Source: Dehalococcoidia bacterium (lineage in GTDB: Bacteria > Chloroflexota > Dehalococcoidia > SM23-28-2 > RBG-16-64-32). Taken from it: DNA of 64,000 bases. Below the pieces are notes generated by a model. That model had not been told where the DNA came from and searched no databases. It was given only the letters and a program-made list of their open reading frames with translations. Positions 1 to 64,000 of the stretch are shown piece by piece. Position 1 is the stretch's first letter; each line of letters starts with the position of its first letter. The position numbers were made by a program, and so were the translations under genes. The stretch spans positions 23,619-87,618 of the forward strand of contig JAUSFE010000140.1 of the NCBI GenBank assembly GCA_030649945.1, written 5' to 3'.

Positions 1-222
1 GTGGCCCGGAGAACCCTCCTTCACGCATCAACCATGCGGCTGATGTGTTTGCCCGGAGTAGCTCTTATTATCAGCGGTCTGCTTTGAGTGTCAAGACAGC
101 CGGCGCACCCTCGAAGGTGTGGCGGCCGGCGGGACGGACCGCCGCCTTCCCTTGCGACGTGTGAAATCGGTACGATAGAATCCGCAGGTAGCCCCACACA
201 CCTGAAGAGAGGTAGCCCCTTC

Positions 223-2280
223 ATGAAAGATTACCCGGCAGACAGGATCCGCAACGTTGCGCTCGCCGGCCACAGCGGCACAGGCAAGACCTCCCTCGCC
301 GAAGCCCTCCTCTTCGCTGCGGGCGCCACCAGCCGGCTGGGGAAGGTTGAAGAGGGCACCACCGCCAGTGACTGGGACCCGGACGAACAGAAGCGGCAGT
401 TCAGCCTCAATCTCTCCATCCTCCCCCTGGAGTGGAGCGGGCACAAAGTGAACGTCCTGGACACGCCCGGCTACATGGACTTCATGGGCGAGGTGAAGTG
501 CGGCCTGCGGGCGGCGGAGCTGGCCCTGATCACCGTTGACGCCGCCTCCGGCATCCAGGTAGGCACGGAGTTCGCCTGGCGCTTCGCTGATGAGCTGGAG
601 CTGCCGCGCGCCGTCTTCGTCAACCGCATGGACCGCGAGAACGCGGACTTCAACGCGACGCTTGCCCACATGCAGGACATGTGGGGCAAGAAGTGCCTGG
701 CGCTCCAGATCCCCATCGGCTCGCAGCAGTCGTTCGAGGGAGTGGTGGACGTGCTGACGATGAAGGCCTACATGGGCGAGAAGGCCGAAGAGCAGGACAT
801 CCCGCCAGACCTCGCCGGCGCGGCCGAATCCCTGCGCGAGAAGCTCATTGAGGCCGCGGCCGAGACCGATGACGCCCTCATCACCAAGTACCTGGAGGGC
901 CAGGACCTGAGCGCGGAGGAGCTGGCCCGGGGCGTGCGCGCGGGGGTCGTCTCCGGCAGCATCGTGCCCGTGCTGGCCGGCTCGGCCGCCAGGCTCGTCG
1001 GCGTGCGCCGTCTCCTGGACTCCATCGCGGCGCTCTTCCCGGCGCCCACGGACCGGCCGCTGCGCCTGGACGGCAAGGAGTTCAGGGCCGACGCTTCGCA
1101 ACCCGTCGTCGCGCTCGTCTTCAAGACCGCGGCGGACCCCTACGTGGGCCGGCTCACGTACTTCCGGGTGTTCTCCGGCACGCTGAAGTCTGACTCCCAG
1201 GCCTGGAACGCCAATAAACAGGCCGCCGAGCGCATCGGCGCCGTTTACCACGTCGCCGGGAAGACCCAGGAGCAGGTGCCGCAGGTGTCGGCCGGCGATA
1301 TCGGCGCCGTCGCCAAGCTGGCCGAGACACACACCGGCGATACTCTCTGTGCCCGCGAGAGCGCCGTCACGCTGCCGGCCATCTCCTTCCCCAGCCCGTC
1401 CTTCAGCGCCGCCATCTCTCCCCGGACCAAGGCGGACCTGGACAAGATGGGCACGGCCCTCCACCGCATCGTGGAGGAGGACCCCAGCCTGCGCCTGGAG
1501 CGCCACGCGGACACCGGCGAGATGATCCTCTCCGGCCTGGGGGAGTCGCACGTGGAGGTGGCGCTGGAGAAGATCCGCCGCAAGTTCGGCGTGGACCTGG
1601 AGATGTCACTGCCGAAGGTGCCCTACCGTGAAACGGTCCGCGGGAAGGCCCAGGCGGAGTACACGCACAGGAAGCAGACGGGCGGCCACGGCCAGTTCGC
1701 GCGGGTGGCGCTGGAGGTGGAGTCGCTGCCCCGCGGCTCCGGCGTGGAGTTCCAGGACCGCATCGTGGGCGGCACCGTCCCCAGGCAGTACATCGGCTCC
1801 GTCGAAAAAGGCGTGACGGAGGCCAGCCATGAAGGCGTCCTCGCCCACTACCCCATGGTGGACGTGCGCATCACGCTCTACGACGGCAAGGAGCACCCGG
1901 TGGACTCATCGGACATCGCCTTCAAGATCGCGGCGTCCATGGCGCTCAAGAAGGGCACCGAGGACGCCCAGCCCATCATCCTGGAGCCCATCGTGAACAT
2001 GCGCATCACGGTCCCGGAGGCCAACACCGGCGACGTGATCAGCGACCTGAACGTCAAGCGCGCCCGCGTCCTGGGCATGACGCCGCAGGGAACGATGACG
2101 ACGATCGACGCGCAGGCGCCGCTGGCAGAGGTCCAGCGCTACTCCGCGGACATGCGTTCCATCACCCAGGGCCGCGGCTTCTTCACGCTGGAGTTCTCGC
2201 ACTACGAAGAGGTGCCCTCCCATCTGGCGCAGAAGATCATCGACTCCGCCCAGAAGCAGCGCGAGGCGGCGCGGGCCTAG
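223..2280 (+). CDS. Elongation factor G-like GTPase
   Basis: MKDYPADRIRNVALAGHSGTGKTSLAEALL start; P-loop GHSGTGKT, DTPGYMDF, NRMD motifs and EF-G C-terminal domains; ATG at 223 preferred over the upstream ORF start. Confidence 0.93.
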   Translation: MKDYPADRIRNVALAGHSGTGKTSLAEALLFAAGATSRLGKVEEGTTASDWDPDEQKRQFSLNLSILPLEWSGHKVNVLDTPGYMDFMGEVKCGLRAAELALITVDAASGIQVGTEFAWRFADELELPRAVFVNRMDRENADFNATLAHMQDMWGKKCLALQIPIGSQQSFEGVVDVLTMKAYMGEKAEEQDIPPDLAGAAESLREKLIEAAAETDDALITKYLEGQDLSAEELARGVRAGVVSGSIVPVLAGSAARLVGVRRLLDSIAALFPAPTDRPLRLDGKEFRADASQPVVALVFKTAADPYVGRLTYFRVFSGTLKSDSQAWNANKQAAERIGAVYHVAGKTQEQVPQVSAGDIGAVAKLAETHTGDTLCARESAVTLPAISFPSPSFSAAISPRTKADLDKMGTALHRIVEEDPSLRLERHADTGEMILSGLGESHVEVALEKIRRKFGVDLEMSLPKVPYRETVRGKAQAEYTHRKQTGGHGQFARVALEVESLPRGSGVEFQDRIVGGTVPRQYIGSVEKGVTEASHEGVLAHYPMVDVRITLYDGKEHPVDSSDIAFKIAASMALKKGTEDAQPIILEPIVNMRITVPEANTGDVISDLNVKRARVLGMTPQGTMTTIDAQAPLAEVQRYSADMRSITQGRGFFTLEFSHYEEVPSHLAQKIIDSAQKQREAARA

Positions 2281-2403
2281 AGGTCACTTGACGATTCCGG
2301 CGGGCCTACGGAGAAGAGGCCTGCCGGGCCACAGGGAGGGATCCCTGCGGGCCACATCCGTGATGCTCATCGCAGCGGGATCACCGGAAGGGGCCCGGCG
2401 CGG

Positions 2404-2997
2404 CTAGTAAGGCTCCACGACGAACCCGTCGCAGGCGATGAAACCGCCGTCTATCTCCCAGACGACCGTATGGACCCCGGCGGAGAGCGGGGCGCCTCCG
2501 GTGAAGTTCTCGGGATAGAGGAGATAGCCCCAGGCATCGGCGCTTACGGACGTGGCCCCGGTAAAGGAGGTGCCGTCCGGGGCGATAACCCGGGCGCCGG
2601 CGTAGTAGTTCTCGTCCGCGGCGCCGAACTTGTTGCGCAGGCCAAGCTCCACCACCTCCGCCGGGCGCACCGGACCCGGCTGGCCCCTGGGCGCCGACAC
2701 CTGCCACTCCCGGTCGATGGCCGGCGCGGGCATACCGGGGCAGGTGAACGAGGCGGGGTCGTAGACGAGCCGCTGTCCGGGAGAGGCAGTTGGCTCCTGC
2801 GGCGGAGAGGTGGGCGAAGGCGCTTCCGGGCGCGAGGGTGCCGCCGTTGCCGCCGGACGTTCCGTGGCCTGCGCGGTGACGGTGGACGCCGGTCCCTGCC
2901 CGTCGTCGCCGCAGGCGGCGGCCAGCAGCGCGAGCGCCGAGAGGGCAACCGGGAGGGTCCGCCAGGAGAGACCGGGAACGCTGCGCAGGCGCGCCAT
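2404..2997 (-). CDS. Hypothetical lipoprotein
   Basis: Signal peptide with lipobox LALLAAAC; ATG lies inside the 46-bp direct repeat. Confidence 0.65.
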   Translation of the reverse strand: MARLRSVPGLSWRTLPVALSALALLAAACGDDGQGPASTVTAQATERPAATAAPSRPEAPSPTSPPQEPTASPGQRLVYDPASFTCPGMPAPAIDREWQVSAPRGQPGPVRPAEVVELGLRNKFGAADENYYAGARVIAPDGTSFTGATSVSADAWGYLLYPENFTGGAPLSAGVHTVVWEIDGGFIACDGFVVEPY

Positions 2998-3040
2998 CAC
3001 TCCCGCGCGATGATGTCCGCGTCCACAATCTTCCACGCGG

Positions 3041-3306
3041 CTACAGTGTCGCGAGCAACTGGTCATAGTCAGCGTGCGTGCCGATCCAAAACCATATCAG
3101 CACATCGTCCTCGCGTACGGCCAGTGCGCGGTGCGTGAGACCGATGCGAGCCGAGTAGATCGGCCTGCGGGGTGCACTTGTTTGAACCTCAGGCTCGGGT
3201 GCGCAGGGTCGCGCAGGAGAGTGCGATATGCCTGCCGGGCTCGGACCTGCGCTTGTTCGGGCAGCGCCGCGAATGCCTTGCGGAAGCGATGGGTAGTGTT
3301 CTTCAA
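3041..3306 (-). pseudogene. RelE/ParE-like toxin, apparently frameshifted at a C run (~3168-3172)
   Basis: N-terminal part MKNTTHRFRKAFAALPEQAQVRARQAYRTLLRDPAHPSLRFKQVH in one frame, C-terminal part PIYSARIGLTHRALAVREDDVLIWFWIGTHADYDQLL in the next frame. Confidence 0.7.
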
Positions 3307-3521
3307 AGCGCATCCGGATCGAGAGGCTCGGTACCTCCTTCTCGATACTCGGCCAGCGCTTCATCAGCGAGACGATCGAGGGCCGGCAGCGACTCTGCAA
3401 GTGCCGCCCGCCACCGTTTGTCCGCGGCCAGCTCTTCCAAGATGACAGCCGCGAGCTGCTCTTGATCGGGTTCGGGCAGCCGTGAGGCGGCTTCGAATGC
3501 TTGCTTGAGGGCGTTGTTCAT
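3303..3521 (-). CDS. Antitoxin-like small protein paired with the RelE/ParE-like toxin
   Basis: MNNALKQAFEAASRLPEPDQEQLAAVILEELAADKRW...; overlaps the toxin start. Confidence 0.65.
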   Translation of the reverse strand: MNNALKQAFEAASRLPEPDQEQLAAVILEELAADKRWRAALAESLPALDRLADEALAEYREGGTEPLDPDAL

Positions 3522-3592
3522 GCGGTCGTACTCCTCGGTACCCTTCGATGATAAACGAAGGGGCACCGGGGTAGCCAGTGCTGACGGCGCCA

Positions 3593-3898
3593 TCACTCCC
3601 GCGCGATGATGTCCGCGTCCACAATCTTCCACTCCGCGCCCAGCTTCGACCAGCGGGCGCGGACGGTGAAGGACTCCGGCCCCAGGTACTTCACGTCATA
3701 GACGTGATCGCCGCCTTCGGAGGACTGGCCGGTGACCTCATAGCCGTGGATCTGGATGGCAGTGCCGCCGCCGGCCGCCGCCTGCAGCTTCAGCATCGCC
3801 TCGGGCATCAGGTCGTTCATGATCTGCGCAATGTCCATGCTCACTATCGCCTTCGCGTGGCGATGCACAGCCGCATCGATGCCGTCGTCCTGGGTCAT
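3593..3898 (-). CDS. NTF2-like/SnoaL-type hypothetical protein
   Basis: MTQDDGIDAAVHRHAKAIVSMDIAQIMNDLMPEAM...EWKIVDADIIARE; small alpha+beta protein. Confidence 0.55.
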   Translation of the reverse strand: MTQDDGIDAAVHRHAKAIVSMDIAQIMNDLMPEAMLKLQAAAGGGTAIQIHGYEVTGQSSEGGDHVYDVKYLGPESFTVRARWSKLGAEWKIVDADIIARE

Positions 3899-3975
3899 TG
3901 GCGCTTCTCCTCCCGCAACTTGTGGCAGTGCGAATACTAGGGAGCCGCAGGAGCGCGTGTCAACGCCTCGCGCCG

Positions 3976-5256
3976 TCACTGCGCCCGCGCCGCCTCTCCC
4001 AGCTTCTTCAGCGTCCCGTCGGCCCGCACCTGCACCGGCTGCAGCGCCTGGATAGAGAGGTGGTCCTGCGGGCCGAGATCGACCTCAATACCGGCCGCGA
4101 GCAGAGACGGCCGGAAGCCCTGGATCAACTCGGCGGCCCTCAGCACGCCCCCGCGCGAGAGGTTATCGCACGAGCGCTTCAGGGTCTCCACGGCCAGCTC
4201 GCCCAGCGACTGCGCGTACACGCTCAGGCTGCTCACCGGCGGCCCGTCATACGTCCCCATGATGCGCTGGTGTTCACGCATGGCCGGGTCTTCCACGTCC
4301 TCGATGGCGCTGAGGAGATAGGCCGTGGAGAGCGTGCCCTCCAGCTCCTTGAACCCGGCCTCCAGCTGCGCCGGCGAGTTCCCCCCCGCCAGCGCGGCCG
4401 CCACCGAGGCCGGCGCGTTGACGTAGCTCATGGCGAACTGTGGCCTGTAGCCTTTGCTGTGGGACTCGAAGATCGCCCTCGCCGTGAACTCCGGGATCGT
4501 GGCCAGGAAGACCACTTCCACCCCGTCCTGCTGCATGCTCAGCAACTGCGGCCCGATGTCCGGCTCCAGCGGATCGTACGGCTGCTCGGAGACCAGCAGC
4601 GCCGGGTCGGCAAGAGCGCCCTTGAGGCCGCTCAGGTAGTCCTGGCCGAAGGCATCGTTCTCGTAGAGGATGCCGATCGTCTTGCCCGGGAAGTTCTGGC
4701 TCACGTATCTCGCCTGGACCCTGGCGTCCGTCGTGTAGTCCGGGATATAGCCAATGGTCCAGGGCCACTTCTGGACGTCGCCCCAGCCGGACCAGCCGGT
4801 CGAAAGGAACAGGTCCGGGACGCCGTCCGCCGTATTGCCGTCGCCGTTGGGGTCGTTCAGGTAGGGCGCTACCTGCTGGTGGTTCGTCGTGTTGAAGGCG
4901 CCGAGTACCGCCAGCACCTGGTCCTGCTCTACCAGCTTCTTCGTCTTCTCCAGGGCCAGCGCCGCGCTGTACTGATCATCCTCTACCACCGGCGCGATCT
5001 CCCGCCCGCAGACGCCGCCGTCCTCCTGGTTCACCTTCGCGAAGTACGCCTGCAGCGCCTTGGTCACCGCCCCGTACGGCGTCTTCCCCACGCCCGCCAG
5101 GTCGTTCGTCATGCCCAGCCGTATCTCGCCCGCCGACGATGCGCTGACGCTGGGGCTGGCCGGCGCGCCGTCATCTCCTGATCCGCAGGCGCCGGCCAGA
5201 ACGAGCACCGCGGCCACTACCAGGGCGAGGGACGCGGAATGACGCCTCAATCTCAA
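3976..5256 (-). CDS. ABC transporter substrate-binding lipoprotein (branched-chain amino acid/LivJ type)
   Basis: Lipobox VLAGAC; periplasmic binding protein pattern (IRLGMTNDLAG..., GKTIGILYENDAFGQDYLSGLK). Confidence 0.85.
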   Translation of the reverse strand: MRLRRHSASLALVVAAVLVLAGACGSGDDGAPASPSVSASSAGEIRLGMTNDLAGVGKTPYGAVTKALQAYFAKVNQEDGGVCGREIAPVVEDDQYSAALALEKTKKLVEQDQVLAVLGAFNTTNHQQVAPYLNDPNGDGNTADGVPDLFLSTGWSGWGDVQKWPWTIGYIPDYTTDARVQARYVSQNFPGKTIGILYENDAFGQDYLSGLKGALADPALLVSEQPYDPLEPDIGPQLLSMQQDGVEVVFLATIPEFTARAIFESHSKGYRPQFAMSYVNAPASVAAALAGGNSPAQLEAGFKELEGTLSTAYLLSAIEDVEDPAMREHQRIMGTYDGPPVSSLSVYAQSLGELAVETLKRSCDNLSRGGVLRAAELIQGFRPSLLAAGIEVDLGPQDHLSIQALQPVQVRADGTLKKLGEAARAQ

Positions 5257-5412
5257 CTCCTCTGAAATGCTATCCCGTCGCCATCCGCAGGTTCAAGTCA
5301 GCATGTTCTCAGTGACCGCGCGCCGCTTGCCCGCGGTGAAGGCAGCCCTTAGGATTAGCAGCGGCATTATTCGCTACGCTTTTCACCCAGGCCACATCCC
5401 AAGGAGGACGCC

Positions 5413-6165
5413 TTGCAACGCACCGAGGCCCTGACACTGGCAGATGCCGTATTTCCGCGGATCCAGGCGGACAGCAAGATCGCGGCATTGGCTCGCGACC
5501 TGGCGCTCATGGTGGGCTTCGCGGGCTTCGTCGCGCTGTGCGCCCAGATGGCCGTGCAGCTGCCGTGGACAACAGTGCCGATTACCGGCCAGACCTTCGC
5601 GGCCCTGGTGACAGGCGGCGCTCTGGGGGCCTGGCGGGGCGCCGGCTCCCTCTCCATCTACATGCTCATGGGGATGATCGGCATTCCGGTACTGGCGCCG
5701 GTCAACCCGGGCATCTCCGGCAGCTGGGACGTCCACTTCATCCTGCCCTGGAACGGCTCCAATGCCCTGCCGTGGGACATCTCCAGCGGCGGCTACATTG
5801 TGGGCTTTATCCTGGCGGCTGCACTGGTCGGGTACCTGGCAGAGCGGCAATGGGACCGCAAGCCCTGGGTGCACCTGGGCATGTTCTTGGGCAATGTCCT
5901 GATCTATGTCCCCGGGATACTCTGGCTCGCCTATCTCATCGGGAGTGGCTGGGAGCACCCGGTGGCCCAGAAGCCGCTGGGGGACCTGATCGCCGGGTCC
6001 GGCACTTGGGACAAGGCGCTGAAGGGCGGGCTCTACCCCTTTATCGTGGGGGACCTGATGAAGCTGTTCCTGGCTTCGCTCACCCTGCCCGCCGCCTGGG
6101 GTCTGGTGGCCAGGTTCAGGGACCGGGCTGAGACGCCGCCCTCGGCGACCAGCCGCCAGACCTAG
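5413..6165 (+). CDS. bioY: BioY-family biotin transporter S component
   Basis: TTG start after AAGGAGG; LPWTTVPITGQTFAALVTGGALGAWRG and several TM segments. Confidence 0.85.
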   Translation: MQRTEALTLADAVFPRIQADSKIAALARDLALMVGFAGFVALCAQMAVQLPWTTVPITGQTFAALVTGGALGAWRGAGSLSIYMLMGMIGIPVLAPVNPGISGSWDVHFILPWNGSNALPWDISSGGYIVGFILAAALVGYLAERQWDRKPWVHLGMFLGNVLIYVPGILWLAYLIGSGWEHPVAQKPLGDLIAGSGTWDKALKGGLYPFIVGDLMKLFLASLTLPAAWGLVARFRDRAETPPSATSRQT

Positions 6166-6536
6166 CGGTGGCGCAGTACCCTCATCAGGCGCGCGGCCAG
6201 CCGTGAGAGGATGCCCGGGCGGTGCTCTCCATCCGCCCACAGCCGTTCGGCGTGGACGATCATCCACCGGTCGCCCTCCTTGTGCCAGCGGTTGCGCACC
6301 ACGAACGCTTGGTCCCGCACGAAGTAGCGCACGCTGACGGTGAAGTCCGCCCCGCGCGCCTCCGGCGAGTCGATCTCGTAGCGCGACACCCGCGGCGGCA
6401 CACCGGAGAACGAGCCGCGCAGCGAATCGATGGCCTGCGGCGTCAGGTACTTCGCGTAGCCCTGCACGTTCCTCTGCACGCGGGCCTGCGCCTGGTCGTT
6501 CACGGCGGCGAGGAGGTCTTCCGGCAGATCGGGCAT
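6162..6536 (-). CDS. NTF2-like hypothetical protein
   Basis: MPDLPEDLLAAVNDQAQARVQRNVQGYAKYLTPQAIDSLRG...; resembles the 3593-3898 type. Confidence 0.5.
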   Translation of the reverse strand: MPDLPEDLLAAVNDQAQARVQRNVQGYAKYLTPQAIDSLRGSFSGVPPRVSRYEIDSPEARGADFTVSVRYFVRDQAFVVRNRWHKEGDRWMIVHAERLWADGEHRPGILSRLAARLMRVLRHR

Positions 6537-6587
6537 TTGCAGACAAGCTTATGCGCGAACCGGCCGTCGGGCAACAATCTGCCTGTG

Positions 6588-6822
6588 TGTCATTCTGCGG
6601 GGCGACCACTGCCGCAGCGGGCGACAACCACTTCCCCGCAGAATCTGGGGCGGGGCTGGAACCCGTTCGGCAGTCAGTGCCCCCCGTCGCGAGCCGGTCG
6701 CATTGCTCGAACCCATCTGCGCACGCGTCGCCGTGCCCGCCGCGCGGATGGCCGGCCCCGCCCCAGATTCCGCGCGGACTCCCCTGTCGCCCGCTGCCTG
6801 CGTCTTGCCGCGCGGAATGACG
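6588..6822. repeat. MITE-like element, family E
   Basis: Outer inverted ends TGTCATTCTGCGGGG / CCGCGCGGAATGACG; inner inverted copies CAGAATCTGGGGCGGGG / CCCCGCCCCAGATTC. Confidence 0.65.
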
Positions 6823-6855
6823 GATGTTCCATCACGCAGCGCATGCGTTAATCCG

Positions 6856-8088
6856 TTACGCATCCGTTGACAGGTCCGCGTCCACGATGCGCAGGAAGCG
6901 GTGCTTGCCGACACGGATGACGCTGCCCCGGCGCAGCGCCGGCTGCAGCTCGGTCGTCCTGATGCCATCTACCTCGATCGCCCCCTGTGCCGCCAGCCGC
7001 CGCACTTGTGACCGGCTCTTCACCACACCCGCAGACACCAGCAGTTCCGTGAAGTCCACCGTAGCCGATTCGTTCTGGAACCTCACCGGCACCTCCTGGG
7101 CGTCCTCCGGCAGCTCCCGCCGGCGAAACGTGCGCACGAACTCCGCCTCCGCGCCCTCTGCCTCCGCCCGCCTGTGGAACTGCGCCACGATCTCCCGCGC
7201 CAAGCGCATCTTCTGCTCCATGGGGTCCGTGCGCTCCGCCATGGACCGGCGGATCTCCGCCACCTCGCCGTCCGCCACGTCCGTGAGCAGCTCGAAGTAG
7301 TCGCCGACGAGCGTGTCCGGGATCGACATCACCTTCCCGTACATCTCCGGCGGCGGGTCCTCCACGGCGATGTAGTTGCCGAGGCTCTTGCTCATCTTCA
7401 CCTTGCCGTCCGTGCCCACGAGCAGCGGCACGGTGAAGACGGCCTGCGGCTTCTGGTCAAAGTGGCCCTGCAGCTCGCGCCCCACCAGCAGGTTGAACGT
7501 CTGGTCCGTACCGCCAAACTCGATGTCCGCCCGCACCGCCACGGAGTCGTAGCCCTGCAGCAGCGGGTAGAGGAACTCGTGCACGCCGATGGGCTTCTGC
7601 GCGGCGAAGCGCTGCGCGAAGTCCTCCCGCTCCAGCATCTGCGCCACCGTGAACTTCGCCGCCAGCCGCACCACCTCCGCCAGCGTGAAGGCGCCGAACC
7701 ATTCGCTCTGCCAGCGCACCTCCGTCCGCTCGCGCTCCACGATCTTGAAGAACTGGCGCAGGTACGTCTCCGCGTTCGCCTTCACCTCTTCGGCGGTCAG
7801 CATCGGCCGGGTCTTCGACTGGCCCGACGGGTCGCCGATCTGCGCCGTCCCGTCGCCGACGATGATGACGACGGTGTGGCCCAGCTCCTGCAACTGGCGC
7901 AGCTTGCGCAGGCCCACGGCGTGCCCCAGCGTCAGGTCCGGCGCGCTGGGATCGAACCCCATCTTCAGGCGCAGGGACCGGCCGGATCTCAGCGCCGCCA
8001 GCACCTCCCGCTGCGGGATGATCTCCGCCACGGCGCGCGTGGTGATCCAGCGCAGCTCTGCCGCCGTGGGGATGCGGGCGTCAGTCAT
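6856..8088 (-). CDS. tyrS: Tyrosyl-tRNA synthetase
   Basis: MGFDPSAPDLTLGHAVGLRKLRQLQELGH, KMSKS, C-terminal S4 domain. Confidence 0.95.
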   Translation of the reverse strand: MTDARIPTAAELRWITTRAVAEIIPQREVLAALRSGRSLRLKMGFDPSAPDLTLGHAVGLRKLRQLQELGHTVVIIVGDGTAQIGDPSGQSKTRPMLTAEEVKANAETYLRQFFKIVERERTEVRWQSEWFGAFTLAEVVRLAAKFTVAQMLEREDFAQRFAAQKPIGVHEFLYPLLQGYDSVAVRADIEFGGTDQTFNLLVGRELQGHFDQKPQAVFTVPLLVGTDGKVKMSKSLGNYIAVEDPPPEMYGKVMSIPDTLVGDYFELLTDVADGEVAEIRRSMAERTDPMEQKMRLAREIVAQFHRRAEAEGAEAEFVRTFRRRELPEDAQEVPVRFQNESATVDFTELLVSAGVVKSRSQVRRLAAQGAIEVDGIRTTELQPALRRGSVIRVGKHRFLRIVDADLSTDA

Positions 8089-8143
8089 GGCAACGGGAAC
8101 CGGGCTCCAACTTCCAACCTCCAACCTCGAGCGATCCCGTCTC

Positions 8144-9091
8144 TCATCTCGCCGCCCCTTCCAGCCGGAACCACTCCCGCGTGTCCTCGATGTCGCGCTG
8201 CATCTGCGCCACGAGATCGTCCACGTTCCCGAACCTCAGCTCGCCCCGCAGCCGGTGCAGCAGGTCAATGCGCAGCTCCTCGCCGTAGATGTCCCCGTCG
8301 AAGTCCAGGATGTACGCCTCCACCGTCGGCCGCGCCTCCACCTCGAACGTCGGCCGGACGCCGATGCTCGTGCAGGACTGGTACGCGCTCTCGTGGACGT
8401 ATGCGCGAGTGACGTAGATGCCGTAGGCCGGCAGCGCCCGGTCCAGCCCCAGGGCGATATTGGCCGTGGGGAAGCCCAGGTCCCGGCCCCGCCTCTCGCC
8501 CGTGACCACTGGGCCGCGCAGCGAGAAGGGCCGTCCCAGCAGGCGCTCCACGCGCTCAATCTCACCGCCGGCCAGCGCCTGACGAACCGCGCTGGACCCC
8601 ACCTTCTCGCCGTCCTCCGCTAGCAGGGCGGCGACCTCCACCCGGAAGCCCAGTTGCTCCCCCACGCCGCGCATGACGTCGATCGTGCCGGCGCGGTTGC
8701 GCCCCAGCGCGAAGTCCGGCCCCACCACCAGCAGGCGCATCTCCAGCTCCTCCACCACCAGCGCCAGGAAGTCCCGCGGCGATAGCTGCGCCAGCTCCGA
8801 GGTGAAGGCCAGCACGGCCACGGCGTCCAGGCCCAGCGCCTGCAGCAGCTCCACGCGCTCCTCCAGCGAAGTGATGTAGCTGACGGCGGTGCCCGGCCAG
8901 AGGACCGCGCGCGGATGCGGGTTGAAGGTGATGGCGACCGGCGCCAGCCCCTCCTGCCGCGCCCGCTCCAGCAGCAGGCCCGCCAGGTGCTGGTGGCCCC
9001 GGTGCACGCCGTCGAAGACGCCGATGGTGACGGCGGAAGGCCGCCCCGGCGCGACGCGGCCAAGCTCCCGCCGGGCCAGCGATACGGTCAT
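8144..9091 (-). CDS. ribF: Bifunctional riboflavin kinase/FAD synthetase
   Basis: TIGVFDGVHRGHQHL, FNPHPRAVLWP, GRPFSLRGPVVTGERRGRDLGFPTANI. Confidence 0.95.
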   Translation of the reverse strand: MTVSLARRELGRVAPGRPSAVTIGVFDGVHRGHQHLAGLLLERARQEGLAPVAITFNPHPRAVLWPGTAVSYITSLEERVELLQALGLDAVAVLAFTSELAQLSPRDFLALVVEELEMRLLVVGPDFALGRNRAGTIDVMRGVGEQLGFRVEVAALLAEDGEKVGSSAVRQALAGGEIERVERLLGRPFSLRGPVVTGERRGRDLGFPTANIALGLDRALPAYGIYVTRAYVHESAYQSCTSIGVRPTFEVEARPTVEAYILDFDGDIYGEELRIDLLHRLRGELRFGNVDDLVAQMQRDIEDTREWFRLEGAAR

Positions 9092-10083
9092 CGCCGGGCC
9101 GCCCCTGCCAGGGCGCGCAGGTTGCCCTCGGGCACGGCCGGGTCGATGGAGCAGCCCGGGGCCAACAAGAGGCGCCGCCCGCCGGCCTCAGCGATCGCCG
9201 CCCGCGCCTCCGCCTCCACCAGCGCCGGGTCGTTCCCGCCCATCGCGCCTTCATGCGAGACGCCACCCATGACCGCACGCTCCGTGCGCTCCAGCGCCTC
9301 GGCCAGCGATGGGTTGCCCGGCGCCCGCGCGTCCCAGTGGAAGGCCGCCACGGGGTAGTCCAGCAGGCGCAGCAGGTGGTTGTTGGCGCGGCAGACGTGG
9401 AAGACGTTGAAGGGCGCGCCGGCCGCCGCTGCCAGCACCCGCAGGTCAAACGGGCGCGCGAAGCGGTCGTAATCCCCCGGCGTGATGTTGTCGGCGGAGC
9501 CCCACTCCACGGTCGCGAAGAAGATGCCGGCGGCGCCCGCGTCCAGGCACGCCCGCGCGTAGGCGGCCAGCGTCTGCGTCACCGCCTCCAGCCCGGCCAG
9601 CAGCTCGTCCGGGTTCTCGCGCATCAGCCGCTGCACGAACTTGGCGGACCCGGCCGTGCGGCTGATGACGGCCAGCGGCGAAAAGACGGTCTGGATGAAG
9701 GGCGCCTCCCCGCGCAACTCCCGGGCGATCAGCCGCAGGGCCTCCAGTTGCTCGCCGTACGCCCCCTGCGTCGCATCCAGCGGCCGCAGGCGCCGCACGT
9801 CCTCCGCGCTGCCCACGCCCGGCTGCAGCAGGTCGGGCTGGCGGTGCTCATGACTCTGAAAGCGCGCCCCGTAGTCCTCTGCGTAGTAGCTGGCGCGGGG
9901 GTTCACCTTGATGTAGTCCCAGTCGTACCGGCGGTACGCCTCCAGCGTGGCCGCCGCCAGTCCCTGGGGCGACCATTCGCGGGCGAAGTCGTGCCACCAG
10001 GCGGACACCGGCACGCGGTCTCCGCCTGAGGCGGACTCGCCCCTCAGCGCGGCGAAAACGCGGTCGCTTTTCGTCACCCCCAT
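9088..10083 (-). CDS. Uroporphyrinogen decarboxylase (URO-D) family protein
   Basis: URO-D-like architecture: RVPVSAWWHDF..., FNVFHVCRANNHLLRLLDYPV, LLLAPGCSIDPAVPEGNLRAL. Confidence 0.75.
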   Translation of the reverse strand: MGVTKSDRVFAALRGESASGGDRVPVSAWWHDFAREWSPQGLAAATLEAYRRYDWDYIKVNPRASYYAEDYGARFQSHEHRQPDLLQPGVGSAEDVRRLRPLDATQGAYGEQLEALRLIARELRGEAPFIQTVFSPLAVISRTAGSAKFVQRLMRENPDELLAGLEAVTQTLAAYARACLDAGAAGIFFATVEWGSADNITPGDYDRFARPFDLRVLAAAAGAPFNVFHVCRANNHLLRLLDYPVAAFHWDARAPGNPSLAEALERTERAVMGGVSHEGAMGGNDPALVEAEARAAIAEAGGRRLLLAPGCSIDPAVPEGNLRALAGAARR

Positions 10084-10388
10084 GGCGAGAGTTAGTGTAC
10101 GGGAAACACGAGCGGGTCGGCTAGGGACGGGCGGGGCGACGAGGCCTGCGGCCATCCCCGGCGTCTCCGCCGCGCGACAGCCGAATTGGGGATTGGCTAG
10201 ATGGCATACCCTAGACTAGGGTAGGCAGGCATCAGCTCCCCCCGCGTCCTTCTCGCCCTGTAACTCTGTCTACCACCCGGCGTCTTATTGATTGAGACGC
10301 GTATCAGCGCCCGCCTGCCTCTGCGGAGAGGCGTGCGTGCGCGTGCGCAGCCTCCGCCTCAGGCGGACGGGCAAGGACAAACGACGGA

Positions 10389-11255
10389 ATGGAAGGTGAG
10401 ATGCAGAGCAAGCGGCCGCGGAGGGGTATCGGGGCGACGGAGGAAGACCTCGCCCGCGAGGAGGGGCGCATCAACCGCATCGCCTGGTTCGGCGGAGTGG
10501 CTGTCGGCATCGTCACGGCGGCCACGCTGGCGATCCTGCTGCTGGTCAAGGCGCAGCACCCCTGGGAGTTCGCCGTTTACCCCCTGCTGGGCGGCGTGCC
10601 GTTCGCCTATGGCATCTTCTGCAACTTCGTGATACGCAAGATGCAGGTGGAGGCGCTGCACCGGTACCAGGCCAATCTGCTCTTCACGCTCACAGACCTG
10701 CAGGACAAGGTCTATCGCGACGAACTGACCGGCCTGTACAACCGCCGTCATTTCTATGAGGTGATCCAGGCGGAGCTGGATAAGGCGCACACCAGAAAGC
10801 AGCCGCTCGCCATCCTGCTCATGGACGTGGACGGTCTGAAGCGGATCAATGACGAATACGGACACGGTGTGGGCGACGTGGTGCTGGCGAACCTGGGCAG
10901 GCTGATCTCCCGCCACATCCGCAACGATGACGTGGCGTCCCGCCTGGGCGGCGATGAGTTCGGCGTGATCATGCCGGCCACGGATAAGCGGGGGGCGTTT
11001 GCCCTGGCGGGCCGGCTCTGGGAGGACCTGGCCCAGACGCCGATGGGCCGCGACGGCGACAAGCACATCATGGTCAGCGTCTCCATTGGCCTGGCGGGCT
11101 TCCCGTGGGGGGGCGAGTCGCTGGAAGAGATGATCCAGTGGGCGGATGCGGACATGTACGCCAACAAGGTGTCCAACCGGATGGCCCAGGAGACGGTGCC
11201 CGCGCAGTACCGCAAAGAGCCGGACCCGGGCGAGAGCTACTTCGAAGGCGAGTGA
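10389..11255 (+). CDS. GGDEF diguanylate cyclase with N-terminal TM segments
   Basis: DELTGLYNRRHF; RNDDVASRLGGDEF (active site with RxxD I-site). Confidence 0.92.
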   Translation: MEGEMQSKRPRRGIGATEEDLAREEGRINRIAWFGGVAVGIVTAATLAILLLVKAQHPWEFAVYPLLGGVPFAYGIFCNFVIRKMQVEALHRYQANLLFTLTDLQDKVYRDELTGLYNRRHFYEVIQAELDKAHTRKQPLAILLMDVDGLKRINDEYGHGVGDVVLANLGRLISRHIRNDDVASRLGGDEFGVIMPATDKRGAFALAGRLWEDLAQTPMGRDGDKHIMVSVSIGLAGFPWGGESLEEMIQWADADMYANKVSNRMAQETVPAQYRKEPDPGESYFEGE

Positions 11256-11277
11256 CGAAGATGAGGTCTAAGTAACC

Positions 11278-11835
11278 GTGGAAGCAGCCCTTGGCGCCAG
11301 CCCAATGTTTGAAGCAATACCGCAGCAGTCCACGGCCGTTCTGGTGGAGATGGTGCTGGGCAGGCACCGGATCACCGGGGAGGTCCGCCTGTCCGGCGCG
11401 CCGCGGCGCCTGCTGGACATGCTCAACGGTATCGAGGGGAACTTCCTCCAGGTGCATGACGGCCGCCTGGAAGACCTGATGCGTGAGGGAGAGGAACCGC
11501 ACACGTTCGGCCTGGCGCAGGTGCACCTGGACAGCATCCTCTTCGCCACCCCGCGCAGCGAGGCTCCCGAGAGGGGCGACTCCTTCGATGTCGTACAGAA
11601 GATACCGATAGAGGCGGTGGTCATCGTCCCCGGCTTCGATATCAGTGGCCGTGCCTTCGTGCTGGCGGACGGGCAGCGGTCGGAGGGGCCGATCCTGGGC
11701 ACGCGGCGCTTCGCTCCTCTGGCGGATGCCACCATAATCTCAGCGGACGACCGCTCGCGGGTCTGGCGGGAGCCGATCCTGGTGGTGAACCTGGCGCGCG
11801 CGGTTCTCTGCCTGCCCCCGGGCGTCGAAGCCTGA
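11278..11835 (+). CDS. Hypothetical protein
   Basis: GTG start, coding-like ORF directly downstream of the GGDEF gene. Confidence 0.55.
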   Translation: MEAALGASPMFEAIPQQSTAVLVEMVLGRHRITGEVRLSGAPRRLLDMLNGIEGNFLQVHDGRLEDLMREGEEPHTFGLAQVHLDSILFATPRSEAPERGDSFDVVQKIPIEAVVIVPGFDISGRAFVLADGQRSEGPILGTRRFAPLADATIISADDRSRVWREPILVVNLARAVLCLPPGVEA

Positions 11836-11869
11836 TCGCCCGGGCGCCTGCCGCCCGCCTGCTCGCCGC

Positions 11870-12694
11870 CTAAAGGTCGTCCGGAAGCTGCCCGCCGGCC
11901 TCGCGCGCCCAGCGCTCGATGCCGCCGAAGCGCACACGCCGGAACTCCTCCGCATAGGCGAACCCGGCTTGGCGGCCCGTGGCGGCGGCCCAGGCCCGGA
12001 TCTGCGCCTCGACGAGCGGGCGGTAGTCCCTGGGGTAAGCGTCGCGCAGCAACGGCACGTCGAGGCCCGAGGCCGCCAGTTGCACCTGAAGGTCCATCAC
12101 CGTCATCTCCATCTGGCAGACGTGGGCGCAGAGGGCGTCTACCTTGCGGTCGATGTAGCCCGAGATATCGACTACCTTGTTCACGTCGCGCGGGGACTTG
12201 GCGAAGAAGTAACGCTCGCCCACGTAGTGCGGCTGCAGCCCCTCCGCACGGTGCTCCGGGTGGTACAGCGGGAAGTGGGAGAAGGTGGCGGCCTCGGTCG
12301 CGGCCCAGGCCACGGCGCGGTGGTCCTGGTGCTCCTCGTAGGGCGCGTGCGGGTCCCAGGTGAAGAGGACGTCCGGCTGGTGGCGGCGGATGGCGCGCAT
12401 GCACCGCTCGCGCAGCTCGTTCAGCGGCGTCTCGGAGAGGCGGCCGTCCTCGTAGCCCAGGAACTCGATGTCCGGGTCCACACCCAGCACCCTGGCGCCG
12501 GCCCGCGCCTCCTCGCGGCGGGCGTCGGCGGTGAACTGCGTGCTCCAGTCCGGCTCCAGGGTGCCGCGCTCGTTGTTGGTGGCGATGACCTCGCGGATGT
12601 GGTAGCCCAGCGCGGCCATCCTGGCGATGGCGCCGCCGGCCATGAACTCCATGTCGTCCGCGTGCGCGACGATGACGAGGACGTTTTTCGGCAT
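11870..12694 (-). CDS. PIG-L family (LmbE-like) deacetylase
   Basis: MPKNVLVIVAHADDMEFMAGGAIARM; DVLFTWDPHAPYEEHQDHRAV. Confidence 0.9.
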   Translation of the reverse strand: MPKNVLVIVAHADDMEFMAGGAIARMAALGYHIREVIATNNERGTLEPDWSTQFTADARREEARAGARVLGVDPDIEFLGYEDGRLSETPLNELRERCMRAIRRHQPDVLFTWDPHAPYEEHQDHRAVAWAATEAATFSHFPLYHPEHRAEGLQPHYVGERYFFAKSPRDVNKVVDISGYIDRKVDALCAHVCQMEMTVMDLQVQLAASGLDVPLLRDAYPRDYRPLVEAQIRAWAAATGRQAGFAYAEEFRRVRFGGIERWAREAGGQLPDDL

Positions 12695-12710
12695 CAGTGT
12701 CTCCTGCGGC

Positions 12711-13036
12711 TAGTGTACCGTCTCCAAAATACCTTGATTGTATCCCGTGGTACGTCGAGCGCGGCGCCATCCCGTCTGTTGTCCTGAGCGCGACGACATC
12801 TGCCACGTGGCTCTGCGCAGCTTCGCGAAGAATCTGCGGTGGGGCAGCGTGTAGGGGCGCAGCACACGCGGCAGCGGTCGGATGTCACGCCTTCATCAGG
12901 TCAAGACGGTGCGGCTCAGACGGCGGGCCTGGCGTGTGCTGCGCCCTACGATGGCGCACCCGAACCCCTCGCGTACCGTCTCTCACTGCTAGGGTGCGCT
13001 GTGGTAGGGCTGTTCTTGAGACACCGCAGCTAGCGG
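12711..13036. repeat. Dispersed repeat R1, copy 1 (with nested ~99-bp element)
   Basis: CTAGTGTACCGTCTCC...TACGTCGAGCGCGGC...GACGACATCTGCCACGTGGCTCTGCGCAGCTTCGCGAA..., shared with 33.35, 53.46 and 58.13 kb. Confidence 0.8.
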
Positions 13037-13307
13037 CGGGAAGTCCTCGCACAGACATCTGCCCCTCGCGAAGATACGCTTTCGCTGCGAGCGGGTGTGG
13101 CCGGCGCTCAGAATGACCGGCGGAAGGGGCGTTCGCGGTGGTGACGAGGACGCGCTTGGTCATCAATGTCTCCTCAGGCTAGTGCGGGGGTATCGTCGCG
13201 CGGGCGCCTGCCCCTCCCCAGATTCTTCGCGAAGATGTGTCCTCGCTGCGAGCAAGCGTGGTCGGCGCTCAGAATGACCGGGGAGACAGGCGTGGGCGCG
13301 AGTGCCG

Positions 13308-14666
13308 TCAGTCGCCATTCGGCACTTCCTTCAGGAGCGAGAGTGAGGTGTGGACGATTATACCCTCCGCCTCCGGGCCGCAGAAAGTGATTCCGGACTC
13401 GTAGCCGCCCTGCTCGTAGGCCTCCGCCGGGATGACGTAACCGATGTAATCGTTGGCGTAGCAGGCGACGAGCAGGTCCTGGATGCCCTGCCCGCCGGCA
13501 GGCGCGGCGCATGCCGCGCGGATCGCCGCCGCCGTCTCCGCGAAGAACTCGCCCGGCAGCGCCAGCACCGCCAGGCCGTCGCCCAGTCCCAGCGCCTGGA
13601 CCTCCGCGCGCTGCGATCGCCTGTCCGGCTGCATGCGGGCCCAGGCGGCGGCCCAACGCTCGTTCTGGAGGCGCGTGAGCTGCGCCATCACCTGCCGCCG
13701 CCCGCCGCTGGCCGGCGCCAGCGCGGCCGCCCGTGTCTCCAGTTCGGACGAGCGGGCCGCGTACTCTGCGTCCGGCGCGAACTCCCGCAGCGGCAGCTCC
13801 ACCTCCGCCCGCGCGACGCGGAGGCGCGGCTGGACGAGGCGTCCGGGCGCGGGCTTCTCCGGGAACTCGTCCCAGCGGATGTTGTGTGCGCGCTGGCCGG
13901 GGCCGGCGGTGCGCAGCTCGCCGATGAGGCGCAGCGCCTGCCCGCCGATGATCTGCCCCACGCGCTCCACACTCTCAAAGTCCTGGCGTATCCAGACAGG
14001 GTTAACGTTGCCGCAGGCGCCGTTCAGGTAGACGGCCGGCGCTCCCGTCTCCCGCTGGAGCAGGCGGCAGGCCGCGCCCGGGAACTCGCCGGAGAGCTGG
14101 AGGTTGGCGCCGCTGAGCACCGTGCCGTGGCAGGCGAAGTTCAGGAGCGAGGCGATGGGCCCTTCCTCGCCGTCCACCAGCACGACGCGCAGCGCCGGGT
14201 CGATGGGCCAGTCCGGGTCGCGACGGTTCATGCTCACGGTATCGACGGTTGCCTGCGAGACTTTGAGCGCCGCCGGGCGCCGCTGCTCCCAGGCTGCGAC
14301 GGCGGCGTCCGTCAGCTTCCCGGCGAGCGATGAGGCCAGCGCCTCGTCCAGGCGGGAGAACATGCCACCGCGCAGGCCAATGGGGCCGGCGTGGTTGTGC
14401 GTGGCGCAGACGAGGATGTTGTGCGGCGGGATGCCGGTGGCCTTGCCCACGCGCCGGCGTACCTCCCCCGTCACCCACTCGTGCATCCCCAGCAGGTCGC
14501 AACTGACGATGGCGCAGCGCTCGTGGCTGTCGTCCAGGACCAGCGCGCTGGCCATGAGCGGGTCGTGGACGCCCTGGGAGCCCTCGCGGCGGCTGCCGTA
14601 GCCGTCCATGAGCCCGCCAACGGGTGGAGTGATGTCGGCGGTGGCGGCGCCTGCGAGGAGTGGCAT
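13308..14666 (-). CDS. Neutral/alkaline non-lysosomal ceramidase-like protein (N-terminal domain type)
   Basis: MPLLAGAATADITPPVGGLMDGYGSRREGSQGVHDPLMASALVLDD..., CATHNHAGP. Confidence 0.75.
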   Translation of the reverse strand: MPLLAGAATADITPPVGGLMDGYGSRREGSQGVHDPLMASALVLDDSHERCAIVSCDLLGMHEWVTGEVRRRVGKATGIPPHNILVCATHNHAGPIGLRGGMFSRLDEALASSLAGKLTDAAVAAWEQRRPAALKVSQATVDTVSMNRRDPDWPIDPALRVVLVDGEEGPIASLLNFACHGTVLSGANLQLSGEFPGAACRLLQRETGAPAVYLNGACGNVNPVWIRQDFESVERVGQIIGGQALRLIGELRTAGPGQRAHNIRWDEFPEKPAPGRLVQPRLRVARAEVELPLREFAPDAEYAARSSELETRAAALAPASGGRRQVMAQLTRLQNERWAAAWARMQPDRRSQRAEVQALGLGDGLAVLALPGEFFAETAAAIRAACAAPAGGQGIQDLLVACYANDYIGYVIPAEAYEQGGYESGITFCGPEAEGIIVHTSLSLLKEVPNGD

Positions 14667-14942
14667 GCGGTGTGCTCCTTGCGGGCAATTAGAATGCGCC
14701 GCGATGGTGTAGCGCAAGGGCCCGCTTCTGCTGTCGCCCTGAGCGGAGCGAAGGGTCTGTCGTGAGGGAGCGGACGCCTCGATCAGCCGGCACGCGACCT
14801 TGTGCCACGCCGCGCTCCCTCCAGAGTCCCGGGATGCCGCTGCCCCAGCGCCGCGGCTGTCCAGGACAGATTCTTCGTTCCTCAGAATCCTGTCATGTCC
14901 CTGGCGACGCCACCAAGAATGAGAATGCATGGCGGCTTCTTC

Positions 14943-15043
14943 CCGCTCATGGTGAGGCACTCGTACCATGAGCGGAGTATGGCGCCGGCAGTGCTCGGAG
15001 ACTCCGTGCTCCGCTCGTCCTACGAGAACCTCAGGACGAGCGG
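14943..15043. repeat. Two 33-nt hairpins, 11-bp stem/11-nt loop each
   Basis: CCGCTCATGGT-GAGGCACTCGT-ACCATGAGCGG (14943-14975) and CCGCTCGTCCT-ACGAGAACCTC-AGGACGAGCGG (15011-15043). Confidence 0.75.
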
Positions 15044-15135
15044 GAAAGGATGCCGAGGGATCCGGAAGGACCGCGAAATAGCGCGGCGCGAACCTCACAC
15101 ATCGCATTTCCGAGGCAACGACAGCGTGGGGCCCC

Positions 15136-16536
15136 CTACCCCGGGCGCCCCATCACGACCCGGCGCAGCGCGTCCAGGGTCATGTTGCCACCGCTGAGGA
15201 TGATGGCCACCCTCTTGCCGCGCAGGCGCTCGGCCATCTGCAGGGCGCCCGCGGTGGCCGCCGCGCCGGACTCCTCCGCCACCTGGTGCGCCGCCTCCAG
15301 CAGCAGGAGGACGGCGTCCCGCATCTCCTCCTCGCTCACCAGCAGCATATCGTCCAGGCGGTCGATGAAGGTCTTCACGGAGACGTAGTAGGCCTGGCCT
15401 GTGGCCAGGCCTTCGGCGGCGGTGTGGATGGGCGCACGCTGTATCTTGCGCTCGCGCCACGAGTGGTAGACCGCCGGCGCGCCCGCCGTCTGCACGCCGA
15501 TGACCTGCACCTCTGGCCGCAGCGTCTTGGCGACGAGGCAGTGGCCGGCGGCGCCGCTGCCCCCGCCGATGGGCGTGACGATGACGTCCACGTCCGGCAG
15601 GTCCTCGACGATCTCCAGGCTCATCGTGGCCACCCCGGCGATCAGCTCGGGGGAGTTGATGTGGTGGATGTAGCGCAGGCCTTCGCGGCGGGCGAACTCC
15701 TCTGCCCACAGGCGGGCTTCCTCGAAGTTGGCGCCGTGGAACTCCACCTCCGCTCCCAGCGCGCGCATGGACTCCACCTTCAGCGGGTTCGCCTCTTCCG
15801 GCATCGCGATCACGCAGCGCGCCCCGTAGAGGTGGGCGCCGTAGGCCAGCGACTGGCCGTGGTTGCCCGTGGACGCCCCGACGATGCCGCGGGCGCGCTC
15901 CTCGTCGCTCAGGGTGGAGCAGAGGTAGACGCCGCCGCGCACCTTGAAGGCGCCGATGGGCTGCAGGTTCTCCAGCTTCAGGTAGGCCTCGCAGCCCAGC
16001 CGGCGGGAGAGCGGCAGGTTGTGCAGCAGCGGCGTGCGGGCGAGATGGCGCTCGATGACGTGCCGGGCGCGGTAGACGCCGGCCAGCGTGGGCAGGCGTT
16101 CGATGCGCCGGTCGTAGACCATGCCCACGGTGCCCGGGCGCAGCGACTCGCAGACGCGGCTGACCTTGGCCTCGATCTCGGCGGGCAGGATCTCGGTGCG
16201 GAGGAAGCCCAGCCGCTCGAAGTAGGCGGGGATATCGGTTGTGACGTAGACCTCGTCCTGCGGGAAGCGCCGGATCAGCTCGCGGACGATCATCTCGCCC
16301 CAGCCGCGGCCGCGCTCCTCCTCGATCACGGCCACCGACCCAGCCTCGCAGGTCTCGCGGTACGGCTTGATCCGCCCGAAGCCGATGATGCGGCCTTCGC
16401 GCCGCAGCGTGATGAACTGCTCCGGCCGCAGGTCTTCGGGGTCCAGCCGCAGACGATCGACGCTCTCGCGGATGAAGGGGAGGTCTTCGGCCGTGGCGGG
16501 GGTTACCTGCGGTTCGCCCGCCGTTTCGATGCTCAC
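15136..16536 (-). CDS. GNAT acetyltransferase-threonine/serine dehydratase fusion (PLP fold-type II)
   Basis: N-terminal GNAT pattern (AVIEEERGRGWGEMIVRELI); C-terminal KLENLQPIGAFKVRGG, STGNHGQSLAYGA, GGGSGAAGHC. Confidence 0.88.
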   Translation of the reverse strand: MSIETAGEPQVTPATAEDLPFIRESVDRLRLDPEDLRPEQFITLRREGRIIGFGRIKPYRETCEAGSVAVIEEERGRGWGEMIVRELIRRFPQDEVYVTTDIPAYFERLGFLRTEILPAEIEAKVSRVCESLRPGTVGMVYDRRIERLPTLAGVYRARHVIERHLARTPLLHNLPLSRRLGCEAYLKLENLQPIGAFKVRGGVYLCSTLSDEERARGIVGASTGNHGQSLAYGAHLYGARCVIAMPEEANPLKVESMRALGAEVEFHGANFEEARLWAEEFARREGLRYIHHINSPELIAGVATMSLEIVEDLPDVDVIVTPIGGGSGAAGHCLVAKTLRPEVQVIGVQTAGAPAVYHSWRERKIQRAPIHTAAEGLATGQAYYVSVKTFIDRLDDMLLVSEEEMRDAVLLLLEAAHQVAEESGAAATAGALQMAERLRGKRVAIILSGGNMTLDALRRVVMGRPG

Positions 16537-16700
16537 GCCCCTATTGTAGAGCAACGGAGCGTCGGAGCAGTGACTCCCGCTCCCCATGCTCCATTGCTCT
16601 ATTGCTCTATTGCTCTCCGATTTCCGGGGCGTTGACGCGGGGGCTACAATGGAGGCTGAAAACTGACAGCCTGCCGCTGATAGCCGAGAAGGAGGTCGCT

Positions 16701-16991
16701 ATGCCCCGCTATGTAGTCCTCTACCGCTTCACTGACCAGGGCCTGAAGAACATCAAGGACACCGTCAAACGCGCGCAGGAGACCCGCAAGCTGAATGAGG
16801 AGCGCGGGTTCAAGGTCATCGGCACTTACTGGACGCAGGGCCGGTACGATCTCGTGTCCATCATCGAGGCGCCGGACGAGGAGTCGATGACGGCCGGGCT
16901 GTTCAACATCGCCCAGGCGGGCAACGTGCACAGCGAGACCCTGCGGGCCCACGACGAGGCGGAGATGTTGAAGGCGCTGGCGAAGGTGTAG
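16701..16991 (+). CDS. GYD domain protein
   Basis: MPRYVVLYRFTDQGLKNIKDTVKR...YWTQGRYDLVSIIEAPDEE. Confidence 0.85.
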   Translation: MPRYVVLYRFTDQGLKNIKDTVKRAQETRKLNEERGFKVIGTYWTQGRYDLVSIIEAPDEESMTAGLFNIAQAGNVHSETLRAHDEAEMLKALAKV

Positions 16992-17017
16992 ACGCGCCAC
17001 TTCTGGCCGAGATAGCG

Positions 17018-17160
17018 AACGGCAGCCCCACGAGCTGCGTCTAGCGCGGCCTTTGTCGCCTGGACCGCGAAGATCGCCGCATTTTCGCGCGAAACCCCCT
17101 TGACAAGCCCCGTCAGTTGACTATAATCAGGGCAACTCAAGAGGGGGTGCGCTTTGCCGA
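17018..17160 (+). promoter_or_regulatory. Repeated promoter block, copy 1 (TTGACA-16-TATAAT)
   Basis: CCCTTGACAAGCCCCGTCAGTTGACTATAATCAGGG within a ~140-bp block repeated at 19930-20072. Confidence 0.75.
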
Positions 17161-18896
17161 ACGTACGTTCGCTGTTCGTTGTCCTGCCGGGGTCACTGGC
17201 GCTGCTGGCGCTCCTGGCGTTCCTGTCCGTGGGCCCGATGGGCAAGACCGCCCACGCTGTTCCGACTAACCCGAACATCACACAGATCGCCATTGACATG
17301 GACCCGGCCAATGGCGGCGGCAACACCGGCAGTGTGCTCGGACCAATCGACGAGTGCATCGTGGTGATGCCCGGCGCGACTTTCCCCATTAACGTCGTCA
17401 TGAGCGGCCTGCCGGCGACGCCCTTGTCCACTGACAGACTCGCCGGGTTCAACTTCGACATCGGGTACCCGACGGCAGCGCCAGCGGTTGGGGCTTCCCC
17501 GAACCTGGTTGCCGCTGGCCTCGTCCTCGGTAACGACGACGACGGGGATGGCCTCTACGACGAGGACACCCAGGTGGAGCCCTTCGACCAGGACGGCAAC
17601 AACGGCGACGGCGAGGAGGGTCCGAACGGCCCGAACCCGCTGGCTACCATCGGCCACGACGTGGACGGCAGCAATACAGTAGACTTCGCCGGCCACACTG
17701 CCGCCTCGGTCATCCTCCCCAACTCTAACGACATCTCGATCGCCAACGGCATTGCCCCGGGCGCCTGGGACGTCTGGCGGACGGTCGCGTTCAAGCTCAG
17801 CGCCTTCACGGTCGGCCCCAGGTCCGGTGTCATGGACTGGATCAAGGCTCGCGCGGGCCTCACTCCCGGCGTGTATTTCCTGGACCTGCTCAACGTCAAC
17901 GCAGCGTCGATGCTGGGGGAGGATTACACCATCCTTACAATCAGCGACGCGTGGCTGGCGATCTCCCCGGCGACATGCCCGCCGCCGGGGAGCACGCCGA
18001 CACCGTGCCCTGCGTGCACCCCCACGCCGACGGCGGCGCCGCCGCCCACGCCGGTACCGCCACCGCCGGACGTTGCGATCACCACCTCGACCGGCACGAG
18101 CGCCAACGGCACGCCCATGCAGGTCAGTGGCACCCCCACGCTGGTGATCCAGAAGAACATCACGGCGTGTGTCCCTGTGGAGCCTCCTGTCGTCAAAATG
18201 ACCTTCTCCAACAGCAGCACCGCCTCGGCCGCCATGACCAACGTTGGCGGCACCCTGTTCCAGGCCACCTTCCCTGGGCCCTTCCCGGCCGGCGCCTCTA
18301 CGATGCGCATAGATGTGGACTGCCCGCCGGATACCGCGGGCTACCCCGCTAATCCGGCGCTCGCCGGGCCCGAGGATGTCATTCAGATCGGCAACATCAT
18401 CTTCTACGATCCCAGTGGTACCATCCTCAACGCCTGCACCGGCGGGCCTCTCAGCGGGGCCACCGTGACCCTGCTGCAGGACGACGGGGCGGGCAACTTC
18501 GTCGTGCCACCCACCACGGATCACATACCGGTCACGAACCCGCAGACCACGCCGGCCAACGGCAGCTACGGGTGGGTGGTGGTGCCCGGCAACTACAAGG
18601 TCCAGGCCGCCAAGGCGGGCTACGCCACCAACACCAGCCCCGCCGTCACCGTGCCGCCGGCCGTCACCGGCCTCGACATCGCCCTGACGCCGGCGACCGG
18701 GTGCAGCCTCGTCGGCGGCATCTTCGAAGCGCCGGACATCGCCCAGGAGGGGGCCGCGGCCGGGGCAAGCAGCAGCTCGGGAGGCCTCTCGCCGGCTGAC
18801 ATCGCCGCCATCGCCGGCGGCCTCGCAGCGGCAGCCGTCGCCGTCGCGGCGGGTGGGTGGTACGCCCGCAGGCGTTGGCTGCGCCGGGAGGGATGA
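17154..18896 (+). CDS. Exported surface protein with Pro-rich linker, CarboxypepD_reg-like domain and C-terminal TM + GWYARRRWL tail
   Basis: Signal peptide; TPTPCPACTPTPTAAPPPTPVPPPP linker; tail AAVAVAAGGWYARRRWLRREG; TTG start. Confidence 0.75.
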   Translation: MPNVRSLFVVLPGSLALLALLAFLSVGPMGKTAHAVPTNPNITQIAIDMDPANGGGNTGSVLGPIDECIVVMPGATFPINVVMSGLPATPLSTDRLAGFNFDIGYPTAAPAVGASPNLVAAGLVLGNDDDGDGLYDEDTQVEPFDQDGNNGDGEEGPNGPNPLATIGHDVDGSNTVDFAGHTAASVILPNSNDISIANGIAPGAWDVWRTVAFKLSAFTVGPRSGVMDWIKARAGLTPGVYFLDLLNVNAASMLGEDYTILTISDAWLAISPATCPPPGSTPTPCPACTPTPTAAPPPTPVPPPPDVAITTSTGTSANGTPMQVSGTPTLVIQKNITACVPVEPPVVKMTFSNSSTASAAMTNVGGTLFQATFPGPFPAGASTMRIDVDCPPDTAGYPANPALAGPEDVIQIGNIIFYDPSGTILNACTGGPLSGATVTLLQDDGAGNFVVPPTTDHIPVTNPQTTPANGSYGWVVVPGNYKVQAAKAGYATNTSPAVTVPPAVTGLDIALTPATGCSLVGGIFEAPDIAQEGAAAGASSSSGGLSPADIAAIAGGLAAAAVAVAAGGWYARRRWLRREG

Positions 18897-19001
18897 GACA
18901 CAAGGCACCGAAGGCCAAGCGGCGTAGGCATGGCGGTGCGGCTGGGGTGGCTCTCGGCCTCGGCTGCTGGAACCGACGCAGGCGAACGCTTGGATAAGGC
19001 A

Positions 19002-19832
19002 ATGAGTGTCCGCAAGCGGCCGAACGTGCGGGGGGAGGGTCGCGTCCGCAGGGACGCCGGCAGGCGGTCCCGCTGGGCCGTGACCCTCCTCCGTGCCGTC
19101 GCCTTCCTCACCGCCCTGGTGGTGGCTGGGCTTCTGCTGGGCAACGGGTCCTCCAGCGGCGAGCCTCCGCGGTCCAGGACCGCCGCCATCATTGACCAGC
19201 TCAGCCTCACGGTGCCCAACCCTGACTTCCGCAAGTCGGCCACGGAGACAATGGAAAAAGCCGGGTACGCCGTGGACTACTACTCCGGCGAGGAAGTGAC
19301 GGTAGACTTCTACCGGGACCTGCCGCTTCGCCGCTATGACCTGCTGGTGATGAGGGTTCACGCCGGCCTTATTAGAGATAGGGGTAGCCTTGCGCTAACC
19401 CCCGAAAATGGCATCGGGCTGTTCACGAACGAACCCTACGACCCGGCGAAGTATCCCCAGGAGCAGGCACAAACCGAACTGAACATAGCGTCCTACGGCG
19501 ATGACAGCCCCAGGTATTTCGGGATAACGCGCGGCTTTGTCGAATCGAGCATGCGGGGCAGGTTCAACCGCACCCGTGTCATACTGATGGGCTGCGACGG
19601 GCTCGCCACCACTCGGACCGCGCAGGCCTTTCTCGACAGGGGCGCGAGCGCGTTCGTGAGCTGGAGCGACACCGTGACGGCCAGCCACACCGACGCCGCC
19701 ACCCAACGCCTTCTGGAGCGCCTGCTCCACGACGGCCTCAGCGCCGCCGACGCCGTCAGCGCGACCGCTGCGGAGGTGGGTCCGGACCCGCAGACCGGCG
19801 CCGAGTTGCGCATCCTGACGAGCGGCGGATGA
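19002..19832 (+). CDS. Membrane-anchored caspase-like (clan CD/CHAT-like) protein
   Basis: N-terminal TM; LLVMRVHAG (His) and RVILMGCDGL (Cys), then AQAFLDRGASAFVSWSDTV..HTDAATQRLLERLLHDG. Confidence 0.65.
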   Translation: MSVRKRPNVRGEGRVRRDAGRRSRWAVTLLRAVAFLTALVVAGLLLGNGSSSGEPPRSRTAAIIDQLSLTVPNPDFRKSATETMEKAGYAVDYYSGEEVTVDFYRDLPLRRYDLLVMRVHAGLIRDRGSLALTPENGIGLFTNEPYDPAKYPQEQAQTELNIASYGDDSPRYFGITRGFVESSMRGRFNRTRVILMGCDGLATTRTAQAFLDRGASAFVSWSDTVTASHTDAATQRLLERLLHDGLSAADAVSATAAEVGPDPQTGAELRILTSGG

Positions 19833-19859
19833 CCCCGCTTCGTGCGGCGATAGCTCTCG

Positions 19860-19885
19860 CTTAGGGGCGGCCGGCCGCCCCTAAG
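19860..19885. repeat. 26-nt perfect palindrome
   Basis: CTTAGGGGCGGCCGGCCGCCCCTAAG. Confidence 0.85.
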
Positions 19886-19929
19886 CCGTCCCCAGGCAGA
19901 GGTCCACCGGCCGGGGGGGGCGTTCGTGT

Positions 19930-20072
19930 TGAACGGCAGCCCCATGAGCTGCGTCTAGCGCGGTCTTCGTCGCCTGGACCGAGAAAATCGCCGCGTTTTC
20001 GCGCGAAACCCCCTTGACAAGCCCCGCCAGTTGACTATAATCGGGGGAAATAACAAGGGGGTGCGGGCCATG
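19930..20072 (+). promoter_or_regulatory. Repeated promoter block, copy 2 (TTGACA 20014-20019, TATAAT 20036-20041)
   Basis: CCCTTGACAAGCCCCGCCAGTTGACTATAATCGGGG; nearly identical to copy 1. Confidence 0.75.
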
Positions 20073-20102
20073 CGGCTACTAGCCGCTGTCTTCAGTTTCT
20101 AA
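20070..20102 (+). CDS. Possible leader peptide MRLLAAVFSF
   Basis: 10-codon ORF just after the promoter, stop codon abutting a terminator hairpin. Confidence 0.35.
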   Translation: MRLLAAVFSF

Positions 20103-20147
20103 CGCCGGGATCGCCTGACCGCAGGCGAGGCCCGGCGATTTTGTTTT
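20103..20147 (+). terminator. Intrinsic terminator/attenuator
   Basis: CGCCGGG a TCGCCTG accg CAGGCGA gg CCCGGCG followed by ATTTTGTTTTT. Confidence 0.8.
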
Positions 20148-20188
20148 TCGAGAGGTGCTTGTCTAGAGGATTAACGGCGTAACGGAAG

Positions 20189-20216
20189 GGCCCCGGTGGT
20201 TACCGCCACCGGGGCC
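20189..20216. repeat. Perfect hairpin, 11-bp stem
   Basis: GGCCCCGGTGG-TTACCG-CCACCGGGGCC. Confidence 0.8.
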
Positions 20217-20324
20217 GGTGCTAAGCAATGCGGGCGCACTCCCTAGCTTCTTGCATTATTGGGTCAGTGCGCGCGAACCGACAAGCGGCGAACGGTTACG
20301 AAGCAGTTAGAAGAGGAGTGCGGA

Positions 20325-21659
20325 ATGAAAGGCTCATCGGCTCGCGTAGCAATTGCGATGCTGGTTCTCGGGCTAATCTTGGCCTGGGGGTATGGATATT
20401 CGTCGGGAACGGCAGAGGCCGCTCCCGCCTCCGCCAGCAGCTTCACGTTCGGCCAGCTTGACTGGTACGACGAGAACGGCTCCCTGCAGGTAGACGACTC
20501 GAGTTGGGGGTACATGGAGGTCGATGTTGTCGGCCACCCCACGCAGACTGAGTATCTGAACGTGACTGCAAACGCTGGAACCGGGGAGAAGTGGATAGTC
20601 CAGAACCTGCCAATCTTCCCCGATACTATCGGTAATGCATCGCCGCGGCAGGGGGTGGATTTCGACATCACGCTGTTTGACGATCCCGCGGGGACCTTTC
20701 CCGCGGGGACGGATCTGTTCTCGCTGGACTACGTCTTCACTGTTGACGCGGCGATCCGGCCCTCAGCACCGGCAGGAGCGGTGACGAACGCCTTTGTCGC
20801 CGAAATCGAAAGGCACAGCTTTGGCAGTGAACTGGCCAGCCCGGCCCTGCCTGTCGCTATCGGCGAGCCCGCGGGAGTACAGATTCAAGATGCAGTAAAG
20901 AACGTGATCCAGCACAAGGACGTGCCTGGCGTCCAGGAAAAGAACCTCGGATGTATCAAGGGCGCCTTCGCACGGAGCATTGCTTGGCTGACCGGCGAGA
21001 TAACACCCCAACAGGTGAAGAAGATATATGACGATCTTGACAATGCTATGGGACCTCACACGAGTCAGGGCGGGACGAACTCGTATACACAGAAGGTCAA
21101 GATTAAGAACGATTACTTGAAGGGCAAGATCCCAGGTGCGACGACTAAGATCAATGACCTTCAGAACGCTATCGGTCCGATCGCGGGCGTCCCCGAGGTA
21201 ACAGAGGATCTGGTCACATGGCTCAAGAAGGAACTGCCTACTGAGGATGTCGAGCTTCAGTATGGCGGGCACATCGTCACTGTGACTGGGATGTACGAGT
21301 CCGGCGGCAAGACGTTCATCAGGTACCGCGACGACGAGACCCAAGGAGATGATGCGAAGGGCGACAAGGCGGAAAAGACAGGCGAACTCAGGAAAGTCGG
21401 CAACGACTATCAGTTCCGTGCGAAGGGCGGCCAGGCTTTCTTCACGGTTCAGGCAGCTATTTCGGAGTCGAAGCCTACGGTAGGTGGCACAACCGAGCTC
21501 CTCACCGGCGGCGGCGAGCCAGCGGTGGCGGTCGGCAGCGGATCCAGCACTTCGAACCCGTTGTACGGCGCGATCGCGGGCGGGATTGCGGCGGCGCTGG
21601 CTATAGCGACCAGCGGCTGGTACGCGCGGAGGGTCTGGCTCCGTAAGCGGGCGGCATGA
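20325..21659 (+). CDS. Exported papain/C39-like domain protein with GWYARR tail
   Basis: Signal peptide; GCIKGAFARSIAWL (candidate Cys) and GGHIVTVTGMYESGGKTFIRYRDDETQGD (candidate His); tail AAALAIATSGWYARRVWLRKRAA. Confidence 0.65.
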   Translation: MKGSSARVAIAMLVLGLILAWGYGYSSGTAEAAPASASSFTFGQLDWYDENGSLQVDDSSWGYMEVDVVGHPTQTEYLNVTANAGTGEKWIVQNLPIFPDTIGNASPRQGVDFDITLFDDPAGTFPAGTDLFSLDYVFTVDAAIRPSAPAGAVTNAFVAEIERHSFGSELASPALPVAIGEPAGVQIQDAVKNVIQHKDVPGVQEKNLGCIKGAFARSIAWLTGEITPQQVKKIYDDLDNAMGPHTSQGGTNSYTQKVKIKNDYLKGKIPGATTKINDLQNAIGPIAGVPEVTEDLVTWLKKELPTEDVELQYGGHIVTVTGMYESGGKTFIRYRDDETQGDDAKGDKAEKTGELRKVGNDYQFRAKGGQAFFTVQAAISESKPTVGGTTELLTGGGEPAVAVGSGSSTSNPLYGAIAGGIAAALAIATSGWYARRVWLRKRAA

Positions 21660-23065
21660 GCAAGCTTCCTCTCGCGATCACCCTGGGGCTGGCCCTACTC
21701 CTGACGCAGGCCAGCCTGCTACGACCGCCATCAGCCTTGGCGTTTGAGGAGGACGCCCACTACGACCTCAAGTTCGCCATGGCTTTGAGGATAGGCTGCC
21801 TCACGTGGGCAGAGGCGCTCGAAGTTGCGACCGGGGACTGGGGCCAGGACAAGAATATGGAAACGGTCGCATGGCTGGACAGCCCCAACAACGCGAAGTG
21901 GCACGCGTTCGGCCCGGACGATGACGTGGACGTCAATAAGCAAGCCGGCGTGCTCTGGAACAGGGTGACTGCGGCGGGCAAGGAGACCGAGAAGCAGCGT
22001 CTGAAGCTGGGCCAATACTTGCACTTCGTTGAAGACAGGTTCGCTCACAAAGGGTACCCCACAAACATAGGACATGGCTGGGACACCCTCGCTGGCAAGG
22101 ACCCAGATTCTATGGCGAAGGCCCCTCAGAAGACTCGCGACATGGTTAAGGCATCCTTGGATGCGCTATCCAAGTACTGCGTAGATGTGCTGAAGAAACC
22201 AGCCGACGGGGTCGACGACATCATCGTAAAGGATGACAAGTTCAAGGCTCTAATTGAGAAGCTAATAGCAGATAGCAAGGAGGACTGGAAGAAGGGCGTG
22301 GGCAGTCTGAAGAAGGAGGACGCCACGAAATCTTTCTACACGGATGCCGGCCTGCAGGTCCTGAAGGACAACAAGGCCACCATCGACAAATATATCCGAG
22401 ATAACATCGACCTTGTGAAGAAGCAGGCGCCGCAAGCCATTCAAGACGCCGCGAAGGCCGGTGGGACCATTGTTCCCAAATATGAGGACAAACCTGTGAA
22501 ATATGACAAGGACGGAGAACCGGTCCAATTGGGGGGCCAGAAACTCACCCTTGCCCCCGTCCTGCCTGAATCGTTGGGAAGCGACCTGGCGTTGACAAAC
22601 TTCCAGGTGGGTCAACTACTGCCGGTGGTCTCAATGTCGGCGGCGGTGGTCAACGTCGGCCACCTGGCGACGCTGCCAGCGCCAGTGTTCTTCTATGTGG
22701 CTAATCTTGATGCGGACTCTGCGGTTGCTGTAGCTGAGGTTGACGTGCCATCGTTGGCGCCGGGGGAATCATTTGATCTCCTGGCGGTGTCAGACGTGAT
22801 CGACCTGCCATCAGAGTTCGGCCTCGGCGCCGCAGTTGACCTCGACGACGCTGACGCCTCGAATAATTTCGCTTTCCTTTCGACTGATCTAGTCGGCGGA
22901 GTGACCGAACTCCGCGTCGGCGCGTCTCGCGGCGAAGCGGACGCCGACGCGGGCGGCGGCAACGACAATCCGTCGTTCGCCATCGCCGCCGGCGCAGTGG
23001 CGGCGGCTGTTGTCGCCCTGGCGGTCGGCGGCTGGTACGCGAGGAGGCGCTGGCTCGGGCGCTAG
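21656..23065 (+). CDS. Exported zinc-dependent phospholipase C-like protein with CARDB-like domain and GWYARRRWL tail
   Basis: LGQYLHFVEDRFAHKGYPTNIGHGWDTLAGKDPD; VVNVGHLATLPAPVFFYV...LAPGESFD; tail VVALAVGGWYARRRWLGR; ATGA overlap with 20325 gene. Confidence 0.65.
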   Translation: MSKLPLAITLGLALLLTQASLLRPPSALAFEEDAHYDLKFAMALRIGCLTWAEALEVATGDWGQDKNMETVAWLDSPNNAKWHAFGPDDDVDVNKQAGVLWNRVTAAGKETEKQRLKLGQYLHFVEDRFAHKGYPTNIGHGWDTLAGKDPDSMAKAPQKTRDMVKASLDALSKYCVDVLKKPADGVDDIIVKDDKFKALIEKLIADSKEDWKKGVGSLKKEDATKSFYTDAGLQVLKDNKATIDKYIRDNIDLVKKQAPQAIQDAAKAGGTIVPKYEDKPVKYDKDGEPVQLGGQKLTLAPVLPESLGSDLALTNFQVGQLLPVVSMSAAVVNVGHLATLPAPVFFYVANLDADSAVAVAEVDVPSLAPGESFDLLAVSDVIDLPSEFGLGAAVDLDDADASNNFAFLSTDLVGGVTELRVGASRGEADADAGGGNDNPSFAIAAGAVAAAVVALAVGGWYARRRWLGR

Positions 23066-23085
23066 ATTAGTGCGATAGCTGTCGC

Positions 23086-23114
23086 GTAGAGACGCCCCGG
23101 CGGGGCGTCTCTAC
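23086..23114. repeat. 29-nt perfect inverted repeat, family D
   Basis: GTAGAGACGCCCCG-G-CGGGGCGTCTCTAC; second copy at 26586-26614. Confidence 0.85.
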
Positions 23115-23138
23115 CGCCATTTGCGGCACCGCACGCAC

Positions 23139-24233
23139 CTACTCCACCAGCCAAAGGTCCACCGGCCGCGCCGCGTTCGTGTTGAAGGGCAGCGTGACGC
23201 GGCGGCCGGAGCGCGCTGACTCGTACGCCGCGCAGATGACCTCGAGGACCGCGCGGCCGTCTTCGCCCGTGAGCATCGGCCGCTTCCCGCTCTCGATGCA
23301 CTCCACGAAGTGCGCCATCTCCTGCGGGAAGCCGTAGCTCCACGCCTCCTCGTAGCCGGTCCACGTCCAGCCGCGGGTGCGGGGCGCCTTCTCCGTGGCG
23401 TAGCTGTAGCCCTCGGCGCTGTAGGTGTTGAGGGCGCTGCCGCGGGCGATGTCTGCCACGGTCAGCCCCTTCGTGCCGTAGATCTCCGCGCGGTCGTCCA
23501 GTCCGCCCGTGCGCGCCCAGGAGTTCTCGGCGATGCCCAGGCCGCCGCGCGGGTGCCTGTCGCTGGGCGCGAAGCGCATCATCACCACGGCGTGGTCGTC
23601 GCCCCGCGTGCGTTCCTTGTGCACGAAGTTGCCGACCTCGGCGTAGACGGTATCGATGGGGTCGTTGCCGAACACCCAGCGGCAATAGGCGATGGAGTGG
23701 CAGCCCATGTCCATGAGCACGCCGCCGCCGGAGCGGCTGACGTCCCAGAACCAGTCCGAATGCGGGCCGTAGTGGCACTCCAGCTGGCGCACGCTGTAGA
23801 CCTCGCCCAGCGCGCCTTCGTCCGCCAGCTCTTTGGCCCGCACGTACTTCGGGGCGAAGCAGAGGTTCTCGCCGTACATCAGCACCACGCCGGCCTTCTT
23901 GCAGGCGGCGATCATGCGGTCGCACTCCGCCAGGCTGAGGGCCAGAGGCTTGTCTACGAGCACGTGCTTGCCGGCCGCCGCCGCCGCGATCGTCACCTCG
24001 CAGTGCAGGTCGTTGGGGCAGGCGACGGTGACGGCGTCGATGAGGCCGCTGGCGAGCATGTCCTTGTAGTCGCCGAAGGCGTGGGGGATCTCGAAGCGGC
24101 GGTGGAACTCCCAGACGTGTTCCGGAGTGGGCGAGGCCGCCGCCACCAGCTCCACGCCGGGGATCTGGCGCAGCGCCTGCGCGTGCAGGGTGGCCACGAA
24201 GCGGGAACCGACGATGCCAACGCGGACGGTCAT
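23139..24233 (-). CDS. Gfo/Idh/MocA family oxidoreductase
   Basis: MTVRVGIVGSRFVATLHAQAL..., GKHVLVDKPLALSLAECDRMI. Confidence 0.92.
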   Translation of the reverse strand: MTVRVGIVGSRFVATLHAQALRQIPGVELVAAASPTPEHVWEFHRRFEIPHAFGDYKDMLASGLIDAVTVACPNDLHCEVTIAAAAAGKHVLVDKPLALSLAECDRMIAACKKAGVVLMYGENLCFAPKYVRAKELADEGALGEVYSVRQLECHYGPHSDWFWDVSRSGGGVLMDMGCHSIAYCRWVFGNDPIDTVYAEVGNFVHKERTRGDDHAVVMMRFAPSDRHPRGGLGIAENSWARTGGLDDRAEIYGTKGLTVADIARGSALNTYSAEGYSYATEKAPRTRGWTWTGYEEAWSYGFPQEMAHFVECIESGKRPMLTGEDGRAVLEVICAAYESARSGRRVTLPFNTNAARPVDLWLVE

Positions 24234-24239
24234 CTTGCT

Positions 24240-25412
24240 CTACCTTACCGCCGCGCCTGCCGCGGCCACGGCCTTCTGCGCCGCCTCGCCCAGGTCCGCG
24301 GCGCGGATCAGCGGGAGGCCGGACTCTTTGAGCAGGCGCTCGGCCTCTTCGACGTTCGTACCCACAAGCCGCGCCACTACCGGCACCCCCACCGCCATCT
24401 GCTCGTGCGCCTCTATGATCCCCTGCGCGATCACGTCCACGCGGGCCATGCCGCCGAAGATGTTGATCAGGATCGCCTTCACGTTCGGGTCTTCGGCCAG
24501 GATGCGGAAGGAGGCGACGACGCGGCTGGGGTCGTTCACCGTGCCGATGTCCAGGAAGTTGGCCGGTTCGCCGCCGGCGAGCTTGATGGCGTCCATGGTC
24601 GCCATCGCCAGGCCGGCGCCGTTCACCACGCAGCCGATGTTCCCCGTGAGCTTCACGTAGTTGCCGATGCCGGACTCCTGGGCCTCCACCTCCAGGGGGT
24701 CCTCCTCGTCCCTGTCCCGGAGGGCGGCGATGTCCTCATGGCGGTAGAGGGCGTTGTCGTCGAAGGTGAGCTTGGCGTCGGCGGCCAGCAGGCGGCCGTC
24801 TTTCGTCACCACGAGCGGGTTGATCTCCGCCAGCGAGCAGTCGTTCTCGGCGAAGGCGCGGTAGAGGCCGGCGATGAGGGCGGCGCCGGGGCGCATCAGG
24901 TCGCCCGTGAGGCCGGCGGCCAGGGCGAGCTGGCGGCCCTGGAAGGGCTGGAAGCCGACGGTTGGGTCTACCGGCGTCTTGTGGATGCGCTCCGGCGTCT
25001 TCGCCGCCACCTCCTCGATCTCGACGCCGCCGTCGGCGGAGGCCATGACGAGCGGCAGGCCGATGGAGTTATCGATGACGATGCCGAAGTAGAGTTCGCG
25101 CTCCACCTGCAACTGCTCCTCCACCAGCACGCGCTTCACGAGGCGTCCTTCGGGGCCGGTCTGGTGCGTCACGAGCCGCATGCCGATGATGCGGCTGGCG
25201 GCGTCGCGGGCCTCCTCGGGGTTGTGGGCCAGCTTGATGCCGCCACCCTTGCCGCGGCCGCCGGCGTGGATCTGGGCCTTCACCGCCACGGGCGCTCCCA
25301 GCTCGCGGGCGACCTCCGCCGCCTCAGCGGCCGTCCCGGCCACACGGCCGCGCGGGACGGGAACGCCGTAGCGCGCGAGGAGCTCTTTCGCCTGGTGCTC
25401 ATGTACCTTCAT
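24240..25412 (-). CDS. sucC: Succinate-CoA ligase (ADP-forming) beta subunit
   Basis: MKVHEHQAKELLARYGVPVPRGRVA; KAQIHAGGRGKGGGIKLA; AEINPLVV; FLDIGTVNDPSRV; NIFGGMARVDVIAQGI. Confidence 0.95.
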   Translation of the reverse strand: MKVHEHQAKELLARYGVPVPRGRVAGTAAEAAEVARELGAPVAVKAQIHAGGRGKGGGIKLAHNPEEARDAASRIIGMRLVTHQTGPEGRLVKRVLVEEQLQVERELYFGIVIDNSIGLPLVMASADGGVEIEEVAAKTPERIHKTPVDPTVGFQPFQGRQLALAAGLTGDLMRPGAALIAGLYRAFAENDCSLAEINPLVVTKDGRLLAADAKLTFDDNALYRHEDIAALRDRDEEDPLEVEAQESGIGNYVKLTGNIGCVVNGAGLAMATMDAIKLAGGEPANFLDIGTVNDPSRVVASFRILAEDPNVKAILINIFGGMARVDVIAQGIIEAHEQMAVGVPVVARLVGTNVEEAERLLKESGLPLIRAADLGEAAQKAVAAAGAAVR

Positions 25413-25427
25413 GGGGCCTCCGGCAGG

Positions 25428-25503
25428 GTCATAGGGTCATAGGGTCGTGGGTCATGGGGTCAATGGGTCATGGGGTCATACTGTCATGGGCCATAGGGTC
25501 AAC
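25428..25503. repeat. Degenerate GGGTCAT array (left flank)
   Basis: GGGTCATAGGGTCATAGGGTCGTGGGTCATGGGGTCAATGGGTCATGGGGTCAT... Confidence 0.8.
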
Positions 25504-25950
25504 GTCTGCTTCGCTGGCGCCCTCCTCGCCGTAGGGTGCTTGCCCTTCTCGCAGTGTGCCACCTGCGTCTGTCCCCTCGTATTTCAATCTGAGCGCGCGG
25601 ATCAGCGAGAACAGAAGGCGGGCCGTCTCGCCTCGCAGGTTCTCGAGACCAGCTGCTGTCGGGTGGTCCACGAGCTTGACGCGCTGCATGAAGTGTATGT
25701 AGTACTCGACTTCGGCAAGTGAGCCGCGCGCGATCCAGAGTGCTCTCAGGTACTCCTTCGGCGACTTCCGATCATACCCTTCGGCGATGTTTGCCGGTAC
25801 GGACACCGCCGCGCGGCACGACTGATCGGCGAGAAATCGCGCCCGGGCAGGCAGTTTGCCGCAAAATGAGTAGATAGCGACAGCCAGATCGTCGGCTTTC
25901 TGGTACGCCTGCAGCCCATGGTACCCCGGCCGCCGTTCCTCTGACCCCAT
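25468..25950 (-). CDS. Four-helix bundle protein (23S rRNA intervening-sequence protein family)
   Basis: YHGLQAYQKADDLAVAIYSFCGKLPARARFLADQSCRAAVSVPANIAEGYDRKSPKEYLRALWIARGSLAEVEYYI. Confidence 0.88.
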   Translation of the reverse strand: MGSEERRPGYHGLQAYQKADDLAVAIYSFCGKLPARARFLADQSCRAAVSVPANIAEGYDRKSPKEYLRALWIARGSLAEVEYYIHFMQRVKLVDHPTAAGLENLRGETARLLFSLIRALRLKYEGTDAGGTLREGQAPYGEEGASEADVDPMAHDSMTP

Positions 25951-25984
25951 GACCCCTTGACCCTAGACCCTTGACCCTATGACC
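25943..25984. repeat. Degenerate ATGACCC array (right flank, inverted relative to the left)
   Basis: GACCCCATGACCCCTTGACCCTAGACCCTTGACCCTATGACC. Confidence 0.8.
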
Positions 25985-26495
25985 TGATCTCGTAGTACAG
26001 GGCCTCCAGCGGCTCCTGGCTTCTGCAGCGGATGGCCACGGCCTGGTCATCGGCGGTGAGCAGGGCGCAGGAGATGTCCTCGCCGGCGAGCGGCGGGTCC
26101 ACCGCAAAGAGGCCGCGTCCGGGGCAGTTCGTGATGCGTGTGGCCGGGCTGTACGAGCACTGCTCTTCGCGCAGGTTGGACTGCCCCTGGAAGGTGGCCA
26201 CGAACGTGTTCTGGTCCGCCGGCGCCACCGCCCGCGCTCCCTCCGCGGCGGGCGAGGGCGGCGCCTCCGTGCCGTCTGTCCGCGCGGCCGCGGTTGCGCC
26301 GGGGCTCTCCTCCGGCGGCGGGCTCTTCTCGTCGGGCGCTGTCGTGCCGCCGCCGGGCCCGGCGCCGGCCGTCCGCGAGGCGGCGGCGCCGTTTCGCGTG
26401 GCGGAGGGGCCAGAGGAGCCGCCGTCTTTGCAGGCGAGAGCCAGGGCGCAGAGGGCGATCAGTAGCGGGATGAGGAGCAGTCGCAGCGCGGCCAT
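25977..26495 (-). CDS. Hypothetical lipoprotein
   Basis: Lipobox LALAC; low-complexity linker then small C-terminal domain. Confidence 0.6.
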   Translation of the reverse strand: MAALRLLLIPLLIALCALALACKDGGSSGPSATRNGAAASRTAGAGPGGGTTAPDEKSPPPEESPGATAAARTDGTEAPPSPAAEGARAVAPADQNTFVATFQGQSNLREEQCSYSPATRITNCPGRGLFAVDPPLAGEDISCALLTADDQAVAIRCRSQEPLEALYYEIRS

Positions 26496-26585
26496 CTAAT
26501 CGCGAAGTGTAGCGGCGCACGAGCGTGAGTGTCCAGAGAGCGTCGACGGCCGGATACGTCAGCGCGCAGGCGGCCCGCACAAAAT

Positions 26586-26614
26586 GTAGAGACGCCCCGC
26601 CGGGGCGTCTCTAC
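26586..26614. repeat. 29-nt perfect inverted repeat, family D (second copy)
   Basis: GTAGAGACGCCCCG-C-CGGGGCGTCTCTAC. Confidence 0.85.
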
Positions 26615-26642
26615 GGGCGCTGCGCTTTCGTCCGCGCGCTAG

Positions 26643-26895
26643 CTGTAGTTCCCACGGACGTTGTTTACAAGGGAGCGTTCGGCAGCCGCTCATGGTACGA
26701 GTACCTCACCATGAGCAGGTCGGGGGCTCTTTCGCTGGCTGTGGATTCGGGCCAACTCTCCTTCCCGCTCGCCCTGAGGCACTCGTAGGCCTGCCCTGAG
26801 CGCAGCCGAAGGGGCGAGCGGCGGACTACGCCGCGATACAAGCGAACGCCCCAACTGCCTTAGTTGGCCGTAAACAACCTGTGTGAGAACTACAA
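26643..26895. mobile_element. MITE-like element with ~26-bp imperfect TIRs
   Basis: CTGTAGTTCCCACGGACGTTGTTTAC vs reverse complement TTGTAGTTCTCACACAGGTTGTTTAC (21/26). Confidence 0.55.
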
Positions 26896-26907
26896 CTGGG
26901 CCGCGGT

Positions 26908-26961
26908 CGCCGGCTCCAGCACGACGAGCAGGTCGCCCTCGGAGACGCGGGCGCCGGCGGC
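26908..26961 (-). pseudogene. Duplicated 3' fragment of the adjacent BCCP gene
   Basis: 54 bp matching 27106-27159 with one mismatch. Confidence 0.8.
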
Positions 26962-27099
26962 GACATCCGTTCGCCCTGAGCTTGTCGAAGCCTGTCCTGA
27001 GCTTGGTCGAGGGGGGCCCAATCGAGCCAGCGGAGGCTGAGCTGCGGGGCTCTAGAGGTGGTGGGGGTGCCGAAGCCGGAGCGCTTCAGCGGGCCGTCT

Positions 27100-27615
27100 C
27101 TACGACGCCGGCTCCAGCACGACGAGCATGTCGCCCTCGGAGACGCGGGCGCCGGCGGCTACGGAGACTTCTTTGACGACACCGGCCGTGGGTGCGGCGA
27201 TCTCGTTCTCCATCTTCATCGCCTCGACGACCAGCAGGACATCGCCCTCGTTGACGTTGTCGCCGGGTTTGACGTTGACTTTGATGACGCGCCCGGTCAT
27301 CTGGGAGACGATGGCGCCCTGAGCGCCGGCGGCCTTCGCCCTGCGGGCCGCGGTCTTCGGCCGGGGCCTGCCCCCCCCCTTGCCCTTCAGCTCTACCTGG
27401 TACTCCTTGGCGTCCACCAGCAGCATCACTGGCCCCTCTTCCGGTCCGCCTGAGGTCGCTTCGGGCAGCTGCACGGCGAAGGGCTTCTCGTTGACATAAA
27501 CGGTGAGGATGTTGCCGCGCCGCGTGAGGCGGACGGCGAACGACTCATCGCCGACGGTGATGGTCTCGCCGCCGGGCAGGACGTCGAACTCCTGGTCGCC
27601 GATGACCAGCTTCAA
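27100..27615 (-). CDS. Biotin carboxyl carrier (1.3S-like) subunit
   Basis: C-terminal biotinyl motif VVEAMKMENEI. Confidence 0.93.
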   Translation of the reverse strand: MKLVIGDQEFDVLPGGETITVGDESFAVRLTRRGNILTVYVNEKPFAVQLPEATSGGPEEGPVMLLVDAKEYQVELKGKGGGRPRPKTAARRAKAAGAQGAIVSQMTGRVIKVNVKPGDNVNEGDVLLVVEAMKMENEIAAPTAGVVKEVSVAAGARVSEGDMLVVLEPAS

Positions 27616-27619
27616 GCGC

Positions 27620-29092
27620 TCAACCCCGCAACAGGCGCCGGCGGCCGGCGATCTTCCAGGCGTTGTGATCGTGGCCGCGGCCCCCGTCAGGCGCCGCGGC
27701 TGCCGGGCGCTGGCCGTGCGCCAGGGCGGCGGCGATGGCCGCTATCACTTCCTTCTCCAGGCCGGCGCCCTGCCGCCGCCACTCCAGGAACTCGCGGGCG
27801 ACCTGGGGGAAGAGGACGTAGGACACCACGTCTTCCTCTGAACGGGCGAGTCCGCCGGCCTCTGCCCTGGCCTTCTTCAGCTCCGGCTCGATGCCGTCCG
27901 CGGGGCGGCCCGTGATAGGCTCGGCGTCCGGGGCGATGGTCTTGCGGACCTCTGCGCTGATTGGGGCCGGCGTCTGGCCGTACTGCCCGAGGACGACGGC
28001 CCGCGACTCCTTCGTGACCTGCTTATAGCGCTGGCCGAAGAGGGCGTTGAGGACGGCCTGGGTGCCGACGATCTGGCTGGTGGGCGTGACCAGCGGCGGG
28101 TAGCCCATGTCTTTCCGCACGCGCGGGATCTCGTCCAGCACGTCCTTCAGCTTGTCGATGGCGCCCTGCTCGCGCAGCTGGGAGACCAGGTTGGAGATCA
28201 TGCCGCCGGGTACCTGGTGCAGGAGCACCCCGGCGTCCAGGCGCACGTTGCCCTCAAACGCGGCGTATTTCTTGCGCACCTCGCCGAAGTAATCGGCCAG
28301 GTGTGTGAGCTGCTCCAGGTTCAGCCCGGTGTCGTGCTGCGTTTCCTGGAAGGTGGCCACCATGGACTCCGCGGGCGGCTGCGAGGTGCCCTGGGAGAGC
28401 GTGGAGAGGGCGCAGTCCATAACGTCCAGACCCGCCTCGGCGGCCTTCAGGTAGGACATCTCCGCCATGCCGCTGGTGCAGTGGCAGTGCATTTGCACGG
28501 GGACCTTCACGACTTCCTTGATGCTGCGCACGATCTCGTAGGCGACGTAGGGGTGGAGGAGGCCGGCCATGTCCTTGATGCAGATGGAATCGGAGCCCAT
28601 CTCCTCGAGTTGCTTCGCCTGGGCGGCGAACATGTCCGGCGTGTGCACCGGGCTGATCGTGTAGCAGATAGTGCCCTGGACGTGGCCGCCGGCCTTCTTC
28701 ACGGCGCGGACGGCCGTCTCCAGGTTGCGCAGGTCGTTGAGGGCGTCGAAGATGCGGAAGATGTCCATGCCGTTCTTCACGGCCAGCTCGCAGAACTTCT
28801 CCACGACGTCGTCCGCGTAGTGGCGGTAGCCGACGACGTTCTGGCCGCGCAGGAGCATCTGCAAGGGCGTCTTCCGGAAGCGCTTCTTCAGCTCGCGCAG
28901 GCGGTCCCAGGGGTCCTCGCGCAGGAAGCGGAGGGCCGTGTCAAATGTGGCGCCGCCCCAGACCTCCACGCTGTGGAAGCCGGCCTCGTCCATCTGTTCC
29001 GCGATGGGGAGCATGTCCTCGGTGCGCATGCGGGTGGCGAGGAGGCTCTGGTGGCCGTCGCGCATGGTGGTGTCGGTGATCCTTACGGGCAT
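27620..29092 (-). CDS. Pyruvate/oxaloacetate carboxyltransferase (5S/OadA-like) subunit
   Basis: ITDTTMRDGHQSLLATRMRTEDMLPIAEQMD; GLLHPYVAYEIV; HCHCTSGMAEMSYLKAAEAG. Confidence 0.93.
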   Translation of the reverse strand: MPVRITDTTMRDGHQSLLATRMRTEDMLPIAEQMDEAGFHSVEVWGGATFDTALRFLREDPWDRLRELKKRFRKTPLQMLLRGQNVVGYRHYADDVVEKFCELAVKNGMDIFRIFDALNDLRNLETAVRAVKKAGGHVQGTICYTISPVHTPDMFAAQAKQLEEMGSDSICIKDMAGLLHPYVAYEIVRSIKEVVKVPVQMHCHCTSGMAEMSYLKAAEAGLDVMDCALSTLSQGTSQPPAESMVATFQETQHDTGLNLEQLTHLADYFGEVRKKYAAFEGNVRLDAGVLLHQVPGGMISNLVSQLREQGAIDKLKDVLDEIPRVRKDMGYPPLVTPTSQIVGTQAVLNALFGQRYKQVTKESRAVVLGQYGQTPAPISAEVRKTIAPDAEPITGRPADGIEPELKKARAEAGGLARSEEDVVSYVLFPQVAREFLEWRRQGAGLEKEVIAAIAAALAHGQRPAAAAPDGGRGHDHNAWKIAGRRRLLRG

Positions 29093-29106
29093 GGGTTATC
29101 GCCTCT

Positions 29107-29279
29107 TGTCATTCTGAGGAGCATGGAAGGGATGGGCAGTGTTGGGGCGACGAAGAATCTCGGCGGCTGCGAAGCCTGGGTACCTGCTCGGCTGCGGACA
29201 AGATGCGGCTGCCCCGCCCCAGATTCCTTCGCGAAGATGCTTGGTGCGGACAAGGACGTGGTCGGCGCTCAGAATGACA
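29107..29279. mobile_element. MITE-like element, family E
   Basis: Perfect 12-bp TIR TGTCATTCTGAG (29107-29118) / CTCAGAATGACA (29268-29279). Confidence 0.65.
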
Positions 29280-29339
29280 GCAGCGGCGAGGGCCGTCCAA
29301 CCTCCAACCGCCATCCTCCAACTTCCAGCCTCCTGCCCC

Positions 29340-30905
29340 TTACAGCGGGATGTTCCCGTGCTTCTTGCGCGGGTTGGTGTCCGCCTTGTTCTGCAGCATC
29401 TCCAGCGCCCGGATCACCTTGATGCGGGTCTCGCGCGGATCGATGACGTCGTCGATGAAGCCGCGGGAGGCGGCGATGTAGGGGTTGGCCAGGTTGCGGC
29501 GGTAGCCCTCGATCAGCTCCTTGCGCTTGGCCTCGGGGTCGGACGCCGCCTCGATCTCGCGGCGGAAGATGATGTTGGCGGCGGCGTCCGGGCCGGTGAC
29601 CGCGATCTCGGCCGCGGGCCAGGCGTAGTTGACGTCCGCGCGCAGGTGCTTGGAGCCCATGACCAGGTAGGCGCCGCCGTAGTCCTTGCGCAGGATGACG
29701 GTGACCTTCGGCACGGTGGCCTCCGCGTACGCGTACAGCAGCTTGGCGCCGTGCACGATGATGCCGCCGTGCTCCTGGGTGGTGCCCGGCAGGTACCCCG
29801 GGACGTCTACCAGCGTGACGATGGGGACGTTGAAGGCGTCGCAGAAGCGGACGAAGCGGGCGCCCTTGCGTGAGGAGTCCACGTCCAGGACCCCGGCCAT
29901 GTGCATGGGGTTGTTGGCCACCACGCCAGCGACGCGGCCGTTCAGGCGGCCGAAGCCGACCGCGATGCTCTTCGCCCAGCCCGCGTGCACCTCCAGGAAG
30001 TCGCCGTCGTCGAGGATGGACTCGATGACGGCGTGCACGTCGTAGGGCTTGCTGGGGTCCTCGGGCACGGCCTGGGCCAGGTCGTCGCAGAGCCGCCCGG
30101 GGTCGTCGCCTGGCTCGGCGAAGGGCGGGTCTTCCAGGTTGTTGGCCGGGAGAAAGGAGAACAGGCGGCGCACTTCCTGCAGGCAGTCCTCTTCGCCGTC
30201 CACGGAAAAATGGGCGATGCCGGTGCGGGTGCTGTGGACGCTCGCGCCGCCCAGCTCTTCGTGGGTGACGTCTTCGTGAGTGACGGCGCGGACCACGTCT
30301 GGGCCGGTGATGTACATCTGGCTGCCGCCCTGGGTCATGAAAATGAAGTCCGTGATGGCGGGGGAGTAGACGCCGCCGCCGGCGCAGGGGCCCATGATGA
30401 CGCTGATCTGGGGGACGACGCCGGAGGCCAGGACGTTGCGGGTGAAGATCTCGCCGTAGCCCTTGAGCGAGACCACGCCCTCCTGGATGCGCGCGCCGCC
30501 GCCGTCGTTCAGGCCGATGATGGGGGCGCCGTTGCGCATGGCCAGGTCCATCACCTTGCAGATCTTCTCGCCCGCCGCCTCCGACAGTGAGCCGCCGAAG
30601 ACGGTGAAGTCCTGGGCGAAGACGTAGACCGGGCGGCCGTCTATCTTGCCGAAGCCGGTGACCACCGCATCGCCGAGGTACTTCTGCTTGTCGAGCCCGA
30701 ACTCCGTGGAGCGGTGGACGACGAGCGAGTCCAACTCCTCGAAGCTGCCCTCGTCCAGGAGAATCGCGAGGCGCTCGCGGGCGGTGAGCTTGCCGCGCTT
30801 GTGCTGGGCGTCGATGCGCTCCTGGCCGCCGCCCAGCCGGCCCTTCTCCTTACGCTTGTGCAGCTCTGCGAGGCGGTCCTGGGTCTGCTTCTCTTCGATG
30901 GCCAT
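29340..30905 (-). CDS. Acyl-CoA carboxylase/transcarboxylase carboxyltransferase subunit (PccB/12S-like)
   Basis: [97 protein letters not shown]. Confidence 0.95.
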
Positions 30906-31024
30906 AAGACGGGACTTGCGGGCGGGGCGATTCGCCAATGCGGAGCGATGTTAGCACAGGCGAGCGGGGACGAACAATAGGACATGTGAACAAAGTAACA
31001 ATCGCCGGCGGTCCGCCTCAGGCG

Positions 31025-31465
31025 CTACGGCGAGGGCGCGGGAGAGGCCGCCGCTGGCACCTTGATGACCTGGCCCACGCTCAGGCTGCCGGCGTTGACG
31101 TCTGGGTTGGCGTCGATCAGGTCATGGGGGTCCACGCCGCACTTGTCCGCGATGCCGAACATCGTGTCGCCGGAGACGACCTTGTAGGTCTCGCCGCAGA
31201 CGCCGGGCTCGCCGGGTTCAGTCGTGGCGCTGGGCAGGGGTGTGCCGCCGCCGCTGATGGGGACGATGGAGTCAGGATCGACGATCTTGACCTCGGGCGG
31301 CTGCTGCCAGGGGGTGACCGTGGGCACCTTGCGCGGGTCAGTAAGGCGGCCCGACTGGAACTCCGGGCTGTCGCCGCCGCCGCCGCAGGCCGCGAGGGCG
31401 AGCAGCAGCGCGGCCGGCAGGGCCAGGCAGAGGAAGGCGAGAAGAGGGCGGGGCGTTATCTTCAC
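31025..31465 (-). CDS. LysM-domain lipoprotein
   Basis: Lipobox LLALAAC; CGETYKVVSGDTMFGIADKCGVDPHDLIDANPDVNAGSLSVGQVIKVP. Confidence 0.88.
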   Translation of the reverse strand: MKITPRPLLAFLCLALPAALLLALAACGGGGDSPEFQSGRLTDPRKVPTVTPWQQPPEVKIVDPDSIVPISGGGTPLPSATTEPGEPGVCGETYKVVSGDTMFGIADKCGVDPHDLIDANPDVNAGSLSVGQVIKVPAAASPAPSP

Positions 31466-31507
31466 GTCGGGCGCATAGTATCGCAACGCGGGAGTGCGGG
31501 CAAGCGG

Positions 31508-32848
31508 CTACGGCGCCCCGAGCAGCCGCGCGATGACCCCCAGCCCCAGCGCCCCCGCCTCCGCCAGGCGCCCCTCCTGCACGAACTCGAAGCGGTCTTC
31601 CGCCGTGTGGTAGTGCTCGTCGCAGAAGCAGTTGAAGAGGATAGCCGGGATGCCGGCGTCAATGAAGCTGGCGTGGTCGCTGCCGGTGCCGGCCGGCGGG
31701 CCGCTTTCCGTGCTGTAGTCCAGGCCCAACTGCTGCGCCTCCGCGGCCGCGGCGTCCACTATTTCCCGCGAGCCCGAAAGCGGCCAGGAGCCGCCCACCG
31801 CCAGCATATCGAAGTTGAGCATGCCCTTCACCTGCGACCGCTCCTCCTCGCTCAGCGACCCGGCGTAGAAGGCGCTGCCGATGAGGCCGACCTCCTCGGA
31901 GCCGAAGAGCGCGAAGCACACGGGGTCGAACTCGCCGTCGGCCGCCAGCGTGCGCGCCATCTCGATGACGGTGGCCGTGCCGGAGCCGTTATCGTTGGCG
32001 CCCGGGCCCTGGGGCACCGAGTCGTAGTGACCGCCGGCGATGACCCGGCACGCCTGCCCCGGCGGCCTGGCCACGACGTTTTGCGATTGGGCCTCACTGA
32101 TTCTCGTCTCCACGTCCAGCCGCACCGTCACCGGCCCGGCCGCCAGGAGGTCCACCAACGCCTGCCCGTAAGCCTGGTCGACGGCGACGGCCGGTATGCG
32201 GCTCTCGTCGCCCAGGGAGGCGTGCAGGTCGCCCGGCTGGTTGTTGTAGATGATCGCGGCCAGGGCGCCGGCGTCGGCGGCGTTCTCCACCTTGTCCTCG
32301 AAGAATATCTCGCCGCGCTGGACCAGGGCGATTTTCCCCGCGGTGTCCGGCGGGAAGTCCTGCGGGCGCCCGAGCCCGGCCGGCACGACCGCGGCCGCCA
32401 GCGTGCCGCCGGTGCTGAAGGTGAGCGCCTCGGCGGGGATGGTGCGCGCCTCCGGCGCCGCGACACTGAGGTCCGCGCGCAGCTGTTCGAAACTGCGGAC
32501 GGGAAAGGGCTGCAGCACGGCGGCGTAGCCGAAGGATGCGAGCTGATCGCGGATGTAGCCGGCCGCCCTCCGCTCGCCCTCGGTGCCGGACGCCCGGACG
32601 CCGATGTCAACGGAGAGCGCCCCGACGTGAGCGAGGGCGCGGGACGAGCCGAACTGCGGGGCGCCCAGGCCTGGCGTTGGCGTGACAGCAGGCGAGGGGG
32701 TGGGCGAGGGCGAAGGCGAAAGCGAGGGCGTGGGCCGTCCTTCCCCGGAAGGACCAACGCCGGAGCAGGCCGCCGCGGCCGCCCAGATGAGCAGGCCGCA
32801 GCCTGCCAGCGCGAGGAGGGGTCTGCGGGGCGTCTCGACGTCCTTAAC
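31508..32848 (-). CDS. M28-family metallopeptidase lipoprotein (start uncertain)
   Basis: GGHYDSVPQGPGANDNGSGTATVIEMAR; SEEVGLIGSAFY; lipobox-like residues; no clean ATG/GTG/TTG near the N-terminus. Confidence 0.82.
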   Translation of the reverse strand, partial: VKDVETPRRPLLALAGCGLLIWAAAAACSGVGPSGEGRPTPSLSPSPSPTPSPAVTPTPGLGAPQFGSSRALAHVGALSVDIGVRASGTEGERRAAGYIRDQLASFGYAAVLQPFPVRSFEQLRADLSVAAPEARTIPAEALTFSTGGTLAAAVVPAGLGRPQDFPPDTAGKIALVQRGEIFFEDKVENAADAGALAAIIYNNQPGDLHASLGDESRIPAVAVDQAYGQALVDLLAAGPVTVRLDVETRISEAQSQNVVARPPGQACRVIAGGHYDSVPQGPGANDNGSGTATVIEMARTLAADGEFDPVCFALFGSEEVGLIGSAFYAGSLSEEERSQVKGMLNFDMLAVGGSWPLSGSREIVDAAAAEAQQLGLDYSTESGPPAGTGSDHASFIDAGIPAILFNCFCDEHYHTAEDRFEFVQEGRLAEAGALGLGVIARLLGAP

Positions 32849-33245
32849 GGCGGTTGCGCCAGCGGTCCCACCAGGGGCGCCCGCGGCTGCCGCCGTGCCG
32901 CAGGTCCAGGGGCTGCCCCCGCCAGAGCTTTTCCGGCGGCCGGGACTGGCGGCGGAGGGAGAGGACGAAGGCGGCGATGAAGAGCACGACGCCGCCGGCG
33001 ATGACCCAGCGCGTGAGGTCTGACTTGCCGCCGGCAAGATAGGCCGTGACGATGATGGCGATGGCCAGCAGCAGGACGTGGCCGGCGGAGAGGCGCGGCA
33101 GCGCCAGGCCGGTGAAGAAGCGCCCTATCCCGCGGCGGCCGCGGCGCAGCCAGTCTGTGAGCCTGGACCACGGCGAGCGGCGCGGCGGGAACGTGTCGAG
33201 CTTGGCAAGAAGCTCCTCTATCTCCTGTTGAACCTTGTCGGGCAT
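32844..33245 (-). CDS. Small membrane protein, unknown function
   Basis: MPDKVQQEIEELLAKLDTFPPRRSPW... with two TM segments. Confidence 0.6.
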   Translation of the reverse strand: MPDKVQQEIEELLAKLDTFPPRRSPWSRLTDWLRRGRRGIGRFFTGLALPRLSAGHVLLLAIAIIVTAYLAGGKSDLTRWVIAGGVVLFIAAFVLSLRRQSRPPEKLWRGQPLDLRHGGSRGRPWWDRWRNRR

Positions 33246-33317
33246 GGCGACCTCGGACCGGGCGGACCTGGCGCTGACATCTTATCGCTCCCAGGCACGG
33301 CCAGTCCAGAAGCGCTG

Positions 33318-33565
33318 CCGGCGCGGCGCTCTTGGCAGGGCCCACGGCGCCATCCCGTCCGTTGTCCTCCTGAGCGCGACGACATCTGCCACGTGGCTCT
33401 GCGCAGCTTCGCGAAGGATCTGGGGTGGGGCAGACCTGCGAGCGAGGGACGATGGCGCACGCGAACCCCTCGTGCGCTGTCTCTCACCGCAAAGGTGCGC
33501 TGTGGTAAGGCTGTTCTTGAGTCACCACACTACCGGCGCGCCGCTCTTGGCAGGGCCCACGGCGC
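33318..33565. repeat. R1 repeat copy 2 (33352-33531) bracketed by 34-bp direct repeats
   Basis: CCGGCGCGGCGCTCTTGGCAGGGCCCACGGCGCC (33318-33351) vs same with one mismatch (33532-33565). Confidence 0.85.
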
Positions 33566-33602
33566 CCGCCATAATGAACCATATTCTCCCGGAGACAGAC
33601 GA

Positions 33603-35060
33603 ATGGACTGGCGCGAAGAGTACAAACGCCGCCTGACCACGGCCGACGAGGCCATGGCGATCGTGCGGCGGGACAGCCTGGTGGTGATCCCCATCGCGGG
33701 GCCGCGGACGCTGGGGGCGGCGCTGTTCCGGCGTTGCCGGGAGCTGGGCGGCATTGACCTGCGGCTGGCGGCGCCGCTATCGGACCCGGGCTGGCTGCAG
33801 GACGGGTGGCAGGAGGCGTTCCGGCTGGAGTTCGAGCTGTTCATCGGCGATTTCGGGCGCACGGCGACGGACGAAGGGCGGGCGACCTATCTGCCGAACC
33901 TGTTCTCGCTGAACTTCAAGGACCACGACGAGGGGCGCCCGGAGCGGCGGCGGATAGACGTGCTGCTGACCGCCGTCACCCCGCCGGACGAGGACGGCTA
34001 CGTGCAGTTCGGCGCGCACAACTGGAACAAGCGGTCCTACGTGCGCCGGGCGGCGGCGACGATCGCGGAGGTGGACCCGGGGCTGCGGCCGGTCTGCGGC
34101 GACAACAGGGTGCACGTGAGCGAGATCGCGCACTTCGTGGAGGTGCCGGCGGTGGAGATCACGCGCGGCATGGTGGAGGCGTGGCTGCGGCGGGTGGAGG
34201 ATGAGGCGCTGCGGGCGCAGTACCTGGCGATTGCGGACGAGCTTGACGATCTGGACCGGCTGATTGTGGTGGGCCCGGTGATGGCGCGCGTGCCGCCGGA
34301 CCAGGTGCGGCGCCTGCTGGGGCTCGCGGACCCGCCGGACGCCGCGAAGACCATCGCCGGATATGTGGGCGAGCTGGTGCCGGACGGGGCGACAATCCAG
34401 ATCGGCGTGGGGGAGCCCGGCATGTACCTCGCCCGGGCAGGCGCCTTCGATGGCAAGCACGACCTGGGCCTGCACACAGAGATGTCGGCCCCGGGCATCG
34501 CCAGGCTGGTGGACTGCGGCGTCATCAACGGCCGGCGCAAGGCCATCCACCAGGGGAAAGCGGTGGCCGTGGCCTGGTCCGGATCGGACTCGGAGGACCT
34601 GAAGATCGTAACCAACAACCCTGCCTTCGAGGTCTACGACCCGGAGTACCTGCTGGACGTGCGGACAATCTCCCAGAACGACAACTTCCACTCCCTGAAC
34701 AACGCCCTGTCCATCGATCTCATTGGCCAGATCAATTCCGAGACGGTATTCGGGTCGCGCATGATCAACGGCACGGGCGGGCAGCCGGAGACGCACCTCG
34801 GCGCTGTGCTTTCGAAGGGCGGCCGGGCCATCACGCTGCTGCCCTCCACGGCGATGGACGGTGCGCTCTCGCGCGTCGTCGCCGCGCACGAGGCCGGGTC
34901 TATCGTCACCATTCCGCGCTTTCTGGCGGACACGGTGGTCACGGAGTACGGCGTGGCGCGGCTGTGGGGGAAGAACCATCGCCAGCGGGCGCAGCAGCTG
35001 ATCGCCGTGGCGCACCCGGACTTCCGGGCGGAGCTGCGGCGCGAGGCGGAGCGGCTCTAG
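33603..35060 (+). CDS. Acetyl-CoA hydrolase/4-hydroxybutyrate CoA-transferase family
   Basis: MDWREEYKRRLTTADEAMAIVRRDSLVVIPIAG...; IQIGVGEPGMYLA; GTGGQPETHLGAVLSKGGRAITLLPSTA. Confidence 0.88.
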   Translation: MDWREEYKRRLTTADEAMAIVRRDSLVVIPIAGPRTLGAALFRRCRELGGIDLRLAAPLSDPGWLQDGWQEAFRLEFELFIGDFGRTATDEGRATYLPNLFSLNFKDHDEGRPERRRIDVLLTAVTPPDEDGYVQFGAHNWNKRSYVRRAAATIAEVDPGLRPVCGDNRVHVSEIAHFVEVPAVEITRGMVEAWLRRVEDEALRAQYLAIADELDDLDRLIVVGPVMARVPPDQVRRLLGLADPPDAAKTIAGYVGELVPDGATIQIGVGEPGMYLARAGAFDGKHDLGLHTEMSAPGIARLVDCGVINGRRKAIHQGKAVAVAWSGSDSEDLKIVTNNPAFEVYDPEYLLDVRTISQNDNFHSLNNALSIDLIGQINSETVFGSRMINGTGGQPETHLGAVLSKGGRAITLLPSTAMDGALSRVVAAHEAGSIVTIPRFLADTVVTEYGVARLWGKNHRQRAQQLIAVAHPDFRAELRREAERL

Positions 35061-35211
35061 CCGCCGGGCCCATCCGTCGGGCCCATGCGTCGAACCGTCG
35101 TAGGGACAGACCCTTCAGGTCTGTCCACGGAGGGGTGACGGGGGGTGGCCCCACGCCCCGCCCCGGGGATGGCGACGGGACGGCGCCGGCGACGGCCCCC
35201 GGCTCGCAGCG

Positions 35212-37584
35212 TCAGGCCTTTTGAGCCAGGCGCAACCGTCCCCAGAGGGAGAGCGCGAATGCCAGCGCGAAGAGGACGACGCCGGCCAGCGCCAGCCAGC
35301 TACGCCGGCCCCAGCGCAGACCGGGCGGCGGCGGCTCCACGGCGGGCGACGGGACCGCCCTGGGGATGGCGGCGCCGGCAGGCTCCACGACCCGCTCCCC
35401 GGGCAGCGGCTCCGGCGCGCCCTCCTGCTCGTCCAGGTCCAGGCTGATGCGCGGCAGGATGCGGTCCAGCCAGCGCGGGAACCACCAGTTCGCGTCTCCC
35501 AGCAGCTGCATCGTGGACGGCACCAGCACCAGGCGCACGAGCGTGGCGTCCAGGAAGATAGCGACGGCCAGCCCAAGCCCGAACTCCTTCATCAGGCGCG
35601 AGTGGCCGAGCGCGAAGCTCAGGAACACGGCGACCATGATGGCGGCCGCGGCGGTGATGACGCGCGTGGTCGCGGACAGGCCCCTGGCCACGGCCTCCGC
35701 GTTATTTCCCGTCCGCCTGTACTCCTCGCGGATGCGGCTGATGAGGAACACCTCGTAGTCCATGGAAAGCCCGAAGAGGACGGCGAAGAGGAACATGGGC
35801 ATGAAGGACTCGATGGGCCCCTGCCGCTGAATGCCCAGCAGCTCGCCCAGCCAGCCCCACTGAAAGACGGCGACGATCACCCCATAGGCGGCGCTGATGG
35901 ACAGCAGGTTCATGACCGCGGCCTTCAGCGGGATGAGGATGGAGCGGAAGACGACCATCAGCAGCACGAAGCTGAGGCCGATGACGGTCGCGAAGAAGAT
36001 GGGCATGCGCGTCTGAATCCGGTCGCCGATGTCGATAAACATGGCGGTGGGGCCGCCTACGTACGCCTGCGCGCCGGCGCCGTTGACCTGCGCGTGGACA
36101 GAGCGGCGCAGCGTGTGCACCAGCCGCTCGGTCTCCTCGGACTGGGGTGCGGTGGATGGGATGACGGTGATGAGCGCGGCGGTCCTGGCTTCGTTGAACC
36201 GGGCCGGTGAGACGGCCGCCACGCCCTGCGTCTCCCCGATCTTCGCGGGCAGTTGCTCCACCTGCTCAACGGCGCCGCTGGCGTCCAGCCTGACGCCGAC
36301 GAGGATGGGCCCGTTGAAGCCGGGGCCGAAGCCCGTGGAGAGCAGATCGTACGAGCGGCGGGAAGTGAGAGTCGTGGGGTTGTTGCCGGCATCGGCGACG
36401 CCCAGCCGCATGTCCAGCAACGGCACGGCCAGCAGCAGGAGGATGCCCAGGGAGAGGACCAGCCAGAGGATGGGAAGGCGCTGCACGGCCCGGCTCCAGC
36501 GGTAGCCCAGGCCGGACTCGCTCTCCTCGGCTCCCCCGGCGAGCAGCGGGATGCGCCAGCGGTCTATGCGCGCGCCGGCGAGGCTGAGGAGCGCCGGCAG
36601 AGTGACCAGCGCCAGGAGCACTGAAATCGCCACCACGAGCGAGGCCGCGGAGGCCGAGTAAGCGACGGGCGGCAAGCCGATGGTCCACAGGCTCAGGAGA
36701 GCGATGACCACGGTTGTCCCCGCGAAGGCTACTGAGCGCCCGGCCGTGGCCGCCGCCTTGACGATGGCGTCTTCCACGCTGAGCCTGCGGGCCAGCCCCT
36801 GCCGGAACCGCGTGACGATGAGCAGCGCGTAATCAATGCCGGCGCCCAGGCCGATCATGGCGCCGAACTGGGGGGTGAACGACGGCATCTTGACCAGCGA
36901 CGTGGCGGCGCCGATGAGCAAGAGGCCGGAGACCAGGGCCAGCACCGCAGTGATGATGGGGAGCCCCATGGCGACGACGGAGCCGAAAGCGATGAGCAGG
37001 ATTACGATGGCCGCGACGACGCCGATGATCTCCGAACGCGTGGCCATCTGCCTTTCATCGACGCTGGCGACGGCCCCCCCGACTTCCACCTGAAACTCCG
37101 AAGAGGAGGTCTGCTTGCGCAAATCCATCAGGGCGCGGACGCTCTGGTGGTCCAGGCCGAACGCTTGCTTGGAGTACTGCACCGTGATTCTGGCGATGGT
37201 CCCGTCCGGCGAGATGTCGCCCGGCTGCTGGTAAGGCGAGGAGACGGCGACTACGTCCGGGAGGGCGGAGAGGCCGGCCACCAGCGACTGCACCCGCCCG
37301 CGGGTCTCCGGCTCCTCCAGTCCCGCCGGGGCGCGTACGGCCACGATGGCCGTATCGCCCGCCGTCTGGGTGAAGCGCTGCTTGAGGAGGTCTACAAGGG
37401 CCTGCGACTCCGTGCCGCTGACGCTGAAGCTGTCGTCATACTTATGGGGTGTGCTGGCCCACAGGGCCGCGCAGCCGGCCAGCACCACCACGACGCCCGC
37501 CAGCACCCACCAGGGATGGCGCAGGGCGAAACGCGGCCAGCGCTCGAACACGAGCGACCGCCGCGGCCGTCTGGGTGCGGTCAA
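35212..37584 (-). CDS. MMPL-family RND transporter
   Basis: 12-TM pattern; GAGIDYALLIVTRFRQGLARRLSVEDAIVKA; FGLSMDYEVFLISRIREEY. Confidence 0.93.
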   Translation of the reverse strand: MTAPRRPRRSLVFERWPRFALRHPWWVLAGVVVVLAGCAALWASTPHKYDDSFSVSGTESQALVDLLKQRFTQTAGDTAIVAVRAPAGLEEPETRGRVQSLVAGLSALPDVVAVSSPYQQPGDISPDGTIARITVQYSKQAFGLDHQSVRALMDLRKQTSSSEFQVEVGGAVASVDERQMATRSEIIGVVAAIVILLIAFGSVVAMGLPIITAVLALVSGLLLIGAATSLVKMPSFTPQFGAMIGLGAGIDYALLIVTRFRQGLARRLSVEDAIVKAAATAGRSVAFAGTTVVIALLSLWTIGLPPVAYSASAASLVVAISVLLALVTLPALLSLAGARIDRWRIPLLAGGAEESESGLGYRWSRAVQRLPILWLVLSLGILLLLAVPLLDMRLGVADAGNNPTTLTSRRSYDLLSTGFGPGFNGPILVGVRLDASGAVEQVEQLPAKIGETQGVAAVSPARFNEARTAALITVIPSTAPQSEETERLVHTLRRSVHAQVNGAGAQAYVGGPTAMFIDIGDRIQTRMPIFFATVIGLSFVLLMVVFRSILIPLKAAVMNLLSISAAYGVIVAVFQWGWLGELLGIQRQGPIESFMPMFLFAVLFGLSMDYEVFLISRIREEYRRTGNNAEAVARGLSATTRVITAAAAIMVAVFLSFALGHSRLMKEFGLGLAVAIFLDATLVRLVLVPSTMQLLGDANWWFPRWLDRILPRISLDLDEQEGAPEPLPGERVVEPAGAAIPRAVPSPAVEPPPPGLRWGRRSWLALAGVVLFALAFALSLWGRLRLAQKA

Positions 37585-37648
37585 GGGTCAATCCTCCTGA
37601 TTGCGCCGGGAGCGGGTGCGAAAGAGGCGCTGAGTCCATCGAGATTAT

Positions 37649-37688
37649 GAACCGGAGTTCCGGTTCCGTCAAGCCTGCTATGATAGCA
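37649..37688. promoter_or_regulatory. Candidate TetR operator region
   Basis: GAACCGGA-GT-TCCGGTTC (37649-37666) and TGCTAT-G-ATAGCA (37676-37688) between divergent MMPL and TetR genes. Confidence 0.5.
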
Positions 37689-37693
37689 GCGAC

Positions 37694-38311
37694 ATGACGG
37701 ATGTAATGCGACAGCAGGCCCCCCCTTCGCGGGCGGACGCGCGGGCCAACAGGGAACGCATCCTGGTGGCGGCGGCCGAGGTGCTGGCGAGGCGCGGGCT
37801 GGACGCCGAGGTACGCGAGATCGCGGAGCACGCCGGCGTCGGCGTCGGTACCGTATACCGCCACTTCGAGAGCCGGGAGGGGCTGATTTCGGCGCTCATA
37901 GAGCGGGCGAAGGAAGACATACTGCGCCGGCTGCGGGTGGCCGCGGCAAGCACTGACCCCGCCAGCGCGCTGAGGACGCTCATCGGCATGGTGGCAGACG
38001 CCTGCGAGAAGTCCGGCGCCCTGGCAGAGGCGGTGCTGGCGGGCCGCCTGCAGCAGATGCAGCCGAGCGACGCGGAGTTCACGGAGCTGGTGGCGGACCT
38101 GCTCCAGCGCGGGAAGCGGGAGGGCAGCTTTCGCGCGGACCTGGACGTGCCCGTGGCCGTGGCTATCCTGAGGTCGGCCTTCACCGGTGACGCCTTCCTG
38201 TCGCTGGCAGCGCAGCGCTCCTGGAGAGAGGCCGCGCGCGCCATCGAGGCCTTCTTCTTCGGGGCCATCGAGAGCACGGCTGAATCCGGGTCCTCCCGCC
38301 GCTCCCACTGA
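37694..38311 (+). CDS. TetR-family regulator
   Basis: ANRERILVAAAEVLARRGLDAEVREIAEHAGVGVGTVYRHFESREGLISALIERA. Confidence 0.92.
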   Translation: MTDVMRQQAPPSRADARANRERILVAAAEVLARRGLDAEVREIAEHAGVGVGTVYRHFESREGLISALIERAKEDILRRLRVAAASTDPASALRTLIGMVADACEKSGALAEAVLAGRLQQMQPSDAEFTELVADLLQRGKREGSFRADLDVPVAVAILRSAFTGDAFLSLAAQRSWREAARAIEAFFFGAIESTAESGSSRRSH

Positions 38312-38394
38312 GGCCCGTCCCTTGCGCGCAAATGCCTTACGGCTGACCGCTGCGCCCCGGTCGCCGCACGCTATACTGGGCTGCGGTGGGCCGC

Positions 38395-38727
38395 ATGCGA
38401 CTGAAGCTCCGTAACCTCTTCGTCACCCCGGGCGCCAGACTCCTTGCCCGCGAAGGCGAGACCGTGCGCCTGAAAGTGGGGGGCATGGTCTGCGATGTCT
38501 GAGCGCGCCGCGTGCAGCGGGCCCTGGAAGGGCTGCCGGGCGTGACCTCCGCGCGAGTGGACCTGGAGACGGGCGCCGCCACGGTGGAGGGGTGGGGCGA
38601 CGCCAGCGAGGAGGGCGCCATGAGGGCCGTGCAGGGCACGGTGCTCCTGCACAGGCTCCGGGGCATCCTCTCCCGCGTTCCGCTGCTGGGCCTGCCTGCC
38701 GGTAGGCAGGGCAGGAGGCCATGGTGA
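38395..38727 (+). CDS. Candidate selenoprotein: HMA-domain protein with CxxU motif (in-frame UGA at 38500)
   Basis: MRLKLRNLFVTPGARLLAREGETVRLKVGGMVCDV[UGA]ARRVQRALEGLPGVTSARVDLETGAATVEG; hairpin GCCC-UGGAA-GGGC loop 22 nt after UGA; overlaps nfo start. Confidence 0.75.
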
Positions 38728-39575
38728 AGATAGGCGCCCACGTGGGGACGTCCGGCGGCGTGGACAAGGGCGTGGAGCGGGCGGCGGCGCTAGGCGCAGA
38801 GACCATCCAGGTCTTCAGCGGCGCGCCCCAGGCGTGGCGGCGCAAGGTCTACGGGCAGGCGGAGCTGGACGCCTACCGGTCGCGGCTGGCGGAGACGGGC
38901 ATTGGGCCGGTGTTCATCCACGGGCTCTACCTGATCAACCTGGCCTCCAGCAACCCGGAATTCCTGGCCAAGTCCTACGGCGCTCTCGTCGAAGAGATGC
39001 AGGCGGCTGCCCTCATCGGGGCCAGAGGCGTCATCTTCCACCTGGGGAGCCACAAGGGGGCCGGCTACGAGGCCTGCTTCGCGCAGGTGGTGGACTACGT
39101 GCGGCGCGTGATAGAGGCGACGCCGGAGGAAGCGTGGCTGATCCTGGAGAACAGCGCCGGCATGGGCGGTGCCATCGGCTCCCGCTTCTCGGAGCTGGGG
39201 CGCATCATCCGCGAATCCGGCAGCAAGCGGGTGAAAGTCTGCCTGGACACCCAGCACGCGTTCGCGTCCGGATACGACGTCAAGACGCGCGCGGGGCTGG
39301 ACGCAGCGCTGGCGGAATTCGACCGCGAGGTGGGCCTGGACTGCCTGGTGGCCGTGCACGCCAACGATTCGAAGTGCCCGCTGGCGGGGGGCATCGACCG
39401 CCACGAGAACATCGGCGAGGGACACATCGGCCGCGATGGGTTCGAGAACATGCTCGCGCACCCGGCGTTTGCGGAGACGCCGTTCCTGCTCGAGGTGCCG
39501 GGCTTCGACAACGAGGGGCCCGACAGGCAGAATGTCGAGATCCTGAAGACGATCAGAGCCGCCGCCGCGCGCTAG
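38721..39575 (+). CDS. nfo: Deoxyribonuclease IV
   Basis: MVKIGAHVGTSGGVDKGVERAAALGAETIQVFSGAPQAW; DTQHAFASGYD; HANDSKCPLAGGIDRHENIGEGHIG. Confidence 0.95.
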   Translation: MVKIGAHVGTSGGVDKGVERAAALGAETIQVFSGAPQAWRRKVYGQAELDAYRSRLAETGIGPVFIHGLYLINLASSNPEFLAKSYGALVEEMQAAALIGARGVIFHLGSHKGAGYEACFAQVVDYVRRVIEATPEEAWLILENSAGMGGAIGSRFSELGRIIRESGSKRVKVCLDTQHAFASGYDVKTRAGLDAALAEFDREVGLDCLVAVHANDSKCPLAGGIDRHENIGEGHIGRDGFENMLAHPAFAETPFLLEVPGFDNEGPDRQNVEILKTIRAAAAR

Positions 39576-40005
39576 ATGTAGTTCCCACGAATGTTGCTTA
39601 CAGATATCGCTAAGTCGTGCTGCGCCAGGCTGCCTTCTCGTGCAACACGGGGGTACAGGGGGCGGAGCCCCCTGTCGGGGGTCTGGGGGTGTCCCCCAGA
39701 TAACATCCCGGGCGGGTGGGTGGGACGCACGGCATCCCGATTGCGGAACGGTGGGGCCGGGGGGGAAGCCAGCGGCTGCGGCGCGCTAGAAACCCGCATC
39801 GGCGCCGCCCCTCCGTCTGACGTGGCGTAGGCGCCCCCGTTGACGCCCGGCGGCCGCCTCCCGGCCCGGCGCGGTTAGCCGGACTGCACCACTCAACGTT
39901 GGCCCCATGCCTGCCCTGATGCTGGCCTTCTGACACTAACCGTCACCCCTGTCCGGACCGCAGACTGAAGCTGTCCAAACGGGAATCTTTCCAGAAAGGA
40001 CAGCG

Positions 40006-40629
40006 GTGATGATTGAGGCGGTAGCGATCCAGCGGGGTGCGCAAATGCAGGCGGCGCAGGCCTCCGGCCCGCCTTCGGCGGGGACGGCCGGCGCGGCCCG
40101 CCCGCCCAGGACGACCGGCTACGACGCGGCGTTCTGCAAGACCTACGAGACCTACTACACCAAGGTCTTCGCCTTCGTCTACAGCAGGGTGCGGGAGGTG
40201 GACCTGGCCAGGGATCTCGCGGCCGAGGTGTTCGAGCGGGCGTACGTCAAGGGCGAGACGGTGCGCGAGCCCGGCGCTTACGCCGCCTGGCTGTTCATGA
40301 TCGCCAAGAACTCCATCGCCGGGCACTTCCGGCGGCAGAAGCGGGAGTTCACGCAGCAGGAACGGGCCCGGGAAGATCTGCGCTTCGTCGGTAGTCCGCC
40401 GACCCCGGAGGACCACCTGCTGCGCGATGAGCGCATCCGCAACCTGATGTACCATGTCCGCCAGCTGCGCCGGCGCGACCAGGAGTTGATCTCCCTCAAG
40501 TTCGACGCTGAACTGACCCATGAGGAGATCGGGAAGATCATGGGGATGACGCCGCTCAACGTGCGCGTGTCCATCTTCCGCGCGCTGAACCGCCTGAAGG
40601 TCCTCATGGAGAAGGACCTGGCGCGATGA
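40006..40629 (+). CDS. ECF-type sigma-70 family RNA polymerase sigma factor
   Basis: FAFVYSRVREVDLARDLAAEVFERAYVKG; C-terminal region-4 HTH with LTHEEIGKIMGMTPLNVRVSIFRALNRLK. Confidence 0.9.
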   Translation: MMIEAVAIQRGAQMQAAQASGPPSAGTAGAARPPRTTGYDAAFCKTYETYYTKVFAFVYSRVREVDLARDLAAEVFERAYVKGETVREPGAYAAWLFMIAKNSIAGHFRRQKREFTQQERAREDLRFVGSPPTPEDHLLRDERIRNLMYHVRQLRRRDQELISLKFDAELTHEEIGKIMGMTPLNVRVSIFRALNRLKVLMEKDLAR

Positions 40630-40838
40630 TGATAAGGCGGGGAGTGAAGGCGGATGCTCGGACCTGGAGGCTGGCAGGGCAGCTGGTACCCGGTAGCTGG
40701 AAGACGCCGGGTCCGGCCACCCACAGCCCGATGTTGGCCCAACGCGGCGCGCCGCCGGCCGCTGTGCTGCAGCGGCTGGTGACCGCGCAGCGCCTCGCGC
40801 GCCTGCGGCAGCAGGCCGCCCCCCGCGGCGCGCTCTAA
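40626..40838 (+). CDS. Small hypothetical protein
   Basis: Start overlaps the sigma-factor stop (ATGATGA); no recognised family. Confidence 0.35.
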   Translation: MMIRRGVKADARTWRLAGQLVPGSWKTPGPATHSPMLAQRGAPPAAVLQRLVTAQRLARLRQQAAPRGAL

Positions 40839-40844
40839 GCGCCG

Positions 40845-41204
40845 TCAGCCGCGCGCAGCCACCAGCGCGGCTTCCACACGCGCCCGGTCAAACCCGAAGA
40901 CGGTCCGGCCGCCGATGCGCATCGCCGGGCGCCGCAGCAGGTAGGGCACCTCCAGCATCATCCGCAGCAGCTCCACGTCCGGCGGCGGCTGCGAGGGGTC
41001 CAGCCCCATCGCCCTGGCGCGCGGGCTGCGCCAGGCGAAGGCCTCCGCCGGCGGCGTGGCGCCCAGCAGCGACAGCAACTCCTTACGGCTCAGGCGCTCC
41101 TTGAAGAAGTCCCGCTCGCGCACCCGCACTCCCCTTTGCGAAAGAAACTCCTTCGCCCGGGTGCAGGCGCTTCAGCCGCGCCTTACGTAGAGGTCGGCGT
41201 GCAA
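40845..41204 (-). CDS. Candidate selenoprotein: ArsC/Spx-like with UxxC motif (in-frame UGA at 41174-41172)
   Basis: MHADLYVRRG[UGA]SACTRAKEFLSQRGVRVRERDFFKERLSRKELLSLLG...; TTG start proposed; hairpin GCGAAGG-AGUUU-CUUUCGC loop 22 nt after UGA. Confidence 0.75.
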
Positions 41205-41229
41205 GGCAGGCTCCGGCAAGGCGGCGCCG

Positions 41230-42135
41230 TCAGGCCACGGGGATGGGCGAGGCGAAGATCTCCGCCAGGGCGTCCACGAACGCCTGCACGGTGCGGGAAC
41301 GCTTGCGGTTGCGGCGATAGATGAGCGAGATGGGGCGCTTGATGGGCTCCGCGTTCGCCAGGTTCACACGGACAAGGATGCCCGCCGCTAGCTCGCGCTC
41401 GATGGTGACGAGGGGGACCAGGGCGATGCCGAGCCCCTGCTCTACCATGCGCTTCGTCGCCTCCAGGGAGTCCAGCTCCATGGCGACGTTGGGGATGACG
41501 CCGGCCTGGCGGAAGAAGTTGTGAATAAGGCCGTAGTAGGACGAGCCGCGATCGAAGAGGACGATGGGCTGGGCGGCCGCTTCGGCGACCGTGGGGCAGG
41601 CGTCCGGGGCGGCGAAGGGATGTTCCGGGTAGGCCACGAGCACGATCTCGTCGTCGTACAGGTGAGTGGTCTCCACCTCAGCGTTGGCCAGCGAGCGCAC
41701 CAGGCCCACCTGCACCTCGTCCGCCAGGAGCATGTTCAGTACCTGCTCGGAGCGGCCGGAGCGGATGACGACGTCCACGCCGGGGTGGCGCTGGCAGAAG
41801 GTGTGGAGGATGCCGGGCAGGACGTAGGTGGAGATGGTGATGGCGGAGCCCAGGCGCAGGGAGCCCAGCTGGGCATTGCGCACCTCATCCACGGCAAAGC
41901 GGCCCTCCTGCAGGGTCTGCAGGAGGCGCTCCACGTAGGGACGGAAGACGTGGCCGGCGTCTGTCAGACGCACGCCGCGGCCGCCGCGCTCGAAGAGCTC
42001 CTCGCCCAGCTCGCGCTCCAGGGCCTGGATGCGGGCGGTGATGGAGGGCTGGGTGAGCTGGAGGACTTCCGCGGCGCGGCTGAAGGAGTTATGGGTGGCG
42101 ACCTGTATGAACGCTTCTATCTGGCCGAAGTCCAT
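41230..42135 (-). CDS. LysR-family regulator
   Basis: MDFGQIEAFIQVATHNSFSRAAEVLQLTQPSITARIQALERELGEELFER. Confidence 0.95.
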   Translation of the reverse strand: MDFGQIEAFIQVATHNSFSRAAEVLQLTQPSITARIQALERELGEELFERGGRGVRLTDAGHVFRPYVERLLQTLQEGRFAVDEVRNAQLGSLRLGSAITISTYVLPGILHTFCQRHPGVDVVIRSGRSEQVLNMLLADEVQVGLVRSLANAEVETTHLYDDEIVLVAYPEHPFAAPDACPTVAEAAAQPIVLFDRGSSYYGLIHNFFRQAGVIPNVAMELDSLEATKRMVEQGLGIALVPLVTIERELAAGILVRVNLANAEPIKRPISLIYRRNRKRSRTVQAFVDALAEIFASPIPVA

Positions 42136-42238
42136 GGCAACGCTCCCGGAGCTATTAACGGCGTCTATTGGCGATATGAAAAAGAATAAGCGGGAACGAG
42201 CAGGCGGTCAAGGCTGCGGGCGGAGCGAATGTTACGAA

Positions 42239-42523
42239 TTAGTGACGTTCGGTACGGGCGCGGAAGGCGCCGCCGGTCTCGTGGGTCTTGAACCAGGCGG
42301 CGTTGATCTCGATGTAGCTCTTCCACTGCTCCGGGGCGTCGTCCTCGAAGAAGATGGCGTTCACCGGGCAGACGGTCTCGCAGGCGGCGCAGTCGATGCA
42401 GGTGTCAGGGTCGATGTAGTACTGCGGGTCCTCGGCCGTCGTGTGAATGCAGTCCACCGGGCAGACGTCCACGCAGGAAGCGTCCTTCGTGCCGATGCAT
42501 GGTTCAGTGATGATGTAGGTCAT
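42239..42523 (-). CDS. Ferredoxin (two Fe-S cluster type)
   Basis: MTYIITEPCIGTKDASCVDVCPVDCIHTTAEDPQYYIDPDTCIDCAACETVCPVNAIF. Confidence 0.93.
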   Translation of the reverse strand: MTYIITEPCIGTKDASCVDVCPVDCIHTTAEDPQYYIDPDTCIDCAACETVCPVNAIFFEDDAPEQWKSYIEINAAWFKTHETGGAFRARTERH

Positions 42524-42725
42524 GCTGGCTCCAAGCGGGAGGGATGTCGCTCATTCTAGCAAGCGCTAATTTCGCGGCGCAACCGAGATGGTTGTGCGCG
42601 GGGATATCCTGTACCCCCGCCTGAAGCCGGGGGCATCGTCTCGCTCCTCGTGCCCCAGGCCCTGCCTACCGGCAGGCAGGCTTCAGGCTGGGTTGGGTAG
42701 GCCAATACGACAAGGGAAGGTCTAC

Positions 42726-43055
42726 TCACTCGAACGTCAGCGCTTCCGCCGGCCGCACGCCGCGCTTCACTACCGTGACGTCGCCCTGCACGCGCGCCTG
42801 GCAGGCGAGCCGCAGCCCGCGCTTGCGGACGGCGGCCTCGCCCAGTTCGGCGGCCAGCGTTGTCAGCTCGCCGCGGCCCATGGGCGCCAGGTTCTCGGCG
42901 CCGGCTTCGACGCTGCAAGCGCAGGAGGTGCAGAGGCCCTGCCCGCCGCAGGTGGTGGGCCAGTAGAGACCGTGCTCGTGCGCGGCCTCCATAATCGTGA
43001 CGCCGTCCGCGGCTTTGATGGTGCGCTCCAGCGGGAGGATAGTGATTTTTGCCAT
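42726..43055 (-). CDS. 2Fe-2S ferredoxin
   Basis: TCGGQGLCTSCACSV...LRLACQARV. Confidence 0.9.
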   Translation of the reverse strand: MAKITILPLERTIKAADGVTIMEAAHEHGLYWPTTCGGQGLCTSCACSVEAGAENLAPMGRGELTTLAAELGEAAVRKRGLRLACQARVQGDVTVVKRGVRPAEALTFE

Positions 43056-43168
43056 GTTTCGGCTTTCTCAAATAAGTTTAGCACGCACTCAGTTGATGCC
43101 GAACACCTCTCTGCGGTAAGCCACGGCCATCCGCTATACTGGTTCAAGCCGCCCCTTGCCAGGAGGAA

Positions 43169-43552
43169 ATGACCCGCATGAAGGAGATACCAGAAGGCAC
43201 CAGCGACGAGATGGTGATCGATACCACGCCGGATATGGGCGTGAAGCACCTGCCCGTCCCCATGTACTCCACGCCGGCCATGGTGGGTCACATTGAGGGC
43301 CTCTGTCTGAAGATGCTGATCCCGTTCCAGGACGCGGGCGAAAGCTCCGTGGGCTACCGGGTGGACGTGAAGCACACGGCGCCGACGCCCATCGGCATGA
43401 AGGTGACAGTGAAGTCGCGGGTCAAGGAGGCGGAGGGGCGCAAGGTGGTGTTCGAGGTGGAGGTCTACAACGAGACAGGCGCCAAGATCGGCGAAGGCAT
43501 CCACGAGCGGCGCGTTATCGACATGAGCCGCTTCGCCGGCAAGCCCGCCTAG
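43169..43552 (+). CDS. Thioesterase (FlK-like hotdog)
   Basis: MKEIPEGTSDEMVIDTTPDMGVKHLPVPMYSTPAMVGHIEGLC. Confidence 0.75.
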   Translation: MTRMKEIPEGTSDEMVIDTTPDMGVKHLPVPMYSTPAMVGHIEGLCLKMLIPFQDAGESSVGYRVDVKHTAPTPIGMKVTVKSRVKEAEGRKVVFEVEVYNETGAKIGEGIHERRVIDMSRFAGKPA

Positions 43553-43556
43553 CGCG

Positions 43557-43967
43557 ATGGCGCTGACCCTCGGGTCGCTGCCCAAAGGCCACCGCTTCCC
43601 GCCCGTGGAGTTCGCCCTCTCGCCCAAGTGGGTGCGCGAGTACATAGCGGCGGTGGAAGACGCGGCGATCGGTCCGGCTGGAGACGCCCTTGTCCCGCCC
43701 ATGGCGGTCGCGGCGCTGTCCGTGCGGGCGCTTCTGGAGCAGGCGGGACTGCCGCCGGGCGCCATCCACCTGGGCCAGGAGCTGACGTTCAGCCGCGCGC
43801 TCCACACCGGTGAGAGGCTGACCGCGGAGGCGGCCGTCGCCTCCCGCGGGGAGCGGCAGGACTGGGTGCTGATGGGCGTCGAGCTGGCGGTGCGCGACGC
43901 CGCCGGGCGGCCGGTGATGGCCGGGCGGGCGACGCTGACGTTCCCCGCCGGCGGAGGCGGGAGCTGA
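43557..43967 (+). CDS. MaoC-like dehydratase, N-terminal half-type
   Basis: FALSPKWVREYIAAVEDAA...VPPMAVAALSVRALLEQAGLPPGAIHLGQELTFSRALHTGERL. Confidence 0.75.
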   Translation: MALTLGSLPKGHRFPPVEFALSPKWVREYIAAVEDAAIGPAGDALVPPMAVAALSVRALLEQAGLPPGAIHLGQELTFSRALHTGERLTAEAAVASRGERQDWVLMGVELAVRDAAGRPVMAGRATLTFPAGGGGS

Positions 43968-43970
43968 CCG

Positions 43971-44378
43971 ATGCCGTCGCAGCGGGACGTGACACTGAAG
44001 ACGGGCGTTGAGCTGGGGCCTGTCGTGAAGGCTCTGACGCAGGCGAAGATAGACCGCTACGCGCGGGCCGGCGGCGACGGGAACCCGCTGCACACGGATC
44101 CCGAGTTCGCCGCGCAGACACAGTTCGGCGGCACGGTCGCGCACGGGATGCTGGTGCTGGCGTACCTCTCGGAGATGCTGACGGCCGCCTTTGGCGAGGC
44201 GTGGCTGGCGGGCGGCCGCCTGAAGGTGCGCTTCCGGGCGCCGGCGCGGCCCGGCGATACGGTAACCGCCGCCGGGCGCGTCGTGCGCAGCGAGGGCGGC
44301 GGCACGGTCTGCGAGGTGGAGTGCCGCAACCAGCGGGGCGAGGTGCTGGTCTCCGGCGAGGCGGAGGTGAGCGCGTGA
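43971..44378 (+). CDS. MaoC-like (R)-hydratase
   Basis: IDRYARAGGDGNPLHTDPEFAAQTQFGGTVAHGMLVLAYLSEML. Confidence 0.85.
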   Translation: MPSQRDVTLKTGVELGPVVKALTQAKIDRYARAGGDGNPLHTDPEFAAQTQFGGTVAHGMLVLAYLSEMLTAAFGEAWLAGGRLKVRFRAPARPGDTVTAAGRVVRSEGGGTVCEVECRNQRGEVLVSGEAEVSA

Positions 44379-44803
44379 GAGCGGCGCTGGCGGCGCCCGC
44401 CGCGGCGCTGGCCGCCGCCCTGGTGGTCTCCGCCTGCGGGGGCGATGGCGGCAGCGCCCCCGGCGCCCTCACGGCGGAGCAGTCGCAGCAGATCGCCGGC
44501 GTGGCCGCCCTGGCCACGAACGCCTACGCGTCCGCCGGCCCGGAGGCCCTCTACGACTACCTGGCCGCGGACGTCGCCGCGAAGTGCCCGCAGGAGGCGC
44601 TGGCAAAGGCGCTGGCCGGCCAGGACGCACCCTCGGGCTTCCGGCGCCTCAAGGCGGTAGAATCCGATGGTGTAAGGGCGACGGCGACGGTCGTCCAGGC
44701 GTTCGGCAAGAACGAGCGAGAGGTGCGATGGGTCTTCGTGGAAGAGCGAGAGGGCATGTGGCGGCTGGCGGACGCGCCGGGGCTGGAGAGGTGCGCTAGC
44801 TGA
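44375..44803 (+). CDS. Hypothetical lipoprotein
   Basis: GTG start overlapping upstream TGA; lipobox LVVSAC. Confidence 0.65.
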   Translation: MRAALAAPAAALAAALVVSACGGDGGSAPGALTAEQSQQIAGVAALATNAYASAGPEALYDYLAADVAAKCPQEALAKALAGQDAPSGFRRLKAVESDGVRATATVVQAFGKNEREVRWVFVEEREGMWRLADAPGLERCAS

Positions 44804-46044
44804 TGGTGCGCGCGGTGATTACGGGCCTGGGCTGCATCACGCCCATTGGCCAGAGCGTCGGCGAGTTCTGGTTCAACCTGACGGCGGGCGTCTCCGGCGT
44901 CAGGCGGATCACGCTGTTCGATCCCAGTGACCAGGAGTGCCGGATAGCGGCGGAGGTGAAGGACTGGGACCCCACGCGCTACATGGAGGCGAAGGCCGCG
45001 CGCCGGGCCGCCCGCTTCTCGCAGTTCGCCGTCGCGGCCGCGCGGCAAGCCGTGGACGACGCCGGGCTGAAGATAGACACCAGCAACCGGGACGACCTGG
45101 CGATCGTGATGAACACGGGCGGCGGCGGCGTGGACGTCATCGCCGATAGCGAGAAGGTGTATCTGGAGAAGGGCGCCTCGCGCGTGGGGCCGTTCACGGT
45201 GCCGGCCATGGCGCCGAACATGGCCTCCTGCCAGGTGGCGATCAACCTGGGCGTGCGCGGGCCCACAATCACCTCCGTGGCGGCCTGCGCGGCGGGAATC
45301 TTCGCGTTCGTGGACGCCAAGCGGCTGCTGGACCTGGGCGAGGCCGAGGTGGTGATCGCCGGCGGCGCGGAGGCGAATATCATCCCCATCTCTATCGCCG
45401 CCATGGCCAACATGCGCGCGCTCTCCACCCGTAACGACGAGCCGGAGCGCGCCTGCCGCCCGTTCGACCTGCACCGCGATGGGTTCGTGTACGGCGAGGG
45501 CGCGGCGGCGATGGTCGTCGAGACGCTGGAGCACGCCCGGGCGCGCGGGGCGCGCATCTACGCGGAGCTGGCCGGCGGCGCCGTCACCTCGGATGCGTAC
45601 CACATCACGGCCCCGGACCCCACGGGCGAGGCGGCGGCGCTGGCGATTGCGCGGGCGCTGAAGGCGGCGTCCCTCCAGCCCGCAGACGTTGACCTCATCG
45701 TGGCCCACGCGACGGGAACGCCCCTCAACGACGCGGCCGAGACCGCCGCAATCAAGCGGGCCTTGGGCGAAGACGCGTACGGCGTGGCGGTCACCGCCCC
45801 CAAGTCGATGGTCGGGCACCAGCTGGGTGCCGCCGGGGCGGTCTCCGCACTCACGGCCGTGCTGGCGATCCGGGACGGCATCATCCCGCCGACGATCAAC
45901 CTGGAGACGCCGGATCCCGAGTGCGACCTGGACTACGTTCCTCTCAAGGCGCGACGGACGCCGGTGAAGGCCGCGCTGGCCCAGGGCTTCGGCTTCGGCG
46001 GACAGAACGGCGTGGTGGCCTTCCGGGCGTTCAACGGCGCCTGA
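44803..46044 (+). CDS. fabF: Beta-ketoacyl-ACP synthase II-like
   Basis: VVITGLGCITPIGQSVGEFW; SVAACAAGIFAF; ATGTPLNDAAET; KSMVGHQLGAAGAV. Confidence 0.93.
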   Translation: MVRAVITGLGCITPIGQSVGEFWFNLTAGVSGVRRITLFDPSDQECRIAAEVKDWDPTRYMEAKAARRAARFSQFAVAAARQAVDDAGLKIDTSNRDDLAIVMNTGGGGVDVIADSEKVYLEKGASRVGPFTVPAMAPNMASCQVAINLGVRGPTITSVAACAAGIFAFVDAKRLLDLGEAEVVIAGGAEANIIPISIAAMANMRALSTRNDEPERACRPFDLHRDGFVYGEGAAAMVVETLEHARARGARIYAELAGGAVTSDAYHITAPDPTGEAAALAIARALKAASLQPADVDLIVAHATGTPLNDAAETAAIKRALGEDAYGVAVTAPKSMVGHQLGAAGAVSALTAVLAIRDGIIPPTINLETPDPECDLDYVPLKARRTPVKAALAQGFGFGGQNGVVAFRAFNGA

Positions 46045-46048
46045 GCCC

Positions 46049-46507
46049 ATGCAGGAACCAGAGGACAGCCCGCGGCACTGGTGCTACGGCTGCGGGGACC
46101 GCAACCCGGAGGGGCTGCACATCCAGTTTGAGGTGGAAGGCGGGCGCGTGACGGGCCGCTTCACCGCGCGGCAGGCGCACCAGGGCTATCCGGGGCTCGC
46201 GCACGGGGGCATCGCCGCCGCCGTCCTCGACGAGGCGATGGGCTGGGCGATGTACGCCGCCGGCGCGTGGGCGATGACCGCGCGCATGGAGGTGAAGTAC
46301 CGCCGCCCGCTGCCCCTGGGCCGGCCGCTGACGGTGACCGCGGAAGTGCTGCGCGAGCGGGGCCGCCGCCTGGAGGCGCAGGCGGCGATCCACACCGCCT
46401 CCGGGCGGCTGCTGGCGGAGGCGCAGGGGCTGTTCCTGCGCGTGCCCCTTCCGGGGAAGGGCGGGGAGCTGGACCGCTTTTTCCTGGGCGAGGCGGCCCC
46501 CCGGTAG
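46049..46507 (+). CDS. PaaI-family hotdog thioesterase
   Basis: CYGCGDRNPEGLHIQFEVE...HQGYPGLAHGGIAAAVLDEAMGWA. Confidence 0.85.
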   Translation: MQEPEDSPRHWCYGCGDRNPEGLHIQFEVEGGRVTGRFTARQAHQGYPGLAHGGIAAAVLDEAMGWAMYAAGAWAMTARMEVKYRRPLPLGRPLTVTAEVLRERGRRLEAQAAIHTASGRLLAEAQGLFLRVPLPGKGGELDRFFLGEAAPR

Positions 46508-46805
46508 GGGCGCCGCTCGGGGATGGGGGCAGGGCGGTGGGGTGCCGCGCCCACAACGCCACCCGTCGCACAAACCTCCGCGTCGGGCCAACACGGGCCG
46601 CCGTAGGGGCGAATGGCATTCGCCCGCACCCCGCTCGGGGATGGGGGTAGGGCGGGGCCTGCCTGCCGGTAGGCGTGGGGTGCCGCGCCCTCAGCGCCAC
46701 CCGCCGCAAGAACATTCGCGCTGCGCGGACATGGACCGCCGGTAGGGGCGCTGCTCGGGGATGGGGGTAAGGGCGGTGGGTGCCGCGCCCTCAGCGCTGC
46801 CCGGC
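46503..46805. repeat. Tandem repeat, ~3 units, with nested palindrome insertions in unit 2
   Basis: Repeated GGTAGGGGCGCnGCTCGGGGATGGGGGTAGGGCGGTGGGGTGCCGCGCCCTCAGCGCCACCCG; unit 2 also carries GGGCGAATGGCATTCGCCC and GGCCTGCCTGCCGGTAGGC. Confidence 0.85.
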
Positions 46806-46822
46806 CCATTTCTCAGCAACTG

Positions 46823-47770
46823 CTAGTGATAGTAGCCGCTAATGTAGCTCGTCACCGGCCCGGCGCCCTCGCCCGCCACCTCCGCCGAGTTGGTGCTCGC
46901 GCGCAGCTCGAACGCCGTCGCTCCCGTCAGCCTCATCACCGCCATCAGCGTGGCGATGGACGCCGGCGAGTCGACGTGCTCGTCGCCGTACGAGAGGACG
47001 GCGCCGGCATCCAGCGAGCGCAGGGCCGCCACGGTCTCGGTGTTACGTTCGCGCGCCAGCGGGGCGGGCAGGTAGTGCGAGAAGTCCACGGCGGCCACCA
47101 GCGCCGTCCGCTCGTCCATGAGCGCGGCGAGCGCCGCCGCCAGGTCCTGGACCTCCGCCGGCGTCAGGGCGTGCCGCAGCACCAGCGGGATGATCTCCGC
47201 GCCCGGCAGATAATAGGCGACGGCCGGGACGATGCCGGCCACGGAGTGCTCATAGTCCAGCACGCCCGGCTCGTTGCGGGCCAGGCCGCCTTCGGTCAGC
47301 GCGGCCACGGCGGCCGCGTCCGCTTGCACCGGCCCGAACGCGGTTTGCCAGGGCAGATCGCTCGTCGTCACCGCCGCTGCGCCCGAGTTGGTGTGGTCCG
47401 GCCCGATCAGGACGATGCGGTCATACTCGCCGCTGGCAGAGAGGTCGCGCAGGCCGGAGAGGATCAGGTGACCGGCGAGCCAGTGGTGGGGGATGATGAG
47501 GGCTCGCACTCCGGGCATCGGTTGCGGGGGCGCCGCCTCGGTGCGCGCCACGGCGCGGGCGAAAGCATGCTCATCGAAGAAGAGCGAGGCCTGGGCCGGC
47601 TGGAGCAGGGGCGCGCGCGCCGCTTCCCGGCCGGACAGCGCGGGGGCCAGGAAGAACGCGCCCGCAAGCACGGCGAGGACGCCGGCGGCCGCCACGGGCA
47701 CGGGCAGACGCCCGTCCGTCTGGACGGAGGCGGTCCGCAGGGAGCGCCGGCGGGGAAGGGCCAGCTTCAC
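46823..47770 (-). CDS. MEMO1/AmmeMemoRadiSam protein B family
   Basis: ALIIPHHWLAGHLI; RIVLIGPDHTNSG; DYEHSVAGIVPAVAYYLP; VAAVDFSHYLP. Confidence 0.88.
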   Translation of the reverse strand: MKLALPRRRSLRTASVQTDGRLPVPVAAAGVLAVLAGAFFLAPALSGREAARAPLLQPAQASLFFDEHAFARAVARTEAAPPQPMPGVRALIIPHHWLAGHLILSGLRDLSASGEYDRIVLIGPDHTNSGAAAVTTSDLPWQTAFGPVQADAAAVAALTEGGLARNEPGVLDYEHSVAGIVPAVAYYLPGAEIIPLVLRHALTPAEVQDLAAALAALMDERTALVAAVDFSHYLPAPLARERNTETVAALRSLDAGAVLSYGDEHVDSPASIATLMAVMRLTGATAFELRASTNSAEVAGEGAGPVTSYISGYYH

Positions 47771-50700
47771 TGGATCTGGACCGGCAGAGACGGCGTGAGG
47801 GCGATGCTCTCCGGCGCCTTCTGCGACTGGATGATCACGGGCTCCGCCGTGTAGCCCCCGGTGGCGATCACGCGGGCGTAGTACGAGAGCGTGCGGCGCT
47901 GGTCCGTCCGGTACACGCAGAAGCTCACCCTTTGCCCGTCCACCAGGTACGGGTAGCCCACGCTCTGGTCAATGGGGACGTTCCACTGGTAGAGGCGGGT
48001 GACCGGCTTCAGTCCGGAGGGCAGCAGGTCGCTGAGCTGGTAGCAGCCGTCCAGGGCCTGCTCGCCCAGGTTGTAGGAGAGCCTGACTTTCACCATCTGT
48101 CCTTCCTGGAGGAGGGCCGTCTCCCCGCTCTGGCCCTCGTAGGCGCGGCTGACGGAGACTGCCGGGTCCGCGCTGACGGAGGCGGGGTCGAACGGCGCCA
48201 GGTTCGCCGTAGAGACGCCGATCGTCCCTTCGAGCGCCTGGAGGTCCAGGGCCTGGAGCTGCTGCGGCGTAAGGAGGAGCGTCAGGCTGCGCCCGAGCTC
48301 CAGCTGCTCCTCCTTGCGGGCGCCATCGAGCGTGTAGGCGAAGCGGACCGGCCCCGCGGAGAGCCTGGGCAGGGCCTGGGCCAGGTAGCTGATCTGTTCC
48401 AGCGCGACCAGGACGTCCCTCGTGTAGTTCTCGGTAGTGTACTGGAAGAGAAGCGGCGCGTAGTCATCGGCGAGGGCGGCGCCGAGGATGGCGCCCAGCG
48501 AGGTGGCCTCCAGGATGTCGTCCCGGTCCTCGCCCACGTTGAGCCGCAGGGCGGGACCTCTGCGCTCGCCGGATTCGGCGAGCAGGGCGCCGTAGATGCG
48601 GCCTGCGGTGTCCTGGTCACCCAGCGCGGCGGCGGCCAGGCCCGCGTAAAGGCGTTCGCGCACCGTCAGGTCGCTCTCGCCCGCCAGGGCCTGCGCGTCC
48701 GTGAGCACGGGCTCGCCGAGGGCCGCGAGGCCGTAGAGGGCGATCGCCCCGCGCTCGCGCGTCTCCTCGGTGTTGTCCAGCACGCCCAGGAAGTAGCGGG
48801 GAAGGCCCTGGCGGTCGAACTGCTCCGGGGCCACGGCGGCGGCCCGGGCGCTGAGGGTGAGGTCCGCGTCCGCGAAGGGGAAGATGGCGATGCCGCCGCC
48901 GGTCGTCTGGTAGGCGAGCGGGCGGAACTCCGCCGGGAAATCCGTCTCTTCGCCGAAATACTGCTTGAGCAGCCCCTGCGCCAGGTTGCGCGCCAGCATC
49001 TGGTCCACGCGATCGCCGTAGGTCCAGCTCAGGGAGCGCAGGACGGGGTAGTAGCGGCCGCGGTTCTGGTCGCTGATGACAACCGTGGTCGCGCCCTGCC
49101 CGGCGCCTTCCGGCTGGAGCGATTGCCCCACCGTCGCCTCGAAGAAGCGGGCTTCGTTGCGCAGCAGCCGCGAGGGGACGACGGTGATTTCGCGGACGAG
49201 GGCGTCTTCCTGCCCGCCCGCCGTCACGCGGACCGTAACGCGGTGGGTCCCCTCGCGCAGGGCCGGCAGCGCCAGCTCAGTGGCGCTGAAGGCGGTCCCG
49301 CTCGCGGTCAGCGTGCCGTCGAACAACGTGGCGGACGCGACCTCGAAGGAGACAGCGTCGCCGGCGCCCAGCGCATCGCCGAACGCGCGCAGCCTGATGG
49401 ACGGCTGGTCGCTCGTCAGGTAGGTGGTGTTCATCGTCACGTCTGCGAAGAGCGGCAGGCTGACCGGCACCAGCGCCGTGGAGACGCCGGCTTGCAGGTC
49501 CTGGGTGACGGCGATGGCAGTGACGCGCCAGGAAGTGAGGTTATCCGGCAGCTTGAAGGTGGCGCTGCCGTTTCCCTGCCCGTCCGTGGTGATGCGATCG
49601 AAGAGCGCCACGTCCTTGAAGTCTTGCCGCCCGCCGTCGCCGCCTCCCTTTTCCGCCTGGGTCACCGAGAACGGGTACTGGTGGGACGCGTACGTATGCA
49701 GCACGCCGGAAGGGACGCTCGTGTACAGGGAATCGAGGATCTTCAGGTCGTTGAAGTAGTCCGTGCCCTGCACGCGGAAGGTCGCCTCGTCCACCGCGCT
49801 CAGCAGCACCTCCGCCTGGACCGGCGCCCCATTGCGGTCGGTGACGGTCACGCCCAGCACAGGCTTCTCCCCGGGCTCGTAGCGTTCCCGGTCTGGCGTG
49901 ACCGCGATCGTCAGCTCCCTGAGCGACTGGTCGAACCGGGCGGCGTAGCCAAAGCTCACCTCCTGGTACGTGGCGCCGGTGAAGCGCACGCCGATGGCCG
50001 TCACGGTGGGCACGTGCTCCTCTGCGAACGTGAAGGTGTAGCGCGGGCCGTCCTGCACGGCGTAGCCGCGGATGCCGTTCTGGCCCAGGTAGAAGAGGTA
50101 GCGGTTGTTGCCGCCCGCCGGCAGGTCCTCGCTGCCCACCGCCATCGTCAGCGCCACCTCGTCGCCCAGCGCGTACTGTCGCTGGACAGCGGGCACAAGC
50201 GTGGGGGTGTTGCCGAAGCCGTAGTAGCTGTAGCCGGTGTACAGGTAGGTCTTTTGCGAGCCCGTGCGGCCGGAATCGTCGGTGGCCCTGAGCGTGATCT
50301 CGTACGACTTGTCCCGGGCGGCGGGGAAGGAGACGGCGAAGCGCCCCTCGCCGTCCGTCGTCGCGGCAAAGTCGCCGACCAGCGTCGTCACCGAGTCGTA
50401 GCGGTACTCCTTGCGCACGATCTTGGCGATGAAGTCGTAGGTCTCGCCCACCTCGGTCTGTGTGTACCCGTTCTCGGACACACTGACGCTGACCTGCGCG
50501 CCTGCCGCGGGTGGGCCGCGGAAGTCGTCGAAGTCCTTGGCGGCGCCGCCGTTCACGCGTGTGAGGTCAACGTTGTACACCGTGCCGGAGACGGTCGCGC
50601 CGCCGCCGGCGTAGTCGCCCCTGGCGTCGATAGTGAGGGCGGACGGGAAGACCTGCACCCAGGCGCCGCCGCTGATCTCGCCTTCCTCCGCCAGCGCCGG

Positions 50701-52935
50701 CGTCACGTCCAGCCTCAGGGAGTCGAATTGGCCGTAGCCGTAGCCGCCGGAGGCTGTTGCCGCCAGCGTCAGCCGGGCCTCGCCCGCTGCGTCAGTGGTG
50801 ACGCTGCCGGTACCCTTATTGCTGACGGTGTTGAGGTTGAGGTTGGGAACCGGGCTGCCGCCGAAGAACTGCGCCCTGATCGTGAAGTCCACTGAGTCGC
50901 CGGCGAAGACCGCGTTGCGGGAGGGCAGGACATCGATCTTGTACGCAGGCTTCACGAAGTCCCGCACCTCGGCGTAGCTGGTGGAGATTATCTGCTCGCC
51001 GATGCGCGCCTGCACCTGGTAGAACCCCGGCGCCAGCGCGCTGAACGGCAGTTCGCCGATGAACGTGCCCATGGCTGTGGTGGTGACTGTTGTGCTGGCG
51101 ACGATCTGCGGGCTGTAGCTGCCCTTTTCGTCGTAGTAGTTGTTGCCGATCTCCACCACCACCTCCTGGGCCGGCGGCGGGTTCTCCCGCAGACGCACCA
51201 GGCCCCAGAAGCGCACCGTGTCCGCGGGCCGGTAGAGGTTGCGGTCCGTGTACAGATAGCGCCAGTAGAGCGAGGGGTCGCCCGGGTAGCCGTACTCGCG
51301 GAAGCCGAAGGACTGGTAGCCGTTGAAGATGTCCCCCAGCGGCACCACCTCTTCGCGCCCGTCCGCCGCGGTCACTATGATGTTCCCCACCGGCTCCCTG
51401 GCGGTGTAGCCGAAGGGGCTGGTCTGAAGGTGAATCAGGTCCGGCGGCGTCTCGAAGAAGGCGACGCCGTCCGCGCCTGTGGTGGCGGAGAGGCCGCCGC
51501 CCACGGCGGTGACAGCGGCGCCCGCCAGCGGGGCCTTTGCCGCCACGTCGTTTACCCACAGGAGCGTGCGCGTGCCGCTGACGGACAGGTAGCTGGCCAT
51601 GTCTGTCACCTGGAGCAACGCCTGGACCGGCTTCTCCGCGAACGTCGTCTCGACCAGGTAGTATCCCTGCGGCAGCGGCTGGGGGAACTGCACGTAGCGG
51701 TCGCCGTACTGGCCCAGCGTTCTGACCTCGGCGTCAAACGAAGCGACCTGCTCCAGGCCGGCGTGGTCCACGGCGAAGCGGCCGCGCGTCGCCCGGGCCC
51801 ACGCCGGGATGGCGGTGAACTGGTCCAGCGAAGCCAGGAAGGCGTCCCTGTCAGCGAAGCGGTAGACGCCGAAGGGCAGCGTGATCAGGCCGGCATCGGG
51901 CGTCCCGGTACTGGAGTACTGGAAGAGGGCGAGCGCCGGCGTCTCCTGCGTGGCCGCCTCCCAGATCCGCCGCGAGAATTGCAGCGACGGCGGGCCTCCG
52001 GGCGTCTGCCCATCGCGCGACGCGACGCCTGTCTCGAAGCGGAAGGTGAAGCCGCCGGCCAGCGCCAGGTCCGTGTCCGGGATGCTGACGCCGGGCCCCA
52101 GGGTGACGGTGTACAGCGTCTGCGGCTGCAGCTCTGCGGGGACGAACACCACCGTCCGCTTGTGCGTCTCGAACCGCCCCTCTACGGCCGGCTCAATGTG
52201 GAAGTTCTCCTGGACGCCGCGCACGTTGTCGTGGCTGAGCGTTAGCTCCACCCCCACGTTCAGCGGCACGTCCGTGGCCTGATCGGCGGGCAGCGTGCTC
52301 ACTACGCGCAGCGTCCGCCGCGTCTGGAACGCCCACGTGTGCAGAGGGCGCTCCCCGGCCCCATCCATCATGCTGAACCGGTAGACCGTGTCCTCTGCGA
52401 GCGACGCAGCGGGCTGGATGCGGTAGCGCGCCGCCGAGCGTCCGGCGTCCTTCCGGGGAAGGATTGCCAGGTCCTCGGAGAGCAGTTCGACAGTGAACTC
52501 GACCGGGGGGCTTACTTTCAAGCGTGCGGCGACGTCGCCGGCGGCCGGGGGCTTCGGCACTTCGTCCGCTGCGCCGCCGGGGGTCAGCCCTGCGAAGAAC
52601 ATGACGAAGCTGGTGTCCACAGGCACCCCGGACGCGTCCTGGGCAGCGGCCGTCAGCGAGAAGCAGGACTGGGCCGCGGGCGCCGATACCTTCTGCCAGT
52701 CGCCGCCGGCGGGCGCTGCCGCGAGCGCATCGATGGCCGGGGCGAGGGCACAGGCGAGCGGGCCGGGTGTCGGTTGGGGGAGGGGTGCGCCGCCGCCGCC
52801 CGCGAAGGCCGCGAAGTACACGGCGACGGCTACCCCTGCGGCGGCGGTCACGGAGAGGCCCGCGGCCAGCAGCCGGTGGCGAGAATCCCCTCGCAACCAG
52901 GCAAGGGTGCCGGAGAAGAGCCCGGATGGGTTCAT
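47767..52935 (-). CDS. Bacterial alpha-2-macroglobulin family protein (~1720 aa)
   Basis: MG-domain organisation (RFWGLVRLRENPP, VVEIGNNYYDEKGSYSPQIV..., LPDNLTSWRVTAIAVTQDLQAG); N-terminal TM. Confidence 0.88.
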   Translation of the reverse strand: MNPSGLFSGTLAWLRGDSRHRLLAAGLSVTAAAGVAVAVYFAAFAGGGGAPLPQPTPGPLACALAPAIDALAAAPAGGDWQKVSAPAAQSCFSLTAAAQDASGVPVDTSFVMFFAGLTPGGAADEVPKPPAAGDVAARLKVSPPVEFTVELLSEDLAILPRKDAGRSAARYRIQPAASLAEDTVYRFSMMDGAGERPLHTWAFQTRRTLRVVSTLPADQATDVPLNVGVELTLSHDNVRGVQENFHIEPAVEGRFETHKRTVVFVPAELQPQTLYTVTLGPGVSIPDTDLALAGGFTFRFETGVASRDGQTPGGPPSLQFSRRIWEAATQETPALALFQYSSTGTPDAGLITLPFGVYRFADRDAFLASLDQFTAIPAWARATRGRFAVDHAGLEQVASFDAEVRTLGQYGDRYVQFPQPLPQGYYLVETTFAEKPVQALLQVTDMASYLSVSGTRTLLWVNDVAAKAPLAGAAVTAVGGGLSATTGADGVAFFETPPDLIHLQTSPFGYTAREPVGNIIVTAADGREEVVPLGDIFNGYQSFGFREYGYPGDPSLYWRYLYTDRNLYRPADTVRFWGLVRLRENPPPAQEVVVEIGNNYYDEKGSYSPQIVASTTVTTTAMGTFIGELPFSALAPGFYQVQARIGEQIISTSYAEVRDFVKPAYKIDVLPSRNAVFAGDSVDFTIRAQFFGGSPVPNLNLNTVSNKGTGSVTTDAAGEARLTLAATASGGYGYGQFDSLRLDVTPALAEEGEISGGAWVQVFPSALTIDARGDYAGGGATVSGTVYNVDLTRVNGGAAKDFDDFRGPPAAGAQVSVSVSENGYTQTEVGETYDFIAKIVRKEYRYDSVTTLVGDFAATTDGEGRFAVSFPAARDKSYEITLRATDDSGRTGSQKTYLYTGYSYYGFGNTPTLVPAVQRQYALGDEVALTMAVGSEDLPAGGNNRYLFYLGQNGIRGYAVQDGPRYTFTFAEEHVPTVTAIGVRFTGATYQEVSFGYAARFDQSLRELTIAVTPDRERYEPGEKPVLGVTVTDRNGAPVQAEVLLSAVDEATFRVQGTDYFNDLKILDSLYTSVPSGVLHTYASHQYPFSVTQAEKGGGDGGRQDFKDVALFDRITTDGQGNGSATFKLPDNLTSWRVTAIAVTQDLQAGVSTALVPVSLPLFADVTMNTTYLTSDQPSIRLRAFGDALGAGDAVSFEVASATLFDGTLTASGTAFSATELALPALREGTHRVTVRVTAGGQEDALVREITVVPSRLLRNEARFFEATVGQSLQPEGAGQGATTVVISDQNRGRYYPVLRSLSWTYGDRVDQMLARNLAQGLLKQYFGEETDFPAEFRPLAYQTTGGGIAIFPFADADLTLSARAAAVAPEQFDRQGLPRYFLGVLDNTEETRERGAIALYGLAALGEPVLTDAQALAGESDLTVRERLYAGLAAAALGDQDTAGRIYGALLAESGERRGPALRLNVGEDRDDILEATSLGAILGAALADDYAPLLFQYTTENYTRDVLVALEQISYLAQALPRLSAGPVRFAYTLDGARKEEQLELGRSLTLLLTPQQLQALDLQALEGTIGVSTANLAPFDPASVSADPAVSVSRAYEGQSGETALLQEGQMVKVRLSYNLGEQALDGCYQLSDLLPSGLKPVTRLYQWNVPIDQSVGYPYLVDGQRVSFCVYRTDQRRTLSYYARVIATGGYTAEPVIIQSQKAPESIALTPSLPVQIQ

Positions 52936-53303
52936 GCCAACTCCCTCCACTGTGGGCTGCTAAGGAAAACGCGCAGTGGTCGCCGGCGATACGGCTCACC
53001 AGCCAGACAATAGCAGGGTGATGAAAAACGGGGAGTGCAGAGGGGCGGAGCCCTGGCGCCTGTCCTGAGCGCAGTCGAAGGGCCGGGGGTCTGGGGGTGT
53101 CCCCCAGATTCAATGTTTTCTTTGGGTGGGGTGGGGGGGTGGGACGAGGACTCGTTTTTCAGCACCCTGATAGTCCCTTACCCGGCGGCGCGCGCAGGGC
53201 CGTCTGGCCGCCCGGCTCTATTCTATCCGGCCCGTCAACGAATGCTGCGCCGGTGTGTGGGAGTAAAAACCTCTTTCGAAGGTGCGGCGGCTGGGCAAGA
53301 AAA

Positions 53304-53378
53304 TGGAGCGGAAGACGGGATTCGAACCCGCGACCCTCGCCTTGGCAAGGCGATGCTCTACCACTGAGCCACTTCCGC
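53304..53378 (-). tRNA. tRNA-Gly (GCC)
   Basis: GCGGAAGTGGCTCAGTGGTAGAGCATCGCCTTGCCAAGGCGAGGGTCGCGGGTTCGAATCCCGTCTTCCGCTCCA; encoded CCA. Confidence 0.95.
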
Positions 53379-53460
53379 TCGCGTCATAATTATACTCGGC
53401 CCAAGGGTCGCTGCAAGGCCCTTTCTTGACACCCGGTGTACGGCCATATTAGTGTCGCTC

Positions 53461-53697
53461 CTAGCGTACCGTCTTCGAAATACCTTGCCTGTATCCCGTG
53501 GTACGTTGAGCGCGGCGCCATCCCGTCGGTCATCCTGAGCGCGACGACATCTGCCACGTGGCTCTGCGTAGCTTCGCGAAGGATCTGGGGTGGGGCAGAC
53601 CTACGAGCGAGGGACGACGGCGCGCCCGAACCCCTCGTGTACCGTCTCTCACTTCAAGGGTGCGCCGTGGTAAGGCCGTTCTTGACACACCACACTA
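53461..53697. repeat. Dispersed repeat R1, copy 3
   Basis: CTAGCGTACCGTCTTCGAAATACC...CTTGACACACCACACTAG. Confidence 0.85.
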
Positions 53698-53718
53698 GCG
53701 TTAGCCAGGAGGTAGAGA

Positions 53719-54156
53719 ATGCCGCGCTTCAAGGCCGCCATTGACATCGATGCGCCTCGCGAACACGTCTTCGCGCTGGCGGCAGACCCGCTGAAGCAGC
53801 CGGAGTGGACCACCTGGGTCAAGGAAGCGACGATCGCCGCCGGCGATGGCAAGAGCGCGGGCACGAGAGAGCGCACGGTGATCAAGATCGGCCCCCAGCG
53901 CCACGCCCACGACGTGGAGTGGACGGACTACCGGCCGAACGAGGTGCTGGCGCGGCATTTCACCGGCTACCTCGACGTGAAGGAGCGCATGACGTTCACC
54001 CCGGCCAACGGCGGCACCCGCGTGGTCTGGGACATCGACTACGTCCCGCCCTACGGCATCATCGGCAAGCTCGGCGCCTGGTTCATGATGGCCCGCATCT
54101 TCCAGAACGAGCTGGAGGCCTCGCTGGAGAACCTGAAGGCCGCGCTGGAGAGCTGA
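53719..54156 (+). CDS. SRPBCC/polyketide cyclase-like protein
   Basis: MPRFKAAIDIDAPREHVFALAADPLKQPEWTTWVKEATI. Confidence 0.85.
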   Translation: MPRFKAAIDIDAPREHVFALAADPLKQPEWTTWVKEATIAAGDGKSAGTRERTVIKIGPQRHAHDVEWTDYRPNEVLARHFTGYLDVKERMTFTPANGGTRVVWDIDYVPPYGIIGKLGAWFMMARIFQNELEASLENLKAALES

Positions 54157-54220
54157 CAGCCGACAGCCAAAAGCTAACAGCTAATAGCCAACAGCCAATA
54201 GCTAACAGCCAAGCTAGTAG

Positions 54221-55390
54221 CTACCCCCGCGGCAGCGCCAGGCCGCGCAGCGCGATGATCTCGCGCTGCACTTCAGACGTCCCGGCGCCGATGGTGTCCT
54301 GCACGGCCGAGAGGTAGGCGTGCGGCACGGCGCCCCCCCAGGGCGCAGGCCCCGCTCCGTCGCGCAGCTGGCCGTAGGGGCCCAGCACGTGCATCCCGGC
54401 CTCGTAGAGGCGCTGGGCGAACTCCGTGTTGAACAGCTTCACCATCGCGGCCTGCGCCCGGTAATCCAGGCCCTGCGCGTGCATGCCGATGGCCCGCCAG
54501 AGGAGCAGGCGCGCCACCTCGAACTCGACGCGCAGCTGGGCCAGGCCCCCCCGCCTCGGCGGGTCGTCCCAGGGGCGGCCGCCGGCTGGCGCAGTGCGGG
54601 CGCGGCGCACCAGCGCCAGGAGCGCGCGCCAGTGGACGGTAGCGCGGTAGATGGTGATGCGCTCCACCCCCAGGGCGGATGTCAGCACCTTCCAGCCTTC
54701 GTTCTCCCTGCCCACGCGCTCGCCCACGGGGACACGCACGTTCTCGAATATCGTCTCGTTGAACCACTCCTCGTCCAGCAGGTTTACGAGCGGGCGCACT
54801 GCGACGCCGGGTGAGTCCATGGGCACGATGAAGACGGAGATGCCCGCGTGCTTCGGGCTGCCGGCATCGGTGCGGGCGGCCAGCCAGCAGTAGTCGCTCG
54901 CGGAGGCGCCGCTGGTGAAGACCTTGCGGCCGTTGATCACGTAGTCGTCGCCCTCACGCACGGCCCTTGTCTGCAGGGAGGCGAGGTCGGAGCCGGACTC
55001 CGGCTCGGTGTAGCCCAGGCAGAAGGTGATCTCGCCGCGGGCCAGCCGCGGCAGGTAGCGGCGCTTCTGGTCCTCGCTGCCGGCGGCGAGCAGGATAGGC
55101 GAGACGATGACGCGGGCGATGGCGTCGCCGGCGGGGCCGCCGTGCAGCGCCACCTCCTCCTCGACGACGAACTGCTCCTGCACGGGACGCCCGCCCCCGC
55201 CGTACTCCACGGGCCAGCTCAGGGCCAGCCAGCCCTTTTGCCCCAGCCTCAGCTCAAAATCGCGGGCTGGCATGTAGCCCGGCGGCATGGGCGTGGGGTC
55301 AGAGGTATGGGTCGTGCCCAGTTCATCGGTCAGGAAGGCGCACACCTCCCGGCGCAGCCGTTCTTCGCTTTCGCTCAGCCGGAAGTCCAT
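54221..55390 (-). CDS. Acyl-CoA dehydrogenase
   Basis: CLGYTEPESGSDLASLQTRAVREGDDYVINGRKVFTSGA; GASEV-like GTSEVQREIIALRGL. Confidence 0.95.
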   Translation of the reverse strand: MDFRLSESEERLRREVCAFLTDELGTTHTSDPTPMPPGYMPARDFELRLGQKGWLALSWPVEYGGGGRPVQEQFVVEEEVALHGGPAGDAIARVIVSPILLAAGSEDQKRRYLPRLARGEITFCLGYTEPESGSDLASLQTRAVREGDDYVINGRKVFTSGASASDYCWLAARTDAGSPKHAGISVFIVPMDSPGVAVRPLVNLLDEEWFNETIFENVRVPVGERVGRENEGWKVLTSALGVERITIYRATVHWRALLALVRRARTAPAGGRPWDDPPRRGGLAQLRVEFEVARLLLWRAIGMHAQGLDYRAQAAMVKLFNTEFAQRLYEAGMHVLGPYGQLRDGAGPAPWGGAVPHAYLSAVQDTIGAGTSEVQREIIALRGLALPRG

Positions 55391-55729
55391 GGCGGGGTTG
55401 ATTATACGGCACCGTCCGCCCGCTGCCGCCGTAAGCGGCAGGCGCGCAGGCGTTGGGCGGCGGCGGGGCGTAGGGGCGCCGCATCGGGGGCCGCGCGGTG
55501 AAGGGGGGCGATGCTGCGCCCGGGCGGGGCGGTTCGTAGGGGGGCACCATGACGCGCCCGCAAACGCTACGAAGGTTACATCCGGCACGCCTGCGGAGGG
55601 GCCGTTCATACATTGACGGGCTGAGGGGGAGAGCGGGATAATGAGGGATAGGCGATACGCATTTCTACAATTGAAGTTGGTGATATCGCTTCCGCGGACT
55701 GCCGGCCGGGCAAAGTGTAAAGGCGGGTA

Positions 55730-57112
55730 GTGGACGAGATTGACCTCATAGCCATCGGCGGTGGGAGCGGCGGCTATACGGCCGCCATCAGAGCCACACA
55801 GTTAGGTCTCACGGCAGCGGTGGTGGAGCGGGACAAGGTCGGTGGCACGTGCCTGCACAGGGGCTGCATCCCCACCAAGGCCTGGCTGGAGAGCGCGGCC
55901 ACCCTGATCCGGGTGCGCAAGGCGGGCGCGTTCGGCGTCCGTGTCGAGAACGTGTCCCTTGATTACCCCACCGTCGTGGCGCGCCAGAAGCGGGTCGTCG
56001 AGACGCTGCACAAGAGCCTGCGCGCCGTCATCCAGAAGCACAAGATCGAGATCATCGAGGGTGAGGGCCGCCTGCTCTCCCCCACGCAGGTGATGGTGGG
56101 CGGCCGCAAGCTCACGGCCCGGAACATCGTCATCGCCACCGGCTCGCGGCCCAGGGAAATCCCGGGCCTGGAGACGGACGGCACACGCATCCTGAACAGC
56201 GATCACCTGCTGGCGCTGGCGGCGCCGCCGCGTTCGATCCTGATCATCGGCGCCGGGGCCGTCGGCTCGGAGTTCGCCTCCTTCTTCCTGGACATCGGCA
56301 CGGAGGTGACGCTCATCGAGATGCTGCCCGCCGTTGTGCCGCTGGAGGACCCGGACGTGGGCAAGGCGCTGGGCAAGGCGCTGGCCGCGCGCGGCGCCAA
56401 CGTCCTCACCTCCGCCCGCGTCTTAACAGAGAGGACGCGTGTGTACGACAGCCGCGTGGAGCTGACAGTGGAGCACGAGGGCCAGGAGAAGCAGATGACC
56501 GCTGACGTGGCGTTGGTGGCCGTGGGCCGCGAGGCGGTGACGGACAACCTGGGCCTGGACAAGACGAAGGTGCAACTGGACAGGGGCTGGGTGCGCGTGG
56601 ACGACGCCTACCGCACCGCCGAGCCGCACGTCTACGCCGTGGGCGACGCCATCGGCGGGCTGCTGCTGGCGCACGTGGCCGCGGCCGAGGGGTTCATCGC
56701 CGCGGAGGCGAGCGCGGGGAAAACGGTGGCGAAGCTGGACTACAACCGCGTGCCGCGCGTGACCTACACAAACCCGCAGGTGGCCAGCGTGGGCATGACG
56801 GAGCAGCAGGCGAAGGAGGCGGGGCTCAACGCCAAGTCGCAGCGCTTCTCCTTCAAGTACAACGCCATGGCCCTGATTGAGGACGAGGCCGATGGTTTCG
56901 CGAAGGTCGTGCATGACCCTGACTCCGGCGACCTGCTTGGCGTTCACATCATCGGGCCGCACGCCTCGGAGCTGATCTCGGAGGCGGCGCTGGCCCGCTT
57001 TCTGCAGGCGTCTGCGTGGGAGGTGGGAGCCAACATCCATCCGCACCCAACATTGAGCGAGGTGCTGGGCGAAGCGGCCCAGCTTTCGGCGGGAATCAGC
57101 ATCTACTGGTGA
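55730..57112 (+). CDS. lpdA: Dihydrolipoyl dehydrogenase (E3)
   Basis: GGSGGYTAAIRATQLG; GGTCLHRGCIPTKAWLESA; HPHPTLSEVLGEA. Confidence 0.95.
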   Translation: MDEIDLIAIGGGSGGYTAAIRATQLGLTAAVVERDKVGGTCLHRGCIPTKAWLESAATLIRVRKAGAFGVRVENVSLDYPTVVARQKRVVETLHKSLRAVIQKHKIEIIEGEGRLLSPTQVMVGGRKLTARNIVIATGSRPREIPGLETDGTRILNSDHLLALAAPPRSILIIGAGAVGSEFASFFLDIGTEVTLIEMLPAVVPLEDPDVGKALGKALAARGANVLTSARVLTERTRVYDSRVELTVEHEGQEKQMTADVALVAVGREAVTDNLGLDKTKVQLDRGWVRVDDAYRTAEPHVYAVGDAIGGLLLAHVAAAEGFIAAEASAGKTVAKLDYNRVPRVTYTNPQVASVGMTEQQAKEAGLNAKSQRFSFKYNAMALIEDEADGFAKVVHDPDSGDLLGVHIIGPHASELISEAALARFLQASAWEVGANIHPHPTLSEVLGEAAQLSAGISIYW

Positions 57113-57126
57113 AGGGGAGGCGTGCT

Positions 57127-58134
57127 GTGGTATCTGTGAAGGAAACCCCCGGCGCCACGGGGCTGACCAAAGACCAGCTCCTGGAGATGTACTACAAGAT
57201 GGTCCTGGCGCGGACGGTGGGCCAGCGGGAGCGCATCCTGAACCGCATGGGGAAGGGGCCGTTCGCGGTGACGGGCGAAGGCCACGAGGCCACCCAGGTG
57301 GGGACCGCGTACGCGCTGCGGCCGGGCCACGACTGGGTCTTCCCGTACTACCGCGACATCGGCGTCGCGCTCACCATCGGCATGACGGCCCGCGACCTTC
57401 TGCTGGCCCAGCTATCTAAGGCGGAAGCGATCGAGAGCGGCGGGCGCAACATGCCCTCGCACTTCAGCCACCCGCAGCTGCGGATCGTGTCCGGTTCGGC
57501 GCCGGTGTCCACGCAGGCGCCGCACGCGGTGGGCGCGGCCCTGGCCGCGAAGCTGCGCCGGACGGACGAGGTGGCGATGACCTACTTCGGCGACGGTGGG
57601 ACGAGCGTGGGCGACCTGCACGAGGCGATGAACTTCGCGGGCGTGCACAAGGTCCCGGTCATCTTCGTCTGCGAGAACAACCAGTTCGCGATCTCCGTGC
57701 GCTGGCGGAACCAGGCCGCCATTGAAAACGCCTCTCTCCGCGCCCAGGGCTACGGCTTTCCCGGCGTGACGGTGGACGGCAACGACCTGCTGGCCGTCTA
57801 CGGGGCGGCCAGGGAGGCGGTGGCGCGGGCGCGCAGGGGAGAGGGCGCCACGTTCATCGAGTGCAAGACGTACCGCCTTGTCCCCCACACAAGCGACGAC
57901 GACGACCGGCGCTACCGGACGCGGGAAGAAGTGGAAGAGTGGAGCAAGAAAGACCCGCTGCCCCGCTTCGCCGCCTGGCTAAAGGAGCAGGGGATAGCGG
58001 ACCAGGGCGCCCTGGAGGGGATTCAGGCGAGGGCCGCCCAGGAGGTGGACGAGGCGACGGCCTACGCGGAGCAAGCCCCCGCGCCTGCACCCGAGTCCGC
58101 CCTGCGGCACGTATTTGTTGAAGAGGACCGCTAG
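57127..58134 (+). CDS. 2-oxoacid dehydrogenase E1 alpha
   Basis: GEGHEATQVGTAYAL; GDGGTSVGDLHEAMNFA; PVIFVCENNQFAISV. Confidence 0.93.
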   Translation: MVSVKETPGATGLTKDQLLEMYYKMVLARTVGQRERILNRMGKGPFAVTGEGHEATQVGTAYALRPGHDWVFPYYRDIGVALTIGMTARDLLLAQLSKAEAIESGGRNMPSHFSHPQLRIVSGSAPVSTQAPHAVGAALAAKLRRTDEVAMTYFGDGGTSVGDLHEAMNFAGVHKVPVIFVCENNQFAISVRWRNQAAIENASLRAQGYGFPGVTVDGNDLLAVYGAAREAVARARRGEGATFIECKTYRLVPHTSDDDDRRYRTREEVEEWSKKDPLPRFAAWLKEQGIADQGALEGIQARAAQEVDEATAYAEQAPAPAPESALRHVFVEEDR

Positions 58135-58393
58135 TGCACCGTCTCCAAGCTACCTCGACCGTATTCCGTGGTACGTCGAGCGCGGCCCCATCCCGTGTTG
58201 TCATCCTGAGCGCGACGACATCTGCCACGTGGCTCTGCGCAGCTTCGCGAAGGCCTGTCCTGAGCGTAGCCGAATGGAATCTGGGGTGGGGCAGACCTGC
58301 GGGCGTGGGACGATGGCGCGCTCGAACCCCCAGTGTATCGCTTCTCTCTTCAAAAGTGCGCCGTGGTAAGGCTGTTCTTCAGCACCCTGCTAG
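58134..58393. repeat. Dispersed repeat R1, copy 4 (with nested short element)
   Basis: CTAGTGCACCGTCTCC...GTTCTTCAGCACCCTGCTAG; extra CCTGTCCTGAGCGTAGCCGAATGG relative to other copies. Confidence 0.85.
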
Positions 58394-58426
58394 CGGCCTG
58401 AACGGCACTGGAAAGGGCGGAGCGCA

Positions 58427-59428
58427 ATGGCTGTAGCGAAACAGGCACTGGACACAGCGGGCCTGAGCGAGCAGCAGCTGCGCGAGATGCACTACAAGAT
58501 GGCGCTGGGCCGCTCGCTGAGCGCCCGGCAGCGCGTGCTGCAACGGATGGGCAAGGGCCCAATCACGTATAGCGGAGAGGGCCACGAGGCGGCGCAGGTG
58601 GGCACGGCTTACGCGCTGCGCCCGGGGCACGACTGGGTATTTCCCTACTATCGCGACATCGCGGTGGCGCTGACCCTGGGCCTCACGCCGCGGGACGTGT
58701 TGATGAGCTTCTTCGCCCGCCGTGACGACGTCAACAGCGGCGGCCGCAACATGCCCTCGCACTTCAGCCACCCGCAGCTGCGCATCGTCTCGGAGGGCGC
58801 GCCGGTCGCCACCCAGTGCCCGCACGCCGTGGGCTGCGCGCTGGCGGCGAAGCTGCGCGGGCTGGACGAGGTGAGCGTGGCCTACTTCGGGGACGGCGGC
58901 ACGAGCCCGGGCGATACGCACGAGGCCATGAACTTCGCCGGCGTGCTTAAGGTCCCGGTGATCTTCGTGTGCGAGTTCAACTCCTATGCCATCTCAGTGC
59001 CCTGGCGTAAACAGGCCGCCGTAGAGAACGTCGCCGTGCGCGCCCAGGGCTACGGCTTCCCCGGCCTGACCGTGGACGGCAACGACGTGCTGGCGGTCTA
59101 CCGGGCGATGAAGGAGGCGGTGGAGCGGGCGCGCGCCGGCGCAGGGGCCACCTTCCTGGAGGCGAAGACCTATCGCCTCGTCCCGCACAGCAGCGACGAT
59201 GACGACCGCCGCTACCGAACGCGCGAGGAGGTGGAGGACTGGTCCCAGCGGGACCCCATCGGCCGCTTCACGCGGCAGCTCAAGGAGCTGGGCGTCCTGG
59301 ACGAGGTGCGGGAAAAGGAGACGGCGGCGAGGGTGGAGGCGGAAGTGGACGACGCAACGAATTACCCGGAGGCCGCCGCCCAGCCTGAGGCGGCATCGGC
59401 GCTCCGGCACGTATTCGTGGAGGCATGA
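58427..59428 (+). CDS. 2-oxoacid dehydrogenase E1 alpha, second paralogue
   Basis: Closely similar to 57127-58134 over its length (GEGHEAAQVGTAYALRPGHDWVFPYYRDIAVALTLG...). Confidence 0.93.
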   Translation: MAVAKQALDTAGLSEQQLREMHYKMALGRSLSARQRVLQRMGKGPITYSGEGHEAAQVGTAYALRPGHDWVFPYYRDIAVALTLGLTPRDVLMSFFARRDDVNSGGRNMPSHFSHPQLRIVSEGAPVATQCPHAVGCALAAKLRGLDEVSVAYFGDGGTSPGDTHEAMNFAGVLKVPVIFVCEFNSYAISVPWRKQAAVENVAVRAQGYGFPGLTVDGNDVLAVYRAMKEAVERARAGAGATFLEAKTYRLVPHSSDDDDRRYRTREEVEDWSQRDPIGRFTRQLKELGVLDEVREKETAARVEAEVDDATNYPEAAAQPEAASALRHVFVEA

Positions 59429-59795
59429 ACCATGGCGTTGCTCTCCTGTCGTTCTGAGCGAAGTGAAGAATCTGTCATGGCGACGCGGTGGCCGTTGTAC
59501 ATCGATCGTGACCCTGGAGAAGGTCGCGGAATCGCCACACTTGCCGGGCGCCACCACCGTCGACAGACCCTTCGCGGAGCCTGTCCTGAGCGGAGCCGAA
59601 GGGCTCAGGGTGACAGCCTTGGCTCCGGTCATTCTGAGCGCCCGCCACGCTCACTTGTGGCGAGAAGGCATCTTCGCGAAGCATGCCCTGAGCCTGCCTG
59701 CTGGCAGGCAGGCTCAGTCGAAGGGGAATCCAGGGTGGGAAGACCCCCGTGTGAGGAACTGACGGCGTATCACCGTCGCCGAAGGAGTGAGGACC

Positions 59796-60779
59796 ATGGC
59801 TGAGAAGACGATGATCGAGGCCGTTCGCGACGCGATGTATGAAGAGATGAAGCGGGACGACCGCATCATTGTGATGGGAGAGGACGTGGGCGAGGGCGGG
59901 GTCTTCCGGGCTACGGAGGGGTTGCTAAAGGAGTTCGGCCCGGAGCGCTGCATGGACACGCCGCTGGCGGAGGCTGCCATCGTGGGTGTGGCCATCGGCG
60001 CCTCGCTCAACGGCATCCTGCCCATCGCCGAGATCCAGTTCGCGGACTTCATCCACCCGGCGTTCGACCAGATCGTGAGCGAGGCGGCGCGGCTGCACTA
60101 CCGGTCCAACGGCACCTGGAGCTGCCCCATCACGATCCGCACGCCGTACGGCGCGGGCGTCCACGGCGGGCCGTACCACTCGCAGAGCATCGAGGCGTTC
60201 TACGCGCACGTGCCGGGCCTGAAGGTGATCTGCGTGGCTACTCCGTACGAGGCCAAGGGCCTGCTCAAGTCCGCGATCCGCGACCCGAACCCGGTGCTTT
60301 TCCTGGAGCACAAGAAGGCGTATCGCCTCATGCGCCAGGAGGTCCCCGACGAGGACTACACGATTCCCATAGGCGTCGCCGAGGTGAAGCGCGAGGGTAC
60401 GGACCTGACGCTGGTGACCTACGGGATGATGACGCACCACTCGCTGAAGGCGGCCGAGGCCGTGCAGCAGGAGGGTGGCCTGAGCGTGGAAGTCATCGAC
60501 CTGCGCAGCGTCTCGCCCTGGGACAAGGAGCGGGTGCTGGAGTCCGTGAAGAAGACCGGGAAGGCGCTGATCGTCTACGAGGACAACATCACCGGCGGCT
60601 TCGGCGCGGAGGTGGCGGCCACCATCGCTCAGGACGCCTTCGAGTACCTGGACGGGCCGGTCACGCGGGTGGCTTCGCCGGACGTGCCCATCTCGCCGTA
60701 TTCAGGCGTGCTGGAGGAGTACATCCTGCCCAACCCGGAAAAGATAGCGGCGGCCATCAAGAAGCTGGCAGCGTACTAA
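59796..60779 (+). CDS. 2-oxoacid dehydrogenase E1 beta
   Basis: MIEAVRDAMYEEMKRDDRIIVMGEDVGEGGVFRATEGL; DLRSVSPWDKERVLESV. Confidence 0.95.
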   Translation: MAEKTMIEAVRDAMYEEMKRDDRIIVMGEDVGEGGVFRATEGLLKEFGPERCMDTPLAEAAIVGVAIGASLNGILPIAEIQFADFIHPAFDQIVSEAARLHYRSNGTWSCPITIRTPYGAGVHGGPYHSQSIEAFYAHVPGLKVICVATPYEAKGLLKSAIRDPNPVLFLEHKKAYRLMRQEVPDEDYTIPIGVAEVKREGTDLTLVTYGMMTHHSLKAAEAVQQEGGLSVEVIDLRSVSPWDKERVLESVKKTGKALIVYEDNITGGFGAEVAATIAQDAFEYLDGPVTRVASPDVPISPYSGVLEEYILPNPEKIAAAIKKLAAY

Positions 60780-60782
60780 GAC

Positions 60783-61028
60783 GGCTGCGACGGCGTTCAC
60801 GCTCCCGATGCCTGAAGCCGGCAACACCATCACCAAGGGCACGATCGAACCGATTACACTCGTACGGACAGCTAGACTCGTAGGGACAGACCTTCAGGTC
60901 TGTCCAACAGACGGGAGGCCGCGATGGCGTTCACGCTGCCGATGCCTGAAGCCAGCGACACCATCACCGAGGGCGCGATCGAACCGATTAGACTCGTAGG
61001 GACAGACCTTCAGGTCTGTCCAGGACAC
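60783..61028 (+). repeat. Two decayed tandem copies of the E2 5' end, each followed by a palindrome
   Basis: GGCGTTCACGCTCCCGATGCCTGAAGCC... (60793) and GATGGCGTTCACGCTGCCGATGCCTGAAGCC... (60922) vs the real start at 61039; GGACAGACCTTCAGGTCTGTCC at 60884-60905 and 61000-61021. Confidence 0.85.
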
Positions 61029-61038
61029 GGAGGCTGCG

Positions 61039-62274
61039 ATGGCGTTCACGCTCACCATGCCCGAAGTCGGCGAGACCGTCACCGAGGGCACAATCGAGAA
61101 GTGGCTCAAGCAGCCCGGCGAGCACGTCGATAAGTACGAGCCGATCGTCGAGATCAATACGGACAAGGTGAACGTAGAGCTGCCGTGTCCCGTAACGGGG
61201 ACGCTGCGCGAGATCCTGGCGCCGGAAGGGGCGACGGTGCTGGTAGGCGGCGAGCTGGCGGTGATCGAGGAAGTGGCGGGCGAGACGCCGGCGGAGGTGG
61301 CCCCGCCCGTGCCGAGCGCAGGGGAAGCTCCCGCGCCCAGGCAACCCGCAGCGCCGCCCGCCGGCCGTGAGGCCGACGCCGCCGGCGAGCCGCGCCGGGC
61401 CACGCCCAGGGTGCGGCGGCTGGCGGCGGAGATGGGCGTGGACCTGGTCCAGGTGACGGGCAGCGGCGCCGGCGGCCGCATCATCGAGGACGACGTGCGG
61501 GCAGCCGCGGGCCGTAAGGCGGCAGCCGCTCCGCAGGCGCCCGCGCGGTCGGCCCCCGCCGCTGCGCCCGGTGGCGAGGAGCAGGCGGTGCCCCTCACGG
61601 CGGTGCGCCGCACCATCGCCCAGCGCATGGCGGCGTCCGCCTTCACGGCCCCGCACGCCTGGCTGGTGGTGGAGGCGGACGTGACCGGGCTGGTGGCGCT
61701 GCGGCAGGCCCAGAAGGAGGCGTTCCGCGGCCGCCACGGCGTTGACCTGACTTACCTGCCGTTCGCCGCCCACGCCGTGGCGCGGTCGCTCCTGGACCAC
61801 CCCTACCTGAACGCGAGCTGGGCGGAGGACAAGATCATCCTCAAGAAGCGGGTGCACCTGGGGATTGCCGCGGCGACGGAGCGAGGGCTGGTAGTGCCGG
61901 TGGTGAAGGACGCGGACCGCCTCAGCGTGACCGCCCTGGCGGCGGCGATAGCGGACCTGGGCGAGCGGGCGCGGACCAATAGGCTGACGCTGGAAGACGT
62001 GCGGGGCGGGACGTTCACGCTGGACAACACCGGCGCTTTTGGCTCCATTGTCTCGATGCCGATCATCAACCTGGGGCAGGCGGCGATCATCTCACTGGAG
62101 GCGATCACGAAGCAGCCGCGCGTCGTGCCGGACAACGCCATCGCCGTGCGCTCCGTGGTCAACCTCTGCCTCTCCTTCGATCACCGCATACTGGACGGTC
62201 ACCAGGCCGGCGCCTTCCTGGCGGACGTCAAGAAGCGCCTGGAGGACTTCGGCCCGGCATCGGGGTTGGACTGA
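61039..62274 (+). CDS. 2-oxoacid dehydrogenase E2 (lipoyl acyltransferase)
   Basis: Lipoyl site EINTDKVNVEL; E3-binding TPRVRRLAAEMGVDL; catalytic CLSFDHRILDG. Confidence 0.95.
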   Translation: MAFTLTMPEVGETVTEGTIEKWLKQPGEHVDKYEPIVEINTDKVNVELPCPVTGTLREILAPEGATVLVGGELAVIEEVAGETPAEVAPPVPSAGEAPAPRQPAAPPAGREADAAGEPRRATPRVRRLAAEMGVDLVQVTGSGAGGRIIEDDVRAAAGRKAAAAPQAPARSAPAAAPGGEEQAVPLTAVRRTIAQRMAASAFTAPHAWLVVEADVTGLVALRQAQKEAFRGRHGVDLTYLPFAAHAVARSLLDHPYLNASWAEDKIILKKRVHLGIAAATERGLVVPVVKDADRLSVTALAAAIADLGERARTNRLTLEDVRGGTFTLDNTGAFGSIVSMPIINLGQAAIISLEAITKQPRVVPDNAIAVRSVVNLCLSFDHRILDGHQAGAFLADVKKRLEDFGPASGLD

Positions 62275-62978
62275 TGGGCGGCGCCGCGCCGCCCTGCGAG
62301 TACGCCTGGCTGGGCAGGGTGGAGTACCGCGAGGCGTGGGCGCTGCAGAAGGCGCTGGTGGCCCGGCGGGGCGCGGGCGAGATCCCCGATACGCTGCTCC
62401 TCATGGAGCATCCGCCCGTTTACACCACCGGCCGCCGGGGGGCGGGCGGGCACTTGCGGCTGCCTGAGCAGATGCTCGGCGCGCCGCTCATCGAGTCGGA
62501 CCGCGGAGGCGACATAACGTTCCACGGGCCGGGCCAGCTCGTCGCCTACGCCGTCGTCGAGCTGCGCGCCGCCGGCCTCGGCGTGGCGGACTATGTGCGG
62601 GGGCTGGAAGAGGTGATCATGCGCACGCTGGCCGGCTACGGCGTCGCGGCCGGGCGGGAGCGCGGGCTGACGGGCGTCTGGACGGGAGGCAAAAAGATCG
62701 CGGCCATCGGGGTGCGGGTAAGCCGGCCGGCTGGTACGACGGCCTGGGTGACGAGCCACGGGCTGGCGCTGAACGTGGACGTGGACCTGGGCTGGTTCGA
62801 ACGCATTGTGCCGTGCGGCCTCGGGGATCGCGGCGTCACCTCGATAGCGAAGGCCGCGGGTCAGGCGCCGCCTCTGGCGGCGGTTGGCGGGCGGCTGGCG
62901 GAGCGCTTCGGCGAGGTGTACGGCAGGCGCATGGTGGTGAATTCAGCGCTTCGCGGTGTCGCTTTGCGGGCGTCCTGA
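62274..62978 (+). CDS. lipB: Octanoyltransferase
   Basis: LLMEHPPVYTTGRRG; DRGGDITFHGPGQLVAYAVVEL; GGKKIAAIGVRVSR. Confidence 0.95.
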   Translation: MGGAAPPCEYAWLGRVEYREAWALQKALVARRGAGEIPDTLLLMEHPPVYTTGRRGAGGHLRLPEQMLGAPLIESDRGGDITFHGPGQLVAYAVVELRAAGLGVADYVRGLEEVIMRTLAGYGVAAGRERGLTGVWTGGKKIAAIGVRVSRPAGTTAWVTSHGLALNVDVDLGWFERIVPCGLGDRGVTSIAKAAGQAPPLAAVGGRLAERFGEVYGRRMVVNSALRGVALRAS

Positions 62979-63113
62979 TTCCCCGGTACAATCGTCTCGG
63001 GCCGGCATGTGATTTTCATCACACTGTGCGGCGTCTTGTTCGGGTAAAATTGAGGGAACGCGATCGCCCGGAGCGGAACGGCCGGGATTGGACGAGCCGA
63101 ACGGAGCCAGTGC

Positions 63114-63902
63114 ATGAGCATCATCGAACGCAGCGCGGACGGGGACCGGGTGCAGCAGGAGGCCCTGCGGCCGATCATTGAGGCAATCGATGTAGTGAAG
63201 ACGTATGACACCGGCAAGGTGCAGGTGAAGGCGCTGCGCGGCGTCAACCTCCGCATCAACAGGGGCGAGATGGTGGCGATCATGGGCCCTTCCGGCTGCG
63301 GCAAGACCACGCTGCTCAACTGTCTCTCCGGCCTGGACGTCATCGACAGCGGCCGCATCATGGTGGAGGGCGTGGACCTGAGCACCATGTCCGACAACCG
63401 CAAGACGGAGCACCGGGCGCGCCGCATGGGGTTCGTGTTCCAGTTCTACAATCTGCTGCCCGTCCTCTCGGCTGTCGAGAACGTGGAGCTGCCGCTGCTG
63501 GTCTCCGGCGTTCCGGCCAAAGAAACGAGAGTGCGGGCCATGGAGGCCCTGGAGACAGTCCACCTGACAGGCTGGGCCACGCACAAGCCGTCGGAGCTGT
63601 CCGGAGGGCAACGGCAGAGGGTGACCATCGCCCGCGCCCTCGTCAATAACCCGGCCATCGTTTGGGGCGACGAGCCGACCGGCGACCTGGACAGCACCAA
63701 CGCCGGCGAGATCATGGACCTCCTGAACGATCTGAACAAACGCCACGCGCAGACGTTCGTCCTCGTCACGCACGACCTGGGCGTGGCGCAGCGCACGGAG
63801 CGCATCATCAAGATGCAGGACGGACAGATCATCAGCGACCAGCGACTCATCAACCGGGAAGCGGGCATCTGGGCGCCCGTAACGGAGAGCGGACCGGTCT
63901 AA
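63114..63902 (+). CDS. ABC transporter ATP-binding protein (LolD/MacB type)
   Basis: [52 protein letters not shown]. Confidence 0.95.
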
Positions 63903-63911
63903 GAGAAGGCC

Positions 63912-64000
63912 ATGGACTCCCTGTTCGGCATCCCCATGGACGGCATCATGATCGTCCTCTTGGCCCTGCTGGGCGTCTGCGTGCTGAGCGTCAGCTACGT
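63912..64000 (+). CDS. ABC transporter permease, truncated by window end
   Basis: MDSLFGIPMDGIMIVLLALLGVCVLSVSYV; follows the ATPase gene. Confidence 0.6.
   Translation, partial: MDSLFGIPMDGIMIVLLALLGVCVLSVSY

Follow-up and report, generated by a model that had tools for sequence, protein, structure and literature searches.

A small HMA-domain protein with a predicted selenocysteine at its second metal-binding position in a Dehalococcoidia genome

A small gene on the forward strand of the window (the whole 64,000-nucleotide stretch of DNA analyzed here), at positions 38395 to 38727, is predicted to encode an HMA-domain selenoprotein of 110 residues. Selenocysteine (Sec) would be inserted as residue 36, at an in-frame UGA codon at positions 38500 to 38502, a reading to which we assign a probability of about 0.96 on the basis of comparative sequence analysis. 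The fuller explanation, in which the product is a small HMA-fold protein with a Cys-x-x-Sec metal site and is the Sec form of a Cys-x-x-Cys family, is also highly probable. A sequence-only reading of this DNA had proposed the gene as a candidate selenoprotein, and that proposal was supported by the Sec machinery of the host genome, by relatives that keep the UGA, by relatives with Cys in its place, and by a SECIS-like hairpin. Three features by which bacterial selenoproteins are recognized in sequence data were found here: the UGA is conserved (13 UGA forms) and replaced by Cys elsewhere (18 Cys forms); selA, selB, selC, and selD are present in the genome; and, when the UGA forms were folded, a downstream hairpin with G in its apical loop was obtained, at which synonymous sites are frozen.

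The reading frame extends from ATG at 38395 through the TGA at 38500 to 38502 to a stop TGA at 38725 to 38727, and the read-through product begins MRLKLRNLFVTPGARLLAREGETVRLKVGGMVCDV-U-ARRVQRALEGLPGVTSARVDLETG... With the TGA taken as Cys, this product matched the Pfam HMA family (PF00403) with an E value of 1.9e-12 and a score of 47.8 bits (gathering cutoff, 24.8) over residues 26 to 71 (positions 38470 to 38607, forward strand). The metal motif of the product is GMVC-DV-U, in which U corresponds to the second Cys of GMxCxxC; the read-through translation and the HMA match therefore confirmed that the TGA falls on this metal-binding residue. The domain had been described as complete, which held in part: the HMA family was matched, but only over Pfam positions 2 to 45 of 62, and the C-terminal part has diverged. 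Similarity across the family covers the HMA domain together with the segment N-terminal to it and, toward the C terminus, an A-V-x-x-x-V-x-L segment. As had been noticed, ORF calling splits the gene, and the standard ORF list contains only a 3' fragment of 71 residues (38512 to 38727).

An AlphaFold2 model built from a two-row alignment had a mean pLDDT of 72, with values of 80 to 90 over most of residues 11 to 80 and uncertainty at both ends. The model contains an HMA-like beta-alpha-beta-beta-alpha core and an additional N-terminal strand. In a fold search of the PDB, PacS, CopZ, and MerP aligned at 1.5 to 2.1 Å with target TM-scores of 0.69 to 0.80, at weak E values (none below 0.001); two archaeal RNA polymerase subunits ranked just above them with a poorer fit. 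A sequence-profile search of the PDB returned HMA proteins only. The product is probably a small HMA-fold protein located in the cytoplasm.

UGA forms of the gene were found in 13 genomes, each with coding sequence on both sides of the UGA: the genome of the window, four genomes of the same family, one distant member of the class, and seven Methylomirabilota. SelA is present in all 13. A protein search of the family placed the UGA at the same position in four genomes of another genus (g5; G009 to G012), a profile search across 396 class genomes recovered a distant-family UGA form with the motif GLLC-RL-U (G123), and a Methylomirabilota MAG with a UGA form (L031) emerged from a collection scan. 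Of the twelve UGA forms outside the window's genome, six (G009 to G012, G123, and L031/G396) came from protein or profile searches that did not demand a UGA. A DNA pattern detected the UGA form in 7 of 96 genomes of the L031 phylum, that of L031 included, while a reversed control pattern gave 0 matches in the 96 genomes. This pattern demanded the UGA and the amino acids A-L-E-G with free third positions, and conservation of the UGA and of A-L-E-G in the Methylomirabilota is partly by construction. Over 399 genomes of the window's phylum, a sample without the four g5 genomes and G123, the pattern matched the window alone; therefore, the UGA form is rare in that phylum sample. A TGA-bearing match in another genome (G035) was rejected, as its TGA is not a Sec codon but a stop lying 5' of an ordinary CopA-like start.

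Among full-length relatives in the class that contain no stop, the best are Cys forms (GLVCDICA...); 18 of these were read residue by residue. The comparison with Cys homologues suggested by the sequence-only reading showed that all 18 have a Cys codon at the position of the UGA, and both Cys residues of the metal motif are retained. SelA was also found in several Cys-form genomes, so the Cys forms did not arise simply from loss of Sec decoding. A tree of the forms required one change between UGA and Cys, with weak support (61/88) and with G123 on a long branch.

The genome of the window (G000; 3.39 Mb in 142 contigs, 91% complete) encodes SelA (E = 3.8e-133), SelB (E = 4.9e-94), and SelD (E = 1.1e-109), as well as two genes for tRNA-Sec, both with the anticodon UCA. 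Absence of this machinery had been named as a ground for abandoning the Sec reading and did not hold. SelD is itself a UGA form, its in-frame TGA falling where Sec is known to occur in this protein, SCAG-U-AGK (position 997 of L039, on contig G000:C139), and Sec decoding is therefore apparently in use in this genome. The tRNA-Sec genes lie at positions 451 to 547 of L034 (G000:C61:1-2929) and 5372 to 5468 of L033, and the two copies are identical at 94 of 97 bases. An ORF resembling a tyrosine recombinase lies near the copy on the 2.9-kb contig C61, an arrangement suggestive of integration at selC. The SelB match (L045, G000:C32:166465-168318) lies inside an open frame that, at 986 residues, is unusually long.

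Next to the UGA, the putative SECIS hairpin with the core GCCC-UGGAA-GGGC was found at positions 38521 to 38533 (forward strand), and its apical loop begins 22 nt past the UGA, at 38525, as had been claimed. A hairpin of the GCCC-UGGAR-GGGC type with GG in the loop is kept at this distance in all 13 UGA forms; in G123, the pairing is shifted to give a six-pair stem with a bulged U. In almost every one of the 13 forms, codons 7 to 10 after the UGA are GCC CTG GAR GGG (GCC, 13/13; CTG, 13/13; GGG, 12/13), with synonymous sites frozen at codons 7, 8, and 10. Among sequence pairs sharing an amino acid, the fraction using the same codon averaged 0.89 at codons 7 to 10 versus 0.42 elsewhere, with values of 0.24 to 0.32 at Ala1, Gly13, Val28, and Val-8. 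The observed mean was matched or exceeded by 0.035% of randomly drawn four-codon sets, in a test that ignores phylogeny; the neighboring codons, which share that phylogeny, are well mixed, and third positions were unconstrained by the search pattern. The hairpin sequence is mostly absent from the Cys forms, 1 of 18 of which matched a loose pattern. By these codon comparisons, synonymous freezing is confined to the predicted hairpin, as expected for a bacterial SECIS. No covariation was detected in the hairpin across the UGA forms and, because the stem core is invariant, covariation is uninformative for the SECIS. The folding energy is not exceptional for this GC-rich DNA (z-scores were uninformative), and an Rfam search gave no SECIS match.

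These data bear on two other accounts of the UGA. If just one metagenome-type assembly is considered, a lone stop might reflect either a nonsense mutation or an error in sequencing, which would make the gene a pseudogene. The same UGA is present in 13 genomes of two lineages, with the frame intact on both sides and amino acids conserved after it, which rules out this account and leaves it a negligible probability. The sequence-only reading had argued that a random nonsense mutation would not be expected at this exact residue; a chance origin of the TGA is excluded because the UGA is conserved at the same codon in 13 genomes. A lack of conservation downstream, which had been listed as evidence against Sec, was not observed, since coding conservation goes on past the UGA. 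Alternatively, a variant tRNA or a reassigned code might decode the UGA as Cys or another residue, and Cys at the same position in relatives makes this compatible with the protein. However, UGA terminates both this gene (38725 to 38727) and the upstream TetR-like gene, the only UCA-anticodon tRNAs in the scanned stretches of the window's genome are tRNA-Sec, and SelD carries a canonical Sec UGA. Moreover, the frozen synonymous sites require an RNA signal, whereas reassignment would not. Decoding as a residue other than Sec is thus very improbable.

The predicted selenoprotein was compared with described families. It fell below every NCBIfam cutoff: the best match, NF047957 (CopZ_AFE_1862), scored 55.9 bits (cutoff, 85), NF041115 (UxxU_metal_bind) scored 40.6 bits (cutoff, 95) against a protein whose motif is CxxU, and NF045683 (MerT/CopZ-Se) scored 18.9 bits (cutoff, 375). 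A 2026 inventory of 119 selenoprotein families includes the NF041115 UxxU protein, a UxxC cation ATPase, and a C/SxxU mercuric transport protein (PMC13188914), and a Sec form of MerP appeared in an earlier survey (PMC2398784). Like NF041115, which is listed in that inventory (PMC13188914) and to which it is a partial match, the window protein is a small HMA-type protein with Sec at a metal-site position; unlike NF041115, in which both ligands are Sec, it has one Sec and an extra N-terminal R-x-L-F/R-x-x-P segment. It shares its HMA or mercury-transport type with the MerT/CopZ fusion-like NF045683 and the Sec mercuric transport/MerP proteins (PMC2398784, PMC13188914), but it stands alone at 110 residues without the MerT membrane part of NF045683. 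The cation-transporting ATPase E1-E2 selenoprotein (PMC13188914) is listed as a Sec form of a heavy-metal ATPase, but it is a large membrane protein with UxxC, whereas the window protein is small with CxxU. Stand-alone HMA proteins of the CopZ metallochaperone family (NF047957) have Cys ligands and no N-terminal extension, in contrast to the Sec ligand and N-terminal extension here. By these matches, the protein is classed as a predicted selenoprotein with an HMA domain that lies outside NF041115, NF045683, and the other named families. A stand-alone CxxU HMA protein is absent from the 119-family inventory (PMC13188914), the literature covered being open-license papers, and the protein looks like an apparently undescribed variant of a known protein kind rather than a new kind of biology. 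The bacterial selenoproteome would thereby gain a well-supported stand-alone HMA CxxU family, from lineages in which this gene is cut in two by gene callers.

In the mechanism that we propose, SelB and tRNA-Sec would insert Sec at the UGA with the aid of the short SECIS hairpin downstream. As suggested by CopZ, MerP, and the CopA HMA domains, a single soft metal ion, such as Cu(I) or Hg(II), would most likely be bound at the Cys-x-x-Sec site via S and Se and then be buffered or handed on; the selenolate may tighten metal binding. From the fold and the motif, this metal-carrier role is somewhat favored. A different function, with the UGA still encoding Sec, would be that of a thiol-selenol redox protein on an HMA scaffold, in which CxxU cycles between the selenenylsulfide and the reduced state. 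In favor of such a role, redox proteins make up most of the known selenoproteins, and CxxU is common as a redox motif (PMC13188914). Against it, metal-binding HMA domains are what the fold and the GMxCxxC context correspond to, and both Cys residues are kept in the Cys forms; we regard the redox function as possible but less likely than metal carriage. The natural Sec and Cys forms of one predicted metal-binding protein make the contribution of selenium at a metal site, versus a redox site, testable.

In the ORF list, the selenoprotein gene is followed on the same strand by nfo (endonuclease IV; 38721 to 39575), which is not part of the selenoprotein and whose start codon overlaps the end of the HMA gene (ATGGTGA). 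The HMA stop overlaps the nfo start in both the window and genus g5. By tblastn synteny, nfo is directly downstream in 18 of 18 Cys-form loci with enough contig and in five UGA-form loci; none was found near the G123 locus or the Methylomirabilota loci. Linkage to nfo is thus a trait of the class rather than of the Sec form. The overlap in the window and g5 would fit a regulatory switch, in which decoding of the UGA brings ribosomes to the nfo start so that Nfo synthesis tracks the selenium supply. This is quite improbable, given that the Methylomirabilota UGA forms are not beside nfo, that Cys forms precede nfo without any UGA, and that the protein sequence itself is conserved. The preferred reading, a metal-binding selenoprotein, could be extended with a dedicated partnership between the CxxU/CxxC HMA protein and endonuclease IV, through metal supply to or guarding of Nfo or through a response to metal or redox stress; where the UGA form overlaps nfo, translation of nfo would be coupled to Sec decoding and DNA repair would be selenium dependent. 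We consider this extension unlikely. The class-wide linkage with nfo suggests that metal handling and DNA repair are connected in a way that is as yet unexplored. The HMA gene-nfo pair is conserved across the class in both Cys and UGA forms (the window, L057 to L071 but not L072, L073, L081, and L084).
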